64,000 nucleotides of DNA. Source: Niabella soli DSM 19437. Lineage in GTDB: Bacteria > Bacteroidota > Bacteroidia > Chitinophagales > Chitinophagaceae. The translations under genes and the position numbers were made by a program. Below the pieces are notes generated by a model. It worked only from the letters and a program-made list of their open reading frames with translations, was not told where the DNA came from and did not search any database. The stretch lies in contig NZ_CP007035.1 in assembly GCF_000243115.2 (NCBI RefSeq), forward strand, positions 3,844,001 through 3,908,000. Direction: 5' to 3'. Shown here piece by piece: positions 1-64,000 of this stretch (the first letter of the stretch is position 1; the number at the start of each line of letters is the position of its first letter).

Positions 1-122
1 TGAATGATACAACTAAACTTAGAGCTGATGAATTATACCTCATTGCACTGGCAATTGATGTAAAGCCAATTGAATTGTTGGAATATGTGTGTGAGGGGGT
101 AAAGCTGGTGGAAGTAAGATAG
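1..122 (+). CDS. C-terminal end of a probable XRE-family regulator (partial)
   Basis: The first 122 bases read through in one frame (first complete codon at base 3) to a TAG stop at 120-122. The 39 visible residues include LRADELYLIALAIDV followed by an acidic helix. This resembles the last helices of a small Cro/C1-type helix-turn-helix domain, in which a leucine-rich helix follows the recognition helix. The start lies outside the window, so family and length cannot be confirmed. Such regulators often precede accessory or defence genes, and the next gene is a DUF4365 protein on the same strand 74 bases downstream. Confidence 0.5.
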   Translation, partial: NDTTKLRADELYLIALAIDVKPIELLEYVCEGVKLVEVR

Positions 123-196
123 TTTTATCAAGTATTATTTGCTAAAGTATATTTTGAAAGCTTTTTAAAACCAAAACATTTTTATTAGTTAAGCGT

Positions 197-1219
197 ATGT
201 CAACAAATCATTTTCCCATCTACAGCTCTAATAGACGAAAAGGTGATAGAGGAGTAACATTCGTGAGATCTATTGTTGAAGATCAATATGAATGGATTTT
301 TAGACCTACTCATGTTGAAGACGATTTTGGTATTGATGGTTATTTTGATATTATTGGAACCGATAACAGTGTCACAGGGAAATATCTTGGTGTGCAAATA
401 AAAACGGGTGAAAGCTATTTTAAAAATCAAACTTCAACTGGATGGAAATATACAGGAGAACATAAGCATCTTAATTACTTTTTAAATTGTGATTTCCCAA
501 TACTGATTATAATTGTCGATCTTGGCCAGCAACAAGCCTATTGGGCAGAGTTTGATATCAACAAAACCGATAAAATAGGGCTTGGTTGGTCATTAACGAT
601 ACCAAAAGAAAATATTCTTGATATTTCAGCAAAAGAGAGCATTCGGGAGTTAGCGGGGGACGTAATAGATTACATGTCTCAAATTGAATATCAATGGGAG
701 GTGAATCGGAAAATAAAAGATAGCTCGCTAGTGCTTTTAAATGTTAGTAAAGCTGAAATAGAAAATGGCGATGTTTCGGGGTTTGTAGAATTGCTAGAAC
801 GATTAACCATTAATGATGATATGATTAAAAAAGCGAGAGGAAAAATATCATTCTTAATTGATGGATATAATTATGATTTAAGAGAAGTATATGAAATACC
901 GGAAATTAGGTCATGGGTTAAAAAAGTGATCCCTGTTTTTAAATATTGGGGATACTTTTTAAATATGAATTTCAATATTCAGCGTTTAGCAGGACTTCGC
1001 GTTTTGCATGTATGTTCAGTTGATTTATATGTAAAGTCAACCAACGATATAAAAAGAGAAAAGTATATAGAGTATAATAAGGAACAGTCGGTGGAGTTTA
1101 TGAAACAGTTGTTTCATTGGTTAAATGAATTCACAGAGAAGTATAAATTATCAGAAAATGTTAACAAAGACCAAAGTGCTCAAATAGCTAAAGTACTTTT
1201 TGACTACGATATGCATTAG
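197..1219 (+). CDS. DUF4365 domain-containing protein (PD-(D/E)xK-like)
   Basis: This 340-residue protein has an N-terminal DUF4365 domain. Residues 14-75 show GDRGV, E28, the FGIDGY stretch with D47, and GVQIKTG with Q67 and K69. That E...D...QxK pattern is what is expected of a degenerate PD-(D/E)xK nuclease fold. DUF4365 proteins commonly occur in accessory islands next to defence or toxin genes; a nuclease role is inferred, not shown. The C-terminal half (about 165-340) is not recognised and is rich in charged helices. The gene is strongly A+T-rich compared with the core genes of the window, which fits acquisition by transfer. It follows the XRE fragment on the same strand and is convergent with the operon at 1295-3718. 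Confidence 0.75.
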   Translation: MSTNHFPIYSSNRRKGDRGVTFVRSIVEDQYEWIFRPTHVEDDFGIDGYFDIIGTDNSVTGKYLGVQIKTGESYFKNQTSTGWKYTGEHKHLNYFLNCDFPILIIIVDLGQQQAYWAEFDINKTDKIGLGWSLTIPKENILDISAKESIRELAGDVIDYMSQIEYQWEVNRKIKDSSLVLLNVSKAEIENGDVSGFVELLERLTINDDMIKKARGKISFLIDGYNYDLREVYEIPEIRSWVKKVIPVFKYWGYFLNMNFNIQRLAGLRVLHVCSVDLYVKSTNDIKREKYIEYNKEQSVEFMKQLFHWLNEFTEKYKLSENVNKDQSAQIAKVLFDYDMH

Positions 1220-1294
1220 AGTTTAAAAGTTGACATTTTGACCTGCTCTGAGTGGAGTAAAAATTAAGAACCATCCAAGATTATATTGACAATT

Positions 1295-1672
1295 TTACCT
1301 ACCTGTCCAATACGCAAAAGACTGTGGTGGCACTAAATTGAAATCTTCTCTTAAACACTTTGGCTTTTTATATTTTTTGGTTTTTTTTATTTTTATTGCA
1401 AACCCTTCGTTCTTATTTGCAAAGTATTCGTAATAGAATTCTTCACTAATGCCTGAATGCTCTTGGGTTAAGTTCCAAAGCGTATCAAGGTCATATTTAA
1501 GTACCTTATCTATCTCAAATTCACCTATCACTTTTTGAACAGGTGAAGAAGCGTAAACGATTACTGATTTAATATTTTCATTCTTAAAAATCGCTTTCCT
1601 AAATTCAAATTTCTTTGTTCCTTCAAAAATTTTATATGCAAATTCGGGCTTTATAGATAATACTACTTTCAT
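1295..1672 (-). CDS. ASCH/PUA-like domain protein
   Basis: A small protein of about 125 residues that consists almost entirely of an ASCH domain: MKVVLSIKPEFAYKIF, then the EFRKAIF strand, VIVYASSPVQKVIGEF, and GFAIKI near the C terminus. ASCH domains have a PUA-like fold and are thought to bind RNA or modified nucleotides. I place the start at 1672, where MKVVLS matches the family start; a Met eight codons earlier would overlap the end of the upstream gene. The upstream PIN-GNAT-ASCH gene ends at 1677, only 4 bases away, so the two are very probably co-transcribed. Function is unknown; with its neighbours it looks like part of an RNA-directed module. Confidence 0.75.
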   Translation of the reverse strand: MKVVLSIKPEFAYKIFEGTKKFEFRKAIFKNENIKSVIVYASSPVQKVIGEFEIDKVLKYDLDTLWNLTQEHSGISEEFYYEYFANKNEGFAIKIKKTKKYKKPKCLREDFNLVPPQSFAYWTGR

Positions 1673-1676
1673 TGTT

Positions 1677-3197
1677 TCATTTCTTAGAATAAGCAAATTT
1701 AATTAAAACATTAAACTGCTCGTCAGTTAGTTTTACAAACCCCGTTGGCACACTCGTTGGATCCGGAAATATTTTCAGTTTAATTAGATCGTTTAATGTG
1801 GGCTTGGGAGTAGGCAGAGAATGCGCATATAGAAAATTAATGATGAAGGGTTTATATTTAGGAAACTTGTTCCACCATTTGGCTTCCAGATCTTCTTTTG
1901 AAATCATTGTTCGCCTATTACAACTATTGTAAAAATCATTGAAGTCCTTGAAGTCGGATTTTATACTTTCTACTATACAGATTGTAGTTACTGTACTTGA
2001 ATATTTTTTAGGAGAAGTTTCGCCAATACGATAGATTAATACAATATCTCCCGGTTTAAGATTTCTATCGGGTGAATGGGAAATATAAACTTTACTTATT
2101 CTATTCCTATGTGGTTCATTTTCGGTATATTTTGTTTTATCTTCCCTCGTATTGATGCTATCTGGAAATAGCTCAGTATGATACTGGGCCTCTATTTTTA
2201 TTAAATATTTATTGGTTTGTCTTGAAAAAAACGGGAAAGTTAGTTTTGGATTTTCAATATTGGGAGGAAGCGTTTTACTAAATGGACGAACGTAAACCAA
2301 TTCTTCTCCGTTGGCGGTAGTTTTGATTCCATGCTTGTAAAAACCCCATTCTTCAAGCATTTCTATTAATTGTTCCTGCTCCGGTCTTTTATTAAAAACA
2401 GTAACGTAGATTTCCTCTACTTTAAAAAGAAGGGCATTGTCAAAAATTGTCTTAAGAAATCGTTCACCAATTTTATAGCCATTTCCTGTAACTTTTAAAG
2501 TACCTATTTTTAATCTCTTTTTAGGCGTAAGTACGGGCAAAATATTAGAATAGTTTTCACCAATATTTTCAATTTTTATGAAAAGGAATGCTGTTAACTG
2601 ACCATCACTATAACAAACATAACAGGGATCTTCGGATTTGCTATTAAACCATTTGTCAAACTCTTGGTAGTCATTCCTAAAGCTATCAAAAAATGTATCG
2701 GTGAGATCAACTTCAGCAAAGTCGACCTTTTTAACCGCTAATACTTTATGCGTAATTAAGTTAGGATTCTCAGCGGTTGATTTTTCCAGGAAATCCTGAA
2801 TCCTAAAGACTTTTTCACTTATTCCTAATAGCTTAGCTTTAGCATGTATTTTTTTATCTTCCGAAATTAACAGATCAACCCGATTTTCATATACCTCATT
2901 GAGAATTTGGGTATCATTAATATCATTTTTGGTTGTATCAATTTGTTTGCTCGCTGCTTTGATTGCAGCACTTAATGGTGCCTGGTGTTTTAATTGATTA
3001 TAACTCTCAACTTTAACATTCATTGTCTTCACTACTTTCTGATCTTGATGCTTATTTAATTCAGATAAAGTCAGTGGATGAATATATTTGTCATACTTCA
3101 GCTTGTCCAACCAATTAAAGAGCTGACCAATAGCGGGGTTGATAACTTTATTTGCCTCTCTATGGATAATAATATTTGTATCAAGTAGCACTTTCAT
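1677..3197 (-). CDS. PIN - GNAT - ASCH/EVE-like three-domain fusion protein
   Basis: A 506-residue fusion. Residues 1-145 form a PIN ribonuclease domain with the expected acidic set D6 (LLDTN), E46, D95 and D114. Residues about 165-315 look like a GNAT acetyltransferase (strand AFLFIKI, a GNGYKIGERFL acetyl-CoA loop region, a C-terminal VYVRPF strand). Residues about 325-506 resemble a PUA-like ASCH/EVE domain, with the stretches YHTELFPDS, NEPHRNRISKVYIS and LKPGDIVLIY. The start ATG overlaps the stop of the upstream P-loop gene by 4 bases (ATGA), indicating translational coupling. A PIN RNase joined to an acetyltransferase and an RNA-binding-type domain suggests sensing or cleavage of an RNA such as tRNA. 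That is inference; no function is established here. Confidence 0.7.
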   Translation of the reverse strand: MKVLLDTNIIIHREANKVINPAIGQLFNWLDKLKYDKYIHPLTLSELNKHQDQKVVKTMNVKVESYNQLKHQAPLSAAIKAASKQIDTTKNDINDTQILNEVYENRVDLLISEDKKIHAKAKLLGISEKVFRIQDFLEKSTAENPNLITHKVLAVKKVDFAEVDLTDTFFDSFRNDYQEFDKWFNSKSEDPCYVCYSDGQLTAFLFIKIENIGENYSNILPVLTPKKRLKIGTLKVTGNGYKIGERFLKTIFDNALLFKVEEIYVTVFNKRPEQEQLIEMLEEWGFYKHGIKTTANGEELVYVRPFSKTLPPNIENPKLTFPFFSRQTNKYLIKIEAQYHTELFPDSINTREDKTKYTENEPHRNRISKVYISHSPDRNLKPGDIVLIYRIGETSPKKYSSTVTTICIVESIKSDFKDFNDFYNSCNRRTMISKEDLEAKWWNKFPKYKPFIINFLYAHSLPTPKPTLNDLIKLKIFPDPTSVPTGFVKLTDEQFNVLIKFAYSKK

Positions 3198-3718
3198 GGC
3201 TTAAATATTTCTTGCAGTTTATTAATAATTACGAACGCATCATCGGTTTTGATCAGCGGTATTTTTAATTCTTGGGACAAATTTGTTGCATGAGTAATTT
3301 CTGCCTCCTGCATGGTATGTAAAAGATCGGCATCATATAACCGCCCGTCTCTTTTTTCGAGTCTCAATTTAATTTTATCAATTTTATCATGAACAACAAT
3401 TAAAACCGCAGGGTTAATTGTTTGAAATGTTAGAATGGGCACTTGCATAATTTTTCCGCTGTTATTTAATAAACAGAAATGTCCATCTAGCAAATACGTC
3501 ACGTCCTTTTGAATTTTATCATTCAATCCCAATATTAGTCGGTCTTGTGTGTCAGTAACATCTTTTACCTTCTTGTTTTTTGGATCTGTATTTATCTCTG
3601 CCCATTTTAATAGCGAACTTGCTAATAAATATTCAAAATCAAATTCGGCACAAATCATTTGACTGATTGTGCTTTTCCCAGTCCCATGGATTCCTCCTAT
3701 GAAAATTATCTTACTCAT
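3194..3718 (-). CDS. P-loop nucleotide kinase-like ATPase
   Basis: The 174-residue protein opens with a strand and a clear Walker A motif (GGIHGTGKST, residues 8-17), as in adenylate-kinase-like small-molecule or nucleotide kinases. A DGHFCLL stretch near residue 80 could be the Walker B or substrate region. RLEKRDGRLYDADLL near residue 125 resembles a kinase LID with basic residues. It is the first gene of a tightly coupled three-gene operon with the PIN-GNAT-ASCH fusion and the ASCH protein. I infer a kinase acting on a nucleotide or polynucleotide end, possibly in RNA repair or a toxin-antitoxin-like circuit. The substrate cannot be read from the sequence. Confidence 0.7.
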   Translation of the reverse strand: MSKIIFIGGIHGTGKSTISQMICAEFDFEYLLASSLLKWAEINTDPKNKKVKDVTDTQDRLILGLNDKIQKDVTYLLDGHFCLLNNSGKIMQVPILTFQTINPAVLIVVHDKIDKIKLRLEKRDGRLYDADLLHTMQEAEITHATNLSQELKIPLIKTDDAFVIINKLQEIFKP

Positions 3719-4047
3719 CGATTATTAAAAGCAATTGAACTATCTTATTCCGCAACCGTCTTTTTGTATTTTTGTTTTTCAATTGGTGAATCTCTAAGCG
3801 TCAGTTGCTGTTGCTAATATACTCATTTTTTAAGCTAATGAAAATTCTCCCACTTGGCTTTTATGCAAATATATTTTCTTGCAAGAACCCCTTATTATGG
3901 AAAACCGTAAGGAAAACTTTTCCAGATGCGATACCGGAGAGATACCTTCGCTCACACGCCGAGATGGGCTCGATCGGGATACAAAACATTTCTGCGCGGC
4001 CCGGGCGTAAGCGTTAGATTCTATGCAATACCTCTTTTGCAAGGTTT
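3719..4047. repeat. Intergenic region with a degraded dispersed repeat
   Basis: No credible gene lies here. Bases about 3936-4000 (GATACCGGAGAGA..., CTCACACGCCGAGATGGGCTC, GGGAT.ACAAAACAT) align loosely with bases about 11286-11350 in the region before dinD2. The stretch is therefore a worn copy of the same intergenic repeat family. Small open frames across it have no family features. Confidence 0.5.
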
Positions 4048-4055
4048 TATCTTTG
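4048..4055 (+). promoter_or_regulatory. Bacteroidota -7 element before the MazG-like gene
   Basis: TATCTTTG matches the Bacteroidota -7 consensus TAnnTTTG and lies 23 bases before the ATG of the MazG-like gene. No convincing -33 TTTG was found at the usual spacing, so this rests on the -7 match alone. Confidence 0.45.
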
Positions 4056-4078
4056 GAATTTGCTAATTTGAGGCTGTT

Positions 4079-4408
4079 ATGCAAGATATTGACATCGTAA
4101 TGCAGCACCTTTTAGCTTTTAGAGATGCACGGGATTGGGACCAGTTTCACAATCCCAAGGACCTGGCCCTGGCCATCAACGTGGAGGCGGGGGAACTGCT
4201 GGAGTTATTCCTTTGGAAAGATCCGGAGGCAGCTAACAGAGATAAGGTAAAGGAGGAGCTGGCAGATGTGCTGGCCTTTGCTTTTTTGCTTGCTAATAAA
4301 TACGGCTTTGATATAAAAGAAATATTGTTGGAAAAGATAGCCGCCAACGATAAAAAGTACCCGGTGGATAAAGCCAAAGGCACTGCTAAAAAGTATAACG
4401 AACTATAG
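4079..4408 (+). CDS. MazG-like nucleotide pyrophosphohydrolase
   Basis: A 109-residue all-alpha NTP pyrophosphohydrolase of the MazG/RS21-C6 superfamily. The metal-binding signature is complete: EAGE at 36-39 and EELAD at 59-63 (E36, E39, E60, D63). Such enzymes hydrolyse (d)NTPs to monophosphate and pyrophosphate and are used for nucleotide-pool cleaning; some act in phage defence. It is a single-domain, full-length member. The DUF2075 nuclease/helicase gene starts 24 bases downstream on the same strand, so the two probably form an operon and may act together. The exact substrate (for example dCTP or a modified nucleotide) cannot be read from the sequence. Confidence 0.85.
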   Translation: MQDIDIVMQHLLAFRDARDWDQFHNPKDLALAINVEAGELLELFLWKDPEAANRDKVKEELADVLAFAFLLANKYGFDIKEILLEKIAANDKKYPVDKAKGTAKKYNEL

Positions 4409-4432
4409 CGCCTTTATAAAAACCCGAACTGC

Positions 4433-6376
4433 ATGATTGTATACCAGCGTACCAAGGAGGATTTTAGTAATGATGTGCTTACCAACACCATTGATACCAT
4501 CATTGCCGGGCAAATACGCCAAAAAACGGGTAAAGAAATAGGCCGCAGCGAACTGGACGCTTTTAAAAACTCCCTGGCTTATATGGATAGGGTGCTGCAT
4601 GATAAGGACATACCGGAGAACTGCGGCATATCAGTAGAATACCATATACCCCAAACCTGTAAACGGGTGGATTTTATAATATCCGGTACAGACGGGAAAC
4701 GGGAAAATGTAATAGTAATAGAATTGAAACAGTGGTCTGAAGCGTGGCTTACAGACCAGGACGGCATTATAGAAACCCGCTTTCGTGGTGGTGTAACCAG
4801 CACCAGCCACCCCTCCTATCAGGCGTGGTCTTATGCGGCGCTGCTGCAATCCTTTAATGCCACAGTAGAGGAAGAACACATTAACCTGCAACCCTGTGCT
4901 TACCTGCATAACTATATGCCGGATGATGTTATCACCAACGGGTTTTACAACTATTATATTGAAAAGGCCCCGGTATTCCTGAAGCCGGATGCGCTGGAGT
5001 TGCGTGCTTTTATAAAGCGCTTTATGAAGTATGGCGACACCACCAACATCATCGCCCGTATTGATAATGGTAAAATACGTCCTTCCAAAAGCCTTGCAGA
5101 TAGCCTGAAGTCTATCATGAAAGGGAATAAGGAATTTATCATGATCGATGATCAAAAAGTGGTGTACGAGCAGGCGTTGCACCTGGCCAAACATTCCAAT
5201 CCTAAAAACAAGAACGTGCTGATTGTGGAGGGTGGGCCGGGCACCGGTAAATCTGTAGTGGCCATTAATCTTTTGGTGGAGCTGAATAAACGGGGACAAA
5301 TGACGCAGTATGTTACCAAAACCAGCGCTCCGCGGGAGGTGTACTTTGACAAGTTGCAGGATGTGCGGCGTATGGCAGAATTAAGGAACCTGTTTGTAGG
5401 CTCGGGCTCCTTTATGCGGTCTCCTGAAAATGCTATGGCCGCCCTTATTGTGGATGAAGCGCACCGCCTTACGGAGAAAACGGGTTTTTTAAAACAGGGC
5501 GATAACCAGATAAGGGAGATTATTAACACTGCTGTCTTTTGTGTGTTTTTTATAGATGGCGACCAGCGGGTACATATTGATGATTATGGAACAACAGACC
5601 GTATAGAACAATTTGCGCTGGAAGCGGGAGCCAGGGTGCATAAAACGCAGCTGGCATCGCAGTTTCGCTGTAATGGGTCCGACGGCTACCTGGCCTGGCT
5701 GGATGATGTGCTGCAAAAAAGAGATACAGCTAATGATACATTGGATGCGGCCGGGTTTGATTTTGAGTTTAAAGTGCTGGACAGCCCCAGCGCACTGCGC
5801 GATCTTATTTTTGAAAAGAATACAATAAATAACAAAGCAAGACTGGTTGCGGGCTACTGTTGGGACTGGAAGAGCAAAAAAGTACCACTGGCCAACGATA
5901 TTGTTTTTCCGGAATATGATTTTCAAATGCAGTGGAACCTGAGCACTTACGGTTCTAAATGGATTATTGACCCTAACTCTGTAAACGAGGTGGGTTGTAT
6001 ACATACCTGCCAGGGGTTGGAGGTGGATTATGTGGGCGTTATTATTGGCGATGACCTTATCTGCCGGAACGGAGTGGTGATGGTAAATCCTGCCAAACGC
6101 TCAAAAGATGATAAATCAATTTTCGGGTATAAAAAGTTAATGAAGGAAAACCCGGAAGCCACCCAGGAATTGTTGCGGGCAATTATTAAAAATACGTATC
6201 GCGTACTGATGACTCGCGGCATGAAGGGCTGCTATGTGTATTGTACAGATCCGGAACTAAGAGATTACCTGAAACGCCGCCTGGGTGTGCCGGCAATCCA
6301 GGAGCCAATCATTGAGCCGGGCTTGCTGATTGCGGCGGAAGACCGGCCTAAGTATAAGACGAAGAGGGATGAATAG
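4433..6376 (+). CDS. DUF2075 helicase with N-terminal nuclease-like domain
   Basis: A 647-residue protein. The N-terminal part has a PD-(D/E)xK-like pattern (VDFIISG, then VIVIELKQW near residues 94-102). The central and C-terminal part is a DUF2075/Schlafen-type superfamily 1 helicase: Walker A EGGPGTGKS at about 265-273, Walker B ALIVDEAHRL near 337-346, a QFRC motif, CIHTCQGLEVDYVGVI, and YRVLMTRGMKG near the end. It is predicted to be an ATP-dependent DNA or RNA helicase with nuclease activity in the cytosol. Its operon partner upstream is a MazG-like pyrophosphohydrolase. Proteins of this type are frequent in defence islands; an antiviral role here is inference. Confidence 0.85.
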   Translation: MIVYQRTKEDFSNDVLTNTIDTIIAGQIRQKTGKEIGRSELDAFKNSLAYMDRVLHDKDIPENCGISVEYHIPQTCKRVDFIISGTDGKRENVIVIELKQWSEAWLTDQDGIIETRFRGGVTSTSHPSYQAWSYAALLQSFNATVEEEHINLQPCAYLHNYMPDDVITNGFYNYYIEKAPVFLKPDALELRAFIKRFMKYGDTTNIIARIDNGKIRPSKSLADSLKSIMKGNKEFIMIDDQKVVYEQALHLAKHSNPKNKNVLIVEGGPGTGKSVVAINLLVELNKRGQMTQYVTKTSAPREVYFDKLQDVRRMAELRNLFVGSGSFMRSPENAMAALIVDEAHRLTEKTGFLKQGDNQIREIINTAVFCVFFIDGDQRVHIDDYGTTDRIEQFALEAGARVHKTQLASQFRCNGSDGYLAWLDDVLQKRDTANDTLDAAGFDFEFKVLDSPSALRDLIFEKNTINNKARLVAGYCWDWKSKKVPLANDIVFPEYDFQMQWNLSTYGSKWIIDPNSVNEVGCIHTCQGLEVDYVGVIIGDDLICRNGVVMVNPAKRSKDDKSIFGYKKLMKENPEATQELLRAIIKNTYRVLMTRGMKGCYVYCTDPELRDYLKRRLGVPAIQEPIIEPGLLIAAEDRPKYKTKRDE

Positions 6377-6423
6377 CTAGAGTATTGTTTTGAGGAGAAG
6401 TTATACTAAATAATAGCGTCATT

Positions 6424-7137
6424 ATGAGAAGATTGCTTTATGTATTGCTTTGCATTTTTGTGGCAGCCGGTAACTGTGTTTATGCACAAAAGGACACGCT
6501 GCATGTTTTTAATAAGAAGGCATATGACCGCTATAGTGTTATAGCGGATAGTATTGTGCGGCTTTACTACATGGATGCCATGTTGCCATTTATTAGTAAG
6601 GATTCAGCCAGAAGCTATTATCGGACACTGAAAACTCCGGGGGGAGGCACTTCGAGCGAATTTGACAAGCCGCTGTCTTTTGAGCCGGAAATGTTTTGCT
6701 TCCGGTATTATTTTAAACACCCATCGTTTAAAGGGGATTCGGTGGAAATAAAGTTTTACATTCATAAAAATGGCACATTAATGTCTGGGTTTGTTCCAGA
6801 AGGATTGTTTGATATGCGCGGCATTGAACGGTTTGAAGCTATTACATCTTATAAAGCCCTTGAAATAGCCCAACAATTAAAAATAAAGCGACCGTTGAAT
6901 CATTATGAAGTTTCGCTGGGTTGGTATGAAGCGCGTATTTCGAATGAAGAATTTAAAAAATACGAGCTATCAAATGACTTGCGGGATTTTGTAAAAGGCA
7001 GGATTGTATGGCTGGTAAAAAGCGAGTATAAAATACCCAAGGAGGGCGATGAAACGCCCAATATAGAAACGTACCTGATTGATGTGTTGACGGGGAAAGT
7101 GCTGCAAGTATGGGAACACGCTGTTGACTGGGGATAG
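6424..7137 (+). CDS. Exported protein of unknown function
   Basis: A 237-residue protein with a clear signal peptide (MRRLLYVLLCIFVAAGNCVYAQ, cleavage after YAQ), so it is probably periplasmic. The rest is not recognised. The C-terminal segment, with YLIDVLTGKVLQVWEH, resembles the strand-turn-strand of PepSY-like modules, but only weakly. It lies 47 bases after the DUF2075 gene on the same strand; whether it belongs to that operon is unclear. Confidence 0.65.
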   Translation: MRRLLYVLLCIFVAAGNCVYAQKDTLHVFNKKAYDRYSVIADSIVRLYYMDAMLPFISKDSARSYYRTLKTPGGGTSSEFDKPLSFEPEMFCFRYYFKHPSFKGDSVEIKFYIHKNGTLMSGFVPEGLFDMRGIERFEAITSYKALEIAQQLKIKRPLNHYEVSLGWYEARISNEEFKKYELSNDLRDFVKGRIVWLVKSEYKIPKEGDETPNIETYLIDVLTGKVLQVWEHAVDWG

Positions 7138-7223
7138 AGGATGAACTTTTAATTGATGCCCTTAAGAATTGCTAATCATTTATTAATATAATGAGGTTAT
7201 AGATAATTAAAATGCAGCCCCTT

Positions 7224-7570
7224 CATATTCCACTGCTGAAGAGTGCGATCCCGCCTTCAGCGGGACAGGCTCCAAGACTGCTGCCATAAGCACTTCAGCC
7301 CGGCCAAAAAATATTTAGGAATCAATTTATATTTTCCTGTGTTGGGGTAGCGATGGCTTCTGCTTGTCCAGTTAGTCCCGCGAGCCCCACCAGGGCTATG
7401 TGCGACAATGGCAACCTGTAGGACGATGAGCTGGTGTTTAAAGGATAAGATTCCTCTCTCCGCTTTGCTGCGTTCGGAATGACGGTTAGGATTGGGGTTG
7501 GTTTTTATAAAGTAGATTACCTCCTGTATTCGTTAAACTTTATTTTTAACTTTACCTAAAATGTATAACC
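7224..7570. repeat. Long direct repeat, copy A (before dinD1)
   Basis: About 350 bp that match 11384-11708 almost throughout, ending at the start codon of a dinD gene in both cases. Landmarks shared by both copies are CATATTCCACYGCTGAAG, GGCCAAAAAATATTTAGGAA, a GTTGGGG block, GAGCTGGTGTTTAAAGGATA, a GCTGCGTTCGGAATGACGG block and TTCGTTAAACTTTATTTT. The first 75 bp contain an imperfect hairpin (CTGAAG...CTTCAG) around a CCCGCC/GGCGGG-like inner stem. A third, partial copy follows dinD2 at 12438-12640. Confidence 0.85.
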
Positions 7571-8425
7571 ATGAAAAAAGACATAACACAACAAGCATTA
7601 TCTGTGTTTGAACAAATTAAGCACACCGATGAAAACGGCAATGAATTTTGGATGGCAAGGCAACTTGCCAAAGCACTTGATTATACTGATTTTAGAAATT
7701 TTTCCGGTGTAATTGAAAAGGCCTGGGAGGCCTGTAAAAACAGTGGGCATAACCCTTTAGAACACATCGTTGAAACCAACGAGGTGTTAATTGCCGGGCA
7801 GGGAGCAAAACAAACTTACTCAAGCTATAAACTATCCCGCTATGCCTGTTATTTAATTGTACAAAATGCAGATCCGTCCAAAGAAGTAGTAGCACTTGGA
7901 CAAAGTTATTTTGCCGTGCAAACAAGATTGCAGGAAATAACGCAGATGGAAGCCTATAACCGCCTTAGCTCCGAAGATGAAAAAAGGCTTTTTCTGCGTA
8001 ATGAAATGGCTAAGCACAATATCCATTTAGCAGCTGCCGCCAAAAATGCCGGGGTAATAACTTCTCTTGACTATGCCATTTTCCAAAATCATGGGTATAT
8101 GGGTTTGTACGGCGGGCTTGATGCTAAAGGCATACATAAAAGAAAAGGGCTTGCGAAAAGCCAGCAAATACTTGACCATATGGGAAGTATCGAACTGGCT
8201 GCCAATTTGTTTCGTGCCACGCAAACAGAAGAAAAATTGCGAAAGGAAAACATACAAGGTAAGCCAAAGGCCAACCAAACTCATTTGGAGGTAGGCAAAA
8301 AAGTACGCCAAACTATTAGAGAGCTTGGAGGAACCATGCCCGAAAACCTGCCCACGGCCGCTAGCATTAAAAAACTGGAAACGGCGGCTAAACCAAAACA
8401 ATTAAAACCCAAGAGAGAAAAGTAA
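7571..8425 (+). CDS. dinD: DNA damage-inducible protein D (DinD), intact copy
   Basis: A 284-residue, full-length DinD: N-terminal BRO-like region (FWMARQLAKALDY), SRYACYLIVQNADPSKEVVALGQ, FAVQTRLQEI, EKRLFLRNEMAKHN, FQNHGYMGLYGGLD, DHMGSIELAANLFRATQTEEKL and a GKKVRQTIRELGGTMPE tail, all closely following the E. coli protein. E. coli DinD is SOS-induced and reported to inhibit RecA activities; the role here is inferred by homology. The coding sequence contains a palindrome at 7761-7788, at the same aligned position as a palindrome of different sequence in dinD2. The upstream 350 bp are shared with dinD2. Confidence 0.9.
   Translation: MKKDITQQALSVFEQIKHTDENGNEFWMARQLAKALDYTDFRNFSGVIEKAWEACKNSGHNPLEHIVETNEVLIAGQGAKQTYSSYKLSRYACYLIVQNADPSKEVVALGQSYFAVQTRLQEITQMEAYNRLSSEDEKRLFLRNEMAKHNIHLAAAAKNAGVITSLDYAIFQNHGYMGLYGGLDAKGIHKRKGLAKSQQILDHMGSIELAANLFRATQTEEKLRKENIQGKPKANQTHLEVGKKVRQTIRELGGTMPENLPTAASIKKLETAAKPKQLKPKREK
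7761..7788. repeat. Palindrome inside dinD1
   Basis: Arms AACACATCGTTG (7761-7772) and CAACGAGGTGTT (7777-7788) pair at 11 of 12 positions around the loop AAAC. It encodes residues 64-73 of DinD1. Its centre (7774.5) falls at the same aligned nucleotide position as the dinD2 palindrome once the single extra upstream codon of dinD1 is counted. Confidence 0.75.
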
Positions 8426-8460
8426 TTTGCCTCAGGATGGGGAGGGGCGAACAGCGATCT

Positions 8461-8494
8461 ATGACCATTTTCGTGCTTTCACGAAAATGGTCAT
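8461..8494. repeat. Intergenic palindrome of the dinD2 type
   Basis: Perfect 15-bp arms, ATGACCATTTTCGTG (8461-8475) and CACGAAAATGGTCAT (8480-8494), around the loop CTTT, 36 bases after the dinD1 stop. It shares the core CATTTTCGTG-N4-CACGAAAATG with the palindromes at 11895-11924 and 22760-22789. There is no T-run after it, so it does not look like an ordinary terminator. Confidence 0.85.
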
Positions 8495-8766
8495 ATTGGG
8501 AAATGTACCTCAGCGTGCCCCATAAAAACCCCCTCCCGTTATTTTAAAAAACTGTTGAGATAACTTAAAATAGTTGTTGTTTGTTCCATAAGGCTTACAT
8601 GCCCCTGCGCGGGAACAATGGCCAACTGGGATTTTGGCTTTACCCCAAAATCGGCAACTACATTGCCGCCCAGCAGAGTTTTATAGCTATTAGATTAAAA
8701 CCCGGCGAAATTATTGAAGTATGCAGCGGCAGGACACATTTTAAAGAAAGCTTTTTAAGCCCGCAT
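8495..8766. other. Intergenic region, possible gene remnant
   Basis: An open frame from about 8581 runs on the plus strand into the end of the convergent restriction gene (74 codons, with the stretch FIAIRLKPGEIIEVCSG). No family is recognised and there is no clear start signal. It may be a remnant of a longer gene or chance; I do not call it as a gene. Confidence 0.3.
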
Positions 8767-9480
8767 CTACAAAAGTCTTATGCCATGCAGACGCACATAT
8801 TTTAATGGAATTTTGGGATTATTAATATCCTTATCACCATCGGCGCTCCATTTCTTCTCCCAGGCAACATAGTAAGGTTCAAGATGCGCTGGTTTTAACT
8901 TATAAATCTCAAGTAATTCGATGCCTTCATAGACCGCGAAAATCCAGTCAACTTTCCTGTATTTTTTGATTATGGTTGGATTCATGTGGTGATGCGTAGA
9001 AAAGCTTTTGGTTAGCCGAATGTTTACTGATTTTAGTTCATATTCATTTCCTGCATCATCCACCGCATCATTGCCTTCCCTCCCCGGTAAAATTTTTAAA
9101 CCGGTGTGGAGAAGAACCTGTAACAGTTTTCCGCCATTATCCTGGAATATATCGTTAATTCCATTTGCTTCTGCAAGTGTTTGGAATCTGCGGATCTGCG
9201 GCAAAATCATGTTAAGAGCGATAAGTTCTTCATTTTTGCTGGCGGTGTATATAGTAATAAGATTCGGATCTAATAAATCAAAAAGTGTAACATTTAGCGC
9301 CTGGGCAAGCGAAGCGGCTTTTTCAACGGTAATATTGTATTTGGCGTTCTCAATATATCCAATATAAGTTCTGTCTATTTCTGCAAGATCTGCTAAGTTT
9401 TGTTGTGAGAAACCAAGTCGTCTTCTCAAAAAAGCAATATTTTTTGCCAATATTTCCTGGTAAGCATTTGGTTCGTTCAT
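8767..9480 (-). CDS. PvuII-type restriction endonuclease fused to N-terminal controller (C-R fusion)
   Basis: A 237-residue protein. Residues 1-75 are an XRE helix-turn-helix like the separate controller C.PvuII ([20 protein letters not shown], then TYIGYIEN). Residues from about 85 on match R.PvuII almost end to end: [53 protein letters not shown]. The PvuII catalytic residues D34, D58, E68 and K70 align with D114, D138, E148 and K150, a constant offset of 80, and the active-site histidines are kept. The predicted cut is CAG^CTG. The N-terminal domain should act as autoregulator. It is divergent from the cognate methyltransferase with 101 bases between starts. Only the fusion departs from the classical layout. 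Confidence 0.93.
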
Positions 9481-9498
9481 CTAATTTTGTCTTTATTA

Positions 9499-9506
9499 CA
9501 AAAATA
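9499..9506 (-). promoter_or_regulatory. Candidate -7 element of the C-R gene
   Basis: On the minus strand this reads TATTTTTG, matching TAnnTTTG, 19 bases before the ATG at 9480. It would place transcription start near 9493. Confidence 0.4.
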
Positions 9507-9527
9507 ATTCTTTTGACTAATAATTTG

Positions 9528-9541
9528 CCGAGTATATTCGG
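9528..9541. promoter_or_regulatory. Candidate controller operator (C-box-like palindrome)
   Basis: CCGAGTATATTCGG is a near-perfect 14-bp inverted repeat in the divergent gap between restriction and methyltransferase genes. Its centre lies about 41 bases before the predicted start of the C-R transcript, where an activating controller dimer would be expected to bind. The sequence differs from the GACT/AGTC core usual for C.PvuII-type boxes, so the assignment is tentative. Confidence 0.4.
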
Positions 9542-9581
9542 AATTGGTTAAGTTTGCTTACTTTGGTTAACTAGATATAAT

Positions 9582-10607
9582 ATGGCAGGTTATAAAACAA
9601 AATACGGGGAGGCATTTTGCAGAGATGCTCTTTTAGCGCTGGATGATTTACAGGATAATTCAGTAGACCTGGTTGTCACAAGTCCCCCATTTGCCCTTTT
9701 GCGGAAGAAAGAATACGGGAATGAAAGTCAGGAAGCCTATGTGAACTGGCTTGCTCAATTTGCCAGGGTTGTATATGCCAAATTGAAAGATACCGGTTCT
9801 TTTGTTGTAGATATTGGGGGCGCATATATGCCTGGTATTCCTTCCAGAAGCTTGTACAATTTTAGAGTACCCATACATTTTTGCGATCATTTGGGATTTT
9901 ATCTGGCGGAAGATTTTTATTGGTATAATCCCTCAAAGCTGCCGAGTCCTATTGAATGGGTGAATAAAAGAAAGATCCGGGTTAAGGATGCTGTGAACAA
10001 TGTGTGGTGGTTTAGCAAAACGCCCTACCCAAAATCAGATGTCACAAAGGTTTTAACTCCCTATAGCGACAGGATGAAAAAGTTGATAGAAAACCCTGAA
10101 GGATTTTATACCCCTAAAGTGCGCCCTTCAGGTCATGATATTGGAGGAAGTTTTGGTAAAGATAATGGGGGGGCAATTCCTCCCAACTTATTACAGATTG
10201 CGAATGCAGAATCTAATAGTAGCTATCTAAGTCATTGTAAAAATCTGAAAATAAAGAGCCATCCTGCCAGATTCCCAATTCAGCTTCCTGAATTTTTTAT
10301 AAAAATGTTGACTGATGAAAATGATTTGGTTATTGACATATTTGGAGGTTCAAACACAACGGGTTTAGCATGCGAACAGTTGAAGAGAAGATGGCTATCT
10401 TTCGATTCAGATCAACAATATGTCGCAGCATCAGCATTGAGGTTTTTACCTAAAGAGTCAAGAATTAAGGACGTTGCATCTATTTATTTTTCTATTTTAG
10501 ACGGGAAAAATATTGAAATCATTGATGCTTTAACAAATAAGTTGGAAAATAGCCCTTCTGTAGATAGACAAATAGAAGAATTACTTGAATATCTAGATCA
10601 AAACTGA
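9582..10607 (+). CDS. N4-cytosine DNA methyltransferase, M.PvuII-like
   Basis: A 341-residue beta-class methyltransferase. The catalytic motif TSPPF (33-37) comes first and the SAM-binding motif DIFGGSNTTG near residue 250 comes last, as in M.PvuII. Long stretches match that enzyme as I recall it: EDFYWYNPSKLPSPIEWVN, KIRVKDAVNNVWWFSKT, YSDRMKKLIE, PSGHDIGGSFGKDNGG and HPARFP. It should methylate the inner cytosine of CAGCTG and protect the host from the divergent C-R endonuclease. The C-terminal 60 residues, after ASALRFLP, are the least conserved part. Confidence 0.93.
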   Translation: MAGYKTKYGEAFCRDALLALDDLQDNSVDLVVTSPPFALLRKKEYGNESQEAYVNWLAQFARVVYAKLKDTGSFVVDIGGAYMPGIPSRSLYNFRVPIHFCDHLGFYLAEDFYWYNPSKLPSPIEWVNKRKIRVKDAVNNVWWFSKTPYPKSDVTKVLTPYSDRMKKLIENPEGFYTPKVRPSGHDIGGSFGKDNGGAIPPNLLQIANAESNSSYLSHCKNLKIKSHPARFPIQLPEFFIKMLTDENDLVIDIFGGSNTTGLACEQLKRRWLSFDSDQQYVAASALRFLPKESRIKDVASIYFSILDGKNIEIIDALTNKLENSPSVDRQIEELLEYLDQN

Positions 10608-10635
10608 TATATACTTAAATGTTGTATTCGAGAGG

Positions 10636-11196
10636 TCATTTTATAATCTTTAACTCATCAATTTTATTCTTTGCCGCTGTAAATGCTTCGTCAATTATAT
10701 CGGCATTGTCAATGAACAAAGTGTTATCTGAGCCATATTTTTCTAAGGTAATGTACCATTTGGCTTTTCCCTTCTCTACATAATAACCTACCTGAAAACC
10801 ATCATCCGTTACAAATTTGTTTTCCATATAATCAGGGTTGGCTGCAATGTCATTACCAACCTCTGCTTTTAGTGCCTTTACTGCTTTTAAAACTTCAATC
10901 AAATCGCTATATTCAATTGAGGCAGTGGTATTGCTGTATTGGCCTTTCTTTACAATCTGGTAAAAATACCCATTTATAGAACCTCTGGAAATTTTGCGAA
11001 TTCTTGTTTCTGCTCCAATATAAGAAGTTTTCATGTTGGGTAATTTGGTATCTACAAATCGCATGAGGCTTCCTGTTTTTGAGGCAAAAGCATCCATTTT
11101 CGTTTTAAATGTTTCGCCCTCTTTTTTTACTTCTTGTCCATAAGAAATTATTGTAGTGATAAGAAGTGCAGTAATAGTCAATAGTTGTTTAAGCAT
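10636..11196 (-). CDS. Exported protein of unknown function
   Basis: A 186-residue protein with a typical Bacteroidota signal peptide (MLKQLLTITALLITTIISYGQ, cleaved after YGQ), so it is probably periplasmic. The mature part alternates beta strands and ends in the helix EAFTAAKNKIDELKIIK. I do not recognise a family. It is convergent with the methyltransferase (28-bp gap) and lies between repeat copies A and B, so it may have travelled with the restriction system or be a stranded local gene. Confidence 0.65.
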   Translation of the reverse strand: MLKQLLTITALLITTIISYGQEVKKEGETFKTKMDAFASKTGSLMRFVDTKLPNMKTSYIGAETRIRKISRGSINGYFYQIVKKGQYSNTTASIEYSDLIEVLKAVKALKAEVGNDIAANPDYMENKFVTDDGFQVGYYVEKGKAKWYITLEKYGSDNTLFIDNADIIDEAFTAAKNKIDELKIIK

Positions 11197-11295
11197 AGCA
11201 TCAATAATTTATTTGGCGCGAAGTTTTGGATTTTATCTCTTGATTTTTTACGGGAAGCCGTAAGGGTATAAAATGCTGGAACAAGATATCAGAGA

Positions 11296-11326
11296 GAGCC
11301 CTCCGCTCACCTGCTGAGGAGGGCTC
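11296..11326. repeat. Hairpin in the region before dinD2
   Basis: Arms GAGCCCTCC (11296-11304) and GGAGGGCTC (11318-11326) with a 13-base loop. The surrounding 70 bp resemble bases 3936-4000, so this belongs to a dispersed intergenic repeat rather than to a terminator; no T-run follows. Confidence 0.55.
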
Positions 11327-11383
11327 GGTTGGGATGACAAAAACATGTACCCCCGTGGATGACGGAGTAGGGCGTTGCTCCTC

Positions 11384-11708
11384 CATATTCCACCGCTGAA
11401 GTGTGCGATGCAACGATGCTACGATATGCACTTCAGCCCGGCCAAAAAATATTTAGGAATTAATTTGTATTTTTTTCAATGTTGGGGGTAACGGTGGCTT
11501 TTTGCCGGTCCTGCTAGTCCCACAAGTCCCACTAATATATGTGACAAAGGCGACTTGCGGGAGATGAGCTGGTGTTTAAAGGATAAGATTCCTCCCTCCG
11601 CTTCGCTGCGTTCGGAATGACGGTTAGGATTGGGGTTGGTTTTTATAAAGTAGATTGCCCCCTATATTCGTTAAACTTTATTTTTAACTTAACCCAAAAT
11701 GTATAACC
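11384..11708. repeat. Long direct repeat, copy B (before dinD2)
   Basis: About 325 bp that match copy A (7224-7570) and end, like it, at a dinD start codon. The hairpin-forming left part (CTGAAGTGTGC...TGCACTTCAG, 11394-11429) differs from A inside the loop, while the right 260 bp are nearly the same. A and B are in direct orientation around dinD1, the restriction system and the gene at 10636. Confidence 0.85.
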
Positions 11709-12447
11709 ATGAAAAAAGAATTGATCACCGAATTATTACAAAAATTTGAAGCCGCCTGCTATGAAGTAAAAGGCGTGGAATGCTGGAGCGCCCGGGAGCT
11801 GCAACCCATTTTGGGCTATAGCCGCTGGGAAAACTTTTCTAATGCGCTGGATAAAGCACGTAAATCCTGCGAAGCCGCCGGGGAAGCGGTGACCGATCAT
11901 TTTCGTGATGTCACGAAAATGATCGAATTGGCTAAGGGAGCGCAGCGTCTTGTTCAGGATATTGCGCTTACACGCTATGCCTGCTACCTGGTAGCGCAAA
12001 ATGGCGATCCGGCCAAACCGGCCATTGCTTTTGCTCAAACTTATTTTGCAGTGCAAACCCGCAAGCAGGAAATTATTGAGCAGCGCCTGTTGGAAGTAGC
12101 AAGGGTATCGGCCCGTGAAAAACTGACCAAATCGGAGAAAAAGCTGTCGGGCATTATTTACGAACGCGGGGTGGATGAGCAGATTTTTTGCCTACGCTTA
12201 CCATCAAAGCCAAGGATTTTGCTACGGAGCTAACCAGTCATAACGTAGTGGAAAAAGACCTGAAAGGCAGCCAGCAAATATCTCAAAGGAACATGTAGAC
12301 AATAATAAAGCGGTAAGGGACATGCTAAACGAGCGGGGTGTACAACCGGAAACATTGCCAGTGGCGGAAGACATTGCCAAACTGAAACGAAAGCTGGACG
12401 GCGACGCAAAAAAGATATTGAAAGATACCCGGAAAAAAAACATTTAG
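11709..12447 (+). pseudogene. dinD: Second dinD copy, disrupted by internal deletion and frameshift
   Basis: The frame opens as a DinD/BRO-N protein ([75 protein letters not shown]). After base 12180 the usual central part is missing. Another frame continues with [18 protein letters not shown] and NVVEKDLKGSQQIS, and near 12283 the frame shifts again to KEHVDNNKAVRDMLNERG and the tail DGDAKKILKDTRKKNI with stop at 12445-12447. So about 35-50 codons are lost and there are two frame breaks. The N-terminal 157 residues could still be made. A perfect palindrome at 11895-11924 lies in the coding part. Confidence 0.85.
11895..11924. repeat. Palindrome inside dinD2
   Basis: Perfect 13-bp arms GATCATTTTCGTG (11895-11907) and CACGAAAATGATC (11912-11924) around ATGT. 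It encodes [10 protein letters not shown], residues 63-72. It is nearly identical to intergenic palindromes at 8461-8494 and 22760-22789, and it occupies the homologous place of the dinD1 palindrome. Confidence 0.9.
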
Positions 12448-12640
12448 GAATCAATTTGTGTTTTCCTGTGTTGGGGTAGCGGTGGCTTTCTTGCTTGTCC
12501 AATTAGTCCCGCGAATCCCACCAGTATGTGTGACAAGGGCGACTAGTGGGACGATGGGCCGGTGTTTAAATGATACGATTCTTTGTCCGTCTTATGACGG
12601 AAACCTGATTCGATAGTTGGATGACGATTGAGATGGGGGT
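12438..12640. repeat. Long direct repeat, copy C (after dinD2)
   Basis: Starting with ACATTTAGGAATCAATTTGT, this segment follows copies A and B through the GTTGGGGTAGCGGTGG block, the GTCCCGCGA block, TGTGACAAGGGCGACT and the GGTGTTTAAATGATA block. It diverges near 12575. It therefore brackets dinD2 with copy B as direct repeats. Confidence 0.75.
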
Positions 12641-12650
12641 TGTTTTTCTT

Positions 12651-14348
12651 TTACTTTAATACTAATTTGGTAACCGTTTTTGTGTACGTGTCTCCAACTC
12701 CGTTAACACCCTTTCCTGCAAAAATGAATTCATTGTTATTGGAATAAAGCATGCCTCCGGATACATCATACAACGGGGAAACAACTTCCCGGAGCTTTTC
12801 CGTGGCCGGATCGAACTCCCAGTTTTTAACCCTGGTATAACCGTAACCCACTCCCCCGGCAAACCGTTCCCAACAGTCGAAGATATATCCTTTGCCGTTG
12901 TAACTAAAGCAGGTCGAACTGGTAAAGGGATAAGGGCCGGCCCCGGGCCCGGGAGATCTGATCAGTCTCCAGGAGTCATTTGGAATATCGTATTCCCAGA
13001 TCTCATTTGTAAATAAGTAACTGTCATAAGTGCTTTCCAGCCAGCCGCCGGCCATATAGGCTTTATTGCCGATAACAAAACTTCCGGCCTGCGTCCGGCT
13101 TCGGCCGGGAAAATCCTTTAGTCGCGTCCATTGACCATTGGCGGTGTTATATTTCCAGAATTGATTTCTGAAATACTGGGTGTAATATCCATCGGAAGTG
13201 TAAATATCTTTTCCCGAGGTTCCCGTGCCAAAATATATGAAACCATTATATTGGAAGGCATAGGTTTGACTGCGGACGCCTTCCGGAATGGAATCCCGTT
13301 TGAACCAATCGTTATTTGCAAAATCGTATTCCAATACATTCGCCAGCGGTGACCTTGGCTTAAAAAGCTGGGGCGGTAGATCCGGGTCGTCATAAGCGCC
13401 GCTGATCACCAAAAGCCGGTCGCCCACGGGCTGAGCAAGTGGAGTGGTGAGTTTCATAGCGTGCTTAGGGGCAATAAATTTCCATTCATTTGTTGCGGGA
13501 TTATATTCTCTGATCTCATTAAAACTTACAGTTTCGCCAGAGGCGCCAAGATACCATTGCGAATAGGCGCCACCGATGAGGTAGCCTTTCCCTTTAAATG
13601 GAACGGCGGAAAAGCTTTGTATATTATTGTCTGCATTTGTATTGGGATTTACCTGAACTTCATAAGCACCCAGGGGAAACCATTTTCCAAAATAGATATA
13701 ACAAAAATCATTTGTTTCGAGCCCCAGACTTGAAATTTTAATTCTTCTGCTGCCTGAAGCAATGGTCTCCGGGATTTTAAAGAATATCGTGTTTTCCTGT
13801 CGCCCGGTAACCTTACACTCCGTTGTATCAATCCATACCCGCACCTCTGGTTTATTATTCCCTTTTGAATTGATGCGGATGGCATTAAATTCTGACGGAC
13901 TGCAATAGCTGTAGTTTGCGGAGCCGGCAGGGTAATCAATTTTAAGACTATCTGTTTTTATGATTTCTTCCATGCTAAAAGCAGAGTCCTTTCCATTATT
14001 GACAAATAGTTTTACTGAATAACTTGTATTTCCTTTCAGACCATCAATAATTGTTTTGTCAGAAATATTGGCTGCGGCATCTTTACCAAGAATAAGCACT
14101 TTTCTGCCGGCATTTGCATCATCGGAGGGTTCTAAAATCAGGCCGTAGGAATTCAGTGATCCGCTTTTACTAAGGTCAACGGAATAGGAAAGCTGAAAAA
14201 CATTTAAGTCCATTTGGGTAACCTGGCTGATCTCGAGTTTTGAATTGGGGAGAAGATTGGGAAGCTCTTTTTTCTCCTGGGTTTTAGAACAGGAAAAGCC
14301 AAGCAGGCTGATGATAAACAGCAGAGGCAAGCATGTTAGTTTAAACAT
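12651..14348 (-). CDS. Kelch-repeat lipoprotein with IPT/TIG-like domain
   Basis: About 565 residues from the Met at 14348, which begins a lipoprotein signal (MFKLTCLPLLF, lipobox LLGFSC); a Met nine codons earlier is possible. After the lipid anchor come a fibronectin-III-like domain (about 30-130) and an IPT/TIG-like domain (about 135-220). A Kelch beta-propeller region fills the rest (repeats with GKGYLIGGAY, VGDRLLVISGAYD, NGFIYFGTG, GNKAYMAGGW, NEIWEYDIPNDSW). It probably sits at the outer membrane facing the cell surface or periplasm. Binding partner unknown. It stands alone on the minus strand after the dinD island. Confidence 0.8.
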   Translation of the reverse strand: MFKLTCLPLLFIISLLGFSCSKTQEKKELPNLLPNSKLEISQVTQMDLNVFQLSYSVDLSKSGSLNSYGLILEPSDDANAGRKVLILGKDAAANISDKTIIDGLKGNTSYSVKLFVNNGKDSAFSMEEIIKTDSLKIDYPAGSANYSYCSPSEFNAIRINSKGNNKPEVRVWIDTTECKVTGRQENTIFFKIPETIASGSRRIKISSLGLETNDFCYIYFGKWFPLGAYEVQVNPNTNADNNIQSFSAVPFKGKGYLIGGAYSQWYLGASGETVSFNEIREYNPATNEWKFIAPKHAMKLTTPLAQPVGDRLLVISGAYDDPDLPPQLFKPRSPLANVLEYDFANNDWFKRDSIPEGVRSQTYAFQYNGFIYFGTGTSGKDIYTSDGYYTQYFRNQFWKYNTANGQWTRLKDFPGRSRTQAGSFVIGNKAYMAGGWLESTYDSYLFTNEIWEYDIPNDSWRLIRSPGPGAGPYPFTSSTCFSYNGKGYIFDCWERFAGGVGYGYTRVKNWEFDPATEKLREVVSPLYDVSGGMLYSNNNEFIFAGKGVNGVGDTYTKTVTKLVLK

Positions 14349-14405
14349 AAGTTTACATTTTGTAAAGGAAGCCAAATTTAAAAAATAAATCTAAAACGGC
14401 ATCGG

Positions 14406-15017
14406 CTATCTTTCGCCCAGTACAAAAACACTCACGTCAGTTTCCGTATTATTAAAGGTAACAATAGTGCTCCATTGCAGTGTTGCATGGGGAAGTAAGG
14501 TGGTGATGAAGGGCTTTGCCACCAGCCGCTGGGGTGTGCTGATGATGACGGCAACCTTGTGTTGCAGGAAATGATCAATTACTTTTTTGAGCTCGGCAAA
14601 TACGGCTGGCTCATAGTTTACATCGCTAAGCAAAACCACATCGGGCAAAGGCAGGGTTACCGCATCTTGCCAGTCTAAGGCAATGGCAGTTACATTTTCC
14701 AACTGTAAATGTGCCGCCGATTTTTTTACATAAGCTGCCGCGAGTGCTTCTTTATCGCTGATGACTACGTGTTGGGCCAGGGTGGCGGCATATAAACCCG
14801 GCAAGCCCAGACCGGCGGCCAGTTCCAGCACCTGCTTGCTGGTAATATATTGCGGGTGCTGCTGTAAAAACAAACAAAGACCAATTGCCGCGGGCCATAC
14901 CTGCGCCCAGTAGGCGGCGTTTTTATTGTGTTGATAAGCCTGCTGAATGTAATCCGAAGAAGGCAGATAGATTTCCAGGCTGCGATCGCCTATTGCAAAA
15001 GCCTTTGATAGATGCAT
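14406..15017 (-). CDS. Class I SAM-dependent methyltransferase (Methyltransf_16-like)
   Basis: About 203 residues from the Met at 15017 (MHLSKAF). The SAM-binding motif I is VLELAAGLGLPGLYAA, followed by the acidic VVISDKEALA, and LLSDVNYEPAVF matches the post-motif II region of the lysine-methyltransferase-like group (METTL21/Methyltransf_16). It is a cytosolic enzyme; the substrate, protein or small molecule, is unknown. It is the last gene of a possible minus-strand run with the membrane protein at 15117 and the MarR regulator at 15654. Confidence 0.75.
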   Translation of the reverse strand: MHLSKAFAIGDRSLEIYLPSSDYIQQAYQHNKNAAYWAQVWPAAIGLCLFLQQHPQYITSKQVLELAAGLGLPGLYAATLAQHVVISDKEALAAAYVKKSAAHLQLENVTAIALDWQDAVTLPLPDVVLLSDVNYEPAVFAELKKVIDHFLQHKVAVIISTPQRLVAKPFITTLLPHATLQWSTIVTFNNTETDVSVFVLGER

Positions 15018-15116
15018 ATACTGGCAAAGAAAAGGATTTATTGAGAACATGCAGGGCAGATGCCTCCATTCGTCCTGCGGACGCAGTCGGATGATGGTGG
15101 CCTGTAACGGTACTCC

Positions 15117-15623
15117 TTACCCGTTTTTTAAACCGGTGAGCTTTACCAGCAAGGGGATTAGCCCGATAGATACGGCTATAAAAACGCCCACACGGATATA
15201 GTTTAAATTCCGCCATTGCTTTGTCCGGCTTAGCAGGTTGGTGTTAAAAGTTTTGCCGTTTGCAATGGCCTGGAACTCTATAATGTTGGGGGCAAAATAA
15301 GCAAGGGTCCATACCCGCACTGCCACATGTATAGCAAACAGTACCAGGAGCCCGTTCCTTACGGGCTCGATTTTCCAGCAGAAGATCAAGGCCAGCAGAA
15401 AGGATACTTCATGTATAGAATGGGCGATGATCCAAAAGGTTTTAAGATCGGCGCCATACGGGGCCTTAAAATACTGGAAGGATTGAGGCGGAGCGGCCGT
15501 CCATTTTGAAACCAGCACCGCTGTTTCAAAGATTTGTGCCCCATTCAGTAAAAAATAAGCCAGCAGGGTTACTAATAACCACCACTCAGCCCTTGTTAAG
15601 TATTCTATATTTACGTTGTTCAT
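15117..15623 (-). CDS. Four-helix integral membrane protein
   Basis: A 168-residue protein with four predicted membrane helices (WWLLVTLLAYFLLNGAQIF, TFWIIAHSIHEVSFLLALIF, GLLVLFAIHVAVRVWTLAYF, YIRVGVFIAVSIGLIPLLV). The layout and the QWRNLNYIR segment before the last helix recall DUF1772-type small membrane proteins, but the match is weak. The MarR gene starts upstream and ends 30 bases away, so it is probably co-transcribed with and controlled by that regulator. Confidence 0.7.
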   Translation of the reverse strand: MNNVNIEYLTRAEWWLLVTLLAYFLLNGAQIFETAVLVSKWTAAPPQSFQYFKAPYGADLKTFWIIAHSIHEVSFLLALIFCWKIEPVRNGLLVLFAIHVAVRVWTLAYFAPNIIEFQAIANGKTFNTNLLSRTKQWRNLNYIRVGVFIAVSIGLIPLLVKLTGLKNG

Positions 15624-15653
15624 AATTGTGGTTTTAAAAATGTTGCTGTTGCT

Positions 15654-16115
15654 TTATCTGGATTTTTTATTCAGCTCGTTGGTGAAGGTCTGCATGATGC
15701 CGATCGACGCACGGAGATAGCCGGCGATCAACTGTATTTCCTTCTTACCGTAGGTGGAGACCAGTTTTTCTACCTCCGCTTTCAGCCGGGTATTGGATGG
15801 TTCGAATAGTTTTTTTGCCTTTGCTTTATTGGCAACGATCAATACCTTCCGCCGGTCGGTTTCGTCTGGCTGACGGCTTACCAGCTTCCGGTCCTCCAGC
15901 CGGTCGATCATGGCGGTTACCGCCCCGGTGGTAAGCCCGGTAATGCTGGACAGCTCCCCAGCCGTAAGCGGTCCTTGCCGCAGGATGATACTAAGGTATT
16001 TATGATCTACGCCCGTGAGGCCTGCGCTGCGGGCAATGGCCTCATGCATGAGGAGGGTTGTGTCGGAGATTACTCTTCCTAAATCGCTTAAATTTTCTAT
16101 TGCTGACGCTTCCAT
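15654..16115 (-). CDS. MarR-family transcriptional regulator
   Basis: A 153-residue winged helix-turn-helix regulator. The core is TAGELSSITGLTTGAVTAMI (helix-turn-helix) followed by DRLEDRKLVSR and the wing DETDRRKVLI with the typical D-x-R-R. Flanking N- and C-terminal helices would form the dimer. It is the first gene of the run 16115 to 14406 and likely represses its own operon, releasing on binding a small ligand, as is usual for the family. The ligand is unknown. Confidence 0.88.
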   Translation of the reverse strand: MEASAIENLSDLGRVISDTTLLMHEAIARSAGLTGVDHKYLSIILRQGPLTAGELSSITGLTTGAVTAMIDRLEDRKLVSRQPDETDRRKVLIVANKAKAKKLFEPSNTRLKAEVEKLVSTYGKKEIQLIAGYLRASIGIMQTFTNELNKKSR

Positions 16116-17068
16116 ATATCTTTATGATTAATTATCTTGATTGTAAAGATAAATAGAACTTGAATGGTGCACAAAATTTTTGCTGCCTAAACCGGCGAGC
16201 CTGGCAAAAAAGCCGGTGAACAGATCAGCCGAGCCCTATTGAGGTGTACAAGAGTGCGATCCCGCCTTCGACCTATCGTGTGGGGACAAAATATTGCTTT
16301 TTTTATATTTCTCTACTTTTTGCTCGCCCAAAAAGTAGCACAAAAAGGGCAGGCTCAGACGAACGCCTCCGGCCGTTTGACCGGCCACGCACGCGAGCAT
16401 ACTTTACGAAAAGTGGTAACAAGGCCTTGTTGCGGGGTAAGGTCGAAGCCCCCGCAGCCTGATTGTCGTTCAGCCTCCCTGCGCTGATTTTTTCCCTGAA
16501 TAATTTGTCTGTATACAAAACATACGTTGGGTAAAAAATAGGCGCCTCCGATCTGTTGCTTTTCCGAAGTTGCAATTACTATCCCCCGATGAAAAACAGT
16601 TGTTTGTTCCGAACGGATGCTGCTTAGAAGGGGTTCCGCCGGACAGTGAAAGGACAAATCAAGCGGAATGGCGGTTTTGACGCCGCGGGCGACTATTCAA
16701 AAATAGGGCAGCAGGAAGGTGTCATAACCTGGCCTGTAGCGCAGGGTTGGCCGGTTCCGCCCCAGCCCGACCGTGAAACAAGGGGCGGAATTCACCTTCC
16801 GGCGGAAAAAGATTTTTTGCTCCACTTTTTTATCGATTGAAAAAAGTGGAAAACATACAATTAGATAAAGCTCTATTCATCTTTCTCGATGATTATTAGA
16901 AAGGGTACACATCTAAATATCTCGCCCACAAGTCTTATACTATTTATAAACTATTTGAAATGTGTCTATACGATAGGCCTTCAGCGGGACAGGCTCCACG
17001 ACGCTGCTATATGCATTATAGCCCGGACCATGATTACCCCTACTCATTACAACAGATACCCTCAATAA
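16116..17068. repeat. Gene-free kilobase with dispersed repeat pieces
   Basis: No convincing gene. Bases 16243-16280 and 16976-17030 carry GTGCGATCCCGCC and CTTCAGCGGGACAGGCTCCA blocks also seen at 7233-7275, so pieces of the same imperfect palindromic repeat lie at both ends. Bases 16821-16850 form a hairpin with arms TCCACTTTTTT and AAAAAAGTGGA. The middle (16300-16800) has open frames on both strands but none with family features. The region resembles an intergenic repeat island rather than coding DNA. Confidence 0.5.
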
Positions 17069-17098
17069 AAAAGCGGGCCTTTTACAAAGCCCGCCTGG
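17069..17098 (-). terminator. Rho-independent terminator after the nuclease gene
   Basis: On the minus strand GCGGGC and GCCCGC (17073-17078 with 17089-17094) form a stem with a 10-base loop, followed by a run of six T (17067-17072 read in reverse). It lies about 30 bases after the nuclease stop. Confidence 0.75.
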
Positions 17099-17126
17099 TG
17101 TATAGAAAATTCGGCTGCGTTATGAA

Positions 17127-18500
17127 TTATTGCCCGGGATCTTTTTGCGTTTCAACAGCGTTCTGCACATCGGTGCTTAAGCTGGAAAGCAGGTTGTAGC
17201 CGGTGGCGGTTTCAATATCCCGCACGGTGGTAATGTACTGTTTCCAGTCGGCACTTACGGTACTGGTATTGGGCGTATTTACGGCCAGCACCCGCGTGGT
17301 GGCGCTTACCCTTGAAAGATCGCTGTTGCCGTTATCAAGAAATACGATCACTTTCCATACGTTGGTGGGCACGGTGATCCTCCCGTTATCGATGGTGCCG
17401 GCATTGCCATAGCTGCCCATGATGACATAGGCCTCTTTACCCGCCGTTACCTGCGTGCGGATGTATTGCTCCAGGTTGTTCCAGGTTTGCTGGTTGTTCT
17501 GCGGCGTTTGGGGGATCATATTGGTCATCAGGAAGGTGGAGGAGTTGGCTGCCACGCTGCTGGTACGGTCTGCACTGGGGCAGTTATGGCCGCGGTCGTA
17601 ACCGGAACCCATATAGGAGCTGGATTGTACTTTATACCACCCGCTGTAGAGGCCTGCCCAGGCGGCAAAATCATTCTGGCGGTCTGCCACGCCGGTAATA
17701 TTGGTGGCATCCAGGTGCCAGGAAACCCAATTGGGAGTGGCCCTTGAACTGGAATAAGACTCGATATAATAAAACTGGTTGATAAGGTAATTATTAGCCA
17801 TGCTGAGCACTGAATCTGCACCGGAAGGGTTACCGAAGAGCAGGTTAGAATTATCGCCCAAAGCGGGCGGTGCATCCGAACCTGGTACCACATAACGCCC
17901 GGCTGCGGGAACCGTGCTGTCGCCGGTAGGTAAGGTATCGGTCACATTTTTAAAACCGGGATTATTGGAGGCTCCGGTAAAAATGATATTATCGATATTG
18001 ATACGGGTAGTGCCGGTTTTAATGATACGCACCTGCACCGGATCGGTACTGGTAATAAGGAAACTATCCAGCTGGAAGGTTTTGCTGCTTACCGTCACGG
18101 GGCTGCCAACGTTCGTAAACGTCTGGCCGTCGGTACTGGTCTGGAAATTCCAGGTGGAAGGGCCATCCGTTCCGTAGGTGGCAGAACTTACATACACTTT
18201 TTTTAGCCCGGTAATTTTGAAGTTGGTCGTAATGCTTCCATTGCGTAAGCGTACGGACCAGGAGCTGTCCTTGGTGTCCGCTGCGGTATTACCGATAAGG
18301 GCGTCATTGAAGGACCAGCTGCCGGTCCGTAGGTCTACATCGGCAAGGGCATAAGCAGCCTTGCGGCCGGATTCAAAACTTTCCGTAACGGAGTAGCTGC
18401 TGTCTTTGGCCGGCGGCGGCACGTCAATAGGTGGTATTTTGGCGCAGCTGTAGGCGCCTACCAGTACGAGTAGTGTTAAGAAGTAATTTATGTGTTTCAT
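17127..18500 (-). CDS. DNA/RNA non-specific endonuclease (DRGH type), lipoprotein
   Basis: A 457-residue lipoprotein (signal with lipobox VGAYSC, then a proline-rich linker). Residues about 35-180 form a beta-sandwich-like domain (SSWSVRLRNGSI, TWNFQTSTDG, RINIDNIIFTG). Residues about 215-440 form a NUC-family beta-beta-alpha-metal nuclease: the active site DRGHNCPSADR at 302-312 (general base H305) and the metal-ligand region NNQQTWNNLE. It should degrade DNA and RNA outside the cytoplasm, for nutrient scavenging or competition. The gene 15 bases upstream encodes a NuiA-type nuclease inhibitor in the same operon. Confidence 0.9.
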   Translation of the reverse strand: MKHINYFLTLLVLVGAYSCAKIPPIDVPPPAKDSSYSVTESFESGRKAAYALADVDLRTGSWSFNDALIGNTAADTKDSSWSVRLRNGSITTNFKITGLKKVYVSSATYGTDGPSTWNFQTSTDGQTFTNVGSPVTVSSKTFQLDSFLITSTDPVQVRIIKTGTTRINIDNIIFTGASNNPGFKNVTDTLPTGDSTVPAAGRYVVPGSDAPPALGDNSNLLFGNPSGADSVLSMANNYLINQFYYIESYSSSRATPNWVSWHLDATNITGVADRQNDFAAWAGLYSGWYKVQSSSYMGSGYDRGHNCPSADRTSSVAANSSTFLMTNMIPQTPQNNQQTWNNLEQYIRTQVTAGKEAYVIMGSYGNAGTIDNGRITVPTNVWKVIVFLDNGNSDLSRVSATTRVLAVNTPNTSTVSADWKQYITTVRDIETATGYNLLSSLSTDVQNAVETQKDPGQ

Positions 18501-18515
18501 AATTAAAGGGGGATT

Positions 18516-18917
18516 TTACGATTCTATTGAGGTTGTTTTTACACCGGCAACGGTCTGGTCCGGTAAAAAGCCGAGAATATAAATGGGTACCTGCACGCCG
18601 GCTTCTACCCGGTACACCTGCAGGCCGGAAAGCTGGCTGTTTAAAAACGCATAAAGGTTTTTTATTTTTTGCAGATTGGCCACAATGGGGGCGTCGCCTG
18701 GGTCTGCGCTGCGCTCGAGCTGGGCCATGAACTGTTCCGGGGCAATGGTTTTTACTGTTGCGTTTGCTGTGCCGGAATGTGTTGCTACAGCGGCAGGGAT
18801 GGCGGCGGCTTCCAGAACGCCCAGGTTTTGGGGTTCAAACGGGTATTCTGATTCACTCATGAAAAGGACGCCCTGGGCCTGTGTCTGCAATTGGGTTAAA
18901 AAGTTGGATGTATTCAT
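18516..18917 (-). CDS. NuiA-family nuclease inhibitor
   Basis: About 133 residues from the Met at 18917 (MNTSNFLTQLQ). A Met fifteen codons earlier is less likely, since the shorter form matches the family length. Similar features to NuiA of Anabaena: QGVLFMSESEYPFEP near the start, IVANLQKIKNLYAFL, LQVYRVEAGVQVPIYILG and a VAGVKTTSIES tail. NuiA inhibits the DRGH nuclease NucA by inserting its C-terminal residue near the catalytic metal; the same end is hydroxyl-bearing and acidic here (IES versus VVET, from memory). No signal peptide is present, so it should stay in the cytosol and protect the cell from the nuclease encoded next to it. Confidence 0.85.
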   Translation of the reverse strand: MNTSNFLTQLQTQAQGVLFMSESEYPFEPQNLGVLEAAAIPAAVATHSGTANATVKTIAPEQFMAQLERSADPGDAPIVANLQKIKNLYAFLNSQLSGLQVYRVEAGVQVPIYILGFLPDQTVAGVKTTSIES

Positions 18918-18962
18918 GCCGCGAATGTAATTAAATAGCCGCTTTTTATTATATGTTAACAA

Positions 18963-19233
18963 AAAGATAATGGGATTGATTAAGGACAGGGCTGCTGCCT
19001 AGCGTGTGGCTTTTGCCGGCCATGGAATGCGGGAAACCTGGTAGAGGGAACCTATTTCCAGAAAAAAGATGAAATAAAGAACAACGACAATAACAAAAAA
19101 CTATAGGCTGATTCTCACCAATGGAATTATTTTATTAGGGTCGTCTTTTTGTTTTGTCTTCGACTTTGTTTTTCATTGATACTTTATCATAACAATTTGA
19201 ATGTCAATTCTTTTTATAGCCGATGAAAAATAA
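18963..19233. other. Intergenic region without recognised features
   Basis: About 270 bp between two minus-strand genes. I see no gene, hairpin or repeat of note; it presumably carries the promoter of the nuiA-nuclease operon. Confidence 0.5.
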
Positions 19234-20400
19234 TTACTTCAATGGGAACTCCATCCGGGTAAAAGTATTTTTTTGTGCGATTCCTGGCACACCCAATTGT
19301 CCGTAAGTGTTGTCACCGGAAATATAAACAGCAGTATCATTTTTTACGTAAAGGCAGTTTGTGGCCGCATCAAAAACTCTGGTGACATTAGAATCGAGCT
19401 TGACGTATTTTAGCACATAAACGTTTGTTCCCAAAGTATCCCAAAGAGGTAAATTCATATTATTGCCGGCTCCCCACAAAGTACCGTCATTTTTTATTAC
19501 CATTAATTGGCCTCCCTGGCTCGAAATTGTTTTTACATCAGTTTGAATACGCATAAAAGAATCAACCGTTGACCAGGTTGTTGTTTCAAGACCAAAGGCA
19601 TTGCTGCTTCCCGCACCCCAAAGACTGTTGTCGGGCTTTATGGCAAAAGTTGTAGCACCCCCTCCAAAAATTTCTTTAAAAATTCCTGGTATTTGAGTAA
19701 AAGTCTGGTAGGAAGACGGACTGTTAGGAGAGAGGCGAAACGCCAGTTGCCCAGACCAATTTGACCCCATTCCCCAAAGTGTATTGTCTGATTTTAAAAT
19801 TAAAACATGGCTATTTCCGCCGCTAAAAGAAACAACGTCATCCGCGATTTTTACCGGGCTTAAAGCGGGTTTATAATTAGGAGAGAAAAATAGATCGCTA
19901 AATCCCATCCCGGCTGCCCATAACGTTTTATCATCTTTTAAAAATAAAGTGTAGTTGATATTACAATGTACTTTTAATACATGATCTGCTATTTTTACTG
20001 GTGTCGCGGCATCAGTAGTATTGCCGATGCCCAATTGTCCTTTTTCGTTATTCCCGGCAGTCCATAATGTGTGATCGGTTTTCAAAATAGCCACATTATG
20101 ACCATTACAGGATATAGTGTCAACCCCAGACATGATTTTTTCAGGTTTCGGTTTACTTGTTGTGGTTCCGTCTGCTAAAATGCCCCGGCCGTTAGCGCCC
20201 CAGCCCCAAAGTGTATTATCGCTTCTGACAATAAACAGATTCCCATAGGCTCCGGCTATTTGACGAATTGTATAAGATTTTACTTCGGGCTTAGGTTCCG
20301 GAGGCGGAGCTGGACTATGGCCTTTCTTACTGCAGCCCATTTGAACAATAAGAACTGTAAGAAGCAGGCCTGCTAAAATATTATAGCGTGAAAGTTTCAT
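19234..20400 (-). CDS. RCC1-repeat lipoprotein
   Basis: About 388 residues from the Met at 20400. The lipoprotein signal has the lipobox IVQMGC, followed by a proline-rich linker. The mature protein is a chain of about seven RCC1-type repeats (LWGWGANGRG, LWTAGNNEKGQLG, LWGMGSNWSGQLA, LWGAGSSNAFG, LWGAGNNMN, VYISGDNTYGQLG), predicted to fold as a beta-propeller. It probably sits at the cell envelope. Partner and role unknown. It stands alone on the minus strand. Confidence 0.85.
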   Translation of the reverse strand: MKLSRYNILAGLLLTVLIVQMGCSKKGHSPAPPPEPKPEVKSYTIRQIAGAYGNLFIVRSDNTLWGWGANGRGILADGTTTSKPKPEKIMSGVDTISCNGHNVAILKTDHTLWTAGNNEKGQLGIGNTTDAATPVKIADHVLKVHCNINYTLFLKDDKTLWAAGMGFSDLFFSPNYKPALSPVKIADDVVSFSGGNSHVLILKSDNTLWGMGSNWSGQLAFRLSPNSPSSYQTFTQIPGIFKEIFGGGATTFAIKPDNSLWGAGSSNAFGLETTTWSTVDSFMRIQTDVKTISSQGGQLMVIKNDGTLWGAGNNMNLPLWDTLGTNVYVLKYVKLDSNVTRVFDAATNCLYVKNDTAVYISGDNTYGQLGVPGIAQKNTFTRMEFPLK

Positions 20401-20532
20401 AAGCATTAGTTTCTACAAAGATAAATACATTTAAATTGTATTAGGTTCGTTAGTTGAGGTCTTTTGTCAATGCCCTGTCAATTTCGATGTGGAAGTTTTT
20501 GCAGCCCGCGATTGGCTCCGTTTATTGCTTGT

Positions 20533-21081
20533 TTAGGAAACCCGTTTCCCATTTAAAAAAGGCTGTTTGGTTAGCTGCTGCTCATAGTCGATTAACCTTA
20601 GGAATGGCCATACATCATAGTCGCCTGATTTTTGCCACTCGTACCAGGAGATGATGTGTTGCTCCCGTTTATCCCTGAAATGGTGACCAATGGTTATAAT
20701 AGACAAGATAAAGTCTTTGAGTGAAAACCGAAGGACAGGGTCATTGCTATCCAAATGCGGCCATTCATACTCCTTGCCGGAGTGCAAGAAGAGGATGCAC
20801 CGGGCGATAATTTTTAATGCATCTGCGGTGAGTGCATCTGATTTTACCAGCCTATGATTTCGGGTATCATCATACAATCCCCAACAAAGCTCCAGCATTG
20901 GCCCTATAATTGGATCGTCGTTACCGCTTTTTGCCTGTTTGGATCGATAATATTGCTCCGGAAGCCAGTCCTGCGAAACATCTTCCCTAACGGCCTCTTC
21001 AAAATCATCATTGGAAAGAAGCCCTGCCGATAAATGCCGGAGGTGCAGGGCCAGTTTCTTTCTGCGTTCATGATCTATCAT
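20533..21081 (-). CDS. Protein of unknown function
   Basis: A mostly helical protein of about 182 residues, starting MIDHERRKKLALHLRHLSAG. I place the start at 21081 because upstream codons would run into the end of the previous gene. It contains GPMLELCWGLYDDTRNHRL and GKEYEWPHLDSNDP. The N-terminal segment resembles a small helical adaptor but I recognise no family. Gene order suggests possible co-transcription with the zinc-ribbon protein at 21188 (106-bp gap). Confidence 0.6.
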   Translation of the reverse strand: MIDHERRKKLALHLRHLSAGLLSNDDFEEAVREDVSQDWLPEQYYRSKQAKSGNDDPIIGPMLELCWGLYDDTRNHRLVKSDALTADALKIIARCILFLHSGKEYEWPHLDSNDPVLRFSLKDFILSIITIGHHFRDKREQHIISWYEWQKSGDYDVWPFLRLIDYEQQLTKQPFLNGKRVS

Positions 21082-21187
21082 AAGTTTGAAATTGAATAGT
21101 GAAGGTAAGAAGGAAGATGATAAAAGATGTTCAAGCGGAAGTAGGATTGATTGGTAAGCAGAAGCTATGCGAGAAGAAGGATACTTT

Positions 21188-21790
21188 TTATTCCGGTACA
21201 ACTGAAATAAGTTGCTGCAGTTTTTCTTTATCGCTCTTATACATTTCAAATGCTCCAATGTTAGCTATAACAAAACTTCTTAAATAATTATTAGGTCCCA
21301 CCTCATGGTTGGTTGTTTTGCTTTTATTGTTGTGCGCCAATGATTGAATAGTTTTTATTGGCCCCCAGGGAATGCCCCACCAACCAAGCAGTAAAGTCAC
21401 TGCAATGGCTTTGCCATTGGCTTTATCTAGGCAGTCTGGGCAAGCAATTTTTAATTTTTTATTTTGAATAGTGACTACAAGCATACTGATGGTGCTGCTG
21501 GTCAGTGCACCATTGAGTGGTGTAGCATCGCTTCCGCAATCCGGGCAGTTTAGCCTTCTAGCCAGTGTACAATAGCTATCTATTTCCTCAGGGCTATGCT
21601 GTTTATTCTGAACTCTTATGGCTTCTATTGCTGCGGAGCCCAATTTGCGCTTTTCAATCTCCTGCTTGACTATTTCCTGTGCTTCCAGTGTTAATCCCGC
21701 TGCATCATGCAGGGCAATACGCATCAGCTCATTATTATCCAGGCGCTCATAATATTCCCGTACCTGCTCTATATCCAGCCCGTTACTCAT
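21188..21790 (-). CDS. Zinc-ribbon membrane protein of unknown function
   Basis: A 200-residue protein. The N terminus is helical (VREYYERLDNNELMRIALHD and an AQEIVKQEIEKRKL helix). Two CPxC knuckles follow, CPDCGSDAT near residue 82 and CPDCLDKANG near 117, which would bind one zinc. After the second comes a hydrophobic segment (AIAVTLLLGWWGIPWGPI) that may cross or touch the membrane. The N-terminal pattern is typical of Bacteroidota proteins of unknown role. No catalytic residues are apparent. Confidence 0.65.
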   Translation of the reverse strand: MSNGLDIEQVREYYERLDNNELMRIALHDAAGLTLEAQEIVKQEIEKRKLGSAAIEAIRVQNKQHSPEEIDSYCTLARRLNCPDCGSDATPLNGALTSSTISMLVVTIQNKKLKIACPDCLDKANGKAIAVTLLLGWWGIPWGPIKTIQSLAHNNKSKTTNHEVGPNNYLRSFVIANIGAFEMYKSDKEKLQQLISVVPE

Positions 21791-21868
21791 AAAAGCATTT
21801 TGTTTTTACTGATTGGTTCTAATATGCTTAGTTTTCTTGTTTACTAAATATAGCATTTATTTTTAAGA

Positions 21869-22720
21869 CTACTCTCTGTTCAGCGAGGCAACAACCTGTT
21901 CTGGTGGTCGTTGTTGCCGGTCATACAGCAGTGTGAGATTGGTTGCAAAAGATGGTTGAATAATGTTTATTTCCCAGTTGCCTGCTATGGAAGGGAACTG
22001 TTTTTGTAGATTTTCAAGAAACCGGTCCCAGCCCGGATAGGATTCGGTAATATAAATTTGTGTGCCGCGTCCGGCGACCAGGGAAAGCACAATTTCGTCT
22101 GTAGTTAACCGGTCTTCTTTATAAGCAATAATAGTTTCAATAGTTGCCCACTGATGATAGGTACTGATCTGTTTTTCTTGTAATACAAAGCCCTCGTCAG
22201 TAAAAGAAAATACACCTGCTTGCTCCTTGAAATTCAGATTTTTTGTGGCTTCTAACATTGCTATTCCTCTACCTGTTTCCGCAAATTCTTTTATTAGCTG
22301 GTTGCGCTCTTTTAAAAACCGGGTGAGATATTTTTTCATAAAAACGGCATCTGCGAATCTTCCAAGCACCCCGACCGGCGATTGAAAATGGAATACGTCT
22401 TTCATTAGTGTTCCATCGGCAGTGTCACTAAAAAAATGATCATGCTTTATAAACGTGAAAGCGCCTTTGAGCTGTTCATCCCGGAAATGGAAAGGGCGAT
22501 CGTATGCCGTTATTTTTGAAGTGAGTTTTTGCCACACTCCAAAATGAATTGCCCGCCAGGTAACAGTTTCATTGAATTCGATCAACCCGCTCGTTCTGCC
22601 AGCAACAGCTTGCTCTTTTGTCCGGGAAGTTGACAAAGTATGCAGGTCGATGCTACGGGACAGATCGAAACAAATCTCCTTACTGGCTTTTATGTATGTT
22701 CCCAATTCAATGACAGGCAT
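21869..22720 (-). CDS. SRPBCC-family protein with C-terminal extension
   Basis: A 283-residue protein. Residues 1-155 follow SRPBCC (START-like) ligand-binding proteins often annotated as cell-division inhibitor-like: ICFDLSRSIDLHTLSTSRTK, GLIEFNETVTWRAIHFGVWQ, FRDEQLKGAF, FKHDHFF-like IKHDHFFSD, and SPVGVLGRFADAVFMKKYL. The last 110 residues (from about LNFKEQAGVFSF) form a second domain of unknown type, not usual for the family. It may bind a hydrophobic small molecule. Possibly co-transcribed with the YdeI-like gene upstream at 22819, though a palindrome separates them. Confidence 0.75.
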   Translation of the reverse strand: MPVIELGTYIKASKEICFDLSRSIDLHTLSTSRTKEQAVAGRTSGLIEFNETVTWRAIHFGVWQKLTSKITAYDRPFHFRDEQLKGAFTFIKHDHFFSDTADGTLMKDVFHFQSPVGVLGRFADAVFMKKYLTRFLKERNQLIKEFAETGRGIAMLEATKNLNFKEQAGVFSFTDEGFVLQEKQISTYHQWATIETIIAYKEDRLTTDEIVLSLVAGRGTQIYITESYPGWDRFLENLQKQFPSIAGNWEINIIQPSFATNLTLLYDRQQRPPEQVVASLNRE

Positions 22721-22759
22721 TTGCTAAGATACTCTTTTTGTATAAGGAGCGCGCTGACT

Positions 22760-22789
22760 GATCATTTTCGTGATAGCACGAAAATGATC
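22760..22789. repeat. Intergenic palindrome of the dinD2 type
   Basis: Perfect 13-bp arms GATCATTTTCGTG (22760-22772) and CACGAAAATGATC (22777-22789) around ATAG. The arms are identical to those inside dinD2 (11895-11924), more than 10 kb away. It lies in the 98-bp gap between the YdeI-like and SRPBCC genes. Confidence 0.9.
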
Positions 22790-22818
22790 CTGCTGGAAAG
22801 TGTATCTCAATCCAAAGC

Positions 22819-23301
22819 TCAGGGCCGATCCCTGCCCACAAACCGTCCCCTGCCTGATAAAAAATCGATGGCGCGGATGATATTTTTGTCAACACTGGCT
22901 TCGGTTTTTAAAGCGGCAATATATCGCACAATTTCAAACTGTTTTGACGGAGCCAGGTTATTGAATATCTTTTTGGCCTCCAGGTTGTCGTTAAGGGCTT
23001 TCACCAGTTTTGGGTGGGGGGCAATGGTTCGTTCTTCCGGGTCGAAAGCAATCGTGATTTCGATGGTTTCGCCGATTCGTTTCGGAGAGTTTTTTAGCAT
23101 GATGGTGTTAATGTACAAGCGCCACTCCCCGCTGTATTTTACCAGGGTCTGCCGGAAAGCGCTTCCGTTCACGGTGCCGTGAACGGGAATATGTCCTTTT
23201 TCTCTCGCTGCTTGTTTGAAAATGCTTTTTAAAACGGGCTCGGGCAAAAAAACAAAAGGATTGATGCCAATGATCATTATTACTGCTTTAAATCGCTTCA
23301 T
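22819..23301 (-). CDS. DUF1905 / YdeI-OmdA-type protein
   Basis: A 160-residue protein. The first 90 residues form a DUF1905 beta-barrel-like domain (NPFVFLPEPVLKSIFKQA, IPVHGTVNGSAFRQTL, GEWRLYINTIMLK, GETIEITIAFDPEERT). The second part matches the YdeI/OmpD-associated tail (LVKALNDNLEAKKIFNNLAPSKQFEIVRYI), which ends in a helical segment. The family is loosely tied to bacteriocin and peptide resistance in enterobacteria; the biochemical role is unknown. It is on the minus strand, upstream of the SRPBCC gene. Confidence 0.8.
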   Translation of the reverse strand: MKRFKAVIMIIGINPFVFLPEPVLKSIFKQAAREKGHIPVHGTVNGSAFRQTLVKYSGEWRLYINTIMLKNSPKRIGETIEITIAFDPEERTIAPHPKLVKALNDNLEAKKIFNNLAPSKQFEIVRYIAALKTEASVDKNIIRAIDFLSGRGRFVGRDRP

Positions 23302-23355
23302 CGTTCTTCGAATAATTTGTAAAACAAAGTCAGGAAAGCTTTTTTACCTGTGGCT

Positions 23356-25233
23356 TTATCCCTTAGGTAGTCCCAGTCTGAAAGTGGTGCCCTGCCCGGG
23401 ACTGCTTTCTACTAATAAGGTCCCGTTCATTAGTTTAGTCATCTCCTGGCAAATGATCAAAGCCAGGCCCGCGCCCTTTGAAAGACCATTGCTGGTAAAG
23501 TCATTGTTCTTAAGAGAGAAAAGTGAGGCTATCTTCTCCTGTTCCATACCCTGCCCCTGGTCGGTTATGGCAATAGACACTACTTGCTCCTGGGGCGTTA
23601 TCGTTGCGCTGATCACACTGTCCTGCGGCGCATATTGGGTGGCATTGCTTAACAGGTTTCGGAGAATGAACGTCAGCATCACTTTATCTGCCGCAACTGT
23701 GCAGGAATAGGGATCTGCTATTTCCAGCCGCAGGCCTTTTTCCTTTTGCCTGGATGCAAAAAAAGCATCGGCCTCCAGCAGCACCTCCTGCACCTGCAAC
23801 AACCGGGGGGTGTATTTAAAATCTTCTCTTTTTGATTTGATCCAGTTCAGCAGCCCGTCCATAAACTGAATACCGCGCGCCGACACTTCGTTCAGCTGAT
23901 GCAGCACTGCCCGAAGCTCTTCCTGCGATAAGGAATCATCAGCTTCCATAACCGTGGAAAGGGAAATGATGGATGCAAAGGGTGACCGGATATCGTGCGC
24001 CATTACACCCAGCAACATGTTATTAAACTGATCCCAGGACTGTAGCTGCTGATTGTGTTGCTGTAAGGTATTACTAAGCTGCTGTTGAATGGCCGCTGAT
24101 TGGCGGGATTTTTTGTAAAGCCTGAAAATGACAATAAGCGCTGACAATAAAACGATCAATAATATTGAAGAGATAACAATGATCCGTGTTTCGGCTACCG
24201 ACCGGTTTTGGGCCAATTGCAGGTTTTTTTCACGTAATACGTAATTGGTATAAGTATAGCCTGATTTTTTCAGGTATTCCTGTTGTTTTTCTTTTTCATC
24301 TGAAATGAGGGAAGCATATTTATAAGCGGTTTTATAATCGTCAGAATCCGCGTAAAATTGTTTAAGGTTTTCCAAAGCAAAAATAATGACCGAGTGATTT
24401 TTATTCAGTTGCGCCCGGAAAAGGGCCTGGTTATTATAAAATAAAGCTTTGTCTTTTTTTCCCTTTTGGGCAAAAGCGCTCGCCAGTGTGGTGTAAACCT
24501 GGGGAAGCAGATAATTTGACTCATCCGACTCCAATACTCTTGCGAAGTCTTCCAGCTGCGCTATGTTTTTATCAGATTTTGTTGTGTTTAAGTCGGCTGT
24601 CAACCGGAGAAAAGTAAAATACCGCAATAAAAGGGTGTCCTGGTATTTTTGTATGATCTGGTGGGCCATTCCTCTTAACGAATCAGCACTGGAATGACTA
24701 AGCGTAGTATCCATTATTGACAGGTTGAGTAAGATCACCGACCGGATCGAATCTTTTTTTAACGACCGTGTTACGTCGCTGGCCTGCCGGAGCAGTCGTA
24801 TTGCCGTGCTCATATCATTGTCAGATTGGGAGAGTACGGCAAGATTATTATAAAGCTGTCCTATGTTTGCCGTATCTGAAAGCTGCTGGTATAACTGCAG
24901 GGATTGATTATAATACCGGGTGGCCAGGTATTGGTTAGTTGAGGAAAAATAGATGCCTAACACATTAAGCGAACCCGCAATACCGGAAGTATAATGTATC
25001 CGCTTAGCGATATCATTGGCTTTTCTTCCATAATAATAACAGGAGTCCCAGGTTTTTTGATAATAGAGCAACCCCAGTTTATTCAACGCATCTACATAGT
25101 CAGTACTGTCTTTTATAAGCGGCAGATCTCGTTGCAGATTGCGGATGGCAGCTAATTGCGCCCCTGCACTGAGGCTGATGATAAAAAAAGCCACGCATAG
25201 AAATAGTTTATATGGGTACGATCTGTTGTTCAT
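23356..25233 (-). CDS. TPR-containing sensor histidine kinase
   Basis: About 625 residues from the Met at 25233, which begins a good signal peptide (MNNRSYPYKLFLCVAFF, cleaved after AGAQ); longer open frame upstream is not credible. The periplasmic part (about 25-340) consists of TPR-like helical repeats. A single membrane helix (IIVISSILLIVLLSALIVIF) follows, then a coiled coil, the dimerisation domain with HDIRSPFASI (H near 413) and an ATPase domain with NLLSNATQYAP, DQGQGM and GAGLALIICQEMT. There is no receiver domain, and no response regulator is encoded nearby, so the partner lies elsewhere. Confidence 0.88.
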   Translation of the reverse strand: MNNRSYPYKLFLCVAFFIISLSAGAQLAAIRNLQRDLPLIKDSTDYVDALNKLGLLYYQKTWDSCYYYGRKANDIAKRIHYTSGIAGSLNVLGIYFSSTNQYLATRYYNQSLQLYQQLSDTANIGQLYNNLAVLSQSDNDMSTAIRLLRQASDVTRSLKKDSIRSVILLNLSIMDTTLSHSSADSLRGMAHQIIQKYQDTLLLRYFTFLRLTADLNTTKSDKNIAQLEDFARVLESDESNYLLPQVYTTLASAFAQKGKKDKALFYNNQALFRAQLNKNHSVIIFALENLKQFYADSDDYKTAYKYASLISDEKEKQQEYLKKSGYTYTNYVLREKNLQLAQNRSVAETRIIVISSILLIVLLSALIVIFRLYKKSRQSAAIQQQLSNTLQQHNQQLQSWDQFNNMLLGVMAHDIRSPFASIISLSTVMEADDSLSQEELRAVLHQLNEVSARGIQFMDGLLNWIKSKREDFKYTPRLLQVQEVLLEADAFFASRQKEKGLRLEIADPYSCTVAADKVMLTFILRNLLSNATQYAPQDSVISATITPQEQVVSIAITDQGQGMEQEKIASLFSLKNNDFTSNGLSKGAGLALIICQEMTKLMNGTLLVESSPGQGTTFRLGLPKG

Positions 25234-25518
25234 GTTTTTGAATAGTTCCCAGTCGCCCCGGATAGTCAGGCCGGCTGCAATTGTTATCAAAATTACAAAG
25301 CCGGGGGCGAATTCAATGCCTAAGTTAACAGAATTGGGGATTGCTAGCCGCCTGGCAAGAGGATATTTATTGACATTACTCTTTAAATGGTGCAAAACTA
25401 TTAGGGCTAATACCTTTCCTTCATGGCCAGGTGTCTTTACGGTTTGTTATTTAGGATGTTGGAAGTACTGCCTTTTCAAAATTATTTTGTACTTTTTATT
25501 CGCTAAAATAAATAACCT

Positions 25519-26085
25519 ATGCAAATTATCCGAAGTATTCAAAATCGTATTTATGAAATTAGAGGCGAGCGGGTAATGCTGGATTTTGATCTGGCTGCAC
25601 TTTATGAAGTAGAAACCCGGGTCCTCAACCAGGCGGTCAAAAGAAATAGCAAACGATTTCCGGCTGATTTTATGTTTCAGCTAACATTGGAAGAATTCGA
25701 TAGGCTGAAGCCGCAGATTGAAGCTGTAAATCGTGGGTCACAAGGACTTATGAATATGTCATCACAATCTGTGATAACATATTCGGGAAAGCGCCCCAGA
25801 TCGGCGCCGCCGTATACCTTTACCGAGCAGGGCATCGCAATGCTCAGCGGTATTTTAAACAGCGACAAGGCCATTCAGATGAATATCGCCATCATGCGGG
25901 CATTTGTGGAAATACGTCGTATTGTTTTACAGCAGAGCGATATGCGGGATCAGCTACGACAAATTCAGCAACGCATCAGTGAGCATGACGTTCAGCTATC
26001 ATCTATTTATGATGCTATTGAAAATCTGCTGGATGAAAAAGCGGCGCAGCGAAAATGGAACGAACGCGAGCGGATCGGGTTTTAA
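25519..26085 (+). CDS. ORF6N domain-containing protein
   Basis: A 188-residue phage-antirepressor-like protein. The ORF6N domain spans about 1-120: IRGERVMLDFDLAALYEVET, VLNQAVKRNSKRFPADFMFQ, then the YTFTEQGIAMLSGILNSDKA block and INIAIMRAFVEIRR-like end. The rest is a helical, probably coiled-coil tail. ORF6N proteins are found in phages and mobile elements and bind DNA. The segment between the two conserved blocks (residues about 72-98) is variable, and it holds a near-perfect palindrome at 25752-25784. The gene stands alone between minus-strand genes. Confidence 0.85.
   Translation: MQIIRSIQNRIYEIRGERVMLDFDLAALYEVETRVLNQAVKRNSKRFPADFMFQLTLEEFDRLKPQIEAVNRGSQGLMNMSSQSVITYSGKRPRSAPPYTFTEQGIAMLSGILNSDKAIQMNIAIMRAFVEIRRIVLQQSDMRDQLRQIQQRISEHDVQLSSIYDAIENLLDEKAAQRKWNERERIGF
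25752..25784. repeat. Palindrome inside the ORF6N gene
   Basis: Arms GAATATGTCATCACA (25752-25766) and TGTGATAACATATTC (25770-25784) pair at 14 of 15 positions (the odd one is G-T-type) around the loop ATC. It encodes residues about 78-89, in the variable segment between conserved ORF6N blocks. Confidence 0.85.
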
Positions 26086-26112
26086 GAAAATGAAGTTGCT
26101 GTTGTTACAAAC

Positions 26113-27039
26113 CTACACGTGCAGCGTATCTTTCAAATAATGAATGCTGGTGGTAATGCTCGCAAAAGGATCCTTGGGCATATCATGCTCCACAAAATAA
26201 TGCTTTAAACCGGCGGTTGTTGCATTCTCAAAAATCCGTTTGAAATCAACCACACCTTCCCCTGCGGGGGCTGGCCCCTGCCGGCTTTTATCCAGGTCTT
26301 TTACATGCCAGAGCGGGAAGCGGCCGGGATGTTTTTTAAATAATGCTACAGGGTCAACGCCTGCTTTGGTAACCCAGCAAAGATCCAGTTCCATTTTTAT
26401 ATCCGGACTTAACTGGGAAAGGAACAGATCATAAGGCATTTTACCGTCCACGGCTTTAAACTCCCGATCATGGTTATGATAGCAAAGCGTAATGCCCGCT
26501 TTTTTACAGGCTTCCCCGGTTTTATTTAGGGTTTCAATTGACTTTTGGATCTCATCGGCAGTGTCAATAGGTGTACTGGCGCAAACCAGGAAGGGGATGC
26601 CGGCATCTACAATATCATTGACAATTTCCTGCATGTTCTCTCGCAGATTCTTCATAGGCGGGATCTTGATGGCGTTTCCGTTGGCGTCCGTAGGCATTTT
26701 TGCGCCGGCAGGAAGTTTAAAAGGCGCGCCCAGCGCATGATGCGATTTCCAGGCCATGCCCTGGTCGGCCACCATCTTTGAGAATGCCTTTGCACTCAAA
26801 CCGTAAAATCCGCCTTTCTTTGAGAATGCGGATTCAATTTCTTTATAACCGATGGCAGCTACTTTTTTTAGAGTGCCTTCCACATCTGCATCGATAGTAT
26901 TAAATAAAGTAAAAAGCTGGAGCCCTGGAGGCGGGTAGGCCCCTTTTGTAAAAACAGAAGCAAAAGATTTGGGTTGCAACAGGAAACTGCCGGCAGCAAG
27001 CATGCCTGCGGACCGGATAAATTTTTTTCTATTGATCAT
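26113..27039 (-). CDS. Sugar phosphate isomerase/epimerase-like TIM-barrel protein
   Basis: A 308-residue exported protein: twin-basic N terminus (MINRKKFIRSAGMLAAGSFLL) resembling a Tat-type signal with RK instead of RR. It is followed by an AP-endonuclease-2-like TIM barrel: PGLQLFTLFNTID, ITLCYHNHDREF, MELDLCWVTKAG, PLWHVKDLDKS and YFVEHDMPKDP, which together supply the usual metal-binding His, Glu and Asp. Such Bacteroidota proteins probably act on sugars in the periplasm; the substrate is unknown. It is convergent with the ORF6N gene (27 bp). Confidence 0.82.
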   Translation of the reverse strand: MINRKKFIRSAGMLAAGSFLLQPKSFASVFTKGAYPPPGLQLFTLFNTIDADVEGTLKKVAAIGYKEIESAFSKKGGFYGLSAKAFSKMVADQGMAWKSHHALGAPFKLPAGAKMPTDANGNAIKIPPMKNLRENMQEIVNDIVDAGIPFLVCASTPIDTADEIQKSIETLNKTGEACKKAGITLCYHNHDREFKAVDGKMPYDLFLSQLSPDIKMELDLCWVTKAGVDPVALFKKHPGRFPLWHVKDLDKSRQGPAPAGEGVVDFKRIFENATTAGLKHYFVEHDMPKDPFASITTSIHYLKDTLHV

Positions 27040-27192
27040 ATGGCGTTGTTTTTAAAATAAAGTTTTTGAAAAGAACGAAGCCTGGCATATGGAAAGAGCA
27101 AACAATCTTGAAATATACAAGATTAAATAATGTGTCTAATGTACACTATTTTGGAATATAAAATGCATAGGACGGGGGCTGAATTCTGAAAC

Positions 27193-27687
27193 TTAAATCT
27201 CCTTTTGATAACCCACCACATCCAGCACTTTATTAAACTTTTCACCTACATTTTTAAAATGAGCACATTTAAGATAGCCATTCTTTTCAAAAAAAAGAAT
27301 ACTGCGGTCATTGTCGCCGGAAATAATGGCCAAAAGATTTTTAAAACCTGCATTTTTAGCGTGGGTTTCCAATTCCTGCAGGGCTGTTTTGCCAATTCCT
27401 TTTGCATAGCAATCATGCTGGAGGTAGATCGTGAGCTCAGCCGTTTTATCATAAGCCTGCCGTTTCTTATAATTGGTCAAATAACAATAACCTACGGGCT
27501 GCCCATCCGCCAGGATAATAAAGGACTGGAACCGGGGATGCTGCACGTATAGGAATTCTTTCAGTTCTTCTGTAGTAACTGGTTCAGTATGAAAAGTTGC
27601 TGTTGAATTCAACACGTACCAATCATATACCTGTTTCACAAAATCCAGGTCTTCTTCAACCAATACTTTAAGGGTGATTGCTGCCAT
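27193..27687 (-). CDS. GNAT-family N-acetyltransferase
   Basis: A 164-residue acetyltransferase of the phosphinothricin-acetyltransferase-like type. It shows FVKQVYDWYVLNSTATF at the N terminus, VGYCYLTNYKKRQAY, AELTIYLQHDCYAKGIGKTAL (the CoA-binding loop with GIGK) and NDRSILFFEKNGYLKC. It would acetylate the amino group of a small molecule in the cytosol; the substrate is unknown. It ends 153 bases from the isomerase-like gene and lies 18 bases after the M28 peptidase gene on the same strand. Confidence 0.85.
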   Translation of the reverse strand: MAAITLKVLVEEDLDFVKQVYDWYVLNSTATFHTEPVTTEELKEFLYVQHPRFQSFIILADGQPVGYCYLTNYKKRQAYDKTAELTIYLQHDCYAKGIGKTALQELETHAKNAGFKNLLAIISGDNDRSILFFEKNGYLKCAHFKNVGEKFNKVLDVVGYQKEI

Positions 27688-27705
27688 CTCTGTTATAGCT
27701 AAAGT

Positions 27706-29076
27706 TTATAAACCATATTGGTCAACTAAATAGATCAGGGCGGCTATATTTACTGCGCCTAATTCAAGTTCTCGTTTATTGACTGCCTCAAATACGTCGT
27801 TGCGGGCATGGTGCAGATCGAAATAGCGTTGGGAATCGGGCAGCAGTTCGCCCATGGGTGTTTTTAGTTTTTGATGAATAGGGCCAATGTCGGTTCCGCC
27901 CCCGCCGGCGCTGATCTCACCGCCACCATAGGGTTCCAGCAACGGTGCCCAGCTTTTCATTTTTTTGAGTTGTTCTTCGGATCCCGTAAATCCAAACCCG
28001 CGGGGCGTAAAGCCGCCGGCGTCGGTTTCCAGGGCAAACAAATGTTTTTCATTGTTTTTTGCGGCTTCATCAGCATAAGCGTTTCCGCCACGGGTGCCGT
28101 TTTCCTCGTTGGCAAATAACACAAAACGAATGGTGTGTTTGGGCTGATATCCCAGGGCTTTTAAGGTCCGTAATACTTCAATTGTTTGAACGATCCCCGC
28201 GCCGTCGTCCTGCGCGCCTTCATTCACATCCCAACTGTCCAGGTGGCCGCCAATGGTGATGTATTCATCCGGAAACTGGGTGCCTTTTAATTCACCGATG
28301 ATATTGTGCCCTTTTACATCGGGCAGAAAATGAGCCATTGTTTTTAAGGAGACGGAAATATCTTTTCCGCCGGATAACGCACTGGCCAGCCAATCTGCAT
28401 CTTTAAGCCCCACAGCAACGGCAGGTATCTTTTTGTAGGCAGAATCGTAATGCATGGCGCCGGTATGCGGGTTATTATCCGTGCTATGGCTCATGCTGCG
28501 AATGATCACCGCCACGGCGCCATATTTGGCGGCTGCCGAAGCACCCATGCCCCGGTATTTGACCGCATCGCCGTAGGCTTGAAAAGTGCGGACAAACGTC
28601 GGATTGAAATGATAATTATAAAAAACGATTCTACCAGCCACCTGGTCCTTTTTTTGTTCCAGTTCTTCAAAAGAATTGACCAGTACCACGGGTGCCGTCA
28701 CGCCTTTTTCCCCGGTTCCCTGGGAGTTGCCCAGCGCAAGAATATCCAGCTCTTTTTTTGAACGGCCGGGCAGTAGTGCCGTTGCCTGATCTTTGCCGCC
28801 CCGTACCCAATGAGGCACCATACACTCCTGTTTAAACGTGTGCTGACTGCCGCTTTGTTGTAACAGGTTATAGCCCCAGTCCTCCGCTTTATACATCTGA
28901 GGGGACCCTGCCAGGCGACCGCCGATCGTTTTTGTCAGGGTTCTTAAATTTTCATAAGCTTTACTGTTTATGAGCACTTCATCGGCAATTTTTCGTATAA
29001 ATGCCTCATCTGCCGTTTGGGCTGACAGGCCTGATACTAAAAATAAACTGCCAATCAAAAACAATTTTCCCTTCAT
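27706..29076 (-). CDS. M28-family zinc aminopeptidase with PA domain
   Basis: A 456-residue secreted enzyme: signal peptide MKGKLFLIGSLFLVSGLSAQ, then a PA-like insertion (ITAPVVLVNSF-type segment VTAPVVLVNSFEELEQK and RIVFYNYHF). The M28 catalytic domain follows: GGHLDSWDVNEGAQDDGAG (zinc ligands H and D, with D in SWD), FANEENGTRGG (general base and zinc-ligand Glu pair), LETDAGGF, and a late DLHHARND. It should remove N-terminal residues from peptides in the periplasm or outside. The GNAT gene follows on the same strand 18 bases downstream. Confidence 0.9.
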   Translation of the reverse strand: MKGKLFLIGSLFLVSGLSAQTADEAFIRKIADEVLINSKAYENLRTLTKTIGGRLAGSPQMYKAEDWGYNLLQQSGSQHTFKQECMVPHWVRGGKDQATALLPGRSKKELDILALGNSQGTGEKGVTAPVVLVNSFEELEQKKDQVAGRIVFYNYHFNPTFVRTFQAYGDAVKYRGMGASAAAKYGAVAVIIRSMSHSTDNNPHTGAMHYDSAYKKIPAVAVGLKDADWLASALSGGKDISVSLKTMAHFLPDVKGHNIIGELKGTQFPDEYITIGGHLDSWDVNEGAQDDGAGIVQTIEVLRTLKALGYQPKHTIRFVLFANEENGTRGGNAYADEAAKNNEKHLFALETDAGGFTPRGFGFTGSEEQLKKMKSWAPLLEPYGGGEISAGGGGTDIGPIHQKLKTPMGELLPDSQRYFDLHHARNDVFEAVNKRELELGAVNIAALIYLVDQYGL

Positions 29077-29170
29077 GCTGTTATTTCTTTCCGGTAAAGT
29101 TAACGGATTCAGTATATTACCGATAATGAATTCATAACCCTGCCGGATCAGTAATTATCAAAGCAAAACA

Positions 29171-29178
29171 TATCTTTG
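29171..29178 (+). promoter_or_regulatory. -7 element directly before bshA
   Basis: TATCTTTG matches TAnnTTTG exactly and ends only 3 bases before the ATG at 29182. If used, transcription would begin at or next to the start codon, giving a leaderless message. Confidence 0.5.
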
Positions 29179-29181
29179 GGT

Positions 29182-30309
29182 ATGCGAATAGGAATCGTAT
29201 GTTATCCCACCTATGGTGGAAGCGGTGTACTGGCGACCGAATTAGGAAAAGCGCTGGCAGAAAAAGGGCATCAGGTGCACTTTATAACGTATCAGCAACC
29301 GGTGCGTCTGAATGGGTTTATTCCCAATATTTATTACCACGAAGTGCAGGTGCCCAAGTATCCGCTGTTTGATTTTCCTCCTTATGAGACGGCGCTGGCC
29401 AGCACGATGGTGGATGTTATAAAAAATTATAACCTCAACCTGCTGCATGTGCATTATGCCATTCCGCACGCGTCAGCGGCGTATATGGCCAAGCAGATCC
29501 TGGAAAAAGAAGGAATACAGATACCCGTGGTTACTACCCTGCACGGAACGGACATTACACTGGTGGGGCGCGATAAAACTTATGCGCCGGTAGTAGCTTT
29601 TTCTATTAACCAGAGTGATGTGATCACGGCGGTGTCCAACAACCTGCGGGAGGAAACCTACAGGAACTTTGATATAAGGAAAGAGATAGAGGTCGTTTAT
29701 AATTTTATTGATGTTACCCGGTTTAACCGCAAGCCGCTGGACGCTTTTAAAAAAGTGCTGGCACCCAACGGCGAACGAATCCTGCTGCATGCCTCTAATT
29801 TTCGCAAAATAAAACGGGTGCAGGATGTGGTGAAAGTATTTTATAACGTGCAGAAAGAGATCCCCGCAAAACTTTTATTCGTGGGCGATGGCCCTGAACG
29901 CCAGACGGCGGAAGAGCAGGGCAGGGAGCTGGGCATTTTTGACCAGTTGGTATTTGTGGGCAAGCAGGAACAGATGGAGGAAATATTCGCAGTGGCGGAC
30001 CTGTTTTTACTAACTTCCGAATACGAAAGCTTTGGTTTGGCTGCGCTGGAAGCGATGGCTTCACGGGTGCCGGTGATCTCCACCAATGCAGGCGGATTGG
30101 CGGAAGTAAATGTGGAGGGGGTAACGGGTTTCCTGGCCAATGTGGGCGATATCGAAACCATGAGCGAAAAAGCCCTTTATATTCTGAAAGATGTCGCTAC
30201 GCTGGAAAAATTTAAGGAACAGGCTTTTGAGCATGCGCAGCAGTTTAATATTGACATGATCATCCCCCAGTATGAGGCTATTTACAGAAGGTTCTGCAAG
30301 GACTGTTGA
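29182..30309 (+). CDS. bshA: N-acetyl-alpha-D-glucosaminyl L-malate synthase (bacillithiol biosynthesis)
   Basis: About 375 residues, a GT4-family retaining glycosyltransferase that links GlcNAc from UDP-GlcNAc to L-malate, the first step of bacillithiol synthesis. BshA hallmarks: IGIVCYPTYGGSGVLATELG at the N terminus, HVHYAIPHASAAYMAKQIL, VVTTLHGTDITLVG, SNFRKIKRVQDV, and the donor-binding LTSEYESFGLAALEAMA. The ATG at 29182 is preferred to a TTG two codons earlier because the latter overlaps the -7 element. bshB and bshC are not in the window. Confidence 0.93.
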   Translation: MRIGIVCYPTYGGSGVLATELGKALAEKGHQVHFITYQQPVRLNGFIPNIYYHEVQVPKYPLFDFPPYETALASTMVDVIKNYNLNLLHVHYAIPHASAAYMAKQILEKEGIQIPVVTTLHGTDITLVGRDKTYAPVVAFSINQSDVITAVSNNLREETYRNFDIRKEIEVVYNFIDVTRFNRKPLDAFKKVLAPNGERILLHASNFRKIKRVQDVVKVFYNVQKEIPAKLLFVGDGPERQTAEEQGRELGIFDQLVFVGKQEQMEEIFAVADLFLLTSEYESFGLAALEAMASRVPVISTNAGGLAEVNVEGVTGFLANVGDIETMSEKALYILKDVATLEKFKEQAFEHAQQFNIDMIIPQYEAIYRRFCKDC

Positions 30310-30780
30310 GTTGTTTAATAATGAACCGGTATCAATTTTATTAAAATGATTGAGATGCTGATTGACTGATGGGATATTACTGCAGGATCAACTTACAGGC
30401 CGAACCGACGGCTCTCCACTTTTAGTTGCACACCCTTAACAAGGAACTAAAGTCCCTTGTTAACCCATTAAACTGAGGCTACGCCTCTTCAAAGTTCACC
30501 GACAGAAAGCCAGAGGCTTGGGGTTTTCAGGTAACTTCGGAATTCATTCCGAAGCGATGAGCTAGAATATAGGGGGTTGAGTGCCATCGGCACGATCCAT
30601 TTCGAAAGCAATACCGGTTCATTATAAGTTCCCGGAAACCCCAATTCATCAGCACGCGGAATGCATAGAAGGAAAGGATTAGCCGGGAAGCCGGACATAC
30701 GGGAAGATCTTATTTTCGAATTGTTTCAGATGTCCCGCCTCCCCGCCTTACCGACCTCAACTACTTTTATTCGTCCGGGG
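30310..30780. repeat. Intergenic region rich in perfect small hairpins
   Basis: Four hairpins lie within 160 bp: TTAACAAGG/CCTTGTTAA (30436-30463), GAGGC/GCCTC (30475-30487), CTTCGGAAT/ATTCCGAAG with a 2-base loop (30535-30554) and GTGCC/GGCAC (30581-30593). An open frame on the minus strand (30489-30698) crosses them but has no family features. The spacing suggests a structured RNA, a REP-like element or the worn end of an IS200/IS605-type element. Confidence 0.5.
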
Positions 30781-32124
30781 TTATTCTGCACTCAACAACT
30801 TTCCATATGCCGTATGCACGGCCTCAAAATCAAAAGAAGCAATGGTTTTGTCCATCAAATCTTTTATCGCTTTGGTACATAAATTCTGAATGCTTCCCTC
30901 ATGTGGGTTTTTGATCTCGGTATGTTCGGGTACTTTATAAGTGCCGTCTTCAACGGATCTGCCTACCTGTATATAAGCATCCCGGAAGGGAACGCCCTGT
31001 AATACCAACTGATTCACGAGATCCACAGTAAACAGGTATTTGTATTTTTCATCTTTTAAAAGGTCGGCTTTCACTTCGATGTTGGACAACATCAGGCCAG
31101 CCATCTCAATACAATCCTTCAGCACTTTAAATGCCGGGAACAGGTGTTCCTTCAATAACTGCAGATCCCGGTGATAACCCGAGGGCAGGTTGGTGGTCAT
31201 CAAAGTAATTTCGTTAGGCAATGCTTTGATGCGGTTACAATGCGAACGGATCAGCTCAAAAACATCCGGGTTTTTTTTATGCGGCATAATGCTGCTGCCC
31301 GTGGTAAGCTCCGGCGGAAAGCTGATGAAACTGAAATTCTGGTTCAGGTACAACGTAGCATCCATGCTCATTCTGGACAGCGTATCTGCAATATTGGCCA
31401 ATGCCTGCGCTACCACCCTTTCTGCCTTGCCCCGGCCCATTTGCGCATATACCACATTGTAGTTTAATGTGGAGAAGCCTAGCAATTGGGTTGTGAGTGT
31501 ACGGTTAATGGGGAAGGAGGAACCATAGCCTGCAGCGGAGCCTAAAGGGTTTTTATTGATGATGTCGTATGCCGCTTTCAGACTGATAAGGTCATCCACC
31601 AGGCTTTCGGCATAGGCGCCAAACCAAAGCCCAAAAGAGGAAGGCATGGCCAGTTGTAAATGCGTGTATCCCGGAAACAGGAACATTTTATATTTTTCGC
31701 TTTGCGTTTGCAGCAGTTCAAAAAACGGGAGAATGGCTTTTACGGTTTGTTCAATTTCGCTGCGTAAAAATAATTTCAGGTCCACCAGCACCTGGTCGTT
31801 ACGGCTGCGGGCGCTGTGTATCTTTTTGCCGGCCTCGCCGATCCGTTGGGTCAGCAATACTTCTACCTGTGAGTGAATATCCTCTACATCCTCCTGTAAT
31901 TGAAAATCTCCTTTTTTAATGTCGGCATAAATAGAACGCAGCGCTTTTTGCAATTCGGTAAGCTCTTCTTTTTTCAATAAGCCTACTGATTCCAGCATTT
32001 GAATATGCGCCAATGACCCCAACACGTCAAAAGGAGCCAGGTATTCATCCATTTCACGATCCTTACCTACGGTAAAGGTTTCTACTTCTTTTAGCGAATC
32101 CGTATTTTTTTTCCAGAGTTTCAT
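30781..32124 (-). CDS. argH: Argininosuccinate lyase
   Basis: A 447-residue fumarase/aspartase-superfamily enzyme. It carries EDVEDIHSQVE, HSARSRNDQVLVDLKLF, PGYTHLQLAMPSSFGLW and the signature loop GSSIMPHKKNPDVFELI. It cleaves argininosuccinate to arginine and fumarate, the last step of arginine synthesis. It is the last gene of the minus-strand arg cluster; a hairpin-forming microrepeat (32148-32189) lies in the 68-bp gap to argE. Confidence 0.95.
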   Translation of the reverse strand: MKLWKKNTDSLKEVETFTVGKDREMDEYLAPFDVLGSLAHIQMLESVGLLKKEELTELQKALRSIYADIKKGDFQLQEDVEDIHSQVEVLLTQRIGEAGKKIHSARSRNDQVLVDLKLFLRSEIEQTVKAILPFFELLQTQSEKYKMFLFPGYTHLQLAMPSSFGLWFGAYAESLVDDLISLKAAYDIINKNPLGSAAGYGSSFPINRTLTTQLLGFSTLNYNVVYAQMGRGKAERVVAQALANIADTLSRMSMDATLYLNQNFSFISFPPELTTGSSIMPHKKNPDVFELIRSHCNRIKALPNEITLMTTNLPSGYHRDLQLLKEHLFPAFKVLKDCIEMAGLMLSNIEVKADLLKDEKYKYLFTVDLVNQLVLQGVPFRDAYIQVGRSVEDGTYKVPEHTEIKNPHEGSIQNLCTKAIKDLMDKTIASFDFEAVHTAYGKLLSAE

Positions 32125-32147
32125 GCTCAGTTATAAGTTACAGGTCG

Positions 32148-32189
32148 CAAGTTACAGGTTACAGGCCAAAACCTGAAACCTGTAACTTG
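32148..32189. repeat. Self-complementary microrepeat between argE and argH
   Basis: CAAGTTACAGGTTACAGG (32148-32165) pairs with CCTGAAACCTGTAACTTG (32172-32189) at 17 of 18 positions, loop of 6. It consists of repeated GTTACAGG units and so belongs to the low-complexity class also seen at 37.6, 40.0, 47.3, 49.1 and 51.4 kb. Confidence 0.8.
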
Positions 32190-32192
32190 TAA

Positions 32193-33257
32193 CTAGACTA
32201 CCACTCTCCCCACAATCTCAATATAATCCTTAATGCCGCCTTCAATTTCATCCAGGTAGATAAATTCATCTGCCGTATGACTACGGGCAGAATCGCCGGG
32301 GCCCATTTTCAGGCCAGGGAAGGGCATCAACGCCTTGTCTGATGTAGTGGGAGAGCCATAAGTGGTCTTTCCCATTTCAATGCCCGCTTTTACGATTGGG
32401 TGGTCCAGGGAAATGGAGGTGGAGCGCAGGCGGGTAGACCTTGGTTTTACCTCGCTGGATACATTGGTGTGGATCGCATCCAGGATCTCTTCGAAGCTGT
32501 ATAGTTCGTTCACACGAACATCTACCACATATTTACAAGAGGAGGGAACCACATTGTGTTGTTTGTTCTCCGTTTCGATCACAGTGCAGGTCATGCGGCT
32601 ATCGCCCAGCAGCGGCGATACTTTTTCAAATTTATAGGAATGAAACCACTCGATGTCTTTAATGGCTTTTACGATGGCATTTTCGCCCTCGTTGCGTGCG
32701 GCGTGGCCTGCCTTACCATGTGCGGTACAATCCAACACCATCAGGCCCCGCTCTGCTACCGCCATTTGCAGCTTGGTCGGTTCTCCCACTATTGCAAAGT
32801 CGATCGGCGGCAAAATATTTACCGCAGCCTCAATGCCATTGTAGCCTGAGATCTCTTCTTCGGCACTGGCCACCAGCATGATATTATATTTTAAATTTTC
32901 CTTTTCGTAGTAGTAAGCAAAAGTAGCGATCAATGACACCAGGCAACCGCCGGCATCATTACTGCCCAGTCCGTATAATTTACCGTCTTTTTCAATAGCC
33001 TTAAACGGATCTAAGGTGTATTTAGGATTGGGTTTTACCGTGTCGTGGTGCGAGTTCAGCAACAACGTGGGTTTGGCAGCATCGAAGTATTTATTTTTTG
33101 CGATAATATTATTGCCCAACCGCTTGATGGGAACCTGGTGCTGAGCCAGATACGCGATGATCAGTTCAGCCGTATTATCTTCTTCTTTGCTGAAGCTGGG
33201 GGTTTCGATCAGTTGTTTTAAAAGGGCTACCGCCTCCCTGTAAAGTTGTTCCTGCAT
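32193..33257 (-). CDS. argE: M20-family N-acyl-ornithine deacylase (ArgE-like)
   Basis: A 354-residue M20 metallohydrolase. Zinc-site segments: LLLNSHHDTVKPNP, GLGSNDAGGCLVSLIATF, ASAEEEISGYNGIE, and a final PGDSARSHTADEFIYLDEI. The enclosing arg cluster makes the job clear: removal of the acyl group from N-acyl-ornithine to give ornithine, or from N-acyl-citrulline where carbamoylation comes first, as in Bacteroidota. The DapE-like sequence alone would not decide. The gene starts 16 bases after the end of argB. Confidence 0.88.
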   Translation of the reverse strand: MQEQLYREAVALLKQLIETPSFSKEEDNTAELIIAYLAQHQVPIKRLGNNIIAKNKYFDAAKPTLLLNSHHDTVKPNPKYTLDPFKAIEKDGKLYGLGSNDAGGCLVSLIATFAYYYEKENLKYNIMLVASAEEEISGYNGIEAAVNILPPIDFAIVGEPTKLQMAVAERGLMVLDCTAHGKAGHAARNEGENAIVKAIKDIEWFHSYKFEKVSPLLGDSRMTCTVIETENKQHNVVPSSCKYVVDVRVNELYSFEEILDAIHTNVSSEVKPRSTRLRSTSISLDHPIVKAGIEMGKTTYGSPTTSDKALMPFPGLKMGPGDSARSHTADEFIYLDEIEGGIKDYIEIVGRVVV

Positions 33258-33273
33258 AAAATAAAATTGCTGA

Positions 33274-34098
33274 TTAATAAATCAAAGTGCCTTCGTTATT
33301 GTCTGTTGTATTTTTTATAAGATCCCGGGCATCGCCGATCAATACCTGGTGCACACCCGCATCGATCGCGTTGAACGCATTGTCGATCTTTGGCAAAATG
33401 CCTTCAAATAATTTTTGTTCCTGTTTTAATTGCGTGTACAATGCTTTGTCCAGTTTCCGGATCACCGTATCGTCATTGGTTACGTCTTCCAGGACGCCTT
33501 TCTTCTCAAAGCAATAGATCAGGCGTACTTTATAATGAGCCGATAACGCTACGGCTAATGAAGAGGCAATGGTATCCGCATTCGTATTGAGTATATGTCC
33601 ATGCGTATCGTGCGTTAATGGGGCAAATACCGGTGCTACACCGTGTCCGATAAACGATAATAAACTTTGAACATTAAACTTTGAACTGTCCACATCGCCC
33701 ACCCAGCCATAATCGATTGTCTTCACCGGGCGTTTTTGAGCGGGGATGATATTGGCATCTGCTCCGGTTAGGCCGATGGCATTGGTGCCCAGGGCCTGTA
33801 ATTGCGCGACGATCTTTTTATTTACCAATCCGCCGTATACCATCGTCACCAGGTCGATGGTTTCGTCGTCTGTGATCCTCCTGCCGTCAATATAGTTAGA
33901 CCGGATGCCCAGCTTTTCGCCTATTTTAGTGGCGATCTTCCCGCCGCCATGAATGAGGATCTTTGCACCTTTTATTGCTGAAAAATCTTTTAAAAAGGCT
34001 TCAAGAGCGGAAGGATTATCGATGATATTGCCACCGATCTTTATGATAAAGAGCGATGTAAAGGGTTGCTGCGTTATATCTCTGTTCTTTTCTTCCAC
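33274..34098 (-). CDS. argB: Acetylglutamate (N-acylglutamate) kinase
   Basis: A 274-residue amino-acid kinase: IIKIGGNIIDNP, ILIHGGGKIATKIGEKLGI, RITDDETIDLVTMV, NAIGLTGADANII, NTNADTIASSLAVAL, and VLIGDARDLI near the end. It phosphorylates N-acylglutamate in arginine synthesis. The start is a GTG at 34096-34098, two bases after the TAA stop of the DUF1016 gene, so translation of argB is probably coupled to that unrelated gene. Most homologs begin only a few residues before IIKIGG, so the N-terminal 17 residues may have been added when the neighbouring gene was inserted. Confidence 0.93.
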   Translation of the reverse strand: MEEKNRDITQQPFTSLFIIKIGGNIIDNPSALEAFLKDFSAIKGAKILIHGGGKIATKIGEKLGIRSNYIDGRRITDDETIDLVTMVYGGLVNKKIVAQLQALGTNAIGLTGADANIIPAQKRPVKTIDYGWVGDVDSSKFNVQSLLSFIGHGVAPVFAPLTHDTHGHILNTNADTIASSLAVALSAHYKVRLIYCFEKKGVLEDVTNDDTVIRKLDKALYTQLKQEQKLFEGILPKIDNAFNAIDAGVHQVLIGDARDLIKNTTDNNEGTLIY

Positions 34099-34100
34099 TC

Positions 34101-35243
34101 TTATTGTAGTTTTTGCAATTCTTGTTTAATATACGCTTCTAATTGCTCTTTATGAGGCATACGGATTAAATATTTTTGGACAAAAAGGTTTTCGTCCATT
34201 CCGGCTGTAGCATATTTTACCAACGCGTGATCTTTTTCCGCAACCAATAAAATCCCTATTGGAGGATTATCCTGTGGCTCACTAACTTCCTCTTTGAAAT
34301 AATTCAGATAGGTATTTAATTGTCCAATATCTCCGTGCTCAAAACCTCCTATTTTTAACTCTATGAGCACGTGACATTTCAGCATTCGATGATAAAACAC
34401 CAGATCAATAAAATAATAAGTTTCACCTATTAAAATACGTTTCTGTCTCGTCTCAAGACAAAAGCCATTTCCAAGCTCTATAATGAATTGTTGGAGGTTA
34501 TCAAGAAGAGCCGTCTCCAGGTCCGACTCTTCTACAATAGGTTTTATGTTTATGTCTAAAAATTCAAAGGCATAAATATTTTTAATGATGTCTATAGGTG
34601 TCTCTGGCTTTACTTTTTGCTGTACTAATTGACTTAGCTTTCCCGGCTCCCCCGATAGACCACTGCGTTCAAAATACAGGCTGCTGATCTGACGTTTTAG
34701 CTCCCTGACGCTCCAGGTACCCTTCATACATTCTATTTCATAAAAACGGCGCTTGTGCGAATCTTCTATTTTGATCAGTTCGGTTAAATGCGAAAAAGAT
34801 AACCGGCTAATAAGTTTTTCTGTGGGTGCTGCGAGTTGGGTTGCGTCGACGGAGTAATTGTTCCGGATAACCGGGTGCGATTGTGATAACAATTGGTCAG
34901 ACACCGTCTGACCAATTGTTATCTGCTGATTATCAGCATTTAAAAGAAAGTTCCATTGGTCAGACACTGTCTGACCAATTTGAGGATAGACTAAATAGAA
35001 CTGCCTGAAAATTTTCAGGTTGGTAATAGAAAGACCATTTATTTTAATTTCTTTGGCAATTTCCGGAATCAGTTGTTGCCCGTATCGTGCTCTTTCTTTT
35101 CCACTTTGTTCGAATTCTACAATATAATAACCAATCAGCCAATTACGTACAGTAAGCGCCTGGTTGACTGCTCTAACCGCCTGCGCCTGTAAATGCTGGT
35201 GCGCCTGTTGAATCGATGCTATTAACTGTTGAAAATCGGTCAT
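34101..35243 (-). CDS. DUF1016/YhcG-type PDDEXK nuclease domain protein inserted in the arg cluster
   Basis: A 380-residue protein: DUF1016_N helical domain (VRAVNQALTVRNWLIGYYIVEFEQ, FRQFYLVYP, then SFSHLTELIKIEDSHKRRFYE and SVRELKRQI). A C-terminal PD-(D/E)xK domain follows, with GETYYFIDLVFYHRMLKCHVLIELK in two strands (D in FIDLV, E-x-K in IELKIG) and GIGQLNTYLNYF-like helix. The family is annotated as predicted nucleases often linked to mobile elements. It lies between argF' and argB on the same strand. The region between the two N-terminal blocks holds a duplicated IGQTVSDQ peptide encoded by perfect hairpins at 34885-34923 and 34955-34979. Confidence 0.88.
   Translation of the reverse strand: MTDFQQLIASIQQAHQHLQAQAVRAVNQALTVRNWLIGYYIVEFEQSGKERARYGQQLIPEIAKEIKINGLSITNLKIFRQFYLVYPQIGQTVSDQWNFLLNADNQQITIGQTVSDQLLSQSHPVIRNNYSVDATQLAAPTEKLISRLSFSHLTELIKIEDSHKRRFYEIECMKGTWSVRELKRQISSLYFERSGLSGEPGKLSQLVQQKVKPETPIDIIKNIYAFEFLDINIKPIVEESDLETALLDNLQQFIIELGNGFCLETRQKRILIGETYYFIDLVFYHRMLKCHVLIELKIGGFEHGDIGQLNTYLNYFKEEVSEPQDNPPIGILLVAEKDHALVKYATAGMDENLFVQKYLIRMPHKEQLEAYIKQELQKLQ
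34885..34923. repeat. Perfect 18-bp palindrome inside the DUF1016 gene
   Basis: Arms GATAACAATTGGTCAGAC (34885-34902) and GTCTGACCAATTGTTATC (34906-34923) around the loop ACC, with no mismatch. Directly beside it, TGCTGAT/ATCAGCA (34924-34938) forms another small palindrome. It encodes the second IGQTVSDQ peptide, residues about 107-120. Confidence 0.95.
34955..34979. repeat. Second palindrome inside the DUF1016 gene
   Basis: Arms ATTGGTCAGACA (34955-34966) and TGTCTGACCAAT (34968-34979) around one base. The core is the same as in the palindrome at 34885-34923, and it encodes the first IGQTVSDQ peptide. Confidence 0.95.
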
Positions 35244-35301
35244 GCAATAAATACGAGACTAAAGACGGAAGTTTATACTTGTTATGTTATTTTGTGTGGG
35301 A

Positions 35302-36291
35302 TCAGGAACTAAGCTGGCCCAGCATTTCACTCAATACCGCCTGTGCGGCCCAAACGCGGTTACCTGCCTCTTGGGTTACAATGCTGTTGGGACTGTCTAA
35401 TACTTCATCGCTTAATTCCACATTTCTGCGTACGGGCAAGCAATGCATCACTTTAGCATTGTTGGTAAGCGCCAGCTTGTCCAGCGTCAACATCCAGGAG
35501 GGATCGTTATTATAGATCTTGGCATAATCGGTGTAAGTGCTCCAGTTCTTTACATATACATAATCTGCATCTTTCAAAGCTTCATCCTGGTTATGAAGAA
35601 TAGTGGCGTTACCGGTAAATTTCGGATCCAGCTCATAATCCTCCGGGTGGGTGATCACAAAATCCACCTCGCCCCAGGCGTTCATCCATTGTGAAAAACT
35701 ATTGGCTACGCACTGCGGCAGTGGCTTTACGTGCGGCGCCCAGGTAAGAACGACTTTAGGTTTCTGGTTTCTGGTTTCTGGTTTTTCGTTTAACGTTTCC
35801 CGTATGGTAATAACATCCGTTAATGATTGCAGGGGGTGCAGGGTGGCGCTTTCCAGGCTTAATACCGGGATGCCGGCATATTTAATAAACTGATTGATGT
35901 ATAATTCGCTATAATCATCTTCTTTATTTGCCAGCGATGGAAACGTACGTATGGCCAGGATGTCAAAGTATTTGCCCATGATCGGTGCCGCATCTTTTAC
36001 GTGCTCTGAAGTGGTACCGCTCATAATAGCCTCATCCTCAAATTCTAACTGCCATCCTTCGGAGCCTACATTAAATACAATGGGCTCCATCCCCAGGTTC
36101 TGGGCGGCGATCTGTGTACTTAACCGGGTGCGCATGCTGGGGTTTAAAAACAAACACCCGATCCTTTTGCCTGCTCCCAGGGTTTTATCCCTGAACGGGT
36201 TGGCCTTGTAATCGAGGGCTTTGGCCACTAATGCATTGATGTCGGTAACATCATTTGCGCTGATGAAATTGCTTGTTTTTAGAAGAGACAT
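35302..36291 (-). CDS. argF': N-acyl-ornithine (acetyl/succinyl) carbamoyltransferase ArgF'
   Basis: A 329-residue transcarbamylase: FLNPSMRTRLSTQIAAQNLG (carbamoyl-phosphate site), SGTTSEHVKDAAPIMGKY, HPLQSLTDV, VLTWAPHVKPLPQCVANSF and MHCLPVRRNVELSDEV. The carbamoylated group is that of N-acyl-ornithine rather than ornithine, as in Bacteroidota and Xanthomonas. In the loop that decides specificity, Ser stands where I recall AOTCase having Glu and SOTCase Pro; exchanging that Glu for Ser was reported to favour succinyl-ornithine. So succinyl is my inference. A segment of simple repeats in the frame encodes NEKPETRNQKPK before the VVLTW strand. Confidence 0.9.
   Translation of the reverse strand: MSLLKTSNFISANDVTDINALVAKALDYKANPFRDKTLGAGKRIGCLFLNPSMRTRLSTQIAAQNLGMEPIVFNVGSEGWQLEFEDEAIMSGTTSEHVKDAAPIMGKYFDILAIRTFPSLANKEDDYSELYINQFIKYAGIPVLSLESATLHPLQSLTDVITIRETLNEKPETRNQKPKVVLTWAPHVKPLPQCVANSFSQWMNAWGEVDFVITHPEDYELDPKFTGNATILHNQDEALKDADYVYVKNWSTYTDYAKIYNNDPSWMLTLDKLALTNNAKVMHCLPVRRNVELSDEVLDSPNSIVTQEAGNRVWAAQAVLSEMLGQLSS
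35760..35788. repeat. In-frame microrepeat in argF'
   Basis: Four tandem units close to TTTCTGG on the plus strand (CCAGAAA on the coding strand) encode the polar stretch NEKPETRNQKPK. The same CCAGAAACCAG unit occurs outside genes at 47308-47325, upstream of gltX. Confidence 0.75.
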
Positions 36292-36329
36292 TTTACTGTT
36301 TCGGTTCTTATTTTGTAATCTTTTTTCAA

Positions 36330-37478
36330 TTATGCTGTTGCATGCAATGCTGCTATTTCTTCCTTCAGCGCTTCAATAAATTCTTCCGCATCCTTTTTTT
36401 TCAATGCTAAAGACGGAAGCAGCCGGATTACATTGGGTTTGGCTTCTCCTGTAAAGATCTTATGATTAGCCAGCAGGTTCTTTTTTAACGGGCCGAGGGC
36501 TTCCGGAACATCAAAACCGATCATCAGCCCCCGTCCTCTTACATTCTTTAATTCGGGCATTGTGGCCAGCTCTTCCCGTAAATATTTCCCTACCATTACG
36601 GCATTGCCCATCAGTTTTTCTCCGCGGATCACTTCCAGTACGGCCAATGCTGCGGCACAAGCCAGGTGATTACCGCCAAAAGTAGTGCCCAATTGAAAAT
36701 GCTTAGGCTTGATGTGTGGCGCAATGATAATCCCAGCTACCGGGAACCCGTTCCCCATGCCTTTTGCCATAGTGTAGATATCGGCATTTACCCCTGCAAA
36801 ATCATGACTAAAGAACTTTCCACTGCGCCCGTATCCGCACTGTACACTATCGGCAATATAAACAGCGCCGTATTTATCACACAGGGCGCGTATGGTTTTT
36901 AAGAAGGATTCACTGGCTACATTAATACCGCCCACACCCTGGATGCCCTCTACAATTACAGAAGATACTTCTTTACCGTGTTGCTCAAAATAAGCGCCAA
37001 GGGCTTCCTCATCATTAAAAGGAAGAAAAACAACATTATCGGTTTCATTCACCGGCGCCACGATATTTTTATTGTCCGTTGCAGCTACCGCCAGGGAAGT
37101 TCTGCCATGAAAGGACTTGCTGAATGCGATTATTTTTTTGCGGCCGTTATAAAAAGAAGCCAGTTTTAAAGCATTCTCATTTGCCTCTGCGCCTGAATTA
37201 CAAAGGAACAACTGGTAGTCTTCCTTGCCGGATACTTCGCCCAGTTTTTTGGCCAATTCCTGTTGCAAAGGAATTTTTATGGAGTTGGAATAGAAAGCAA
37301 TTTTTTCCAATTGCTCTTCAATGCGTTTTACCCAATGCGGGTGTGTGTGTCCGATACTGATAACAGCGTGGCCGCCATAAAGATCCAGGTACTGGTTGCC
37401 CTGCTCGTCCCAAACATACGAACCTTTTGCTTTTACAATAGTAACGTCGTTTAGCGGGTAAACATCAAATAAATTCAT
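36330..37478 (-). CDS. argD: Acetylornithine/succinylornithine aminotransferase
   Basis: About 382 residues from the Met at 37478 (MNLFDVYPLNDV), chosen because family members begin just before this segment. A PLP-dependent class III aminotransferase: YLDLYGGHAVISIGHTHPH, FLCNSGAEANENALKLA, FSKSFHGRTSLAVAAT, VIVEGIQGVGGINVA, the Schiff-base lysine in YTMAKGMGNGFPVAG, and LGTTFGGNHLACAAALAVL. It makes N-acyl-ornithine from the semialdehyde. First gene of the arg run in the window; argC and argG are not seen. Confidence 0.93.
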   Translation of the reverse strand: MNLFDVYPLNDVTIVKAKGSYVWDEQGNQYLDLYGGHAVISIGHTHPHWVKRIEEQLEKIAFYSNSIKIPLQQELAKKLGEVSGKEDYQLFLCNSGAEANENALKLASFYNGRKKIIAFSKSFHGRTSLAVAATDNKNIVAPVNETDNVVFLPFNDEEALGAYFEQHGKEVSSVIVEGIQGVGGINVASESFLKTIRALCDKYGAVYIADSVQCGYGRSGKFFSHDFAGVNADIYTMAKGMGNGFPVAGIIIAPHIKPKHFQLGTTFGGNHLACAAALAVLEVIRGEKLMGNAVMVGKYLREELATMPELKNVRGRGLMIGFDVPEALGPLKKNLLANHKIFTGEAKPNVIRLLPSLALKKKDAEEFIEALKEEIAALHATA

Positions 37479-37590
37479 CCGTAGCTTTTTATAAAATTTT
37501 AATGGCCGGATGGAACCCGCAAAACAATTTTTCACATTCCGGAAAAGGAAATTATGGAAAATGCTTCCGCCGGTTTCATTGCTATTAGAT

Positions 37591-37617
37591 TAAAAAAAAG
37601 ATGCCTGTAAACAGGCA
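37591..37617 (-). terminator. Rho-independent terminator after the rhodanese gene
   Basis: On the minus strand TGCCTGT and ACAGGCA (37602-37617) form a stem with a 2-base loop, followed by a run of eight T (37592-37599). It ends the rhodanese transcript about 100 bases after its stop and separates it from argD. Confidence 0.75.
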
Positions 37618-37637
37618 ATCAAGGGCATAAAAATAAG

Positions 37638-37715
37638 CAAAAATGTTCATAGTTCATGGCCATTAGTTCCTGACGTATGGTTCATAGCTCATAGCCCAAC
37701 CCTGAACTATGATCT
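37638..37715. repeat. Low-complexity microrepeat after the rhodanese gene
   Basis: Units of the type CATAGTTCATGG / GGTTCATAGCTCATAG, with CTGAACTATGA as a reverse copy, fill this gap and could fold back on themselves. Same class as the repeats at 32.1, 40.0, 47.3 and 51.4 kb. Confidence 0.65.
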
Positions 37716-37720
37716 AAAGA

Positions 37721-38365
37721 CTAATTGAGCATTCCCGGTTCCTTTACGATCTGGGCCCTGGGCTCTTCCTTTATTTTTTTCCATCCGCCTGCAACATTGC
37801 GCAGGTTGTGGATGCCCTGCCGTTTCAGAACGGAAGCAGCAATAACGCTCCGGGTACCGCCCCCGCAATGCAGGTACAGGTTGTCGTGCTCTTCAATTGC
37901 CGCAATGCGCAGCGGATCAGTAAGGTTGTTTAGCGGCAGGTTCACCGCATCTTTCAGATGGCCTTCTGCAAACTCTATGGGCTTGCGCACATCCATCACT
38001 ACCAGGTGTTCGTCAAAAGGAATATCCATCATCAGTTCGTCCGTTTCAACATCGATGATCATATCAACGGGCGCCCCTGAATTTTTGTAGCTTTCAAATC
38101 CTCCCTCAAGCCATCCCGCAACCGTAAACCCTGACGCACCAAGCAGTTGAGCTGCCGCCGTTTCATCTCCGGGCTCGCTCACTAACAAAACAGGTTCCGT
38201 ATTATCCAGCACCGCAGTGACCCATTCGGTAAATTGTTTAGCTTTCAGCGGAACATGAATACTACCAGGGATGAAGCCTTCTTTAAATAATGCCGTGTCA
38301 CGCACATCCACAATAACTGCATTTTCCGAAGTGCTCAGAAAAGCGCTCAGATCAAAACCATTCAT
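37721..38365 (-). CDS. Protein with two rhodanese-like domains
   Basis: A 214-residue protein with two tandem rhodanese domains. The first (1-95: VIVDVRDTALFKEGFIPGSI) has SEPGDE where the active loop should be and no cysteine, so it is probably structural. The second (110-205: LVVMDVRKPIEFAEGHLKDA) has LHCGGGTRS with the catalytic Cys. It resembles the rhodanese tail of metallo-beta-lactamase-type persulfide dioxygenase fusions, but without the MBL domain. Likely sulfur transfer in the cytosol. An ArsR-type regulator is encoded 92 bases upstream and may control it. Confidence 0.85.
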   Translation of the reverse strand: MNGFDLSAFLSTSENAVIVDVRDTALFKEGFIPGSIHVPLKAKQFTEWVTAVLDNTEPVLLVSEPGDETAAAQLLGASGFTVAGWLEGGFESYKNSGAPVDMIIDVETDELMMDIPFDEHLVVMDVRKPIEFAEGHLKDAVNLPLNNLTDPLRIAAIEEHDNLYLHCGGGTRSVIAASVLKRQGIHNLRNVAGGWKKIKEEPRAQIVKEPGMLN

Positions 38366-38457
38366 AATTCATTCAATTTTGAAACAAAGGTACGCGTAAA
38401 ACGGGCATAACTCAGACCGGTGAAATGAAGGCGCTAGCAAAATAAATAAAAACGGGA

Positions 38458-38796
38458 TCAGGCAAGTAGCTCTGAAACAAACTGGTTAAGTTCAGTCATG
38501 CGGCCGGTGTTCACGGTATAATAAATAAATTTGCCATCACGCTCCGTATTCACAAATTCTGCCTTTCGTAAAATAGCAAGGTGCTGCGAAGCCACGGATT
38601 GTTCAATACGCAATTTTACGTAGATTTCAGTAACAGTAATCTTATCATGCGTGTCGATCAGCTTCAAGATCTGTTGTCTTAGTTTGTGATTAAATGCTCG
38701 AAGGATAAGGGCGGCTTTTTTCACGCTGAGGGTATCAACCGTAATATGGCTGCTTTCCTCTTTTTTTGGGGCAAAGGAAATCTGATAATTACTCAT
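38458..38796 (-). CDS. ArsR-type winged-helix transcriptional regulator
   Basis: About 112 residues from the Met at 38796 (MSNYQISF). The winged helix spans KAALILRAFNHKLRQQILKL, ITVTEIYVKLRIEQSVASQHLAILRKA and the wing FVNTERDGKFIYYTV. The protein contains no cysteine, so it is not a thiolate metal sensor or a disulfide-type sulfur sensor like BigR. The ligand is unknown. It probably regulates itself and perhaps the rhodanese gene downstream. Confidence 0.85.
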   Translation of the reverse strand: MSNYQISFAPKKEESSHITVDTLSVKKAALILRAFNHKLRQQILKLIDTHDKITVTEIYVKLRIEQSVASQHLAILRKAEFVNTERDGKFIYYTVNTGRMTELNQFVSELLA

Positions 38797-38899
38797 CGTA
38801 CGAATTGAATAGATTTTTTTGAATAGCATACAAAGGTATACATCCGTTTAAATTTTTTGCAAATAAATGCCGTTAAAATCGTATATTATTTTCTTTAAT

Positions 38900-39562
38900 C
38901 TAAATTTTGTTAAAATATACTGGTTTTATATAAAAGGGCTCCACGTAGGAAAGATCATCAAAAGCGCTCTGAGTATAACATTTAAACGATAAAGCTGCCA
39001 TATCCGAAGCATCATAAATTGTACTACTAAATATTGCGTTAGAGGACGTTATAATCGTTTCCAGTTTTGATATTGCATTTCCGGTAAAGAGAACAGTATG
39101 TTCATGCAATATAGCTGCAAAACGGCTCTCCTCTGCAATCATCGCTTCGGGGGGCATAATAATTGTTAAATCTTTTTTATATAAAGCAGTATAAATTTCC
39201 ATTCTTCGGGCATCGATAACAGGGCAAATAAGGTCGGGGGCTTCATTTTTAACGGCATTTGCCATTATCGTTAATGTATTTAAACAAATAAGAGGTTTTT
39301 TTAATGCAAAACATAATCCTTTGGCTGTTGACAGCCCTATCCGCAAGCCGGTGTAAGACCCCGGCCCGTTACTCACCGCAATGGCGTCCAGGTCGGCCAG
39401 GGAAAAATTATTCGAGGCGAAAAGTGTTTTAATGGCATTATTGATCCAGGTGGCGTGGGTTTGGAGTATTCTGTTTTCAGCTTGCGCAATAATTATTTCG
39501 TTATCAGCAATACATAAAGACGCGCCTTCTACGGCTGTATCAATATTTAAAATCAGGGCCAT
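38900..39562 (-). CDS. tsaB: tRNA threonylcarbamoyladenosine biosynthesis protein TsaB
   Basis: About 220 residues from the Met at 39562 (MALILNIDTAVEGAS). An ASKHA-fold protein of the TsaB family: ILNIDTAVEGASLCIADNE, NAIKTLFASNNFSLADLDAI, VSNGPGSYTGLRIGLSTAKG (family hallmark) and VIDARRMEIYTALY. It works with TsaD and TsaE to make t6A37 on ANN-decoding tRNAs. A -7-like TACTTTTG on the minus strand ends 5 bases before the ATG, suggesting a leaderless message. Divergent from ridA. Confidence 0.92.
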   Translation of the reverse strand: MALILNIDTAVEGASLCIADNEIIIAQAENRILQTHATWINNAIKTLFASNNFSLADLDAIAVSNGPGSYTGLRIGLSTAKGLCFALKKPLICLNTLTIMANAVKNEAPDLICPVIDARRMEIYTALYKKDLTIIMPPEAMIAEESRFAAILHEHTVLFTGNAISKLETIITSSNAIFSSTIYDASDMAALSFKCYTQSAFDDLSYVEPFYIKPVYFNKI

Positions 39563-39566
39563 GGCA

Positions 39567-39574
39567 CAAAAGTA
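39567..39574 (-). promoter_or_regulatory. -7 element directly before tsaB
   Basis: Reads TACTTTTG on the minus strand, matching TAnnTTTG, and ends 5 bases before the ATG. Transcription would start at about the A of the start codon. Confidence 0.45.
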
Positions 39575-39638
39575 ATGCAAACCGCATTTGGTACATACCT
39601 TCCGATCCAACTATATTCGTGCAATAAAAGAATCGCTC

Positions 39639-40019
39639 ATGGAAAAAAGAATCGTTGAAACGCAAAATGCGCCTGCTCCCATAGGGCCTTATAACCAGGC
39701 GGTTTTTGCCGGGGATACCCTGTATATATCGGGCCAGATCGCCATCGACCCCGCCACAGGGGAATTAAACAAGGATAGTCTGGAGGAGGAAACCCACCAA
39801 TGTATGCGCAACCTGGAGGCGATCCTGGAAGCTGCCGGACTTGGTTTCGCTAATGTGATCAAATCCACCATCTTTATTACAGATATGAATCAGTTCGGAG
39901 TGATCAACGGCGTTTACGGTCAATATTTTACGGGTGATTTCCCCGCGCGCGAAACCGTACAGGTGGCAGCATTGCCCAAGTTTGTAAATGTGGAAATCAG
40001 CATGATCGCCGTACGGTGA
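39639..40019 (+). CDS. ridA: RidA-family reactive enamine/imine deaminase
   Basis: About 126 residues from the Met at 39639 (MEKRIVETQNAPAPIGPYNQAV), the standard RidA start; an upstream in-frame Met would overlap the tsaB promoter. Hallmarks: APIGPYNQAV, YISGQIAIDP, ECMRNLEAIL-like QCMRNLEAILEAAG, KSTIFITDMNQF, and FPARETVQVAALPK with the catalytic Arg. It hydrolyses reactive 2-aminoacrylate and related imines made by PLP enzymes. Confidence 0.93.
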   Translation: MEKRIVETQNAPAPIGPYNQAVFAGDTLYISGQIAIDPATGELNKDSLEEETHQCMRNLEAILEAAGLGFANVIKSTIFITDMNQFGVINGVYGQYFTGDFPARETVQVAALPKFVNVEISMIAVR

Positions 40020-40139
40020 GTAGTGATCAGTTTTCAGTAGTCAGTATTCAGAACCGATCACTGAATACTAAAAACTGACAAACTAAAAACTAAGTGTTGA
40101 TAACTAATAACTTACAACTGATGACTTAAAACTGACGGC
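40020..40139. repeat. Low-complexity microrepeat between ridA and korA
   Basis: Almost the whole gap consists of AACTGA/TCAGTT-like units in both orientations (for example TCAGTAGTCAGTATTCAG against CTGAATACTAAAAACTGA). It can fold on itself but has no terminator T-run. Confidence 0.75.
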
Positions 40140-40157
40140 TGATTGCTGCCGGCGTTG

Positions 40158-40165
40158 TACCTTTG
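40158..40165 (+). promoter_or_regulatory. -7 element before korA
   Basis: TACCTTTG matches TAnnTTTG, 19 bases before the ATG at 40185. No clear -33 element is visible inside the flanking repeat. Confidence 0.5.
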
Positions 40166-40184
40166 CATCCCAATAATTTTTGAT

Positions 40185-42029
40185 ATGGTTCGAAATCAGG
40201 AGGTGCTACAGGAGGTAGTCATCAAATTTGCAGGAGACAGTGGCGATGGGATGCAGTTAACAGGATCGCAATTCACTAATAATACCGCCTTATTAGGCAA
40301 TGATCTTTCAACCTTTCCGGATTTTCCGGCGGAAATACGGGCCCCGCAGGGTACTTTACCAGGTGTGAGCGGTTTTCAGTTGCGTTTTTCTTCCGACAGT
40401 ATTTATACGCCCGGCGATAATTACGATGTGCTGGTAGCCATGAACGCGGCAGCATTAAAGGCCAACCTGGGCCGGTTGAAAAAGGGGGGTAAGATCATTG
40501 TAAACACTGATGGCTTTGATGCCAAGAACCTGCGCCTGGCAAATTATCCAGAGGGAGAGAATCCTATTGCAGATGACAGCCTTCAGAATTATGAGGTCAT
40601 AAAGATGGATGTTACCAAAATGACCCGCGAAGCGCTGAAGGAATTTACCATGGGCACCAAGGAAAAAGACCGGGCAAAGAATATGTTTGTGCTGGGCTTT
40701 TTATACTGGCTGTACGACCGGGATATGGAAAATACTGTCGATTTTCTTACGGAGAAATTTGGAAAACGCGCCGATATCCTGGAGAGCAACCTGAAAGTGC
40801 TGAAAGCGGGGTACAATTTTGGCGAAACCACTGAAGCCTTCTCCACAACCTATAAAGTTGAAAAAGCACGGATGAAGCCGGGAACCTATCGTTCCATTAC
40901 GGGGAACCAGGCGCTGACATTGGGGTTGGTAGCCGCTGCTCAAAAAAGCGGGTTGCCTATGTTCCTGGGGTCTTACCCTATTACCCCTGCATCCGATATT
41001 TTGCATGAACTGAGCCGGCACAAGAACTTTGGCGTGCGCACCTACCAGGCGGAGGATGAAATTGCCGCTATCACGGCTGCTATTGGCGCCTCTTATGGCG
41101 GCTCACTGGGGGTAACCACCACTTCGGGGCCGGGGATGGCTTTGAAAACGGAAGCCATGGGACTGGCAGTAATGCTGGAACTGCCGTTGGTTATTATTGA
41201 TGTACAGCGCGGGGGGCCTTCCACCGGGCTGCCCACAAAAACGGAACAATCCGACCTGTTGCAGGCCTATTATGGGCGCAACGGGGAGTGCCCGATGCCG
41301 GTGATCGCCGCATCCTCTCCTGCGGATTGCTTTGATGCGGTTTATGAAGCGGTAAAGATCAGTTTACAACATATGGTGCCGGTTATTTTCCTGAGCGATG
41401 GCTATATCGCGAACGGAGCGGAGCCCTGGCGGTTTCCCAACACGGCTTCTTTGCACCCTATTCATGTACAGTTTAAAACAGAACTGGGGCATCATGAAGA
41501 TAAATTTCAGCCCTATGAGCGGGATGAAAACCAGGTACGCCCCTGGGTAGTGCCCGGGACAAAAGGGTTGGAGCATCGCATTGGCGGTATTGAAAAACAA
41601 AACATAACGGGGAATATCAGCTACGACCCGGCGAACCACCAGTTGATGGTAAAGATCCGCCAGGAAAAAGTAGATAAGATCGCAGAATTTATTCCCGAAC
41701 AAAAAATAGACACCGGGAAACCCGAAGGAGATGTATTGGTGCTGGGCTGGGGGTCTACCTATGGAGTAATTAAATCGGCGGTACTGGAACTGCAGGCGCA
41801 GGGAAAAGCGGTGAGTCATGCGCATCTGCGGCACTTACGGCCCTTTCCCAAAAACCTGGGGGAAATGCTGCGCCGGTTTAAGACTGTGTTAATCCCAGAG
41901 ATCAATAACGGCCAGTTAATCAAAATTATCCGCGACCAGTTTTTGGTGGATGCAAAAGGCTACCATAAAATAATGGGCGTGCCCATCACCAAACAGGAGC
42001 TGGTGGAGGAGATTGAAAATTATTTGTAG
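40185..42029 (+). CDS. korA: 2-oxoacid:ferredoxin oxidoreductase, alpha subunit (gamma-alpha fusion)
   Basis: About 614 residues from the Met at 40185 (MVRNQEVLQE). The gamma domain comes first (VVIKFAGDSGDGMQLTGSQF, GVSGFQLRFSS). Next is the alpha (pyrimidine-binding) domain with GSYPITPASDILHELS, RTYQAEDEIAAI, TTSGPGMALKTEAMG and VDVQRGGPSTGLPTKTEQSDL-type IIDVQRGGPSTGLPTKTEQS. A C-terminal transketolase-like domain carries VLGWGSTYGVIK and HLRHLRPFP. It oxidises 2-oxoglutarate or another 2-oxoacid to acyl-CoA with reduction of ferredoxin. The beta subunit (korB), which holds TPP, is not encoded next to it. Confidence 0.92.
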   Translation: MVRNQEVLQEVVIKFAGDSGDGMQLTGSQFTNNTALLGNDLSTFPDFPAEIRAPQGTLPGVSGFQLRFSSDSIYTPGDNYDVLVAMNAAALKANLGRLKKGGKIIVNTDGFDAKNLRLANYPEGENPIADDSLQNYEVIKMDVTKMTREALKEFTMGTKEKDRAKNMFVLGFLYWLYDRDMENTVDFLTEKFGKRADILESNLKVLKAGYNFGETTEAFSTTYKVEKARMKPGTYRSITGNQALTLGLVAAAQKSGLPMFLGSYPITPASDILHELSRHKNFGVRTYQAEDEIAAITAAIGASYGGSLGVTTTSGPGMALKTEAMGLAVMLELPLVIIDVQRGGPSTGLPTKTEQSDLLQAYYGRNGECPMPVIAASSPADCFDAVYEAVKISLQHMVPVIFLSDGYIANGAEPWRFPNTASLHPIHVQFKTELGHHEDKFQPYERDENQVRPWVVPGTKGLEHRIGGIEKQNITGNISYDPANHQLMVKIRQEKVDKIAEFIPEQKIDTGKPEGDVLVLGWGSTYGVIKSAVLELQAQGKAVSHAHLRHLRPFPKNLGEMLRRFKTVLIPEINNGQLIKIIRDQFLVDAKGYHKIMGVPITKQELVEEIENYL

Positions 42030-42113
42030 GTGGAGGGCCTGTTGGGTTTTTTAAACCGCGCAGGTCTTTATCCACAATCGGCTACCTTTATGCTACCCTT
42101 TTAAATCCGTAGC

Positions 42114-43571
42114 ATGAGCACGCCTAAAAAATTAACTACCAATGATTTTATTAACAGCCCGGCGGTAATACAAAACCTGCGGCAGTTGACTGACGCTTTT
42201 GGTGAAGGCGGCCGCAACCTTATTATTTCAGATGTATTAGACCAGGCGGGCCATCAATACGTTAATCTTGTTCAAAAGGGCGGCGGCGTTTTGGGTATTG
42301 CGCTTATCGGCTACACCTATACCCTGGAACAGATGGGTATTCGCTTCTTACGTTTGGCAGGAACCAGCGCCGGAGCCATCAATACGGCCATGCTGGCCAT
42401 CGTTGGTGAAAAGGAAGAGGCTAAATCGATAAAAGTGCTGGAAGCAGTTGCTGATCTGGAGCTGCCGGAACTTTTAGACGGCCATCCGGTGGCGCGGTGG
42501 CTGACCAAACAGTTTATCGCAACAAAGGGGTTTCTGAATAAGCTCAAAGCCGTGTGGCTGGGCGTATGTATTTTTTATACGTTGCTGCTGGTTACTACTT
42601 TTATCTGCCTCTGGCTGCTGCCCCACAATCAGCCGATGGTAGAGGTTACCCAAACCCTGGTGGTCGTATTGCTGGTTGCCACGGGCTTTTTGGGCGCTTT
42701 CGTATACTATATAACCCGGTTATTAAAGCGGCTTAAATCCAGCGGCTATGGAATTAACCCGGGTACTTTTTTTTACGATTGGATCAAATCCCTGATGCAG
42801 CAAAACGGAGTGGATTCAATCGATGACCTGGTCAAAAAAGCAACGCAACCGGTTCCGGGGCTGCATCTGCGGACAAATAACCCCAGGGGAATTGTACAAC
42901 TGGAGCCTGATGTTACGTTTATAGCCTCAGAACTGATTACCGAAAATAAGATCGAATTTCCCCGGATGTGCAACCTTTTCCGGCCACCGGGTCGATTGAA
43001 TGAATTGCATCCCGCGGGGCTCGTGCGCGCCTCTATGTCGATACCCCTGCTTTTTGAATCTTATTTTATTTATGGGATACCGCAAAATGATCCAACCATA
43101 CAAAAAGCATGGCTGGATGCTTTTGGCGAAACAATACCTCCGGTGGAAGCCCGCTTTGTTGATGGAGGCATTCTTTCGAATTTTCCGATCAGCATATTTT
43201 ATAACCCCGCAATAGAAGTGCCTCGGCTCCCGGTGTTTGGAATCGATCTGAACGATACGGCGCCCAGCGATAAAAGTAAACAAGCTGCTTCCTGGACCTT
43301 TGCAGGATATCTCTTCAGGATATTTAATACGGCCAGAAATTATTACGATAAAGACTTTCAGTTAAAAAATAAAGTGTATTCAAAAGGTATCGGTACCATA
43401 CTGCTCCCGGAATTCAACTGGCTGGATTTTTTCTTAACGGATACGGAAAAACAGGCCCTCTTTGAAAAGGGAGTGGAAGCCGCCACCCTGTTTTTGTTGC
43501 AATTTGATTGGGAGGGCTACAAAAAAGACCGCAGCTTTATGCGCGTGGCCCTAAAAGAGGATAAAAAATAG
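42114..43571 (+). CDS. Patatin-like phospholipase with membrane insertion
   Basis: A 485-residue protein. The nucleophile motif LAGTSAGAINTAML lies near residue 82 and the dyad Asp in FVDGGILSNFPI near 345, both of patatin type. Between them, about residues 140-210 form two membrane helices (AVWLGVCIFYTLLLVTTFICLWLL and TLVVVLLVATGFLGAFVYYI), an insertion not found in short patatins. It should hydrolyse acyl esters of membrane lipids at the inner membrane. A second, soluble patatin is at 57454. Confidence 0.85.
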   Translation: MSTPKKLTTNDFINSPAVIQNLRQLTDAFGEGGRNLIISDVLDQAGHQYVNLVQKGGGVLGIALIGYTYTLEQMGIRFLRLAGTSAGAINTAMLAIVGEKEEAKSIKVLEAVADLELPELLDGHPVARWLTKQFIATKGFLNKLKAVWLGVCIFYTLLLVTTFICLWLLPHNQPMVEVTQTLVVVLLVATGFLGAFVYYITRLLKRLKSSGYGINPGTFFYDWIKSLMQQNGVDSIDDLVKKATQPVPGLHLRTNNPRGIVQLEPDVTFIASELITENKIEFPRMCNLFRPPGRLNELHPAGLVRASMSIPLLFESYFIYGIPQNDPTIQKAWLDAFGETIPPVEARFVDGGILSNFPISIFYNPAIEVPRLPVFGIDLNDTAPSDKSKQAASWTFAGYLFRIFNTARNYYDKDFQLKNKVYSKGIGTILLPEFNWLDFFLTDTEKQALFEKGVEAATLFLLQFDWEGYKKDRSFMRVALKEDKK

Positions 43572-43650
43572 GCACAGCGCACGTTCCGGCCCGGTTCGGG
43601 TTTTTCAAAAATTAATTGAAAGGTTGTAACTTCAGGGTAAAAATTACACC

Positions 43651-44280
43651 ATGAGCACTTCTGTTAACTGGTCAAAGGCGATACAGCCTCTTTTAAAGAA
43701 GTATAAAACAACAAAACACCCATTAGAGTATAAAAATACCTACCAGCTTCTTGTAATGGTGGTGTTATCGGCCCAGGATTCGGACCGGCATATTAACCAG
43801 ATCGCTCCTGATTTTTTTAGGGCATTTCCAACTATGGCGGCGCTTTCCAAAGCAACTGAAGCGGCTATCGAGGAGCAGATCAGTGACGTGCGTAATTTTG
43901 GCAACAAAGCCAAATGGCTTTCCGGAATTGCAAAAACCATAAAAAAAGACGCAGATATACCTTTAGATCTTGCATCGCTGACCGCGTTAAAAGGCATCGG
44001 CAGAAAATCAGCCAATGTTATCCTGCGCGAAAGCGGCAGGCCGCCGGAGGGGATTATTGTGGACCTGCATGTGGTGCGGGTGGCGCCGCGCCTCGGTATC
44101 GCAACAGGGACGGATGCCAACAAAATTGAAAAACAGATGATGGAAGCGTTGCCTCAAAAAGACTGGGATGCAGGCATGGCGCTCTCCTTCCTGGGAAGAG
44201 AGATCTGCAGGCCCACCCATCCAAAATGCACGGAATGCGTTATGAATGCGGTATGTGAATTCTATAACGGTAACGGATAA
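43651..44280 (+). CDS. nth: Endonuclease III
   Basis: A 209-residue DNA glycosylase/AP lyase. Helix-hairpin-helix LKGIGRKSANVIL with the catalytic Lys in GRKSA, catalytic Asp in VDLHVVRVAPRLG, and the iron-sulfur loop C-x6-C-x2-C-x5-C (CRPTHPKCTECVMNAVC) for a [4Fe-4S] cluster. It removes oxidised pyrimidines in base-excision repair. Complete, of usual length. Confidence 0.95.
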   Translation: MSTSVNWSKAIQPLLKKYKTTKHPLEYKNTYQLLVMVVLSAQDSDRHINQIAPDFFRAFPTMAALSKATEAAIEEQISDVRNFGNKAKWLSGIAKTIKKDADIPLDLASLTALKGIGRKSANVILRESGRPPEGIIVDLHVVRVAPRLGIATGTDANKIEKQMMEALPQKDWDAGMALSFLGREICRPTHPKCTECVMNAVCEFYNGNG

Positions 44281-44382
44281 ACTTTTATTTTCGCGTGCTA
44301 CATTCGCTGCGGCGGATTATCTGTCAACGATTGCCTGCCCGCAGGAGCGGACAGGTGTTGACTAAAACAATAAAACCAACGA

Positions 44383-47262
44383 ATGAAAAAATTGATGTTA
44401 TCCGCTTTAGCCGGGTTATTGTTCTTTTGCGCAATGGCCCAGAAAAAACCATTGGATCATACTGTTTACGATGGGTGGCAATCAGTTGGGAAAATAGCCC
44501 TGAGTAAAAATGGTCAGTGGGTTGTTTACAATATCAATGCGCAGGAAGGGGATGATGTGTTGGTGATACAATCAGCTAACAATTCTTACAAGAAAATAAT
44601 TCCACGTGGATATGAGGCAGCCATTACCGGCGATAGCAGGTCGGTTGTTTTTAAAATAAAAGCACCTTTGAAAGCGATCCGCCAGGCAAAGATCAAAAAG
44701 AAAAAACCGGAGGACATGCCCAAAGATTCGCTGGGGTTACTGGTATTGGGAAAAGATCAGGTGCTGAAGTTTTCCGAATTGGTCTCCTATAAAATGCCGG
44801 AGGAAACAAATGAATGGGTAGCCGTATTGGTAAAAAATCCGCAGCCTTCCAGGCAATTATATAAATCTGATAAAAGTAAGGATAGCCTGCGGCAGATCAT
44901 CGATTCCCTGCAATACCTCGTTACTACATTAAAGCCATCCAAAGGGGAAGGCGGAAAAGACAGTGTGGCCAACCAGGGGCGCAATAATCAATTAATACTG
45001 ATCAACACTGCGGACGGATCGCAACGTACCTTTAGTAACGTAAGTGATTATGTGTTTAATAAAAAGGGATCTGATTTATTACTGGCACAAACCCTTAACC
45101 TGGCAGATACCGCCGGAACCGCCCGGCTAGTGCGTTATGGCATAAACACAAAACGATCGGATACCTTGCTGCGCGGAGGAAATGATTTCAGAAGCCTGAC
45201 GCTCTCTGATGACGGCACCCGCGCTGCCTTTGTTGCCGAACGCGATGCGAAACCAAAAGCGTTAAGAAAGTTCTATAAGCTATGGTACTTCAAACAGGGG
45301 ATGGATAGTGCACAGATATTAGTAGATACGCTTACAAAAAATTTCCCGAAAGGAAGCACGGTGAGCGGGTTTGGTAAGATCAGCTTCAGCAAATCAGGGA
45401 ATCGGGTGCTGTTCGGAACAACCAACATACAACCGGTAAAAGATACCACATTGGCAGATATTGATAAAGTGAATGTAGATGTATGGAATTATAAAGACGA
45501 TTACCTGCAGCCCTACCAATTGGAAAATCAAAAGCGGGATCTTGAAAAAAGTTATTTGGCGGTGTACGATTTTGACCGGAACAAAATGACCCAGATCGGC
45601 AGTAAATATTTACCAACTGTTTATGAGGCCACCGAAAGTGATGGTAACTATTTTGTTGCGGTTACAGATACCGGGCGGCGCGTGGAATCCCAATGGATGG
45701 GCAATACCCGTAAGGATATTTATAAAATTGCAATACCCGATGGCAAATATATTCCCATCATCCAAAATCTCGACGGGGATATAAATGCGTCCTGGTTATC
45801 GCCTGCCGGCGATTATATTCTTTGGTATGACAACCGCGAAAAGAATTATTTTATTTCTGACGGAAAGGCTGCGCGCAATCTTACCAGTGCCATCAAAATT
45901 CCTCTATATAATGAGGAGAATGATGTGCCGGACGCCCCGTCGCCCTATGGCATTATGGGTTGGGAAAAAGGTGGCCGGCATGTGCTGATCTATGACCGCT
46001 ATGATATCTGGCGGGTGGATCTTACCGGGAAGACATCCCCTGAAAATGTCACAAAAAATGGAAGGAAAAATAAGACAACCTACCGGTATGTACAAACCGA
46101 TAAGGAAGAGAAATACATCGACCTGGAAAAAATGAATCTGTTGAATGTATTTGACAATCGCAGCAAAAAAAGCGGGCTCACCATTCTGCTGAATCATAAA
46201 CGGGACGATCATTTCTTTGTACCACAACGATTCAGTGAGCAGGCCTGCTACTTTGATCAGCCTGCCAAGGCAAAAGACGCACCGGTATTCGTTTATACCC
46301 GGGAAAGCTATACGCAATCACCGGATGTATACGCTTACCAGAATGAGAAAGAGCAAAAATTATCGGCCACTAATCCGCAACAGGCTGAATATAATTGGGG
46401 CACCGCATCCTTGTATTATTGGAAAACATTTTCCGGGAAACCGGCAACAGGTATTTTATATAAGCCGGAAAATTTTGACAGCACCAAAAAGTACCCGGTT
46501 ATCTTGTATTTCTATGAAAAGCTTTCGGACAATTTGTATCGTTACGTACCCCCCGCACCCACACCCAGCCGGCTCAATATTTCATTTTTTGTAAGCCGGG
46601 GTTATATCGTAATGACGCCTGATATTTCCTATACCGTTGGGCACCCTGCAAGAAGCGCCTATGATTATATCGTAAGCGGTGCGAAAGATCTTACCAAACA
46701 TTCATGGGTCGATGCCAAACATATGGGCATCCAGGGGCAAAGCTGGGGCGGTATTCAAGTGGCACAACTGGTTACGATGACACCTATGTTTGCAGCGGCC
46801 TGGGCCGGAGCGCCGGTAGCCAATATGACGAGTGCCTATGGCGGTATACGTTGGAAGGGCGGCATCAACCGGCAGTTCCAATATGAAAAAACGCAAAGCC
46901 GTATTGGAGCCACATTATGGCAAAAGCCCGATCTGTATATCGAAAATTCTCCTTTGTTTCACCTGCCCAAAGTAACGACTCCGCTAGTGATCATGGCTAA
47001 TGATAACGACGGTGCCGTGCCCTGGTACCAGGGAATAGAATTATTTACCGGAATGCGGCGCCTGGGTAAAAAAGCATGGATGTTGAACTACAATGGGGAA
47101 GAGCATAACCTGGTGCAGCGGAAAAACAGGAAAGATATTTCTATCCGCGAACAACAGTTCTTTGATTGGCTGCTGAAAGGTGCAAAACCTGCAAAATGGC
47201 TCACTGAAGGCGTGCCCGCTGTTGAAAAGGGCATTGATTGGGGATTGGAACAGGAAAAGTAA
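44383..47262 (+). CDS. S9-family (prolyl oligopeptidase-like) exported peptidase
   Basis: A 959-residue protein: signal peptide (MKKLMLSALAGLLFFCAMAQ), an N-terminal beta-propeller-like region (about 25-660), then the alpha/beta-hydrolase domain of S9 peptidases. Nucleophile GIQGQSWGGIQVAQ (Ser near residue 790), Asp in NDNDGAVPWYQG and His in GEEHNLVQRK make the triad. It cleaves peptides in the periplasm. It is longer than a typical S9 because the propeller region has a lysine-rich insert at about 105-115. Confidence 0.9.
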   Translation: MKKLMLSALAGLLFFCAMAQKKPLDHTVYDGWQSVGKIALSKNGQWVVYNINAQEGDDVLVIQSANNSYKKIIPRGYEAAITGDSRSVVFKIKAPLKAIRQAKIKKKKPEDMPKDSLGLLVLGKDQVLKFSELVSYKMPEETNEWVAVLVKNPQPSRQLYKSDKSKDSLRQIIDSLQYLVTTLKPSKGEGGKDSVANQGRNNQLILINTADGSQRTFSNVSDYVFNKKGSDLLLAQTLNLADTAGTARLVRYGINTKRSDTLLRGGNDFRSLTLSDDGTRAAFVAERDAKPKALRKFYKLWYFKQGMDSAQILVDTLTKNFPKGSTVSGFGKISFSKSGNRVLFGTTNIQPVKDTTLADIDKVNVDVWNYKDDYLQPYQLENQKRDLEKSYLAVYDFDRNKMTQIGSKYLPTVYEATESDGNYFVAVTDTGRRVESQWMGNTRKDIYKIAIPDGKYIPIIQNLDGDINASWLSPAGDYILWYDNREKNYFISDGKAARNLTSAIKIPLYNEENDVPDAPSPYGIMGWEKGGRHVLIYDRYDIWRVDLTGKTSPENVTKNGRKNKTTYRYVQTDKEEKYIDLEKMNLLNVFDNRSKKSGLTILLNHKRDDHFFVPQRFSEQACYFDQPAKAKDAPVFVYTRESYTQSPDVYAYQNEKEQKLSATNPQQAEYNWGTASLYYWKTFSGKPATGILYKPENFDSTKKYPVILYFYEKLSDNLYRYVPPAPTPSRLNISFFVSRGYIVMTPDISYTVGHPARSAYDYIVSGAKDLTKHSWVDAKHMGIQGQSWGGIQVAQLVTMTPMFAAAWAGAPVANMTSAYGGIRWKGGINRQFQYEKTQSRIGATLWQKPDLYIENSPLFHLPKVTTPLVIMANDNDGAVPWYQGIELFTGMRRLGKKAWMLNYNGEEHNLVQRKNRKDISIREQQFFDWLLKGAKPAKWLTEGVPAVEKGIDWGLEQEK

Positions 47263-47267
47263 AGCTA

Positions 47268-47335
47268 TTGATGCTTGATACTCGATACTGGATGCTCGAG
47301 GCCATCCAGAAACCAGAGACCAGCATCCAAAAACT
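47268..47335. repeat. Low-complexity microrepeat before gltX
   Basis: GATGCTTGATACTCGATACTGGATGCTCGAG, present here in shorter overlapping units, is the reverse complement of the repeat at 51475-51500 (CGAGTATCAAGTATCCAGCA). It is followed by CCAGAAACCAGAGACCAGC, also related to the in-frame repeat in argF'. Confidence 0.7.
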
Positions 47336-47341
47336 TTAAAT

Positions 47342-47349
47342 TACCTTTG
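47342..47349 (+). promoter_or_regulatory. -7 element directly before gltX
   Basis: TACCTTTG matches TAnnTTTG and ends 6 bases before the ATG at 47356, so the transcript would have almost no leader. Confidence 0.5.
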
Positions 47350-47355
47350 CCGGCT

Positions 47356-48882
47356 ATGACAACGGATAAAAAAGTAAGAGTGCGTTTTGCACCTTCGCCT
47401 ACCGGCGGACTGCATTTGGGCGGTGTAAGAACAGTATTATATAATTATTTATTTGCGCGCCAACACGGCGGTGCGTTTATTTTAAGAATTGAGGACACCG
47501 ACCAGACCCGTTTTGTACCGGGCGCCGAGGAATATATATTTCAATGTTTGGAATGGGTGGGATTGGTGCCGGATGAAAGTGTGCAACAGGGCGGCGCTTA
47601 TGGTCCGTACCGGCAGAGTGAGCGCAAAGAGCTTTATCGAAAATATGCAGAGCAACTGGTTGAAAACGGACAGGCGTATTATGCTTTTGACACACCAGAA
47701 GAATTGGAGCAAATGCGCAGGGATTATAAAACAGACCAAAATCCTTCTCCGCAGTATGATCACCAGGTGCGGGGTAAAATGCGTAATTCACTAACGTTGT
47801 TAAAAGACGAAGTGGAACAGTTGTTAAAAGACAATATTCGTCATGTCATTCGTATTAAAATGCCCGAAAATGAAACCGTAGGGTTTACAGATATGATCCG
47901 GGGCGCCGTTAATTTCAACACCTCGCTGGTGGATGATAAAGTATTGCTGAAAGCGGATGGCATGCCCACCTACCACCTGGCTGTGGTAGTGGATGACTAC
48001 CTGATGAAAATTTCACACGCATTTCGAGGAGAAGAATGGCTGCCCAGTGCACCGGTGCATATTTTATTATGGAAGTATTTATTTGGTATCGAGAATATGC
48101 CGCAATGGGCCCACTTCCCGCTGATACTGGGCCCCGCGGGCAAACTGAGCAAGCGGGATGGCGCTAAATACGGCTTCCCGGTGTTTGCTATGAACTGGGC
48201 TGATCCCAAGACCGGCGAATTAACAGAAGGATTTAAAGAAAAAGGATTTCTGCCGGAGGCTTTTATTAACCTGCTGGCGGTATTGGGCTGGAATGACGGT
48301 ACGGAGCAGGAATTGTTCACGTTAGAAGCGCTCATTCAAAAATTCTCTATGGACCGGGTGCACAGCGCCGGGGCAAAGTTTGATTATGAAAAAGCCAAAT
48401 GGTTTAACCATGAATGGATAAAGAAACTGGACCCCAAAGAGCTTACAAAAAGGGTAAAGACGGTATTAGCTGCAAACGGTTTACCGGTATCAGATGACCA
48501 CCAACTTCAGCAGATCATTGAATTGGTTAAGGACCGTGCCACCCTGCTTACGGATTTCTATGATCAGGTATCTTATTTCTTTAAAACGCCCGAAACGATT
48601 GACCTGGCTGCGATTCAGCCCAAATGGAATGAGGCCAAAAAGCTTTTTTTTAACGAGGTGATCCGTAATTATGAATTGTCCGGGTTTTGGGATGCGCAAA
48701 CATTGGAAAATAATTTTAAAGAAATCGCAGCGGCCAACCAGATCAAACCGGGAGAAGTAATGCTGCCCCTACGCATTATGCTGGTAGGCGGCAAATTCGG
48801 CCCCCATGTATTTGATATTGCCGCCATCCTGGGCAAGGACGAAACCATCCGGCGGATGCAGCATACGCTGGGGCTACTTTAA
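47356..48882 (+). CDS. gltX: Glutamyl-tRNA synthetase
   Basis: About 508 residues from the Met at 47356 (MTTDKKVRVRFAPSPTG). The 27 codons upstream are repeat sequence and cover the promoter, so they are excluded. Class I synthetase: FAPSPTGGLHLGGVRTVLYN (HIGH region), ILRIEDTDQTR, the GEEWLPSAPVH and KLSKRDGAKYGFP (KMSKS) region, and a C-terminal anticodon-binding domain. It charges tRNA-Glu with glutamate. Complete. Confidence 0.95.
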   Translation: MTTDKKVRVRFAPSPTGGLHLGGVRTVLYNYLFARQHGGAFILRIEDTDQTRFVPGAEEYIFQCLEWVGLVPDESVQQGGAYGPYRQSERKELYRKYAEQLVENGQAYYAFDTPEELEQMRRDYKTDQNPSPQYDHQVRGKMRNSLTLLKDEVEQLLKDNIRHVIRIKMPENETVGFTDMIRGAVNFNTSLVDDKVLLKADGMPTYHLAVVVDDYLMKISHAFRGEEWLPSAPVHILLWKYLFGIENMPQWAHFPLILGPAGKLSKRDGAKYGFPVFAMNWADPKTGELTEGFKEKGFLPEAFINLLAVLGWNDGTEQELFTLEALIQKFSMDRVHSAGAKFDYEKAKWFNHEWIKKLDPKELTKRVKTVLAANGLPVSDDHQLQQIIELVKDRATLLTDFYDQVSYFFKTPETIDLAAIQPKWNEAKKLFFNEVIRNYELSGFWDAQTLENNFKEIAAANQIKPGEVMLPLRIMLVGGKFGPHVFDIAAILGKDETIRRMQHTLGLL

Positions 48883-49171
48883 TAAGCAGAAAATAAAAAA
48901 CAGGAAATTACAAATCAATGCTGTTTCCTTAAGAGAATCTGAAAATATCGTTGGGGGTAATCCATAAAGGGGCCCCGTATAAAATATTTTAGGGCTGTAG
49001 GCTCCGATGCTTTCTACCTCGATTAAAAACATCAAAAAGAACGAACACTAAATGTTACTAAAGTAATGCCCTCTATATTTTTTACTCAATATTCCTTATT
49101 CTACATTCCCTGGAATCCCGTGCTTAAGGAAACGATATTGAATAAGGAATAAGAAATTACAAATCAGTAAT
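48883..49171. repeat. Intergenic region with direct and inverted microrepeats
   Basis: GAAATTACAAATCA occurs at 48904-48917 and again at 49153-49166, bracketing the region. TATTCCTTATTC (49090-49101) pairs with GAATAAGGAATA (49140-49151). No gene was found in about 290 bp. Confidence 0.6.
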
Positions 49172-50986
49172 TTATTTCACTTCTTGCATGTCCACAAGCT
49201 TTTTATAAAAGCCGTTCTGTTCGATCAGGCTGCTGTGGGTGCCTCTTTCAACGATCCGTCCCTTTTGCAGCACAATGATCTCATCTGCATTGCGGATCGT
49301 GCTCAGGCGGTGTGCAATCACGATGCTGGTGCGGTTTTGCATCATTTTATTAATGGCGTCCTGCACCAGGCGCTCACTTTCCGTGTCCAGGGAAGAAGTG
49401 GCTTCATCCAGGATAAGGATCGGGGGGTTTTTCAAAACTGCCCGTGCAATGGTCAGCCGCTGGCGCTCTCCGCCGCTCAGCTTGCTGCCCCGGTCGCCGA
49501 TATTGGTATCATATTGCGCTTCCTTCTGCATAATAAAATCATGCGCGTTTGCAATTTTAGCAGCCTGTTCTATTTCCGCTTTAGCGGCGCTGGTATGCCC
49601 CAGGGCGATGTTATTGGCAATAGAATCATTGAATAGGATTGGCTCCTGCGTTACGATGCTCATTAATTCTCTTACCGAATGCAGCGAATAATCTTTGATA
49701 TTAATGCCGTCTATTAAAACTTCACCACTGGTAACGTCATGAAAACGCGGCACCAGGTCGGCCAGGGTTGACTTTCCTGCACCGGAAGATCCCACCAGGG
49801 CAACCGTCTGTCCTTTTTTGATGGTCAGATCAATATTGCTCAGAATCACCTGCTCATTATAAGCAAACCCCACATTCCGGAATTCGATCTGCTGCTCAAA
49901 ATGTTCCAGTTTTTTCCCATTCGGATTTTCATCTACTGTTACCGGCGTGTTCAGCACTTCTTCGATTCTTGTAATCGCGGCGGCTCCTTTATTGAGATTG
50001 CTAAAAGAAGTGGATAACGTTTTTACAGGGTTGATCAGGTTGTAAAACATCGCCAGGTAAGCGAAAAATGCCGGGGCACCCAGGTCAATATTATTAGACA
50101 GGATCAGCCGTCCTCCAAACCATAAAATCCCAACAAATACCATTACGCCTAAAAATTCAGACATCGGCGACGCCATATCCCGGCGCCGGCTGATGCGGTT
50201 TTTGGCGTCCATCAGTTCATCATTCACCTGGTCAAAACGTCCCCTTAATACATTTTCGACATTAAAGGCCTTAATAACCCGTAAACCATTCAGGGTTTCG
50301 TCCAAAATCGATAAGGATTCGCCTTGTTTTATGGCCGCTTCATTCGATTGCCTTTTTAAGGCCCTTGAAATGCGTCCCAGTATAAAACCGATAACGGGGA
50401 TACAGACCAGGATTGCACCCGTAAGCAACGGGCTGATGACAAAAAGCGCCACCAGCGTCAGGATAATATTTAAAGGATCCTTGATCCAGCCTTCCAAAAC
50501 ACCGATCACCGAGCCTTCCACCTCATTTACATCATTGGTAACCCGGCTGATAAGATCGCCCTTGCGCTGTTCGGTAAAATAGCCGATGGGCAATAGCAGT
50601 ATTTTATTGTAGATATCTTCTCTGAAATTATTAACAATCTTATTTTTTATGGGATTCAGCACATAAGAAGAAAGATACAGGAACAGGTTTTTCAGGAAAA
50701 TAGCGAAAACCAGTACAATGCAGATCACACCCAGCAATTGAACAGGGGTGAAATGGGCACCGTTGATCAGTGTAATAAAGTGTTCCTTTATGCCCGCAAG
50801 GCGGTCGGTACTGCCATTGGCGGCAGGCGCCGATTTGTTCCCGTTAAAAATGATATCAAAAAAAGGCTGCAGTAACCCAAAGCTGAAAAGTGCAAAAACG
50901 ATAGAGAGAATGGTAAATAAAAAATAAAGCAGTACGCCGCCGGTATAGGGTCGTAAATAATGTAAAACCCTCGAATATTTCTTCAT
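49172..50986 (-). CDS. ABC transporter, fused permease-ATPase (MsbA-like)
   Basis: A 604-residue half-transporter: six membrane helices in the first 320 residues (for example VLLYFLFTILSIVFALFSFG and ILGVICIVLVFAIFL-like), then the ATPase domain. Walker A is ALVGSSGAGKSTLADL, signature LSGGERQRL, Walker B ILILDEATSSLD, and the switch His in IVIAHRLSTI. It would act as a homodimer that flips lipids or other amphiphiles (MsbA is the nearest named family), exact substrate unknown. Convergent with gltX, divergent from rbfA. Confidence 0.9.
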   Translation of the reverse strand: MKKYSRVLHYLRPYTGGVLLYFLFTILSIVFALFSFGLLQPFFDIIFNGNKSAPAANGSTDRLAGIKEHFITLINGAHFTPVQLLGVICIVLVFAIFLKNLFLYLSSYVLNPIKNKIVNNFREDIYNKILLLPIGYFTEQRKGDLISRVTNDVNEVEGSVIGVLEGWIKDPLNIILTLVALFVISPLLTGAILVCIPVIGFILGRISRALKRQSNEAAIKQGESLSILDETLNGLRVIKAFNVENVLRGRFDQVNDELMDAKNRISRRRDMASPMSEFLGVMVFVGILWFGGRLILSNNIDLGAPAFFAYLAMFYNLINPVKTLSTSFSNLNKGAAAITRIEEVLNTPVTVDENPNGKKLEHFEQQIEFRNVGFAYNEQVILSNIDLTIKKGQTVALVGSSGAGKSTLADLVPRFHDVTSGEVLIDGINIKDYSLHSVRELMSIVTQEPILFNDSIANNIALGHTSAAKAEIEQAAKIANAHDFIMQKEAQYDTNIGDRGSKLSGGERQRLTIARAVLKNPPILILDEATSSLDTESERLVQDAINKMMQNRTSIVIAHRLSTIRNADEIIVLQKGRIVERGTHSSLIEQNGFYKKLVDMQEVK

Positions 50987-51043
50987 TCTATTAGTTTAAA
51001 CCCGCAAAGTAACTAATTTTACAGTGAATAGAAACAACAGATC

Positions 51044-51424
51044 ATGGAGGAAAGTAAACGGCAAAAACAGGTAGCGGCGCTGCTGAATGAAGAAATAAAC
51101 AGCATTTTTCAGAAGCTTGGGTTGAATATGCTCGATGGGGGAATGGTTTCCGTTTCCGGTGTAAAGGTAACACCCGACCTGCTGGAAGCCCGTTTTTACC
51201 TGAGTTTTTTCCAGGTAAAGGACGCGGCGGCCGCCTTGAAGCGAATAGAAGACCGGCATCATGAAATAAAAAAAGAGCTGGCGGCATCCGTACGACATCA
51301 GTTACGCAACATTCCGGTGCTTAAATTTTATAGCGATGACACACTGGATCATGTCTTTAAAATGGAAGCCCTGTTTAAAAAAATAGAAGAAGAACGGAAA
51401 AAAAACGGAGAGGCGGAGCAGTAG
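51044..51424 (+). CDS. rbfA: Ribosome-binding factor A
   Basis: A 126-residue KH-like protein: ESKRQKQVAALLNEEINSIF, GGMVSVSGVKVTPDLLEARFY, AAALKRIEDRHHEIKKELA, LRNIPVLKFYSDDTLDHV. It binds the small ribosomal subunit and helps mature 16S rRNA during assembly. The lysine-rich tail is typical for Bacteroidota. The gene is divergent from the ABC transporter (57-bp gap). Confidence 0.9.
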   Translation: MEESKRQKQVAALLNEEINSIFQKLGLNMLDGGMVSVSGVKVTPDLLEARFYLSFFQVKDAAAALKRIEDRHHEIKKELAASVRHQLRNIPVLKFYSDDTLDHVFKMEALFKKIEEERKKNGEAEQ

Positions 51425-51505
51425 GCAGTTATTAGCTTTAAGGTATCAGTTGTCAGTCATCAGGACTCGGGAATCCAGAATCGAGTATCAAGTATCCAGC
51501 ATAAA
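51425..51505. repeat. Low-complexity microrepeat between rbfA and the LolC/E-like gene
   Basis: TATCAGTTGTCAGTCATCAG followed by AATCCAGAATCGAGTATCAAGTATCCAGCA, in overlapping short units. The second part is the reverse complement of the repeat before gltX (47268-47300). Confidence 0.7.
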
Positions 51506-51514
51506 AATTAATCA

Positions 51515-52738
51515 TTGCAATTCTTATTCGCCTGGCGTTATTTCAGAGCAAAAAAATCCACTAATGTAATTAATGTCATTGCATGGATTTGCATCGTGGC
51601 TATTATGATAGGCACGGCTGCGCTGATTTTGGTGCTGAGCGTTTTTAATGGATTTGAAGGCCTGGTCAAATCACTTTACTCTTCTTTTTATTCCGATATA
51701 AAAGTAACACCGGCTACCGGAAAGGTCTTAACGCTCAATAACGAACAATTGCAGCAATTGAGAGGAGTTCCCGGGGTAAAGAGTTTTTCATTAGTGGTGG
51801 AGGAGAAAGCGCTCATTCGCAACGGCGATAATCAGGCCCTGGTGACCCTGAAAGGTGCCGATAGCCGGTTTACCTCTGTAAATGATATTGCCGGCCATAT
51901 AATAAGTGGTCGGTTTGATTTAGGAACAACGGACCGGCCGCTGCTAGTAGTTGGTACGGGAGTGGAAAGCGCTCTGGCGGTGCGAAGGACCCCGGAAGCA
52001 GCGCCGATGACGATCTACATTCCCCGGCGTGGTGAAACCGAGGCGCTTGATGAAGCATCAAATATCAGCAGCGATACGATCCGCAGTTCAGGAGTGTTTT
52101 TTATTCAGCAGGATTTTGACACTAAATATGCCCTTACCAATATTGATTTTTTAAAGAACGCAGCAGGTCTGCAGGCAAATGAATATTCAGGGATTGAGAT
52201 TGCCGTCACCAACCCATCTTACACCCCAACGGTACAGCGATCGTTGCAACAATTATTTGGACGGGGGTATAGCGTTCAGAACCGGTACCAGCAGAATCAA
52301 AGTTTGTATTCTATTATGAACCTGGAGCGCTGGGTGTTCTACGCCATTTTAAGTTTAATATTAGTTGTGGCGGCCTTCAATATGGTAGGTGCTTTAACCA
52401 TGCTGGTACTGGAAAAGCAAAAAGATATCAGCGTCTTGAACGCATTGGGAGCGGATCGCAATTTTGTTCTTAAAATATTTCTAAATGAGGGATTTCTTTT
52501 GGCGCTTATTGGTGGGGGTATCGGGATGGTGTTTGCGCTGATCATGGTGGTATTGCAACAACAGTTTCACCTCATTCCATTGCAGGGAGGCTCTTTCCTG
52601 ATTGATTATTTCCCCGTGGAATTAAAGATCCGCGACTTCCTGTTGGTAGCGCTTACGGTGTTTATTATTGCATTTATTGCCTCCTGGATGCCAGCCCGGA
52701 AGGCTTCGCGCAGGGAGTTTTCGCTAAAAAGCGAATAA
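51515..52738 (+). CDS. LolC/E-type FtsX permease, TTG start
   Basis: A 407-residue FtsX-like permease of the lipoprotein-releasing LolC/E group: FAWRYFRAKKSTNVINVIAW at the very N terminus, helix IVAIMIGTAALILVLSVFNGF, a large periplasmic MacB-PCD domain (about 50-260), then three helices around KDISVLNALGADRNFVLKIF. With an ATPase such as LolD it would extract lipoproteins from the inner membrane. No ATG lies in the right place; TTG at 51515 gives exactly the family start. The ATPase is not adjacent. Confidence 0.88.
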   Translation: MQFLFAWRYFRAKKSTNVINVIAWICIVAIMIGTAALILVLSVFNGFEGLVKSLYSSFYSDIKVTPATGKVLTLNNEQLQQLRGVPGVKSFSLVVEEKALIRNGDNQALVTLKGADSRFTSVNDIAGHIISGRFDLGTTDRPLLVVGTGVESALAVRRTPEAAPMTIYIPRRGETEALDEASNISSDTIRSSGVFFIQQDFDTKYALTNIDFLKNAAGLQANEYSGIEIAVTNPSYTPTVQRSLQQLFGRGYSVQNRYQQNQSLYSIMNLERWVFYAILSLILVVAAFNMVGALTMLVLEKQKDISVLNALGADRNFVLKIFLNEGFLLALIGGGIGMVFALIMVVLQQQFHLIPLQGGSFLIDYFPVELKIRDFLLVALTVFIIAFIASWMPARKASRREFSLKSE

Positions 52739-52769
52739 ACCTATGAGGTTTCTAAAACCTCATAGGTTT
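52737..52769. terminator. Bidirectional terminator hairpin
   Basis: Perfect 15-bp arms AAACCTATGAGGTTT (52737-52751) and AAACCTCATAGGTTT (52755-52769) around CTA, between convergent genes; the left arm overlaps the stop codon of the LolC/E gene. T-rich flanks on the plus strand and A-rich on the other side fit termination in both directions. Confidence 0.7.
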
Positions 52770-52777
52770 ACTTATTC

Positions 52778-53614
52778 TTAATAATCACCCAAGGTTTCGG
52801 GTAATTCCGTCAATGCTTTTGCTAATTGTTCATCATTAGGAGCAATGCCATGCCAGCCGTGGTCATTTTCCATAAAGTCAACGCCTTTGCCCATAATGGT
52901 ATGCATCATAATCGCAATAGGCTTACCTTTCCCTGTCAGTGATTTGGCTTTTTCAATGGTTGCTATTACCTCATCCATATCATTGCCGTTCATTTCCAGC
53001 ACTTCCCAGCCAAAAGCCCTGAATTTATCGTCCAGGTTGCCCATATTTAACACCTTGTCTGTAGGACCGTCGATCTGCTGGCCGTTCCAGTCAACCGTGG
53101 AAATAAGATTATCTACCTTATGGGCAGCGGCAAACATAATAGCTTCCCAGTTCTGTCCTTCATTCAATTCGCCATCTCCGTGCAGGGAGTACACTAGGTA
53201 GGGGTCTTTATTTAATTTTTTGCTTAGTGCCGCACCAATCGCCACGCTCATGCCCTGTCCCAGGGAACCACTGGCTACGCGCACGCCGGGAAGGTGCTCG
53301 TGCGTAGTAGGGTGCCCCTGCAGGCGGCTGTTGATCTTCCTGAATGTTGAAAGTTCTTTAATATCAAAATACCCAACGCGGGCTAAAACCGAATAGAATA
53401 CCGGGGAAATATGTCCGTTTGACAAGAAGAAAAGATCCTCATTTATTCCATCCATGCTAAAGGGAGATGGAGTAATCCTCATTTCTTTAAAGTACAGGGC
53501 CGTCAAAAAATCGGCACAACCTAAAGATCCTCCGGGGTGACCGCTGTTGGCTCCATGAACCATTCTGACAATATCTCTTCTTACCTGGGAGGCTATTTCC
53601 TGTAACGTGGCCAT
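52778..53614 (-). CDS. Transketolase, N-terminal (TPP-binding) subunit
   Basis: About 278 residues from the Met at 53614 (MATLQEIASQVRRDIVRMV). It carries only the N-terminal half of transketolase: GANSGHPGGSLGCADFLTAL, FFLSNGHISPVFYS, GSLGQGMSVAIGAA, and the TPP motif GDGELNEGQNWEAI with the Asn of VDWNGQQIDG. Split transketolases need a C-terminal partner, which is usually the next gene; here the next gene downstream is convergent and unrelated, so the partner must be elsewhere. Confidence 0.92.
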   Translation of the reverse strand: MATLQEIASQVRRDIVRMVHGANSGHPGGSLGCADFLTALYFKEMRITPSPFSMDGINEDLFFLSNGHISPVFYSVLARVGYFDIKELSTFRKINSRLQGHPTTHEHLPGVRVASGSLGQGMSVAIGAALSKKLNKDPYLVYSLHGDGELNEGQNWEAIMFAAAHKVDNLISTVDWNGQQIDGPTDKVLNMGNLDDKFRAFGWEVLEMNGNDMDEVIATIEKAKSLTGKGKPIAIMMHTIMGKGVDFMENDHGWHGIAPNDEQLAKALTELPETLGDY

Positions 53615-53729
53615 AAATTGAATAAATTTAGAGAACAAAAGTGCGGTTTTTTTTTGAAAAACCTGCCTGGCATTACTGATTTCTGCAATAAAGATTTTTT
53701 TGCTGATTTTAGATTCTGGTTTGAAAAAA

Positions 53730-53759
53730 TTGCTATCTTGTATAGAAATCTTACTTTTG
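53730..53759 (+). promoter_or_regulatory. Promoter of the MraY/WecA-like gene
   Basis: TTG at 53730-53732 and TACTTTTG at 53752-53759 have the 19-base spacing of Bacteroidota -33/-7 promoters (TTTG - TAnnTTTG). It lies 20 bases before the ATG at 53780 and helps fix that start. Confidence 0.55.
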
Positions 53760-53779
53760 CCTTCTATAAACCTGATCGA

Positions 53780-54937
53780 ATGCTGGAAATTCTGTTAACA
53801 GCTATAGTAGCCTTTATAGTTGCGTTTCTCGCGATCCCCGTTGTTATCCTCATCGCTGACAAGAAAAAACTATTTGATATGCCCGATGAACGCAAGTTGC
53901 ATACGCATGCGATTGCCTCTCTGGGAGGGGTAGGCGTTTTTCTGGGATTTTTATTTGCCGGCCTGCTTTGTATCAATCTATCCCAAAGCCCCGAGATCCG
54001 GTATTTTTACGCAGCGGCGGTTATTACCTTTTTTATCGGGCTAAAGGATGACATCATTGCACTGTCGGCAACAAAGAAATTCCTGGCCCAGATTCTTGCT
54101 GCAGCCATTATCGTGCATTTGGGCGGAATAGAGATCCAAAGCCTTCATGGTTTTGCCGGAGTGGAGCAGGTCCCTTCGACTATTGGTGTTCCCCTAACCT
54201 ATTTTGTGATCATTCTTGTGATCAATGCTTATAACCTTATTGATGGCATTGATGGGCTTTCAGGAAGCCTGGGGTTGATGGCATCCCTGCTTTTCGGAAC
54301 CTATTTTTACTTAGCCAATATGTACCCTTATGCAGCTTTTTCTTTTTCTCTTTCGGCTGCGCTGATCAGCTTTTTGATCTTTAACTATCATCCCGCAAAG
54401 ATTTTCATGGGAGATTCGGGTTCATTACTGGTCGGAATGATAGTGGCTGTTTTGGTATTGAAATTTATTAATGTGGCCAGCCAGCCGGATGCGCTGTTGC
54501 CCATTCCCTCGGCTGTAGCCGTGGGTATTTCCATATTAATTGTTCCATTGGTGGATACTATAAGGGTGTTTAGTAACCGTATCATTAGGGGACGTTCCCC
54601 TTTTTCTCCAGATAGGAACCATGTACATCACCTGCTATTGGACCGCGGGCTTACGCATTCGCGGGTAACGCTTATATGTGTTAGTGCAAATATTGTGCTG
54701 CTGCTGGCTACTTATTTTACAAGAGCATTAGGGAATACCGTTCTTATTTTAACCATGTTTGGAACCTCCTTTACAGCATTGGCTGTTCTTTACTATACGC
54801 TGCCAAAACGGAAACTGGTTATACACCGCAGGTATATTGTGAACCAGGCGCGGGAATTGGAGCGGCAGTCGCAGTCTACACATTCCAGGGTGATAAGTAT
54901 TCAGACCAAGGAATCCGTTCAGGAGCAGGTGCATTAA
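53780..54937 (+). CDS. WecA/MraY-family undecaprenyl-phosphate sugar-phosphate transferase
   Basis: About 385 residues from the Met at 53780 (MLEILLTAIVAFIVA); the 54 codons before it cross the promoter and the overlapping transketolase region. Eleven or so membrane helices. Family hallmarks: DMPDERKLHTHAIASLGGVGVFLGF, FFIGLKDDIIALS, NAYNLIDGIDGLSGSLG, FNYHPAKIFMGDSGSLLVG and SPFSPDRNHVHHLLLD. It transfers GlcNAc-1-phosphate or a related sugar to undecaprenyl phosphate for surface polysaccharide or O-antigen; the donor is not certain. Confidence 0.9.
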   Translation: MLEILLTAIVAFIVAFLAIPVVILIADKKKLFDMPDERKLHTHAIASLGGVGVFLGFLFAGLLCINLSQSPEIRYFYAAAVITFFIGLKDDIIALSATKKFLAQILAAAIIVHLGGIEIQSLHGFAGVEQVPSTIGVPLTYFVIILVINAYNLIDGIDGLSGSLGLMASLLFGTYFYLANMYPYAAFSFSLSAALISFLIFNYHPAKIFMGDSGSLLVGMIVAVLVLKFINVASQPDALLPIPSAVAVGISILIVPLVDTIRVFSNRIIRGRSPFSPDRNHVHHLLLDRGLTHSRVTLICVSANIVLLLATYFTRALGNTVLILTMFGTSFTALAVLYYTLPKRKLVIHRRYIVNQARELERQSQSTHSRVISIQTKESVQEQVH

Positions 54938-54991
54938 AATCCTATTCTCTCCTGTCATTATTTGTTTATCCGTTGTTTCGTTTGCATTTAT

Positions 54992-54999
54992 TAGATTTG
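54992..54999 (+). promoter_or_regulatory. -7 element before frr
   Basis: TAGATTTG matches TAnnTTTG, with TTG at 54973-54975 upstream at 16 bases. It ends 22 bases before the ATG at 55022, or 10 before an upstream ATG at 55010. Confidence 0.45.
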
Positions 55000-55021
55000 C
55001 AACCTTTAAATGATTGATTTT

Positions 55022-55585
55022 ATGCAGGAACAAGTTAGTAAGTTAATTGGAGCTACGGAAGAGGGTATGAAAAAAGCACTTACCCATTTAGAATCGGAAT
55101 TAGGTAAAATTCGTGCCGGTAAAGCCACCCCCCAAATATTAGACGGAATTTCAGTTGATTATTACGGTTCCCCCATGCCTGTAAACCAGGTTGGTAACAT
55201 TACGGTTCTGGACGCCAGAACGATCAATATTCAGCCCTGGGAAAAAAACATGCTGCAACCTATAGAAAGAGCGATCATAGCGGCAAACATCGGGATCAAC
55301 CCGCAGAACGACGGCGTTAATATCCGTTTATTCCTGCCCCCGCTTACCGAGGAAAGAAGGAGGGAATTGGTAAAAAGAACCCAGGGGGAAGGCGAAAATT
55401 CAAAAATTGTGATCAGGGGCGCCCGCAGGGACGTGATAGAAGGCATTAAAAAATTACAAAAAGAAGGGCTGAGTGAAGACGGCGCCAAAGATGCGGAAAC
55501 GATAGCCCAGCAGCTTACAGACAAATATATTGCCATTGTTGATAAGCACCTGGCAGCAAAAGAAAAGGAAATAATGGCCATTTAG
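55022..55585 (+). CDS. frr: Ribosome recycling factor
   Basis: About 187 residues from the Met at 55022 (MQEQVSKLIG); a Met four codons earlier at 55010 is the alternative. Hallmarks: ESELGKIRAGKATPQILDGI, VDYYGSPMPVNQVGNITVLD, IQPWEKNMLQPIERAI, NDGVNIRLFLPPLTEERRRE and KIVIRGARRDVIEGIKKLQK. It splits post-termination ribosomes with EF-G. Full length. Confidence 0.95.
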   Translation: MQEQVSKLIGATEEGMKKALTHLESELGKIRAGKATPQILDGISVDYYGSPMPVNQVGNITVLDARTINIQPWEKNMLQPIERAIIAANIGINPQNDGVNIRLFLPPLTEERRRELVKRTQGEGENSKIVIRGARRDVIEGIKKLQKEGLSEDGAKDAETIAQQLTDKYIAIVDKHLAAKEKEIMAI

Positions 55586-55674
55586 ATGTGGCTTATTTGT
55601 TTACTTTTAGCAGGAAAACGGTTGAATTAAATCTGTACCCGAATCATATTTATAAAACTTAAAAAATCTACCAC

Positions 55675-56097
55675 ATGGGAATGCTAAAAGAATTTAAAGA
55701 ATTTGCAATAAAAGGCAATGCTGTCGACCTGGCTGTCGGTGTGATCATCGGCGGAGCCTTTGGCAAAATTGTTACCAGTATTATTGATGACCTGATTATG
55801 CCTGTTGTGGGCGCCATCATCGGCAAACCGGACTTCAGCAGTTTGTACGTTGTTCTGAAAGGTAATGTACCTGCCGGTACCAAGCTGGAAGAAGCCCGGA
55901 AGATTGCAGACACTTCTATTTTTGCTTATGGTAACTTCATCACCATTGCGATCAACTTCCTGTTGCTGGCGCTGGTAATTTTCTGGATGGTAAAAGCGAT
56001 GAATAAAATGAAGAAAGATGCGCCGCCACCACCGCCTGCCGAGCCTTCTTCAACAGACAAACTTTTGATCGAAATAAGGGACGCGCTGAAAAAATAA
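55675..56097 (+). CDS. mscL: Large-conductance mechanosensitive channel
   Basis: A 140-residue inner-membrane channel: [20 protein letters not shown] and [18 protein letters not shown] form the first helix and gate, the periplasmic loop follows, and [23 protein letters not shown] is the second helix. The proline-rich PPPPP linker and [11 protein letters not shown] cytoplasmic bundle are typical. Opens under osmotic downshock. A terminator follows. Confidence 0.95.
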
Positions 56098-56121
56098 TAA
56101 AAATCTGCCCAAATTATTCAC

Positions 56122-56150
56122 AAAGCGCCTCATTTCAGTGAGGCGCTTTT
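56122..56150 (+). terminator. Rho-independent terminator after mscL
   Basis: AAAGCGCCTCA (56122-56132) and TGAGGCGCTTT (56139-56149) form a stem with a 6-base loop, followed by TTTT. It lies 24 bases after the mscL stop. Confidence 0.85.
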
Positions 56151-56171
56151 TAGTGTCCACACCATATTTGT

Positions 56172-56179
56172 TACATTTG
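56172..56179 (+). promoter_or_regulatory. -7 element before scpA
   Basis: TACATTTG matches TAnnTTTG, 24 bases before the ATG at 56204, just after the mscL terminator. Confidence 0.5.
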
Positions 56180-56203
56180 TAGCACGGGAGAATAAGAATT
56201 GAA

Positions 56204-56992
56204 ATGAGCACTACCTACCAGATAAAGCTTTCGCAGTTTGAAGGTCCGTTTGACCTGTTGCTGTTTTTTATTGAACGGGATGAATTGGATATCTATAATA
56301 TCCCGATCACGCAAATCACCAATGACTTCCTGAGTTATATTAAAGAGCAGGAATTCCTGAATATTGAGCTTTCCAGCGAATTTATCCTTTTTGTTTCCAC
56401 GCTGATGCGGATCAAAGCAAAAATGCTGATCCCCCGCAAAGAAGTGGATGCACTGGGAAATGAAATTGACCCCAGGGAAGAGTTGGTAAATAAGATACTC
56501 GAATACAAACGTTTTAAAGAAGCTTCGGCGGAAATGGCAGAAATGGAGGCGATGCGGATGCTGATGGTGAAACGGGGGAATATCCAGAAAGAGTTGTCGG
56601 AAATAGGCGAAGAGGCCGGGGAAGGAACCGAAATTCACGCCATCACGATGTTCAAACTGATGAAGGCGTTTGAAAAAGCCATGCAGCGCTATTCGGACCG
56701 GGTGAACAAGCCGGTGCATACTGTTGTGCGGTATCACTATTCCATGGAAAATAGCCGTGAGCAGGTGATGGAAGAAGCCGGCCGGTCAAAAACGCTTTCT
56801 TTTGAAAAGCTTTTTGACGTTGCCGAAACAAAAGTGCACGCCATCTTTTTGTTTCTTTCTGTTTTAGAACTGGTGCAGCAGAGTTTTTTGCGAATTATGA
56901 TCGGGGAGGGGAAAAATAATTTTATCCTGGAATATATTGAGCCCGAAGACAGGGAGGAGTCGATGACGGCAATTGAACCTACATTTTCATAA
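56204..56992 (+). CDS. scpA: Segregation and condensation protein A
   Basis: A 262-residue kleisin: IKLSQFEGPFDLLLFFIERD, ELDIYNIPITQITNDFLSYI, EFILFVSTLMRIKAKMLIP and a C-terminal winged-helix part with KVHAIFLFLSVLELVQQSF. It links SMC heads with ScpB in chromosome condensation. scpB is not adjacent. Full length; the next gene is an OsmC-family protein. Confidence 0.92.
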   Translation: MSTTYQIKLSQFEGPFDLLLFFIERDELDIYNIPITQITNDFLSYIKEQEFLNIELSSEFILFVSTLMRIKAKMLIPRKEVDALGNEIDPREELVNKILEYKRFKEASAEMAEMEAMRMLMVKRGNIQKELSEIGEEAGEGTEIHAITMFKLMKAFEKAMQRYSDRVNKPVHTVVRYHYSMENSREQVMEEAGRSKTLSFEKLFDVAETKVHAIFLFLSVLELVQQSFLRIMIGEGKNNFILEYIEPEDREESMTAIEPTFS

Positions 56993-57010
56993 TTATAAAA
57001 AAATAAATTT

Positions 57011-57427
57011 ATGAAGCGTTTTGCAACAGCGAACTGGCAGGGGACCGGAAAAGAGGGGGGTGGTAAAACCTCCACACAGTCCGGCGTTCTTACGGATATT
57101 AATTATTCATACAAGACAAGATTTGAAGACGGCAACCCCGGTACAAACCCGGAAGAGTTAGTGGCGGCGGCACATGCCGGATGCTTCACTATGAAATTGA
57201 GCTTTGTGTTGAACGAAGCCGGGTTCACTGCAACAAATATCAATACCAAATGCACGATCACACTGGAGAACGGCGCGATCACTGAAAGCCATTTGGAGGT
57301 GAACGCCACCATCCCCGGGATCAGCAATGAGCAATTTGAAACCGCGGTAAAGGATGCCGAAGCCAATTGTCCGATCAGCAAATTGCTCAACACAAAAATT
57401 TCAACAGACGCGCAATTGACGGCTTAG
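57011..57427 (+). CDS. OsmC-family peroxiredoxin
   Basis: A 138-residue OsmC/Ohr protein. The redox cysteines lie in AAAHAGCFTMKLSF (near residue 58) and EANCPISKLL (near 121), and PGTNPEELVAAAHAG is the family signature, closer to OsmC than to Ohr. It reduces organic hydroperoxides in the cytosol. It follows scpA by 18 bases and could be co-transcribed with it. Confidence 0.9.
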   Translation: MKRFATANWQGTGKEGGGKTSTQSGVLTDINYSYKTRFEDGNPGTNPEELVAAAHAGCFTMKLSFVLNEAGFTATNINTKCTITLENGAITESHLEVNATIPGISNEQFETAVKDAEANCPISKLLNTKISTDAQLTA

Positions 57428-57453
57428 AACAGGCGTACTCTTCTGATGATTTC

Positions 57454-58515
57454 TCAGGCAGGCACTAATTGGGGTTTGCCAATCGCCCAATCCACCTCTC
57501 CAGGTTTTAATGCGGCTACATAAGCAGCGGCAGTTGTTTGCCCTGTTACCAGCATTTGCCTCATCGCGTCAGGATCAAATTCCAACCCGCCGGGCCCACC
57601 GCCCAACGGTTGATCGGGTTGTATAATATGCCATTTTATTGCCGCCCGGTTGATCAGGTTTGCATAAGCAGGATTCTGGTTGCTAAAATACTGGTCGATG
57701 GTATGTGCAGGTACACCCGCCCTAAGCATATTTTGCCGCGTGTCATTTATATAGTTGATGAAATTTATGAGCTGTCTGGGTCCGTACAAATCGTTGGCGC
57801 TGACATCTGTAATGAAAATATCAATCGTTTGCATCAAAATAGGAACAAGATCGCTGAACTGGTTAGTAGCAGGCGCCTCATTTTTAGCAGCCAATAAAAT
57901 AGTAAATAATTCGGTAGCCCCGGTGTCCAGCGCAATGCCGACCCCGGCGTATTCGCGTACGCCACCGTCAACAAACTGGTAACCGGGATTAACCGCGAGG
58001 TTTTCGTTTACATGGATGGGCGGCATAAATACCGGTTGACTTGCAGAGGCCATGATGGCCTTCCGGAAGTGATCGGCATTCTGAATTTTTTGCACGGTAT
58101 AATAGCTGCCTGGTGCGGGATCGGGATCGGTGGTGAACACTACCAGCTCCCCCGATTGCAAACAGGTGGAGGTCAGATAAATTTTTTTTCCGGCCTTTAT
58201 AAGCGCAGCATAAAAATCATCCGTAAAGATCTGTTTTACATTTGCTCCCAAACCGTTTGCGGTAAAAAGCGAGGACTGCTTCACCCGGGCGCCGATATCG
58301 TAATGTTCGATCAGGTCGTCCGTATTAAAAGTGGTATATAAACGCTCCAGCACATCCAGTTGCTGCATAGCGGCAAGTGGCGCAATCAGGGAACCGGTAC
58401 TGGTGCCTACAACGGTATCAAAATTTAATTGATAGGTGGTTATAAGGTCTTTTATAACTCCCACGGCAAAAGCGCCCTTGGAACCGCCGCCGCTGATGAT
58501 TAATGCCTTGTTCAT
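57454..58515 (-). CDS. Patatin-like phospholipase
   Basis: A 353-residue soluble patatin: oxyanion loop SGGGSKGAFAVGV, nucleophile VVGTSTGSLIAPLAAM (Ser near 40), and dyad Asp in FVDGGVREYAGVG. It cleaves acyl ester bonds of lipids. No signal peptide. Unlike the patatin at 42114 it has no membrane insertion. It ends 26 bases from osmC and is followed by an exported protein gene on the same strand upstream (58519). Confidence 0.9.
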   Translation of the reverse strand: MNKALIISGGGSKGAFAVGVIKDLITTYQLNFDTVVGTSTGSLIAPLAAMQQLDVLERLYTTFNTDDLIEHYDIGARVKQSSLFTANGLGANVKQIFTDDFYAALIKAGKKIYLTSTCLQSGELVVFTTDPDPAPGSYYTVQKIQNADHFRKAIMASASQPVFMPPIHVNENLAVNPGYQFVDGGVREYAGVGIALDTGATELFTILLAAKNEAPATNQFSDLVPILMQTIDIFITDVSANDLYGPRQLINFINYINDTRQNMLRAGVPAHTIDQYFSNQNPAYANLINRAAIKWHIIQPDQPLGGGPGGLEFDPDAMRQMLVTGQTTAAAYVAALKPGEVDWAIGKPQLVPA

Positions 58516-58518
58516 AGT

Positions 58519-59052
58519 TTAATTGAATTCGTTTACGATTTTTTTTCTGAAATTGAGCTGATACCCGATGAAAGACCGGAACCACCAGTTATTCAAATGA
58601 TAATCTCTTTGCACGGTGGCGCCTACCTGGATCTTTTGCAGCAATTCAATACCGATACCGCCGCCGGCCATTTGCTGATGGTTGGTGCCCCAATTGGCCT
58701 CGGCAATAAGATGAATATTAGCCAGGCTTCCGTAATTTTTCGTTTTGATGTCGGTAAGTTTCAGGGTTGCCATCGGGCCAAACAAACCTGATAAATGTTT
58801 GTCGTTGTATATCAGACCCGCATTGGCGCCCAGGCGTAGTACATCCGGCACAATGGTTATCTGTGGATTTGCCGTAAGACCGCCTGTATACAGGTCGGGC
58901 GTGTAAGATTTTAAACCCGAGGTGAACCCATTGTCCAGTTTTATAAGAAGAATCCCTCCTTTGGTAAACTCTGTTACCTGTTTGTGCTGTGCATTTGTGC
59001 AGAGAGTTATTATAGTTAAAAGGGCAAGGAGGACCGTTGTTTTAAAAGGCAT
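58519..59052 (-). CDS. Exported, probably outer-membrane beta-barrel protein
   Basis: A 177-residue protein with signal peptide MPFKTTVLLALLTIITLCTNAQ. The rest alternates strands typical of small outer-membrane barrels (LYTGGLTANPQITIVPDVL, LGANAGLIYNDKHLSG, FGPMATLKLTDI, ANIHLIAEANWG, and a final FIGYQLNFRKKI). No named family. Only 3 bases separate its end from the patatin start downstream, so the two are probably co-transcribed. Confidence 0.7.
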   Translation of the reverse strand: MPFKTTVLLALLTIITLCTNAQHKQVTEFTKGGILLIKLDNGFTSGLKSYTPDLYTGGLTANPQITIVPDVLRLGANAGLIYNDKHLSGLFGPMATLKLTDIKTKNYGSLANIHLIAEANWGTNHQQMAGGGIGIELLQKIQVGATVQRDYHLNNWWFRSFIGYQLNFRKKIVNEFN

Positions 59053-59259
59053 TACCGATGTTTTGATAAAGTTAAGGCATCGCGGCAGCAGTTCCCATAC
59101 CTATTTTGAGGGAGGGGTTAGTGGTGACCAGGGAGTAAGCTTCGCCAGAAAAGATTCCCGTAAAATGCACCGTATTGCGCGGATTCAACGCCGGTATTTC
59201 TGCGTCAACCGGCAATAGCTGCGGGAGCATTTACTGTGTTATGTATGTTTGGGATGAGA

Positions 59260-61401
59260 CTATTTTTTTCCTGTAATTCCTTGTTGCCTCTTTTTATCAA
59301 AATAAGCGAAATGATTGATCAGCAACCGCAGTTCATGAAATTCAAAAGCCGGCAATGCTGCTTTGGCGTCGGTAAGGGAAGCCCATTGGCCCGCGGCAAA
59401 ATGGCTGCTAAAAGTATCGATCTGCTCCCGCGAAAAGAGCTTTTCCATATCCATGATACCAGTGGTGGCTATTTTGGCAAAATGGCCATAGATGGTGCTT
59501 TCAGCCAGGTTGCGCAGCGCAGCAATTTCCGTTACTGTTTTACCTTCTTCCAGTAACTCGTAACTTATCAGATGGGAGGGTTTCTTTACCACCGCCGTCT
59601 CAATTACAGTGTCCTCTCTGCCCGTAAGCAGCGTCTGATCTAAAAAACGGATGGTTTTAAGATTGCCCAGGTATTCCTGCAATTCATCAAATAAAGCTTT
59701 GGCAGCCGCATTATAGGTTTTTAACCCTTTTACGCTTTTTGTAATGGAATAATGATCTTTTAAAGGAATGAATAGTTGCTGATGCACCTGTTCAAAAAAA
59801 TAATTAACGGCGCCGCGGCTTTTTTCAGTGATCCGTTCCCATTTATCCGGCGCATTGCTTTTTGACTGCTTTGCAACAAATACTTCGAATTTTGTAAAAA
59901 CAGTTTCGAGCTGATTGCCCGCGCGCTGAATTTGTTCGCTTGCGGTAACAAAATCTTCCTGGTCAGCGGTATAACTTTCCATACCCGCATTGATCCATTG
60001 CTCTATTGCGGTATGCAGGGAGGCAATACCAAGCGCCCGTAATAGTTTGCTTACGGCAAAATCATTTTTTTCAGCTTCGTAAATGGCTTCAATTTTTTCG
60101 GAAGCATTTGTTGTGGTATGAAAATCTGCAATACGGGTGTCTTTAAAAATGGCCGTGGTTTTGATGGCGGATTTTAGCACAATGCCCTCCAATGTCCGGC
60201 ACCGGCTTAAGGCCACATATACCTGCCCATTGGTAAAGGATTGGCCGGCGTCGATAATGACCCGGTCAAAAGTAAGCCCCTGGCTTTTGTGAATGGTAAC
60301 CGCCCAGGCGAGCCGCAGGGGAAACTGTTCGTAGCGGCCAACAACATCTTCCTTTATTTCTTTTTTATCATCCAGGTAGTATTTCTTGTTTTCCCAGACT
60401 TCCCGCGCTACGGTTATTTCTGTGGCACCATCATCGGGTAATACAGTGATCTTATCTTCTTCCACCTTCAATACTTTGGCGAGGCGGCCGTTAAAATATT
60501 TTTTTTCTTCCGAAGCATCGTTTCTTATAAACATTACCTGCGCGCCGTGTTTCAGCAATAGTTCCGGGTCGTTGGGATACAGATGTTCCTTAAACTCACC
60601 GGTAATAATGGCCTTACAATGCCGCCCTTTTTCAGGCAATGCTTTTAATCGCTTTGCGTTAATAGTATCAGCCATATAATTATGTGATACCAGGTATATA
60701 TAAGCCTCTTTGGGCTCAAATTCCGGAAGGCAGCGGTTGTTCAGGAGCTTAAAGTCGATCTGCTCCGTTTCGCCGTCGCGGATAGCGTTCAACAGGCTAA
60801 TAAACTGCGGATCACTTTGCCGGTAAATCGTTTGCAGCTCCACGGTAATAAAAGGAGCCGATTGCAGCGCTTTTGAATCGAAAAAATAGGGAGAAGCATA
60901 ATAACGGTTCAGCAACCCTTCTGAACTTTGTTTTACTACCGGCGGTAGTTGATACAGGTCACCGATCAGCAGTAATTGAACACCCCCGAAAGGCAGCGAG
61001 GAGCGCCGGGCTGCTTTTAAAGCCAGGTCGATCATATCCAGCACATCGGCCCGCAGCATGGACACCTCGTCAATGATCAGGATCTCCAGGGCCCGTAATA
61101 ATTTCAGCTTTTCTTTCCGGTATTTAAAATGCGGAATTAATTGTGGAATATTTATTGCTTCATTACGATCGATGGGTTCAATAGTGGGAACAAATGTGGT
61201 CAGGGGTAAACCGAACAGGGAGTGCAGGGTAACACCACCCGCATTAATGGCTGCAATGCCCGTGGGCGCTGCAACGATATATTTTTTCGTTGTTTTTTTT
61301 GTAAATTCATTGAGAAAAGTAGTTTTTCCTGTACCGGCCTTCCCGGTCAGATAAACACTTCGCTGCGTGAACTCTATGATATTGTAAATTTTACCCGTCA
61401 A
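59260..61401 (-). CDS. Pif1/RecD2-like helicase with C-terminal HTH domain, TTG start
   Basis: About 713 residues. Helicase motifs: SVYLTGKAGTGKTTFLNEF (Walker A), VAAPTGIAAINAGG, EILIIDEVSMLRADVLDMID (Walker B), LLLIGDLYQLPPVV, VTIHKSQGLTFDRVIID and VALSRCRTLEGIV. The tail has an HTH_40-type helical domain with LISYELLEEGKTVTEIA and an NLAESTIYGHFAKIA recognition helix, followed by a helicase accessory end. I start it at TTG 61401 (then TGKIYNI): no ATG exists between the stop of the opposite gene's overlap and the Walker A, and a -7 element lies 31 bases upstream. It probably unwinds DNA in repair or at G-quadruplexes. Confidence 0.85.
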   Translation of the reverse strand: MTGKIYNIIEFTQRSVYLTGKAGTGKTTFLNEFTKKTTKKYIVAAPTGIAAINAGGVTLHSLFGLPLTTFVPTIEPIDRNEAINIPQLIPHFKYRKEKLKLLRALEILIIDEVSMLRADVLDMIDLALKAARRSSLPFGGVQLLLIGDLYQLPPVVKQSSEGLLNRYYASPYFFDSKALQSAPFITVELQTIYRQSDPQFISLLNAIRDGETEQIDFKLLNNRCLPEFEPKEAYIYLVSHNYMADTINAKRLKALPEKGRHCKAIITGEFKEHLYPNDPELLLKHGAQVMFIRNDASEEKKYFNGRLAKVLKVEEDKITVLPDDGATEITVAREVWENKKYYLDDKKEIKEDVVGRYEQFPLRLAWAVTIHKSQGLTFDRVIIDAGQSFTNGQVYVALSRCRTLEGIVLKSAIKTTAIFKDTRIADFHTTTNASEKIEAIYEAEKNDFAVSKLLRALGIASLHTAIEQWINAGMESYTADQEDFVTASEQIQRAGNQLETVFTKFEVFVAKQSKSNAPDKWERITEKSRGAVNYFFEQVHQQLFIPLKDHYSITKSVKGLKTYNAAAKALFDELQEYLGNLKTIRFLDQTLLTGREDTVIETAVVKKPSHLISYELLEEGKTVTEIAALRNLAESTIYGHFAKIATTGIMDMEKLFSREQIDTFSSHFAAGQWASLTDAKAALPAFEFHELRLLINHFAYFDKKRQQGITGKK

Positions 61402-61432
61402 ACTGGTTTGTTTTCCGAAAGGATTAGCAAGA

Positions 61433-61440
61433 CAAATATA
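61433..61440 (-). promoter_or_regulatory. -7 element of the helicase gene
   Basis: Reads TATATTTG on the minus strand, matching TAnnTTTG, and lies 31 bases before the TTG at 61401, so the longer upstream frame would not be transcribed. Confidence 0.5.
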
Positions 61441-61459
61441 GTTATTTTTAGGATTATAA

Positions 61460-62548
61460 ATGAGGGTTATGAATGTTAAGAAAATCGATGACAATATACT
61501 CCGGCAACTGATACTGATTTTACTGATCGGTTTGATCGGCTTTCTGATCTTTTTTAACCTGCGGTATTTTACTCCGGGCATTTTAGGCGCGATCACGCTT
61601 TATATTCTTTTTCGCAAAACCTATTTCCGTCTTACCGAAGAAAGAAAATGGAGAAGGCCGCTGGCCAGTATTTTCCTTATGCTTCTGACGCTTATAATCG
61701 TGGCATTACCCTTGTGGCTGATCATTGAAGTGATGATTCCGCAAATCAGCGGATTGCTGGCGAATAAACAAGTAATCATCGAAAAATATAATGCTATAAA
61801 AGACTTCCTGGCTACCAAACCCATCCTGAACCGCATCAATCTTTCGGACGATGCAGTATTAGGTGCGCTTAGCAAAGTGACGGCCTATTTTCCGGGATTG
61901 CTCAATTCTGTTGCCGAAATCGTTGTGAATATTTTTACGGCCTTATTTATCCTGTATTTTATGCAGGTAAATGCGCGCGGCATGGAGCGACGGGTACGTT
62001 TATTTGTCCCTTTCAGTGATGAAAATACCCAAACCCTTTGGGAGGAAACAAAGATGATGGTACGCTCTAATGCCCTGGGGATACCCGTTCTGGCGCTGTG
62101 CCAGGGATTGGTTGCCGTGATCGGCTACTGGGTCTTTGGGGTAAATGATTTCGTGATGTGGGGACTGATAACCGGTGCAGCTTCTATGATGCCGGCCGTG
62201 GGAACGATGATCGTTTGGGTGCCCATCTGCATTGTACAATTTGCGACCGGTCACACAGCCAACGGGATTTGGCTTACCTTATATTGCCTGGTCGTTGTAG
62301 GGGGAATCGATAATGTATTGCGCTTTACAATTCTTAAAAAAATAGGAAATATTCATCCGCTGATAACCGTTTTTGGGGTGATCCTTGGCCTGAAATTATT
62401 TGGTATAATGGGGCTGATCTTTGGGCCGCTGTTCATCAGTTATTTTATACTGCTGATACAGGTGTACCGTATTGAGTTTGGGAAAAAAAGCGAAGTAGCA
62501 ATGGTGAAAGAAGAAGTAGCTAAACCCAAAGAGGAGACAAACGGATAG
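61460..62548 (+). CDS. AI-2E family transporter (PerM-like)
   Basis: A 362-residue membrane protein with about eight helices: QLILILLIGLIGFLIFF, LASIFLMLLTLIIVALPLWL, IFTALFILYFMQVNARGMER, ALCQGLVAVIGYWVFGVNDF, LITGAASMMPAVGTMIVWVP, and the closing FGVILGLKLFGIMGLIFGPLF. These match the AI-2E/PerM family, which exports various small molecules or ions (the AI-2 link is for one member only). Start at 61460 or at a Met three codons later. Divergent from the helicase. Confidence 0.88.
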   Translation: MRVMNVKKIDDNILRQLILILLIGLIGFLIFFNLRYFTPGILGAITLYILFRKTYFRLTEERKWRRPLASIFLMLLTLIIVALPLWLIIEVMIPQISGLLANKQVIIEKYNAIKDFLATKPILNRINLSDDAVLGALSKVTAYFPGLLNSVAEIVVNIFTALFILYFMQVNARGMERRVRLFVPFSDENTQTLWEETKMMVRSNALGIPVLALCQGLVAVIGYWVFGVNDFVMWGLITGAASMMPAVGTMIVWVPICIVQFATGHTANGIWLTLYCLVVVGGIDNVLRFTILKKIGNIHPLITVFGVILGLKLFGIMGLIFGPLFISYFILLIQVYRIEFGKKSEVAMVKEEVAKPKEETNG

Positions 62549-62639
62549 AAATTTCCGCAGGGTAGCGCAGATTGGTTTATTCTGCCAAAAATCTGCGGGC
62601 CATCCAGGAAATACAATCCTGGCGCAACATCCATCGCGC

Positions 62640-63833
62640 TCAAGCCAATTTGTACAAGAGGTTTCTTACCATCCGGGCATTGGTGCCCATCGCCAGGAGA
62701 ACTAATAACACGGCTAAGGCCAACACGACCCAATTTAAAGGGGTTGACAGTTCCGGGCGGTTATAAAGCACAAATTCGTGAAACGCCCATTGAACTAACT
62801 GCGTAAGCAGAAGGGCCATTGTTACAATAATGATATAAACGGGAATAAACTGCCGGGATACATTTTTGCCCAGCCACCTGGGTGAATAGCCCAATGTTAA
62901 CAGTAGCTGCAGGCTTTCCCGGCTGCGCGCGATCACCAGTTGCAGATAAAAAGAAAACAACAGTAACGCCAACACTACCACCAGCAGACCAAAAACACCC
63001 AGTGCGCTAAAGATGCCCTGTAATACTATTTTGTTTCTCCCCAATAAGGTTTTGTCTTTGTTGACAACATAATGCTTTGCATCAAGATACCGGACCAGTT
63101 GCGGGTCATTGACGTCTTTTAATTTTAAGAACAAACGGCTTGCCTGTTCCCTGTTCCCGGTGCTGAAGGTTTTATTGGCCCATTGCAGGAAGTTTTTCGG
63201 CACCAGCACGGAGTTTACCCGGTCGCTGAACGCAACGATCCTGCCGGTAAAGTTCACCGCATTATCCCTGCCGTAACAGGTAATAACAACGGGCATCCCC
63301 ATGGCCGATTCTTTCGAAAGCTGCGGCAACCCCTGGCCGGGGGCGAAAATATTATAGATCTCAAAAAAGTCGGACGACAAAATGATCGGGATATTGCGTT
63401 CCCCTTCCTGCCATTTAAAACTGGGCGGCAGCGTATCAATAAAATCGTTATCCAGAGCTTCCAGGAAGAGGTCAGTGCTGAAGGGCACTACATTGCCCGC
63501 GCTTAATTGTATGCGGAAATCGTTGGCCAGCAAAGGCGATACGCCCGCGATGAAGGGCTGCTTTTTTACCTCCTCAATATCCGACAACTGAAAAAGATTC
63601 TTTTCCGGCTGCCCCATGGTTTCGTTGGTAATGTTTTTCGTAATGGATACAAAATCAAATCCATCCTTGCGGATGCTTCCTTTTTTTAGTAATTGTTGTA
63701 TGTTGATGAACATTTGTACCGAGCAAAGCAACAGCAATACGCCGATGCCTAACCCGATATACGAAAACCAACGGGAGGTCGTATTGGTGCCCGTCTGTAA
63801 CAAAGGTCTTATGGGCTTAAAAGATACGGCCAC
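62640..63833 (-). CDS. FtsX-like ABC transporter permease
   Basis: A 397-residue permease: N-terminal helix WFSYIGLGIGVLLLLCSVQM, a periplasmic MacB-PCD-like domain (about 45-270, with FSDRVNSVLVPKNFLQWA), then three helices (VFGLLVVVLALLLFSFYLQL and FIPVYIIIVTMALLLTQLV are clear). The operon partner upstream is an ABC ATPase that ends 9 bases before this gene (63843-64000). Likely an exporter or mechanotransmission pump; substrate unknown. Confidence 0.85.
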   Translation of the reverse strand: MAVSFKPIRPLLQTGTNTTSRWFSYIGLGIGVLLLLCSVQMFINIQQLLKKGSIRKDGFDFVSITKNITNETMGQPEKNLFQLSDIEEVKKQPFIAGVSPLLANDFRIQLSAGNVVPFSTDLFLEALDNDFIDTLPPSFKWQEGERNIPIILSSDFFEIYNIFAPGQGLPQLSKESAMGMPVVITCYGRDNAVNFTGRIVAFSDRVNSVLVPKNFLQWANKTFSTGNREQASRLFLKLKDVNDPQLVRYLDAKHYVVNKDKTLLGRNKIVLQGIFSALGVFGLLVVVLALLLFSFYLQLVIARSRESLQLLLTLGYSPRWLGKNVSRQFIPVYIIIVTMALLLTQLVQWAFHEFVLYNRPELSTPLNWVVLALAVLLVLLAMGTNARMVRNLLYKLA

Positions 63834-63842
63834 AATAAAGAT

Positions 63843-64000
63843 TTATAAATGATACAAATGAGTTGCAGGAAAAAAAGCGGCTTGTTCCAATTCCGCATAA
63901 ATAATGCCGGCGTTCCGCAACGATACTTCCTCTAAAATAAGCCCGATCGCTTTTTTGGCGTTGGCACTGTCTAAATGGCTCACCGGCTCATCCATTAGCA
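63843..64000 (-). CDS. ABC transporter ATP-binding protein, C-terminal end (partial)
   Basis: On the minus strand the window ends inside an ABC ATPase. It reads LLMDEPVSHLDS (Walker B and D-loop), then AKKAIGLILEEVSLRNAGI, IYAELEQAAFFPA and a TAA stop at 63845-63843. The residues after the D-loop lack the usual switch His in TH, where IYAE stands. The rest lies outside. It is the ATPase of the permease at 62640. Confidence 0.85.
   Translation of the reverse strand, partial: LMDEPVSHLDSANAKKAIGLILEEVSLRNAGIIYAELEQAAFFPATHLYHL

Follow-up and report, generated by a model that had tools for sequence, protein, structure and literature searches.

The palindromes that lie within two dinD genes of Niabella soli DSM 19437 are probably binding sites for DinD, placed inside the protein's own gene, as judged from comparative sequence data and a structural model. 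This damage-induced gene appears to hold the DNA address of its product within its coding letters, with address and reader co-evolving. On the simplest reading, a dimer of DinD binds the palindromic DNA, in which case the gene would encode its own binding site. An operator for the DNA-binding product was one of three proposals in the preliminary description of the locus, and it is the one favored by the covariation between recognition-helix residues 40 and 42 and the bases of the palindrome. We know of no operator role for DinD, and a literature search, with preprints and most subscription journals outside its reach, found no report linking DinD to a palindrome, operator, internal site, or code. 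PMC4129442, citing Uranga 2011, describes E. coli DinD, a member of the same family (NCBIfam NF008573, PRK11525), as SOS induced and as an inhibitor of RecA strand exchange.

Both genes are located in the window, the whole 64,000-nucleotide stretch analyzed here (contig NZ_CP007035.1, positions 3,844,001 to 3,908,000). The first, dinD1 (7571-8425, plus strand), is intact and encodes a 284-residue protein with a Bro-N winged-helix domain and a helical C-terminal domain. It matches NF008573 at 2e-121 (404.8 bits, cut-off 242) and Pfam Bro-N at 3.6e-11, and Bro-N is above cut-off in both paralogs. The AF2 model of the dinD1 product as a monomer has a mean pLDDT of 91.9 and places the predicted recognition helix at residues 41-57. 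The codons for D40-F41-R42, at the predicted start of this helix, occupy 7688-7696 (plus strand), and by covariation the D40/R42 pair goes with G[T/G]T. The second gene, dinD2 (11709-12429, plus strand), is a pseudogene with a first open part at 11709-12233 (NF008573 5e-64, 216.4 bits, below the cut-off of 242); DinD similarity runs on in other frames, one piece of which includes a stop. Its R39-W40-E41 codons (11823-11831, plus strand) correspond to residues 40-42 in dinD1 numbering, and the R/E pair goes with CGT.

The palindromes are present where they were first described, the dinD2 one being slightly longer than stated, and they occupy the same aligned codons (dinD1 residues 64-73, EHIVETNEVL; dinD2 residues 63-72). 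The candidate self-site of dinD1 (7761-7788, plus strand) has the core CACATCGTTG-AAAC-CAACGAGGTG at 7763-7786 with half-site triplets GTT/GTT, and its arms (7761-7772 and 7777-7788) pair at 11 of 12 positions. That of dinD2 (11894-11925, plus strand) has the perfect core CATTTTCGTG-ATGT-CACGAAAATG at 11898-11921, and its arms (11894-11908 and 11911-11925) form 15 perfect pairs. Against 1000 synonymous resamplings with each gene's own codon usage, dinD1 pairs at 11 of 14 positions (null mean 6.1) and dinD2 at 14 of 14 (null 10.2), each with p = 0.001, the lowest value attainable with 1000 draws.

The preliminary description held that self-complementarity is kept while the sequence changes. This is borne out over 91 distinct dinD sites, left from 112 genes once identical sites were removed, and the excess survives the codon-shuffled comparison on which the proposal had been staked: mean pairing is 11.1 of 14 positions, compared with 8.1 under codon resampling that leaves the protein unchanged. 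Other steps of the analysis covered 395 genomes, inferred to be Bacteroidota, and the best 80 of 230 relatives. At least 10 of the 14 positions are paired in 77 of the 91 sites, and single sites exceed the codon null at p<0.05 in 62 and at p<0.01 in 36 (uncorrected). The codons of the two residues flanking the center, x and y in the motif HFx[DE]VyKM, vary as complementary pairs. Here, 229 of 273 bases are complementary versus 119.8 after shuffling (sd 7.3, maximum 150 in 10,000 shuffles), and 73 of 102 versus 35.1 (maximum 53) when only the 34 distinct codon pairs are counted. The H and M codons sometimes change in the same complementary fashion (CAC..GTG, CAA..TTG). That protein constraint alone produces the palindrome, HF..V.KM happening to use complementary codons, is scarcely credible. 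CAT TTT for H-F and AAA ATG for K-M are indeed already complementary, and the codon null is high at 8.1 of 14, but pairing exceeds that null, x..y and sometimes H..M change together, and copies exist outside dinD-like frames.

The residues that track the variable bases of the palindrome are 40 and 42 of the recognition helix, which are coded outside it. This was found in 177 DinD proteins (those with fewer than 200 aligned residues were dropped), of which 81 come from loci fetched mainly for the palindrome and 96 from genes sampled regardless of it. Over half-sites of the full set, E42 goes with C (172/178) and R42 with G (131/134), and R40 goes with G (156/158), E40 with T (59/72), K40 with C (38/44), and Q40 with C (32/34). 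The 96 palindrome-independent genes give E42-C 27/32, R42-G 117/120, R40-G 10/12, E40-T 57/70, K40-C 36/42, and Q40-C 24/26. Both window paralogs agree with this code. Aside from positions 67 and 70, which the site itself codes, far more differences fall at residues 40 and 42 between alleles than within them: these residues differ in 0.91 and 0.67 of DinD pairs with different alleles versus 0.14 and 0.07 of pairs sharing one. A tree of the 177 proteins, computed after excluding the site as well as residues 40 and 42, shows 53 changes of allele. Among uncoded columns that change 15 times or more, the largest shares on allele-change branches belong to residues 43 (14/22, expected 3.3), 40 (28/48, expected 7.2), and 42 (17/30, expected 4.5), followed by a column with 8/18 (expected 2.7); 18 of the 53 allele changes have no residue 40 or 42 change on the same branch. 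Alleles predicted from residues 40 and 42 as seen in other clusters are right in 109 of 126 cases, and in 34 of 49 within the 96-gene set.

The two halves of the site mismatch mainly where residue 40 or 42 does not discriminate. Base 1 is unequal between halves in 5 of 156 genes with E or R at 42, as opposed to 13 of 21 with another residue (Fisher 8e-11). Base 2 is unequal in 7 of 161 genes without D40 and in 8 of 16 with it (Fisher 3e-6). The corresponding values in the 96-gene set are 4/76 versus 13/20 and 7/82 versus 8/14. Displaced sites also conform: in L408 and L415 the palindromes are shifted by 12 nt and their bases still obey the code, and L427 (E40/R42) has no internal site and a GTT site 51 bp before its aligned start. 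The residue-to-base code and the equal half-sites argue, on statistical grounds, for DinD as a sequence-specific dimeric DNA-binding regulator. Template-switch correction of imperfect palindromes is an established process, and it could keep the arms alike without function and yield complementary codon pairs. We give such a mutational bias very little credence, as it explains neither why the allele tracks residues coded about 70 bp away nor why viral contigs carry copies of real alleles and none of the control palindromes.

The idea that the fold-back is kept and not the sequence stands for self-complementarity and is otherwise not upheld as worded: sequence is kept within each allele, where it follows residues 40 and 42, and the halves may mismatch where DinD does not discriminate. 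The conserved feature resembles a DNA site made of two halves more than it does a fold-back. It is unlikely that the conserved element is a hairpin, whether formed by the dinD message or by single-stranded DNA. All four window copies do fold favorably when taken as single strands of DNA (z -4.1 to -8.1), but six distinct dinD1-type viral sites all retain an identical internal asymmetry, a shared mismatch, and the dependence on residues 40 and 42 is likewise at odds with a fold-back. The suggestion of an RNA hairpin in the message is not upheld, given that coding-strand mismatches show no wobble preference (67 A.C versus 45 G.T cells). An Rfam search of 6000-14000 up to E 1 returned no match, and we rejected an RNA hairpin element on the lack of wobble tolerance and of an Rfam family. 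The base pair adjoining the core does favor a hairpin, being complementary in 167 of 177 dinD genes, beyond any preference in viral sites outside dinD, where it is mostly not complementary (28 of 101, below the expected 43); this contrast is left unexplained by a plain operator model.

Sites also occur apart from intact dinD genes. The window holds two free-standing sites of the CGT (dinD2-type) allele, both on the plus strand: 8460-8495, with 16-nt perfect arms, 34 bp past the dinD1 stop, and 22760-22789, with 13-nt perfect arms, between two minus-strand ORFs. By eye, the flank of the former resembles a dinD remnant when compared with the dinD of genome G016 (L007). In the 4.70-Mb genome, the pattern CATTTTCGTG-N2-12-CACGAAAATG matches only these two sites and dinD2, and the reversed-pattern control gives 0 matches. 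Copies beside dinD, with three extra in L083 (two inside 113-nt dinD repeats) and a tandem array of 9 exact copies in L099, would suit a small REP-like mobile palindrome spread from dinD. Such an element is very unlikely, since alleles within dinD obey the protein code and only three CGT-type copies occur in 4.7 Mb; the many dispersed copies of a REP/RAYT element are lacking, and we rejected that assignment.

Viral contigs carry at least 101, at least 84, and at least 63 distinct sites of three alleles outside dinD-like frames, and 0 copies of two control palindromes. A site counts as outside when no ORF of 50 aa or longer that matches dinD (phmmer 1e-5 or hmmsearch 1e-4) contains it, and some of these sites may be dinD fragments, as one (L674) is. 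In related phages the sites are present or absent or have switched alleles; they are stacked with sites of other alleles, and some matching sites outside dinD-like frames lie near restriction genes. One TerL family shows gain and loss of the site at a stop codon, where by eye it precedes an apparent terminator hairpin. Several viral sites follow terminator T-tracts with no fixed relation, and we rejected a terminator role. Among 104 proteins flanking viral outside-dinD sites, picked by hand from 193, 9 match phage integrase and 5 match serine recombinase, and one integrase (L123) ends 14 bp from its site, as might be expected if the palindrome were the attachment core (attB/attP) of recombinases integrating into dinD. 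This is highly improbable. Most of the flanking proteins are not recombinases (TerL 7, portal 4, many others), and with 14 of 104 no integrase-adjacent rule emerges, a candidate we set aside. The stacking with other alleles and the TerL family that gains and loses its site do not fit either, and L215 and L228 retain only the dinD start, with no clean junction at the site.

A search of 5426 E. coli genomes with the species' own-type site, GACCATTTCGAGGAGATCCTCGATATGGTC, which has one internal mismatch, hits 1884, and identity is at least 95% in 1880 of these. Among the 60 matches listed, 59 are within dinD and the last (85.7%) is in a hypothetical protein. The CGT-type query has no match in E. 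coli genomes. In named phages the E. coli-type site is weak, with two exact Campylobacter phage copies and otherwise E 0.01 or worse.

In this model two winged helix-turn-helix domains of DinD would pair symmetrically, and each subunit of the dimer would read one half-site, approximately A-Y-CATTTT-xyz-G-R. The start of the recognition helix would read the xyz triplet, with residue 42 specifying base 1, residue 40 base 2, and perhaps residue 43 base 3. The first strand of the DinD wing, HFx[DE]VyKM, is predicted to be encoded by these same site codons, and a changed site would therefore bring a changed wing. The most likely effect of bound DinD would be to block transcription of its own gene, a feedback on an SOS-induced protein, and free-standing phage and host sites may titrate DinD as decoys or label the DNA in which they lie. 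Autoregulation together with phage decoys is our best guess at the role of binding. Sites of either the gene's own or another allele within 600 bp upstream of dinD are rare (7 of 177 genes, with upstream distances measured from the first aligned DinD residue and downstream ones from the last), and three of the seven (L301, L021, and L059) differ in allele from the gene's own, so autoregulation via upstream sites is not general. The boldest reading of what binding does is that of an identity tag, DinD and its site forming a password system for self and non-self, which we consider possible but doubtful. DinD might then act against DNA without this site, or deny it protection, and the dinD gene would be safe, being inseparable from its own. 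Relic sites left after dinD decay and stacked multi-allele phage sites would represent retained immunity, and an arms race would yield new alleles, each needing matched residues 40/42 and wing codons.

Dimeric DNA binding by DinD is suggested in part by DdrC of Deinococcus radiodurans, a damage-induced DNA-binding protein of the damage response whose structure was solved as a dimer. DdrC is like DinD in being damage-induced, and the folds may be related: it is the best Foldseek match (2e-5; the five matches at E<=0.001 have TM scores on the query of 0.33-0.38), and the profile match is weak (E 0.002) and confined to residues 132-249 of the helical C-terminal part. Operators inside coding regions are known, such as lac O2 in lacZ; unlike these, the dinD candidate operator codes for a part of its reader's own DNA-binding domain and changes along with it. 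Phages mimic type III toxin-antitoxin RNAs, and there too short phage copies of a host regulatory element are seen, but the dinD site is apparently double-stranded DNA, has many alleles, and is found in unrelated phages. REP/RAYT palindromes are short and intergenic, and attachment sites have cores common to a host gene and a phage. The dinD site shares the short palindrome and the host-phage core and differs in its low copy number, the lack of a constant partner enzyme, and an allele that follows DinD residues. DdrC differs from the proposed DinD in that its DNA binding is described in PMC5436757 as lacking sequence specificity.

A target written in the codons of its reader's DNA-binding domain, in many co-evolving alleles, would be an uncommon form of overlap in genetic information. 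DinD, an SOS gene product, would gain a concrete, testable function and a simple two-residue recognition code. Since unrelated phages carry same-allele sites, an unrecognized contest with phages is suggested. Between the two window dinD copies lies a gene for a PvuII-like restriction endonuclease with an N-terminal HTH (8767-9480, minus strand; PF09225, 3.1e-62), and the N6_N4_Mtase DNA methyltransferase at 9582-10607 (plus strand; PF01555, 4.8e-43) is likely its partner. An anti-phage defense role might place dinD genes in defense islands; among 148 dinD neighbors, drawn at random from 172 and called crudely as ORFs as in all the scripted surveys, the commonest Pfam matches are restriction-modification families (N6_N4_Mtase 10, ResIII 7, and N6_Mtase, Methylase_S, and Eco57I 5 each).

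The preliminary description placed palindromes of different sequence at the same aligned site of two dinD paralogs, and both are present, at equal aligned codons: at 7761-7788 in the intact gene dinD1 (7571..8425, + strand) and at 11894-11925 in dinD2 (11709..12429, + strand), which is a pseudogene. The dinD1 site forms 11 of 14 pairs against a mean of 6.1 in a null that keeps the protein and resamples codons according to the gene's usage, and the dinD2 site 14 of 14 against 10.2 (p = 0.001 for each, the lowest value possible with 1000 draws). Palindromes of the dinD2 type also lie outside dinD at 8460-8495 and 22760-22789. In the whole 4.70-Mb genome, CATTTTCGTG-N2-12-CACGAAAATG has three matches, all in the window, and the reversed pattern has none. 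A PvuII-like system separates the dinD1 and dinD2 copies. A 260-bp non-coding stretch 5' of each gene (7302-7562 and 11440-11700) is 85% identical between the two and has short matches only elsewhere in the genome; a perhaps related stretch after dinD2 (12440-12650), noted by eye, is absent from the matches of the genome search with the 260-bp stretch.

Sampling of dinD was blind to the palindrome and covered genomes of the phylum to which the window belongs, presumably Bacteroidota (dinD match in 77 of 395; 29 further loci read), 80 viral loci (the best 80 of 230), and the two window genes. The resulting 112 genes contain 91 distinct sites, averaging 11.1 of 14 pairs versus 8.1 expected from codon resampling with the protein fixed, which bears out the proposal that self-complementarity is kept. 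Uncorrected p values fall below 0.05 in 62 sites and below 0.01 in 36; 77 sites have at least 10 pairs and 14 have nine or fewer. At x and y of the encoded motif HFx[DE]VyKM the codons change in complementary pairs, such as V..N (GTT/AAC), R..T (CGT/ACG) and A..G (GCC/GGC), with G..T, P..R, E..L, V..D, V..H and others also found. These codons are fully complementary in 55 of the 91 sites and at two of three bases in 29 more. Complementary bases number 229 versus 119.8 with y shuffled among genes; with each of the 34 codon pairs counted once, 73 remain versus 35.1, above all 10,000 shuffles. The E. coli-type site is matched in 1884 of 5426 E. coli genomes (1880 with ≥95% identity), and 59 of 60 among the matches listed fall within dinD.

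The AF2 model of dinD1 (mean pLDDT 91.9) contains helices at 29-35 and 41-57 and strands at 66-74 and 80-88, an order that we read as a probable winged helix-turn-helix; the dinD site encodes the first wing strand. When DinD pairs are binned by identity (3154 of the same and 3623 of different allele, the allele being bases 1-3 of the half-site), the residues that switch most strongly with allele are 67 and 70, which the site itself encodes, followed by 40 and 42 of the predicted recognition helix. A tree of 177 DinD proteins, built without the site and without residues 40 and 42, contains 53 allele changes. Among uncoded columns that change 15 times or more, ranked by the share of their changes on allele-change branches, residues 43 (14/22, 3.3 expected), 40 (28/48, 7.2 expected) and 42 (17/30, 4.5 expected) lead; the next column reaches 8/18 versus 2.7 expected. 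A change at 40 or 42 accompanies 35 of the 53 allele changes, and 18 on this tree occur with neither.

Over both half-sites of the 177 genes, E42 goes with C (172/178), R42 with G (131/134), R40 with G (156/158), E40 with T (59/72), K40 with C (38/44) and Q40 with C (32/34). Because 81 of these genes came from loci fetched mainly for their palindrome, the figures for the 96 sampled otherwise weigh most: E42-C 27/32, R42-G 117/120, R40-G 10/12, E40-T 57/70, K40-C 36/42 and Q40-C 24/26. Base 3 may be read by residue 43; where this is R or K, base 3 is always C (11/11). In genes with equal halves grouped into 65% clusters, residues 40 and 42 of other clusters predict the allele in 109 of 126 cases, and the nearest out-of-cluster relative has the same allele in 59 of 137 (34/49 and 23/57, respectively, in the 96-gene set).

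The DinD of satellite Javan727 agrees with this code (E40/R42, GTT/AAC), and four exceptional loci fit it as well. L427 (E40/R42) has no internal site; its GTT-type site lies 51 bp ahead of the aligned start. In L087 (R40/E42) one internal arm is mutated, and the CGT site upstream is perfect. In the divergent L408 and L415 the palindromes sit 12 nt further downstream; R40/E42 accompanies GTTTTTCGG.. and K40/D42 accompanies GTTTTTCCC.., both in agreement with the code. Three loci (L301, L021, L059), whose upstream site differs in allele from the gene's own, do not fit. Nor do seven others with weak internal symmetry (L378, L387, L397, L329, L404, L416, L417), in which another site was not found within 1.2 kb.

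An RNA hairpin in the message, as suggested earlier, finds little favor here, as coding-strand mismatches show no wobble preference. With E/R42 the halves disagree at base 1 in 5 of 156 genes, versus 13 of 21 with other residues; at base 2 they disagree in 7 of 161 genes lacking D40 versus 8 of 16 that have it (4/76 versus 13/20 and 7/82 versus 8/14 in the 96-gene set). A subunit without discrimination would tolerate unequal halves, and a hairpin would be indifferent to residue 42, so a two-half DNA site is favored. Sites of the dinD1 type occur in eight viral stretches as six distinct sequences, which share the imperfect form CACATC...GAGGTG. Five of the six lie outside dinD-like frames, and the sixth, L674, resembles part of a dinD1 relative. 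The pair adjoining the 24-mer core is complementary in dinD (84/88 in the pattern set, 167/177 in the DinD set) and in cellular sites outside dinD (38/45). Viral sites outside dinD tend to one C-type and one T-type half, with this pair complementary in 28 of 101 versus 43 expected by independence, a departure that the model does not account for.

Copies of the CGT-type 24-mer are present in at least 114 stretches from cellular genomes and at least 120 from viral contigs; 80 of 127 cellular sites are within a dinD-like frame, versus 14 of 120 viral ones. The remaining 106 viral sites (101 distinct) include 77 beyond any crude ORF of ≥70 aa. For the GTT type, viral stretches number at least 120, with 84 distinct sites beyond dinD-like frames and 7 within them; for the GCC type they number 80, with 63 sites beyond and 4 within. 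The same viral-contig search returned neither an allele unseen in dinD (CATTTTACAG..CTGTAAAATG) nor a scrambled palindrome (CTTATTCGTG..CACGAATAAG). Flanking genes vary; 104 proteins, picked by us out of 193, include 9 integrases, 5 serine recombinases and 7 TerL. Among named phages, GTT-type matches lie outside annotated genes in, among others, Flavobacterium psychrophilum phages (e.g., FpV9), Fusobacterium phage FNU_1P, Providencia phage PSTCR7lys (unequal halves, GTTG..CACC) and pneumococcal phage EJ-1 (outer bases differ), and inside dinD in several streptococcal satellites. The CGT-type query reaches ≥80% coverage in 23 phage records, with one among the matches listed in an annotated dinD, and has no match in E. 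coli genomes. Exact phage copies of the E. coli-type query are confined to Campylobacter phages A18a and A11a (MG065686.1, MG065691.1) and may stem from E. coli sequence within those records; all other matches have E values of 0.01 or worse. By eye, several viral sites outside dinD (e.g., among L124, L133, L143, L154, L222 and L224) directly follow an apparent intrinsic-terminator T-tract.

Comparison of 80 related TerL loci yielded 65 distinct sequences after the stop codon, which we read as carrying a clear palindrome in 11, a decayed one in 12 and none in 42, a few of the last ending early. This place holds CGT-type sites, half-changed CGT/CCT sites (L438, L440) and one GTT type (L452). In L453 and L441 a CCT-type site is followed by a CGT-type one, decayed in L441. 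Tandem pairs of unlike alleles occur in four other viral loci (L151, L158, L171, L214), of which L214 belongs to the same TerL family. Judged from these sequences, phage sites appear to come, go and change allele.

Taken together, a conserved self-complementary dinD site co-varies with recognition-helix residues, and the same alleles are copied in phages. DinD dimers would bind the site. Given binding, its most likely use, to which we would assign an even chance, is that DinD represses or feeds back on its own transcription, with the phage copies as decoys; the boldest reading, an identity tag, is rather improbable. The nearest solved fold, DdrC, is reported to bind DNA without sequence specificity (PMC5436757), which would make specificity a trait of DinD alone. 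No description of an internal DinD site or code was found in the literature searched, a scope without preprints and most subscription journals.

Pfam matches of the dinD neighbors scanned (148/172) are most often to restriction-modification families, and PADLOC agrees with this context. Sites outside dinD in genomes of the phylum, with neighbors named by reading ORF translations, lie between helicase-like and type III-like methylase genes (L547, L548), beside methylase-like and DUF262-like genes (L549), and following a gene that resembles a type I methylase (L550). L544, read likewise, has two sites just 3' of dinD (2200-2330), with arms reaching far past the core (AATAACGCCGACCATTTTCGTG...). 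Across the phylum, sites are counted in 55 of 395 genomes, chance matches included (the reversed control matches 7 genomes, and the arms fail to match in 13 of the sites listed). Five genomes (G252, G264, G268, G276, G303) share a recurrent near-palindrome, CATTTTCTTGAGGTCAGGAAAATG or a relative, and the two such places read (L552, L553) have no dinD.

Some loci show unusual arrangements. A contig labelled Methanimicrococcus, an archaeon (L083:3396-4655), carries dinD and three extra copies of its 33-nt palindrome, two inside 113-nt dinD repeats and one, by eye, in a ribosomal-protein-like frame. L099 (2135-4886) is a tandem array with units of ~125 bp holding GACCATTTTCGTGACCCCACGAAAATGGTC or close forms (nine exact core copies plus imperfect ones). 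In the prophage-like contigs L215 and L228, dinD is reduced to its N-terminal part and adjoins a repressor-like gene, the dinD likeness stopping just past the palindrome.
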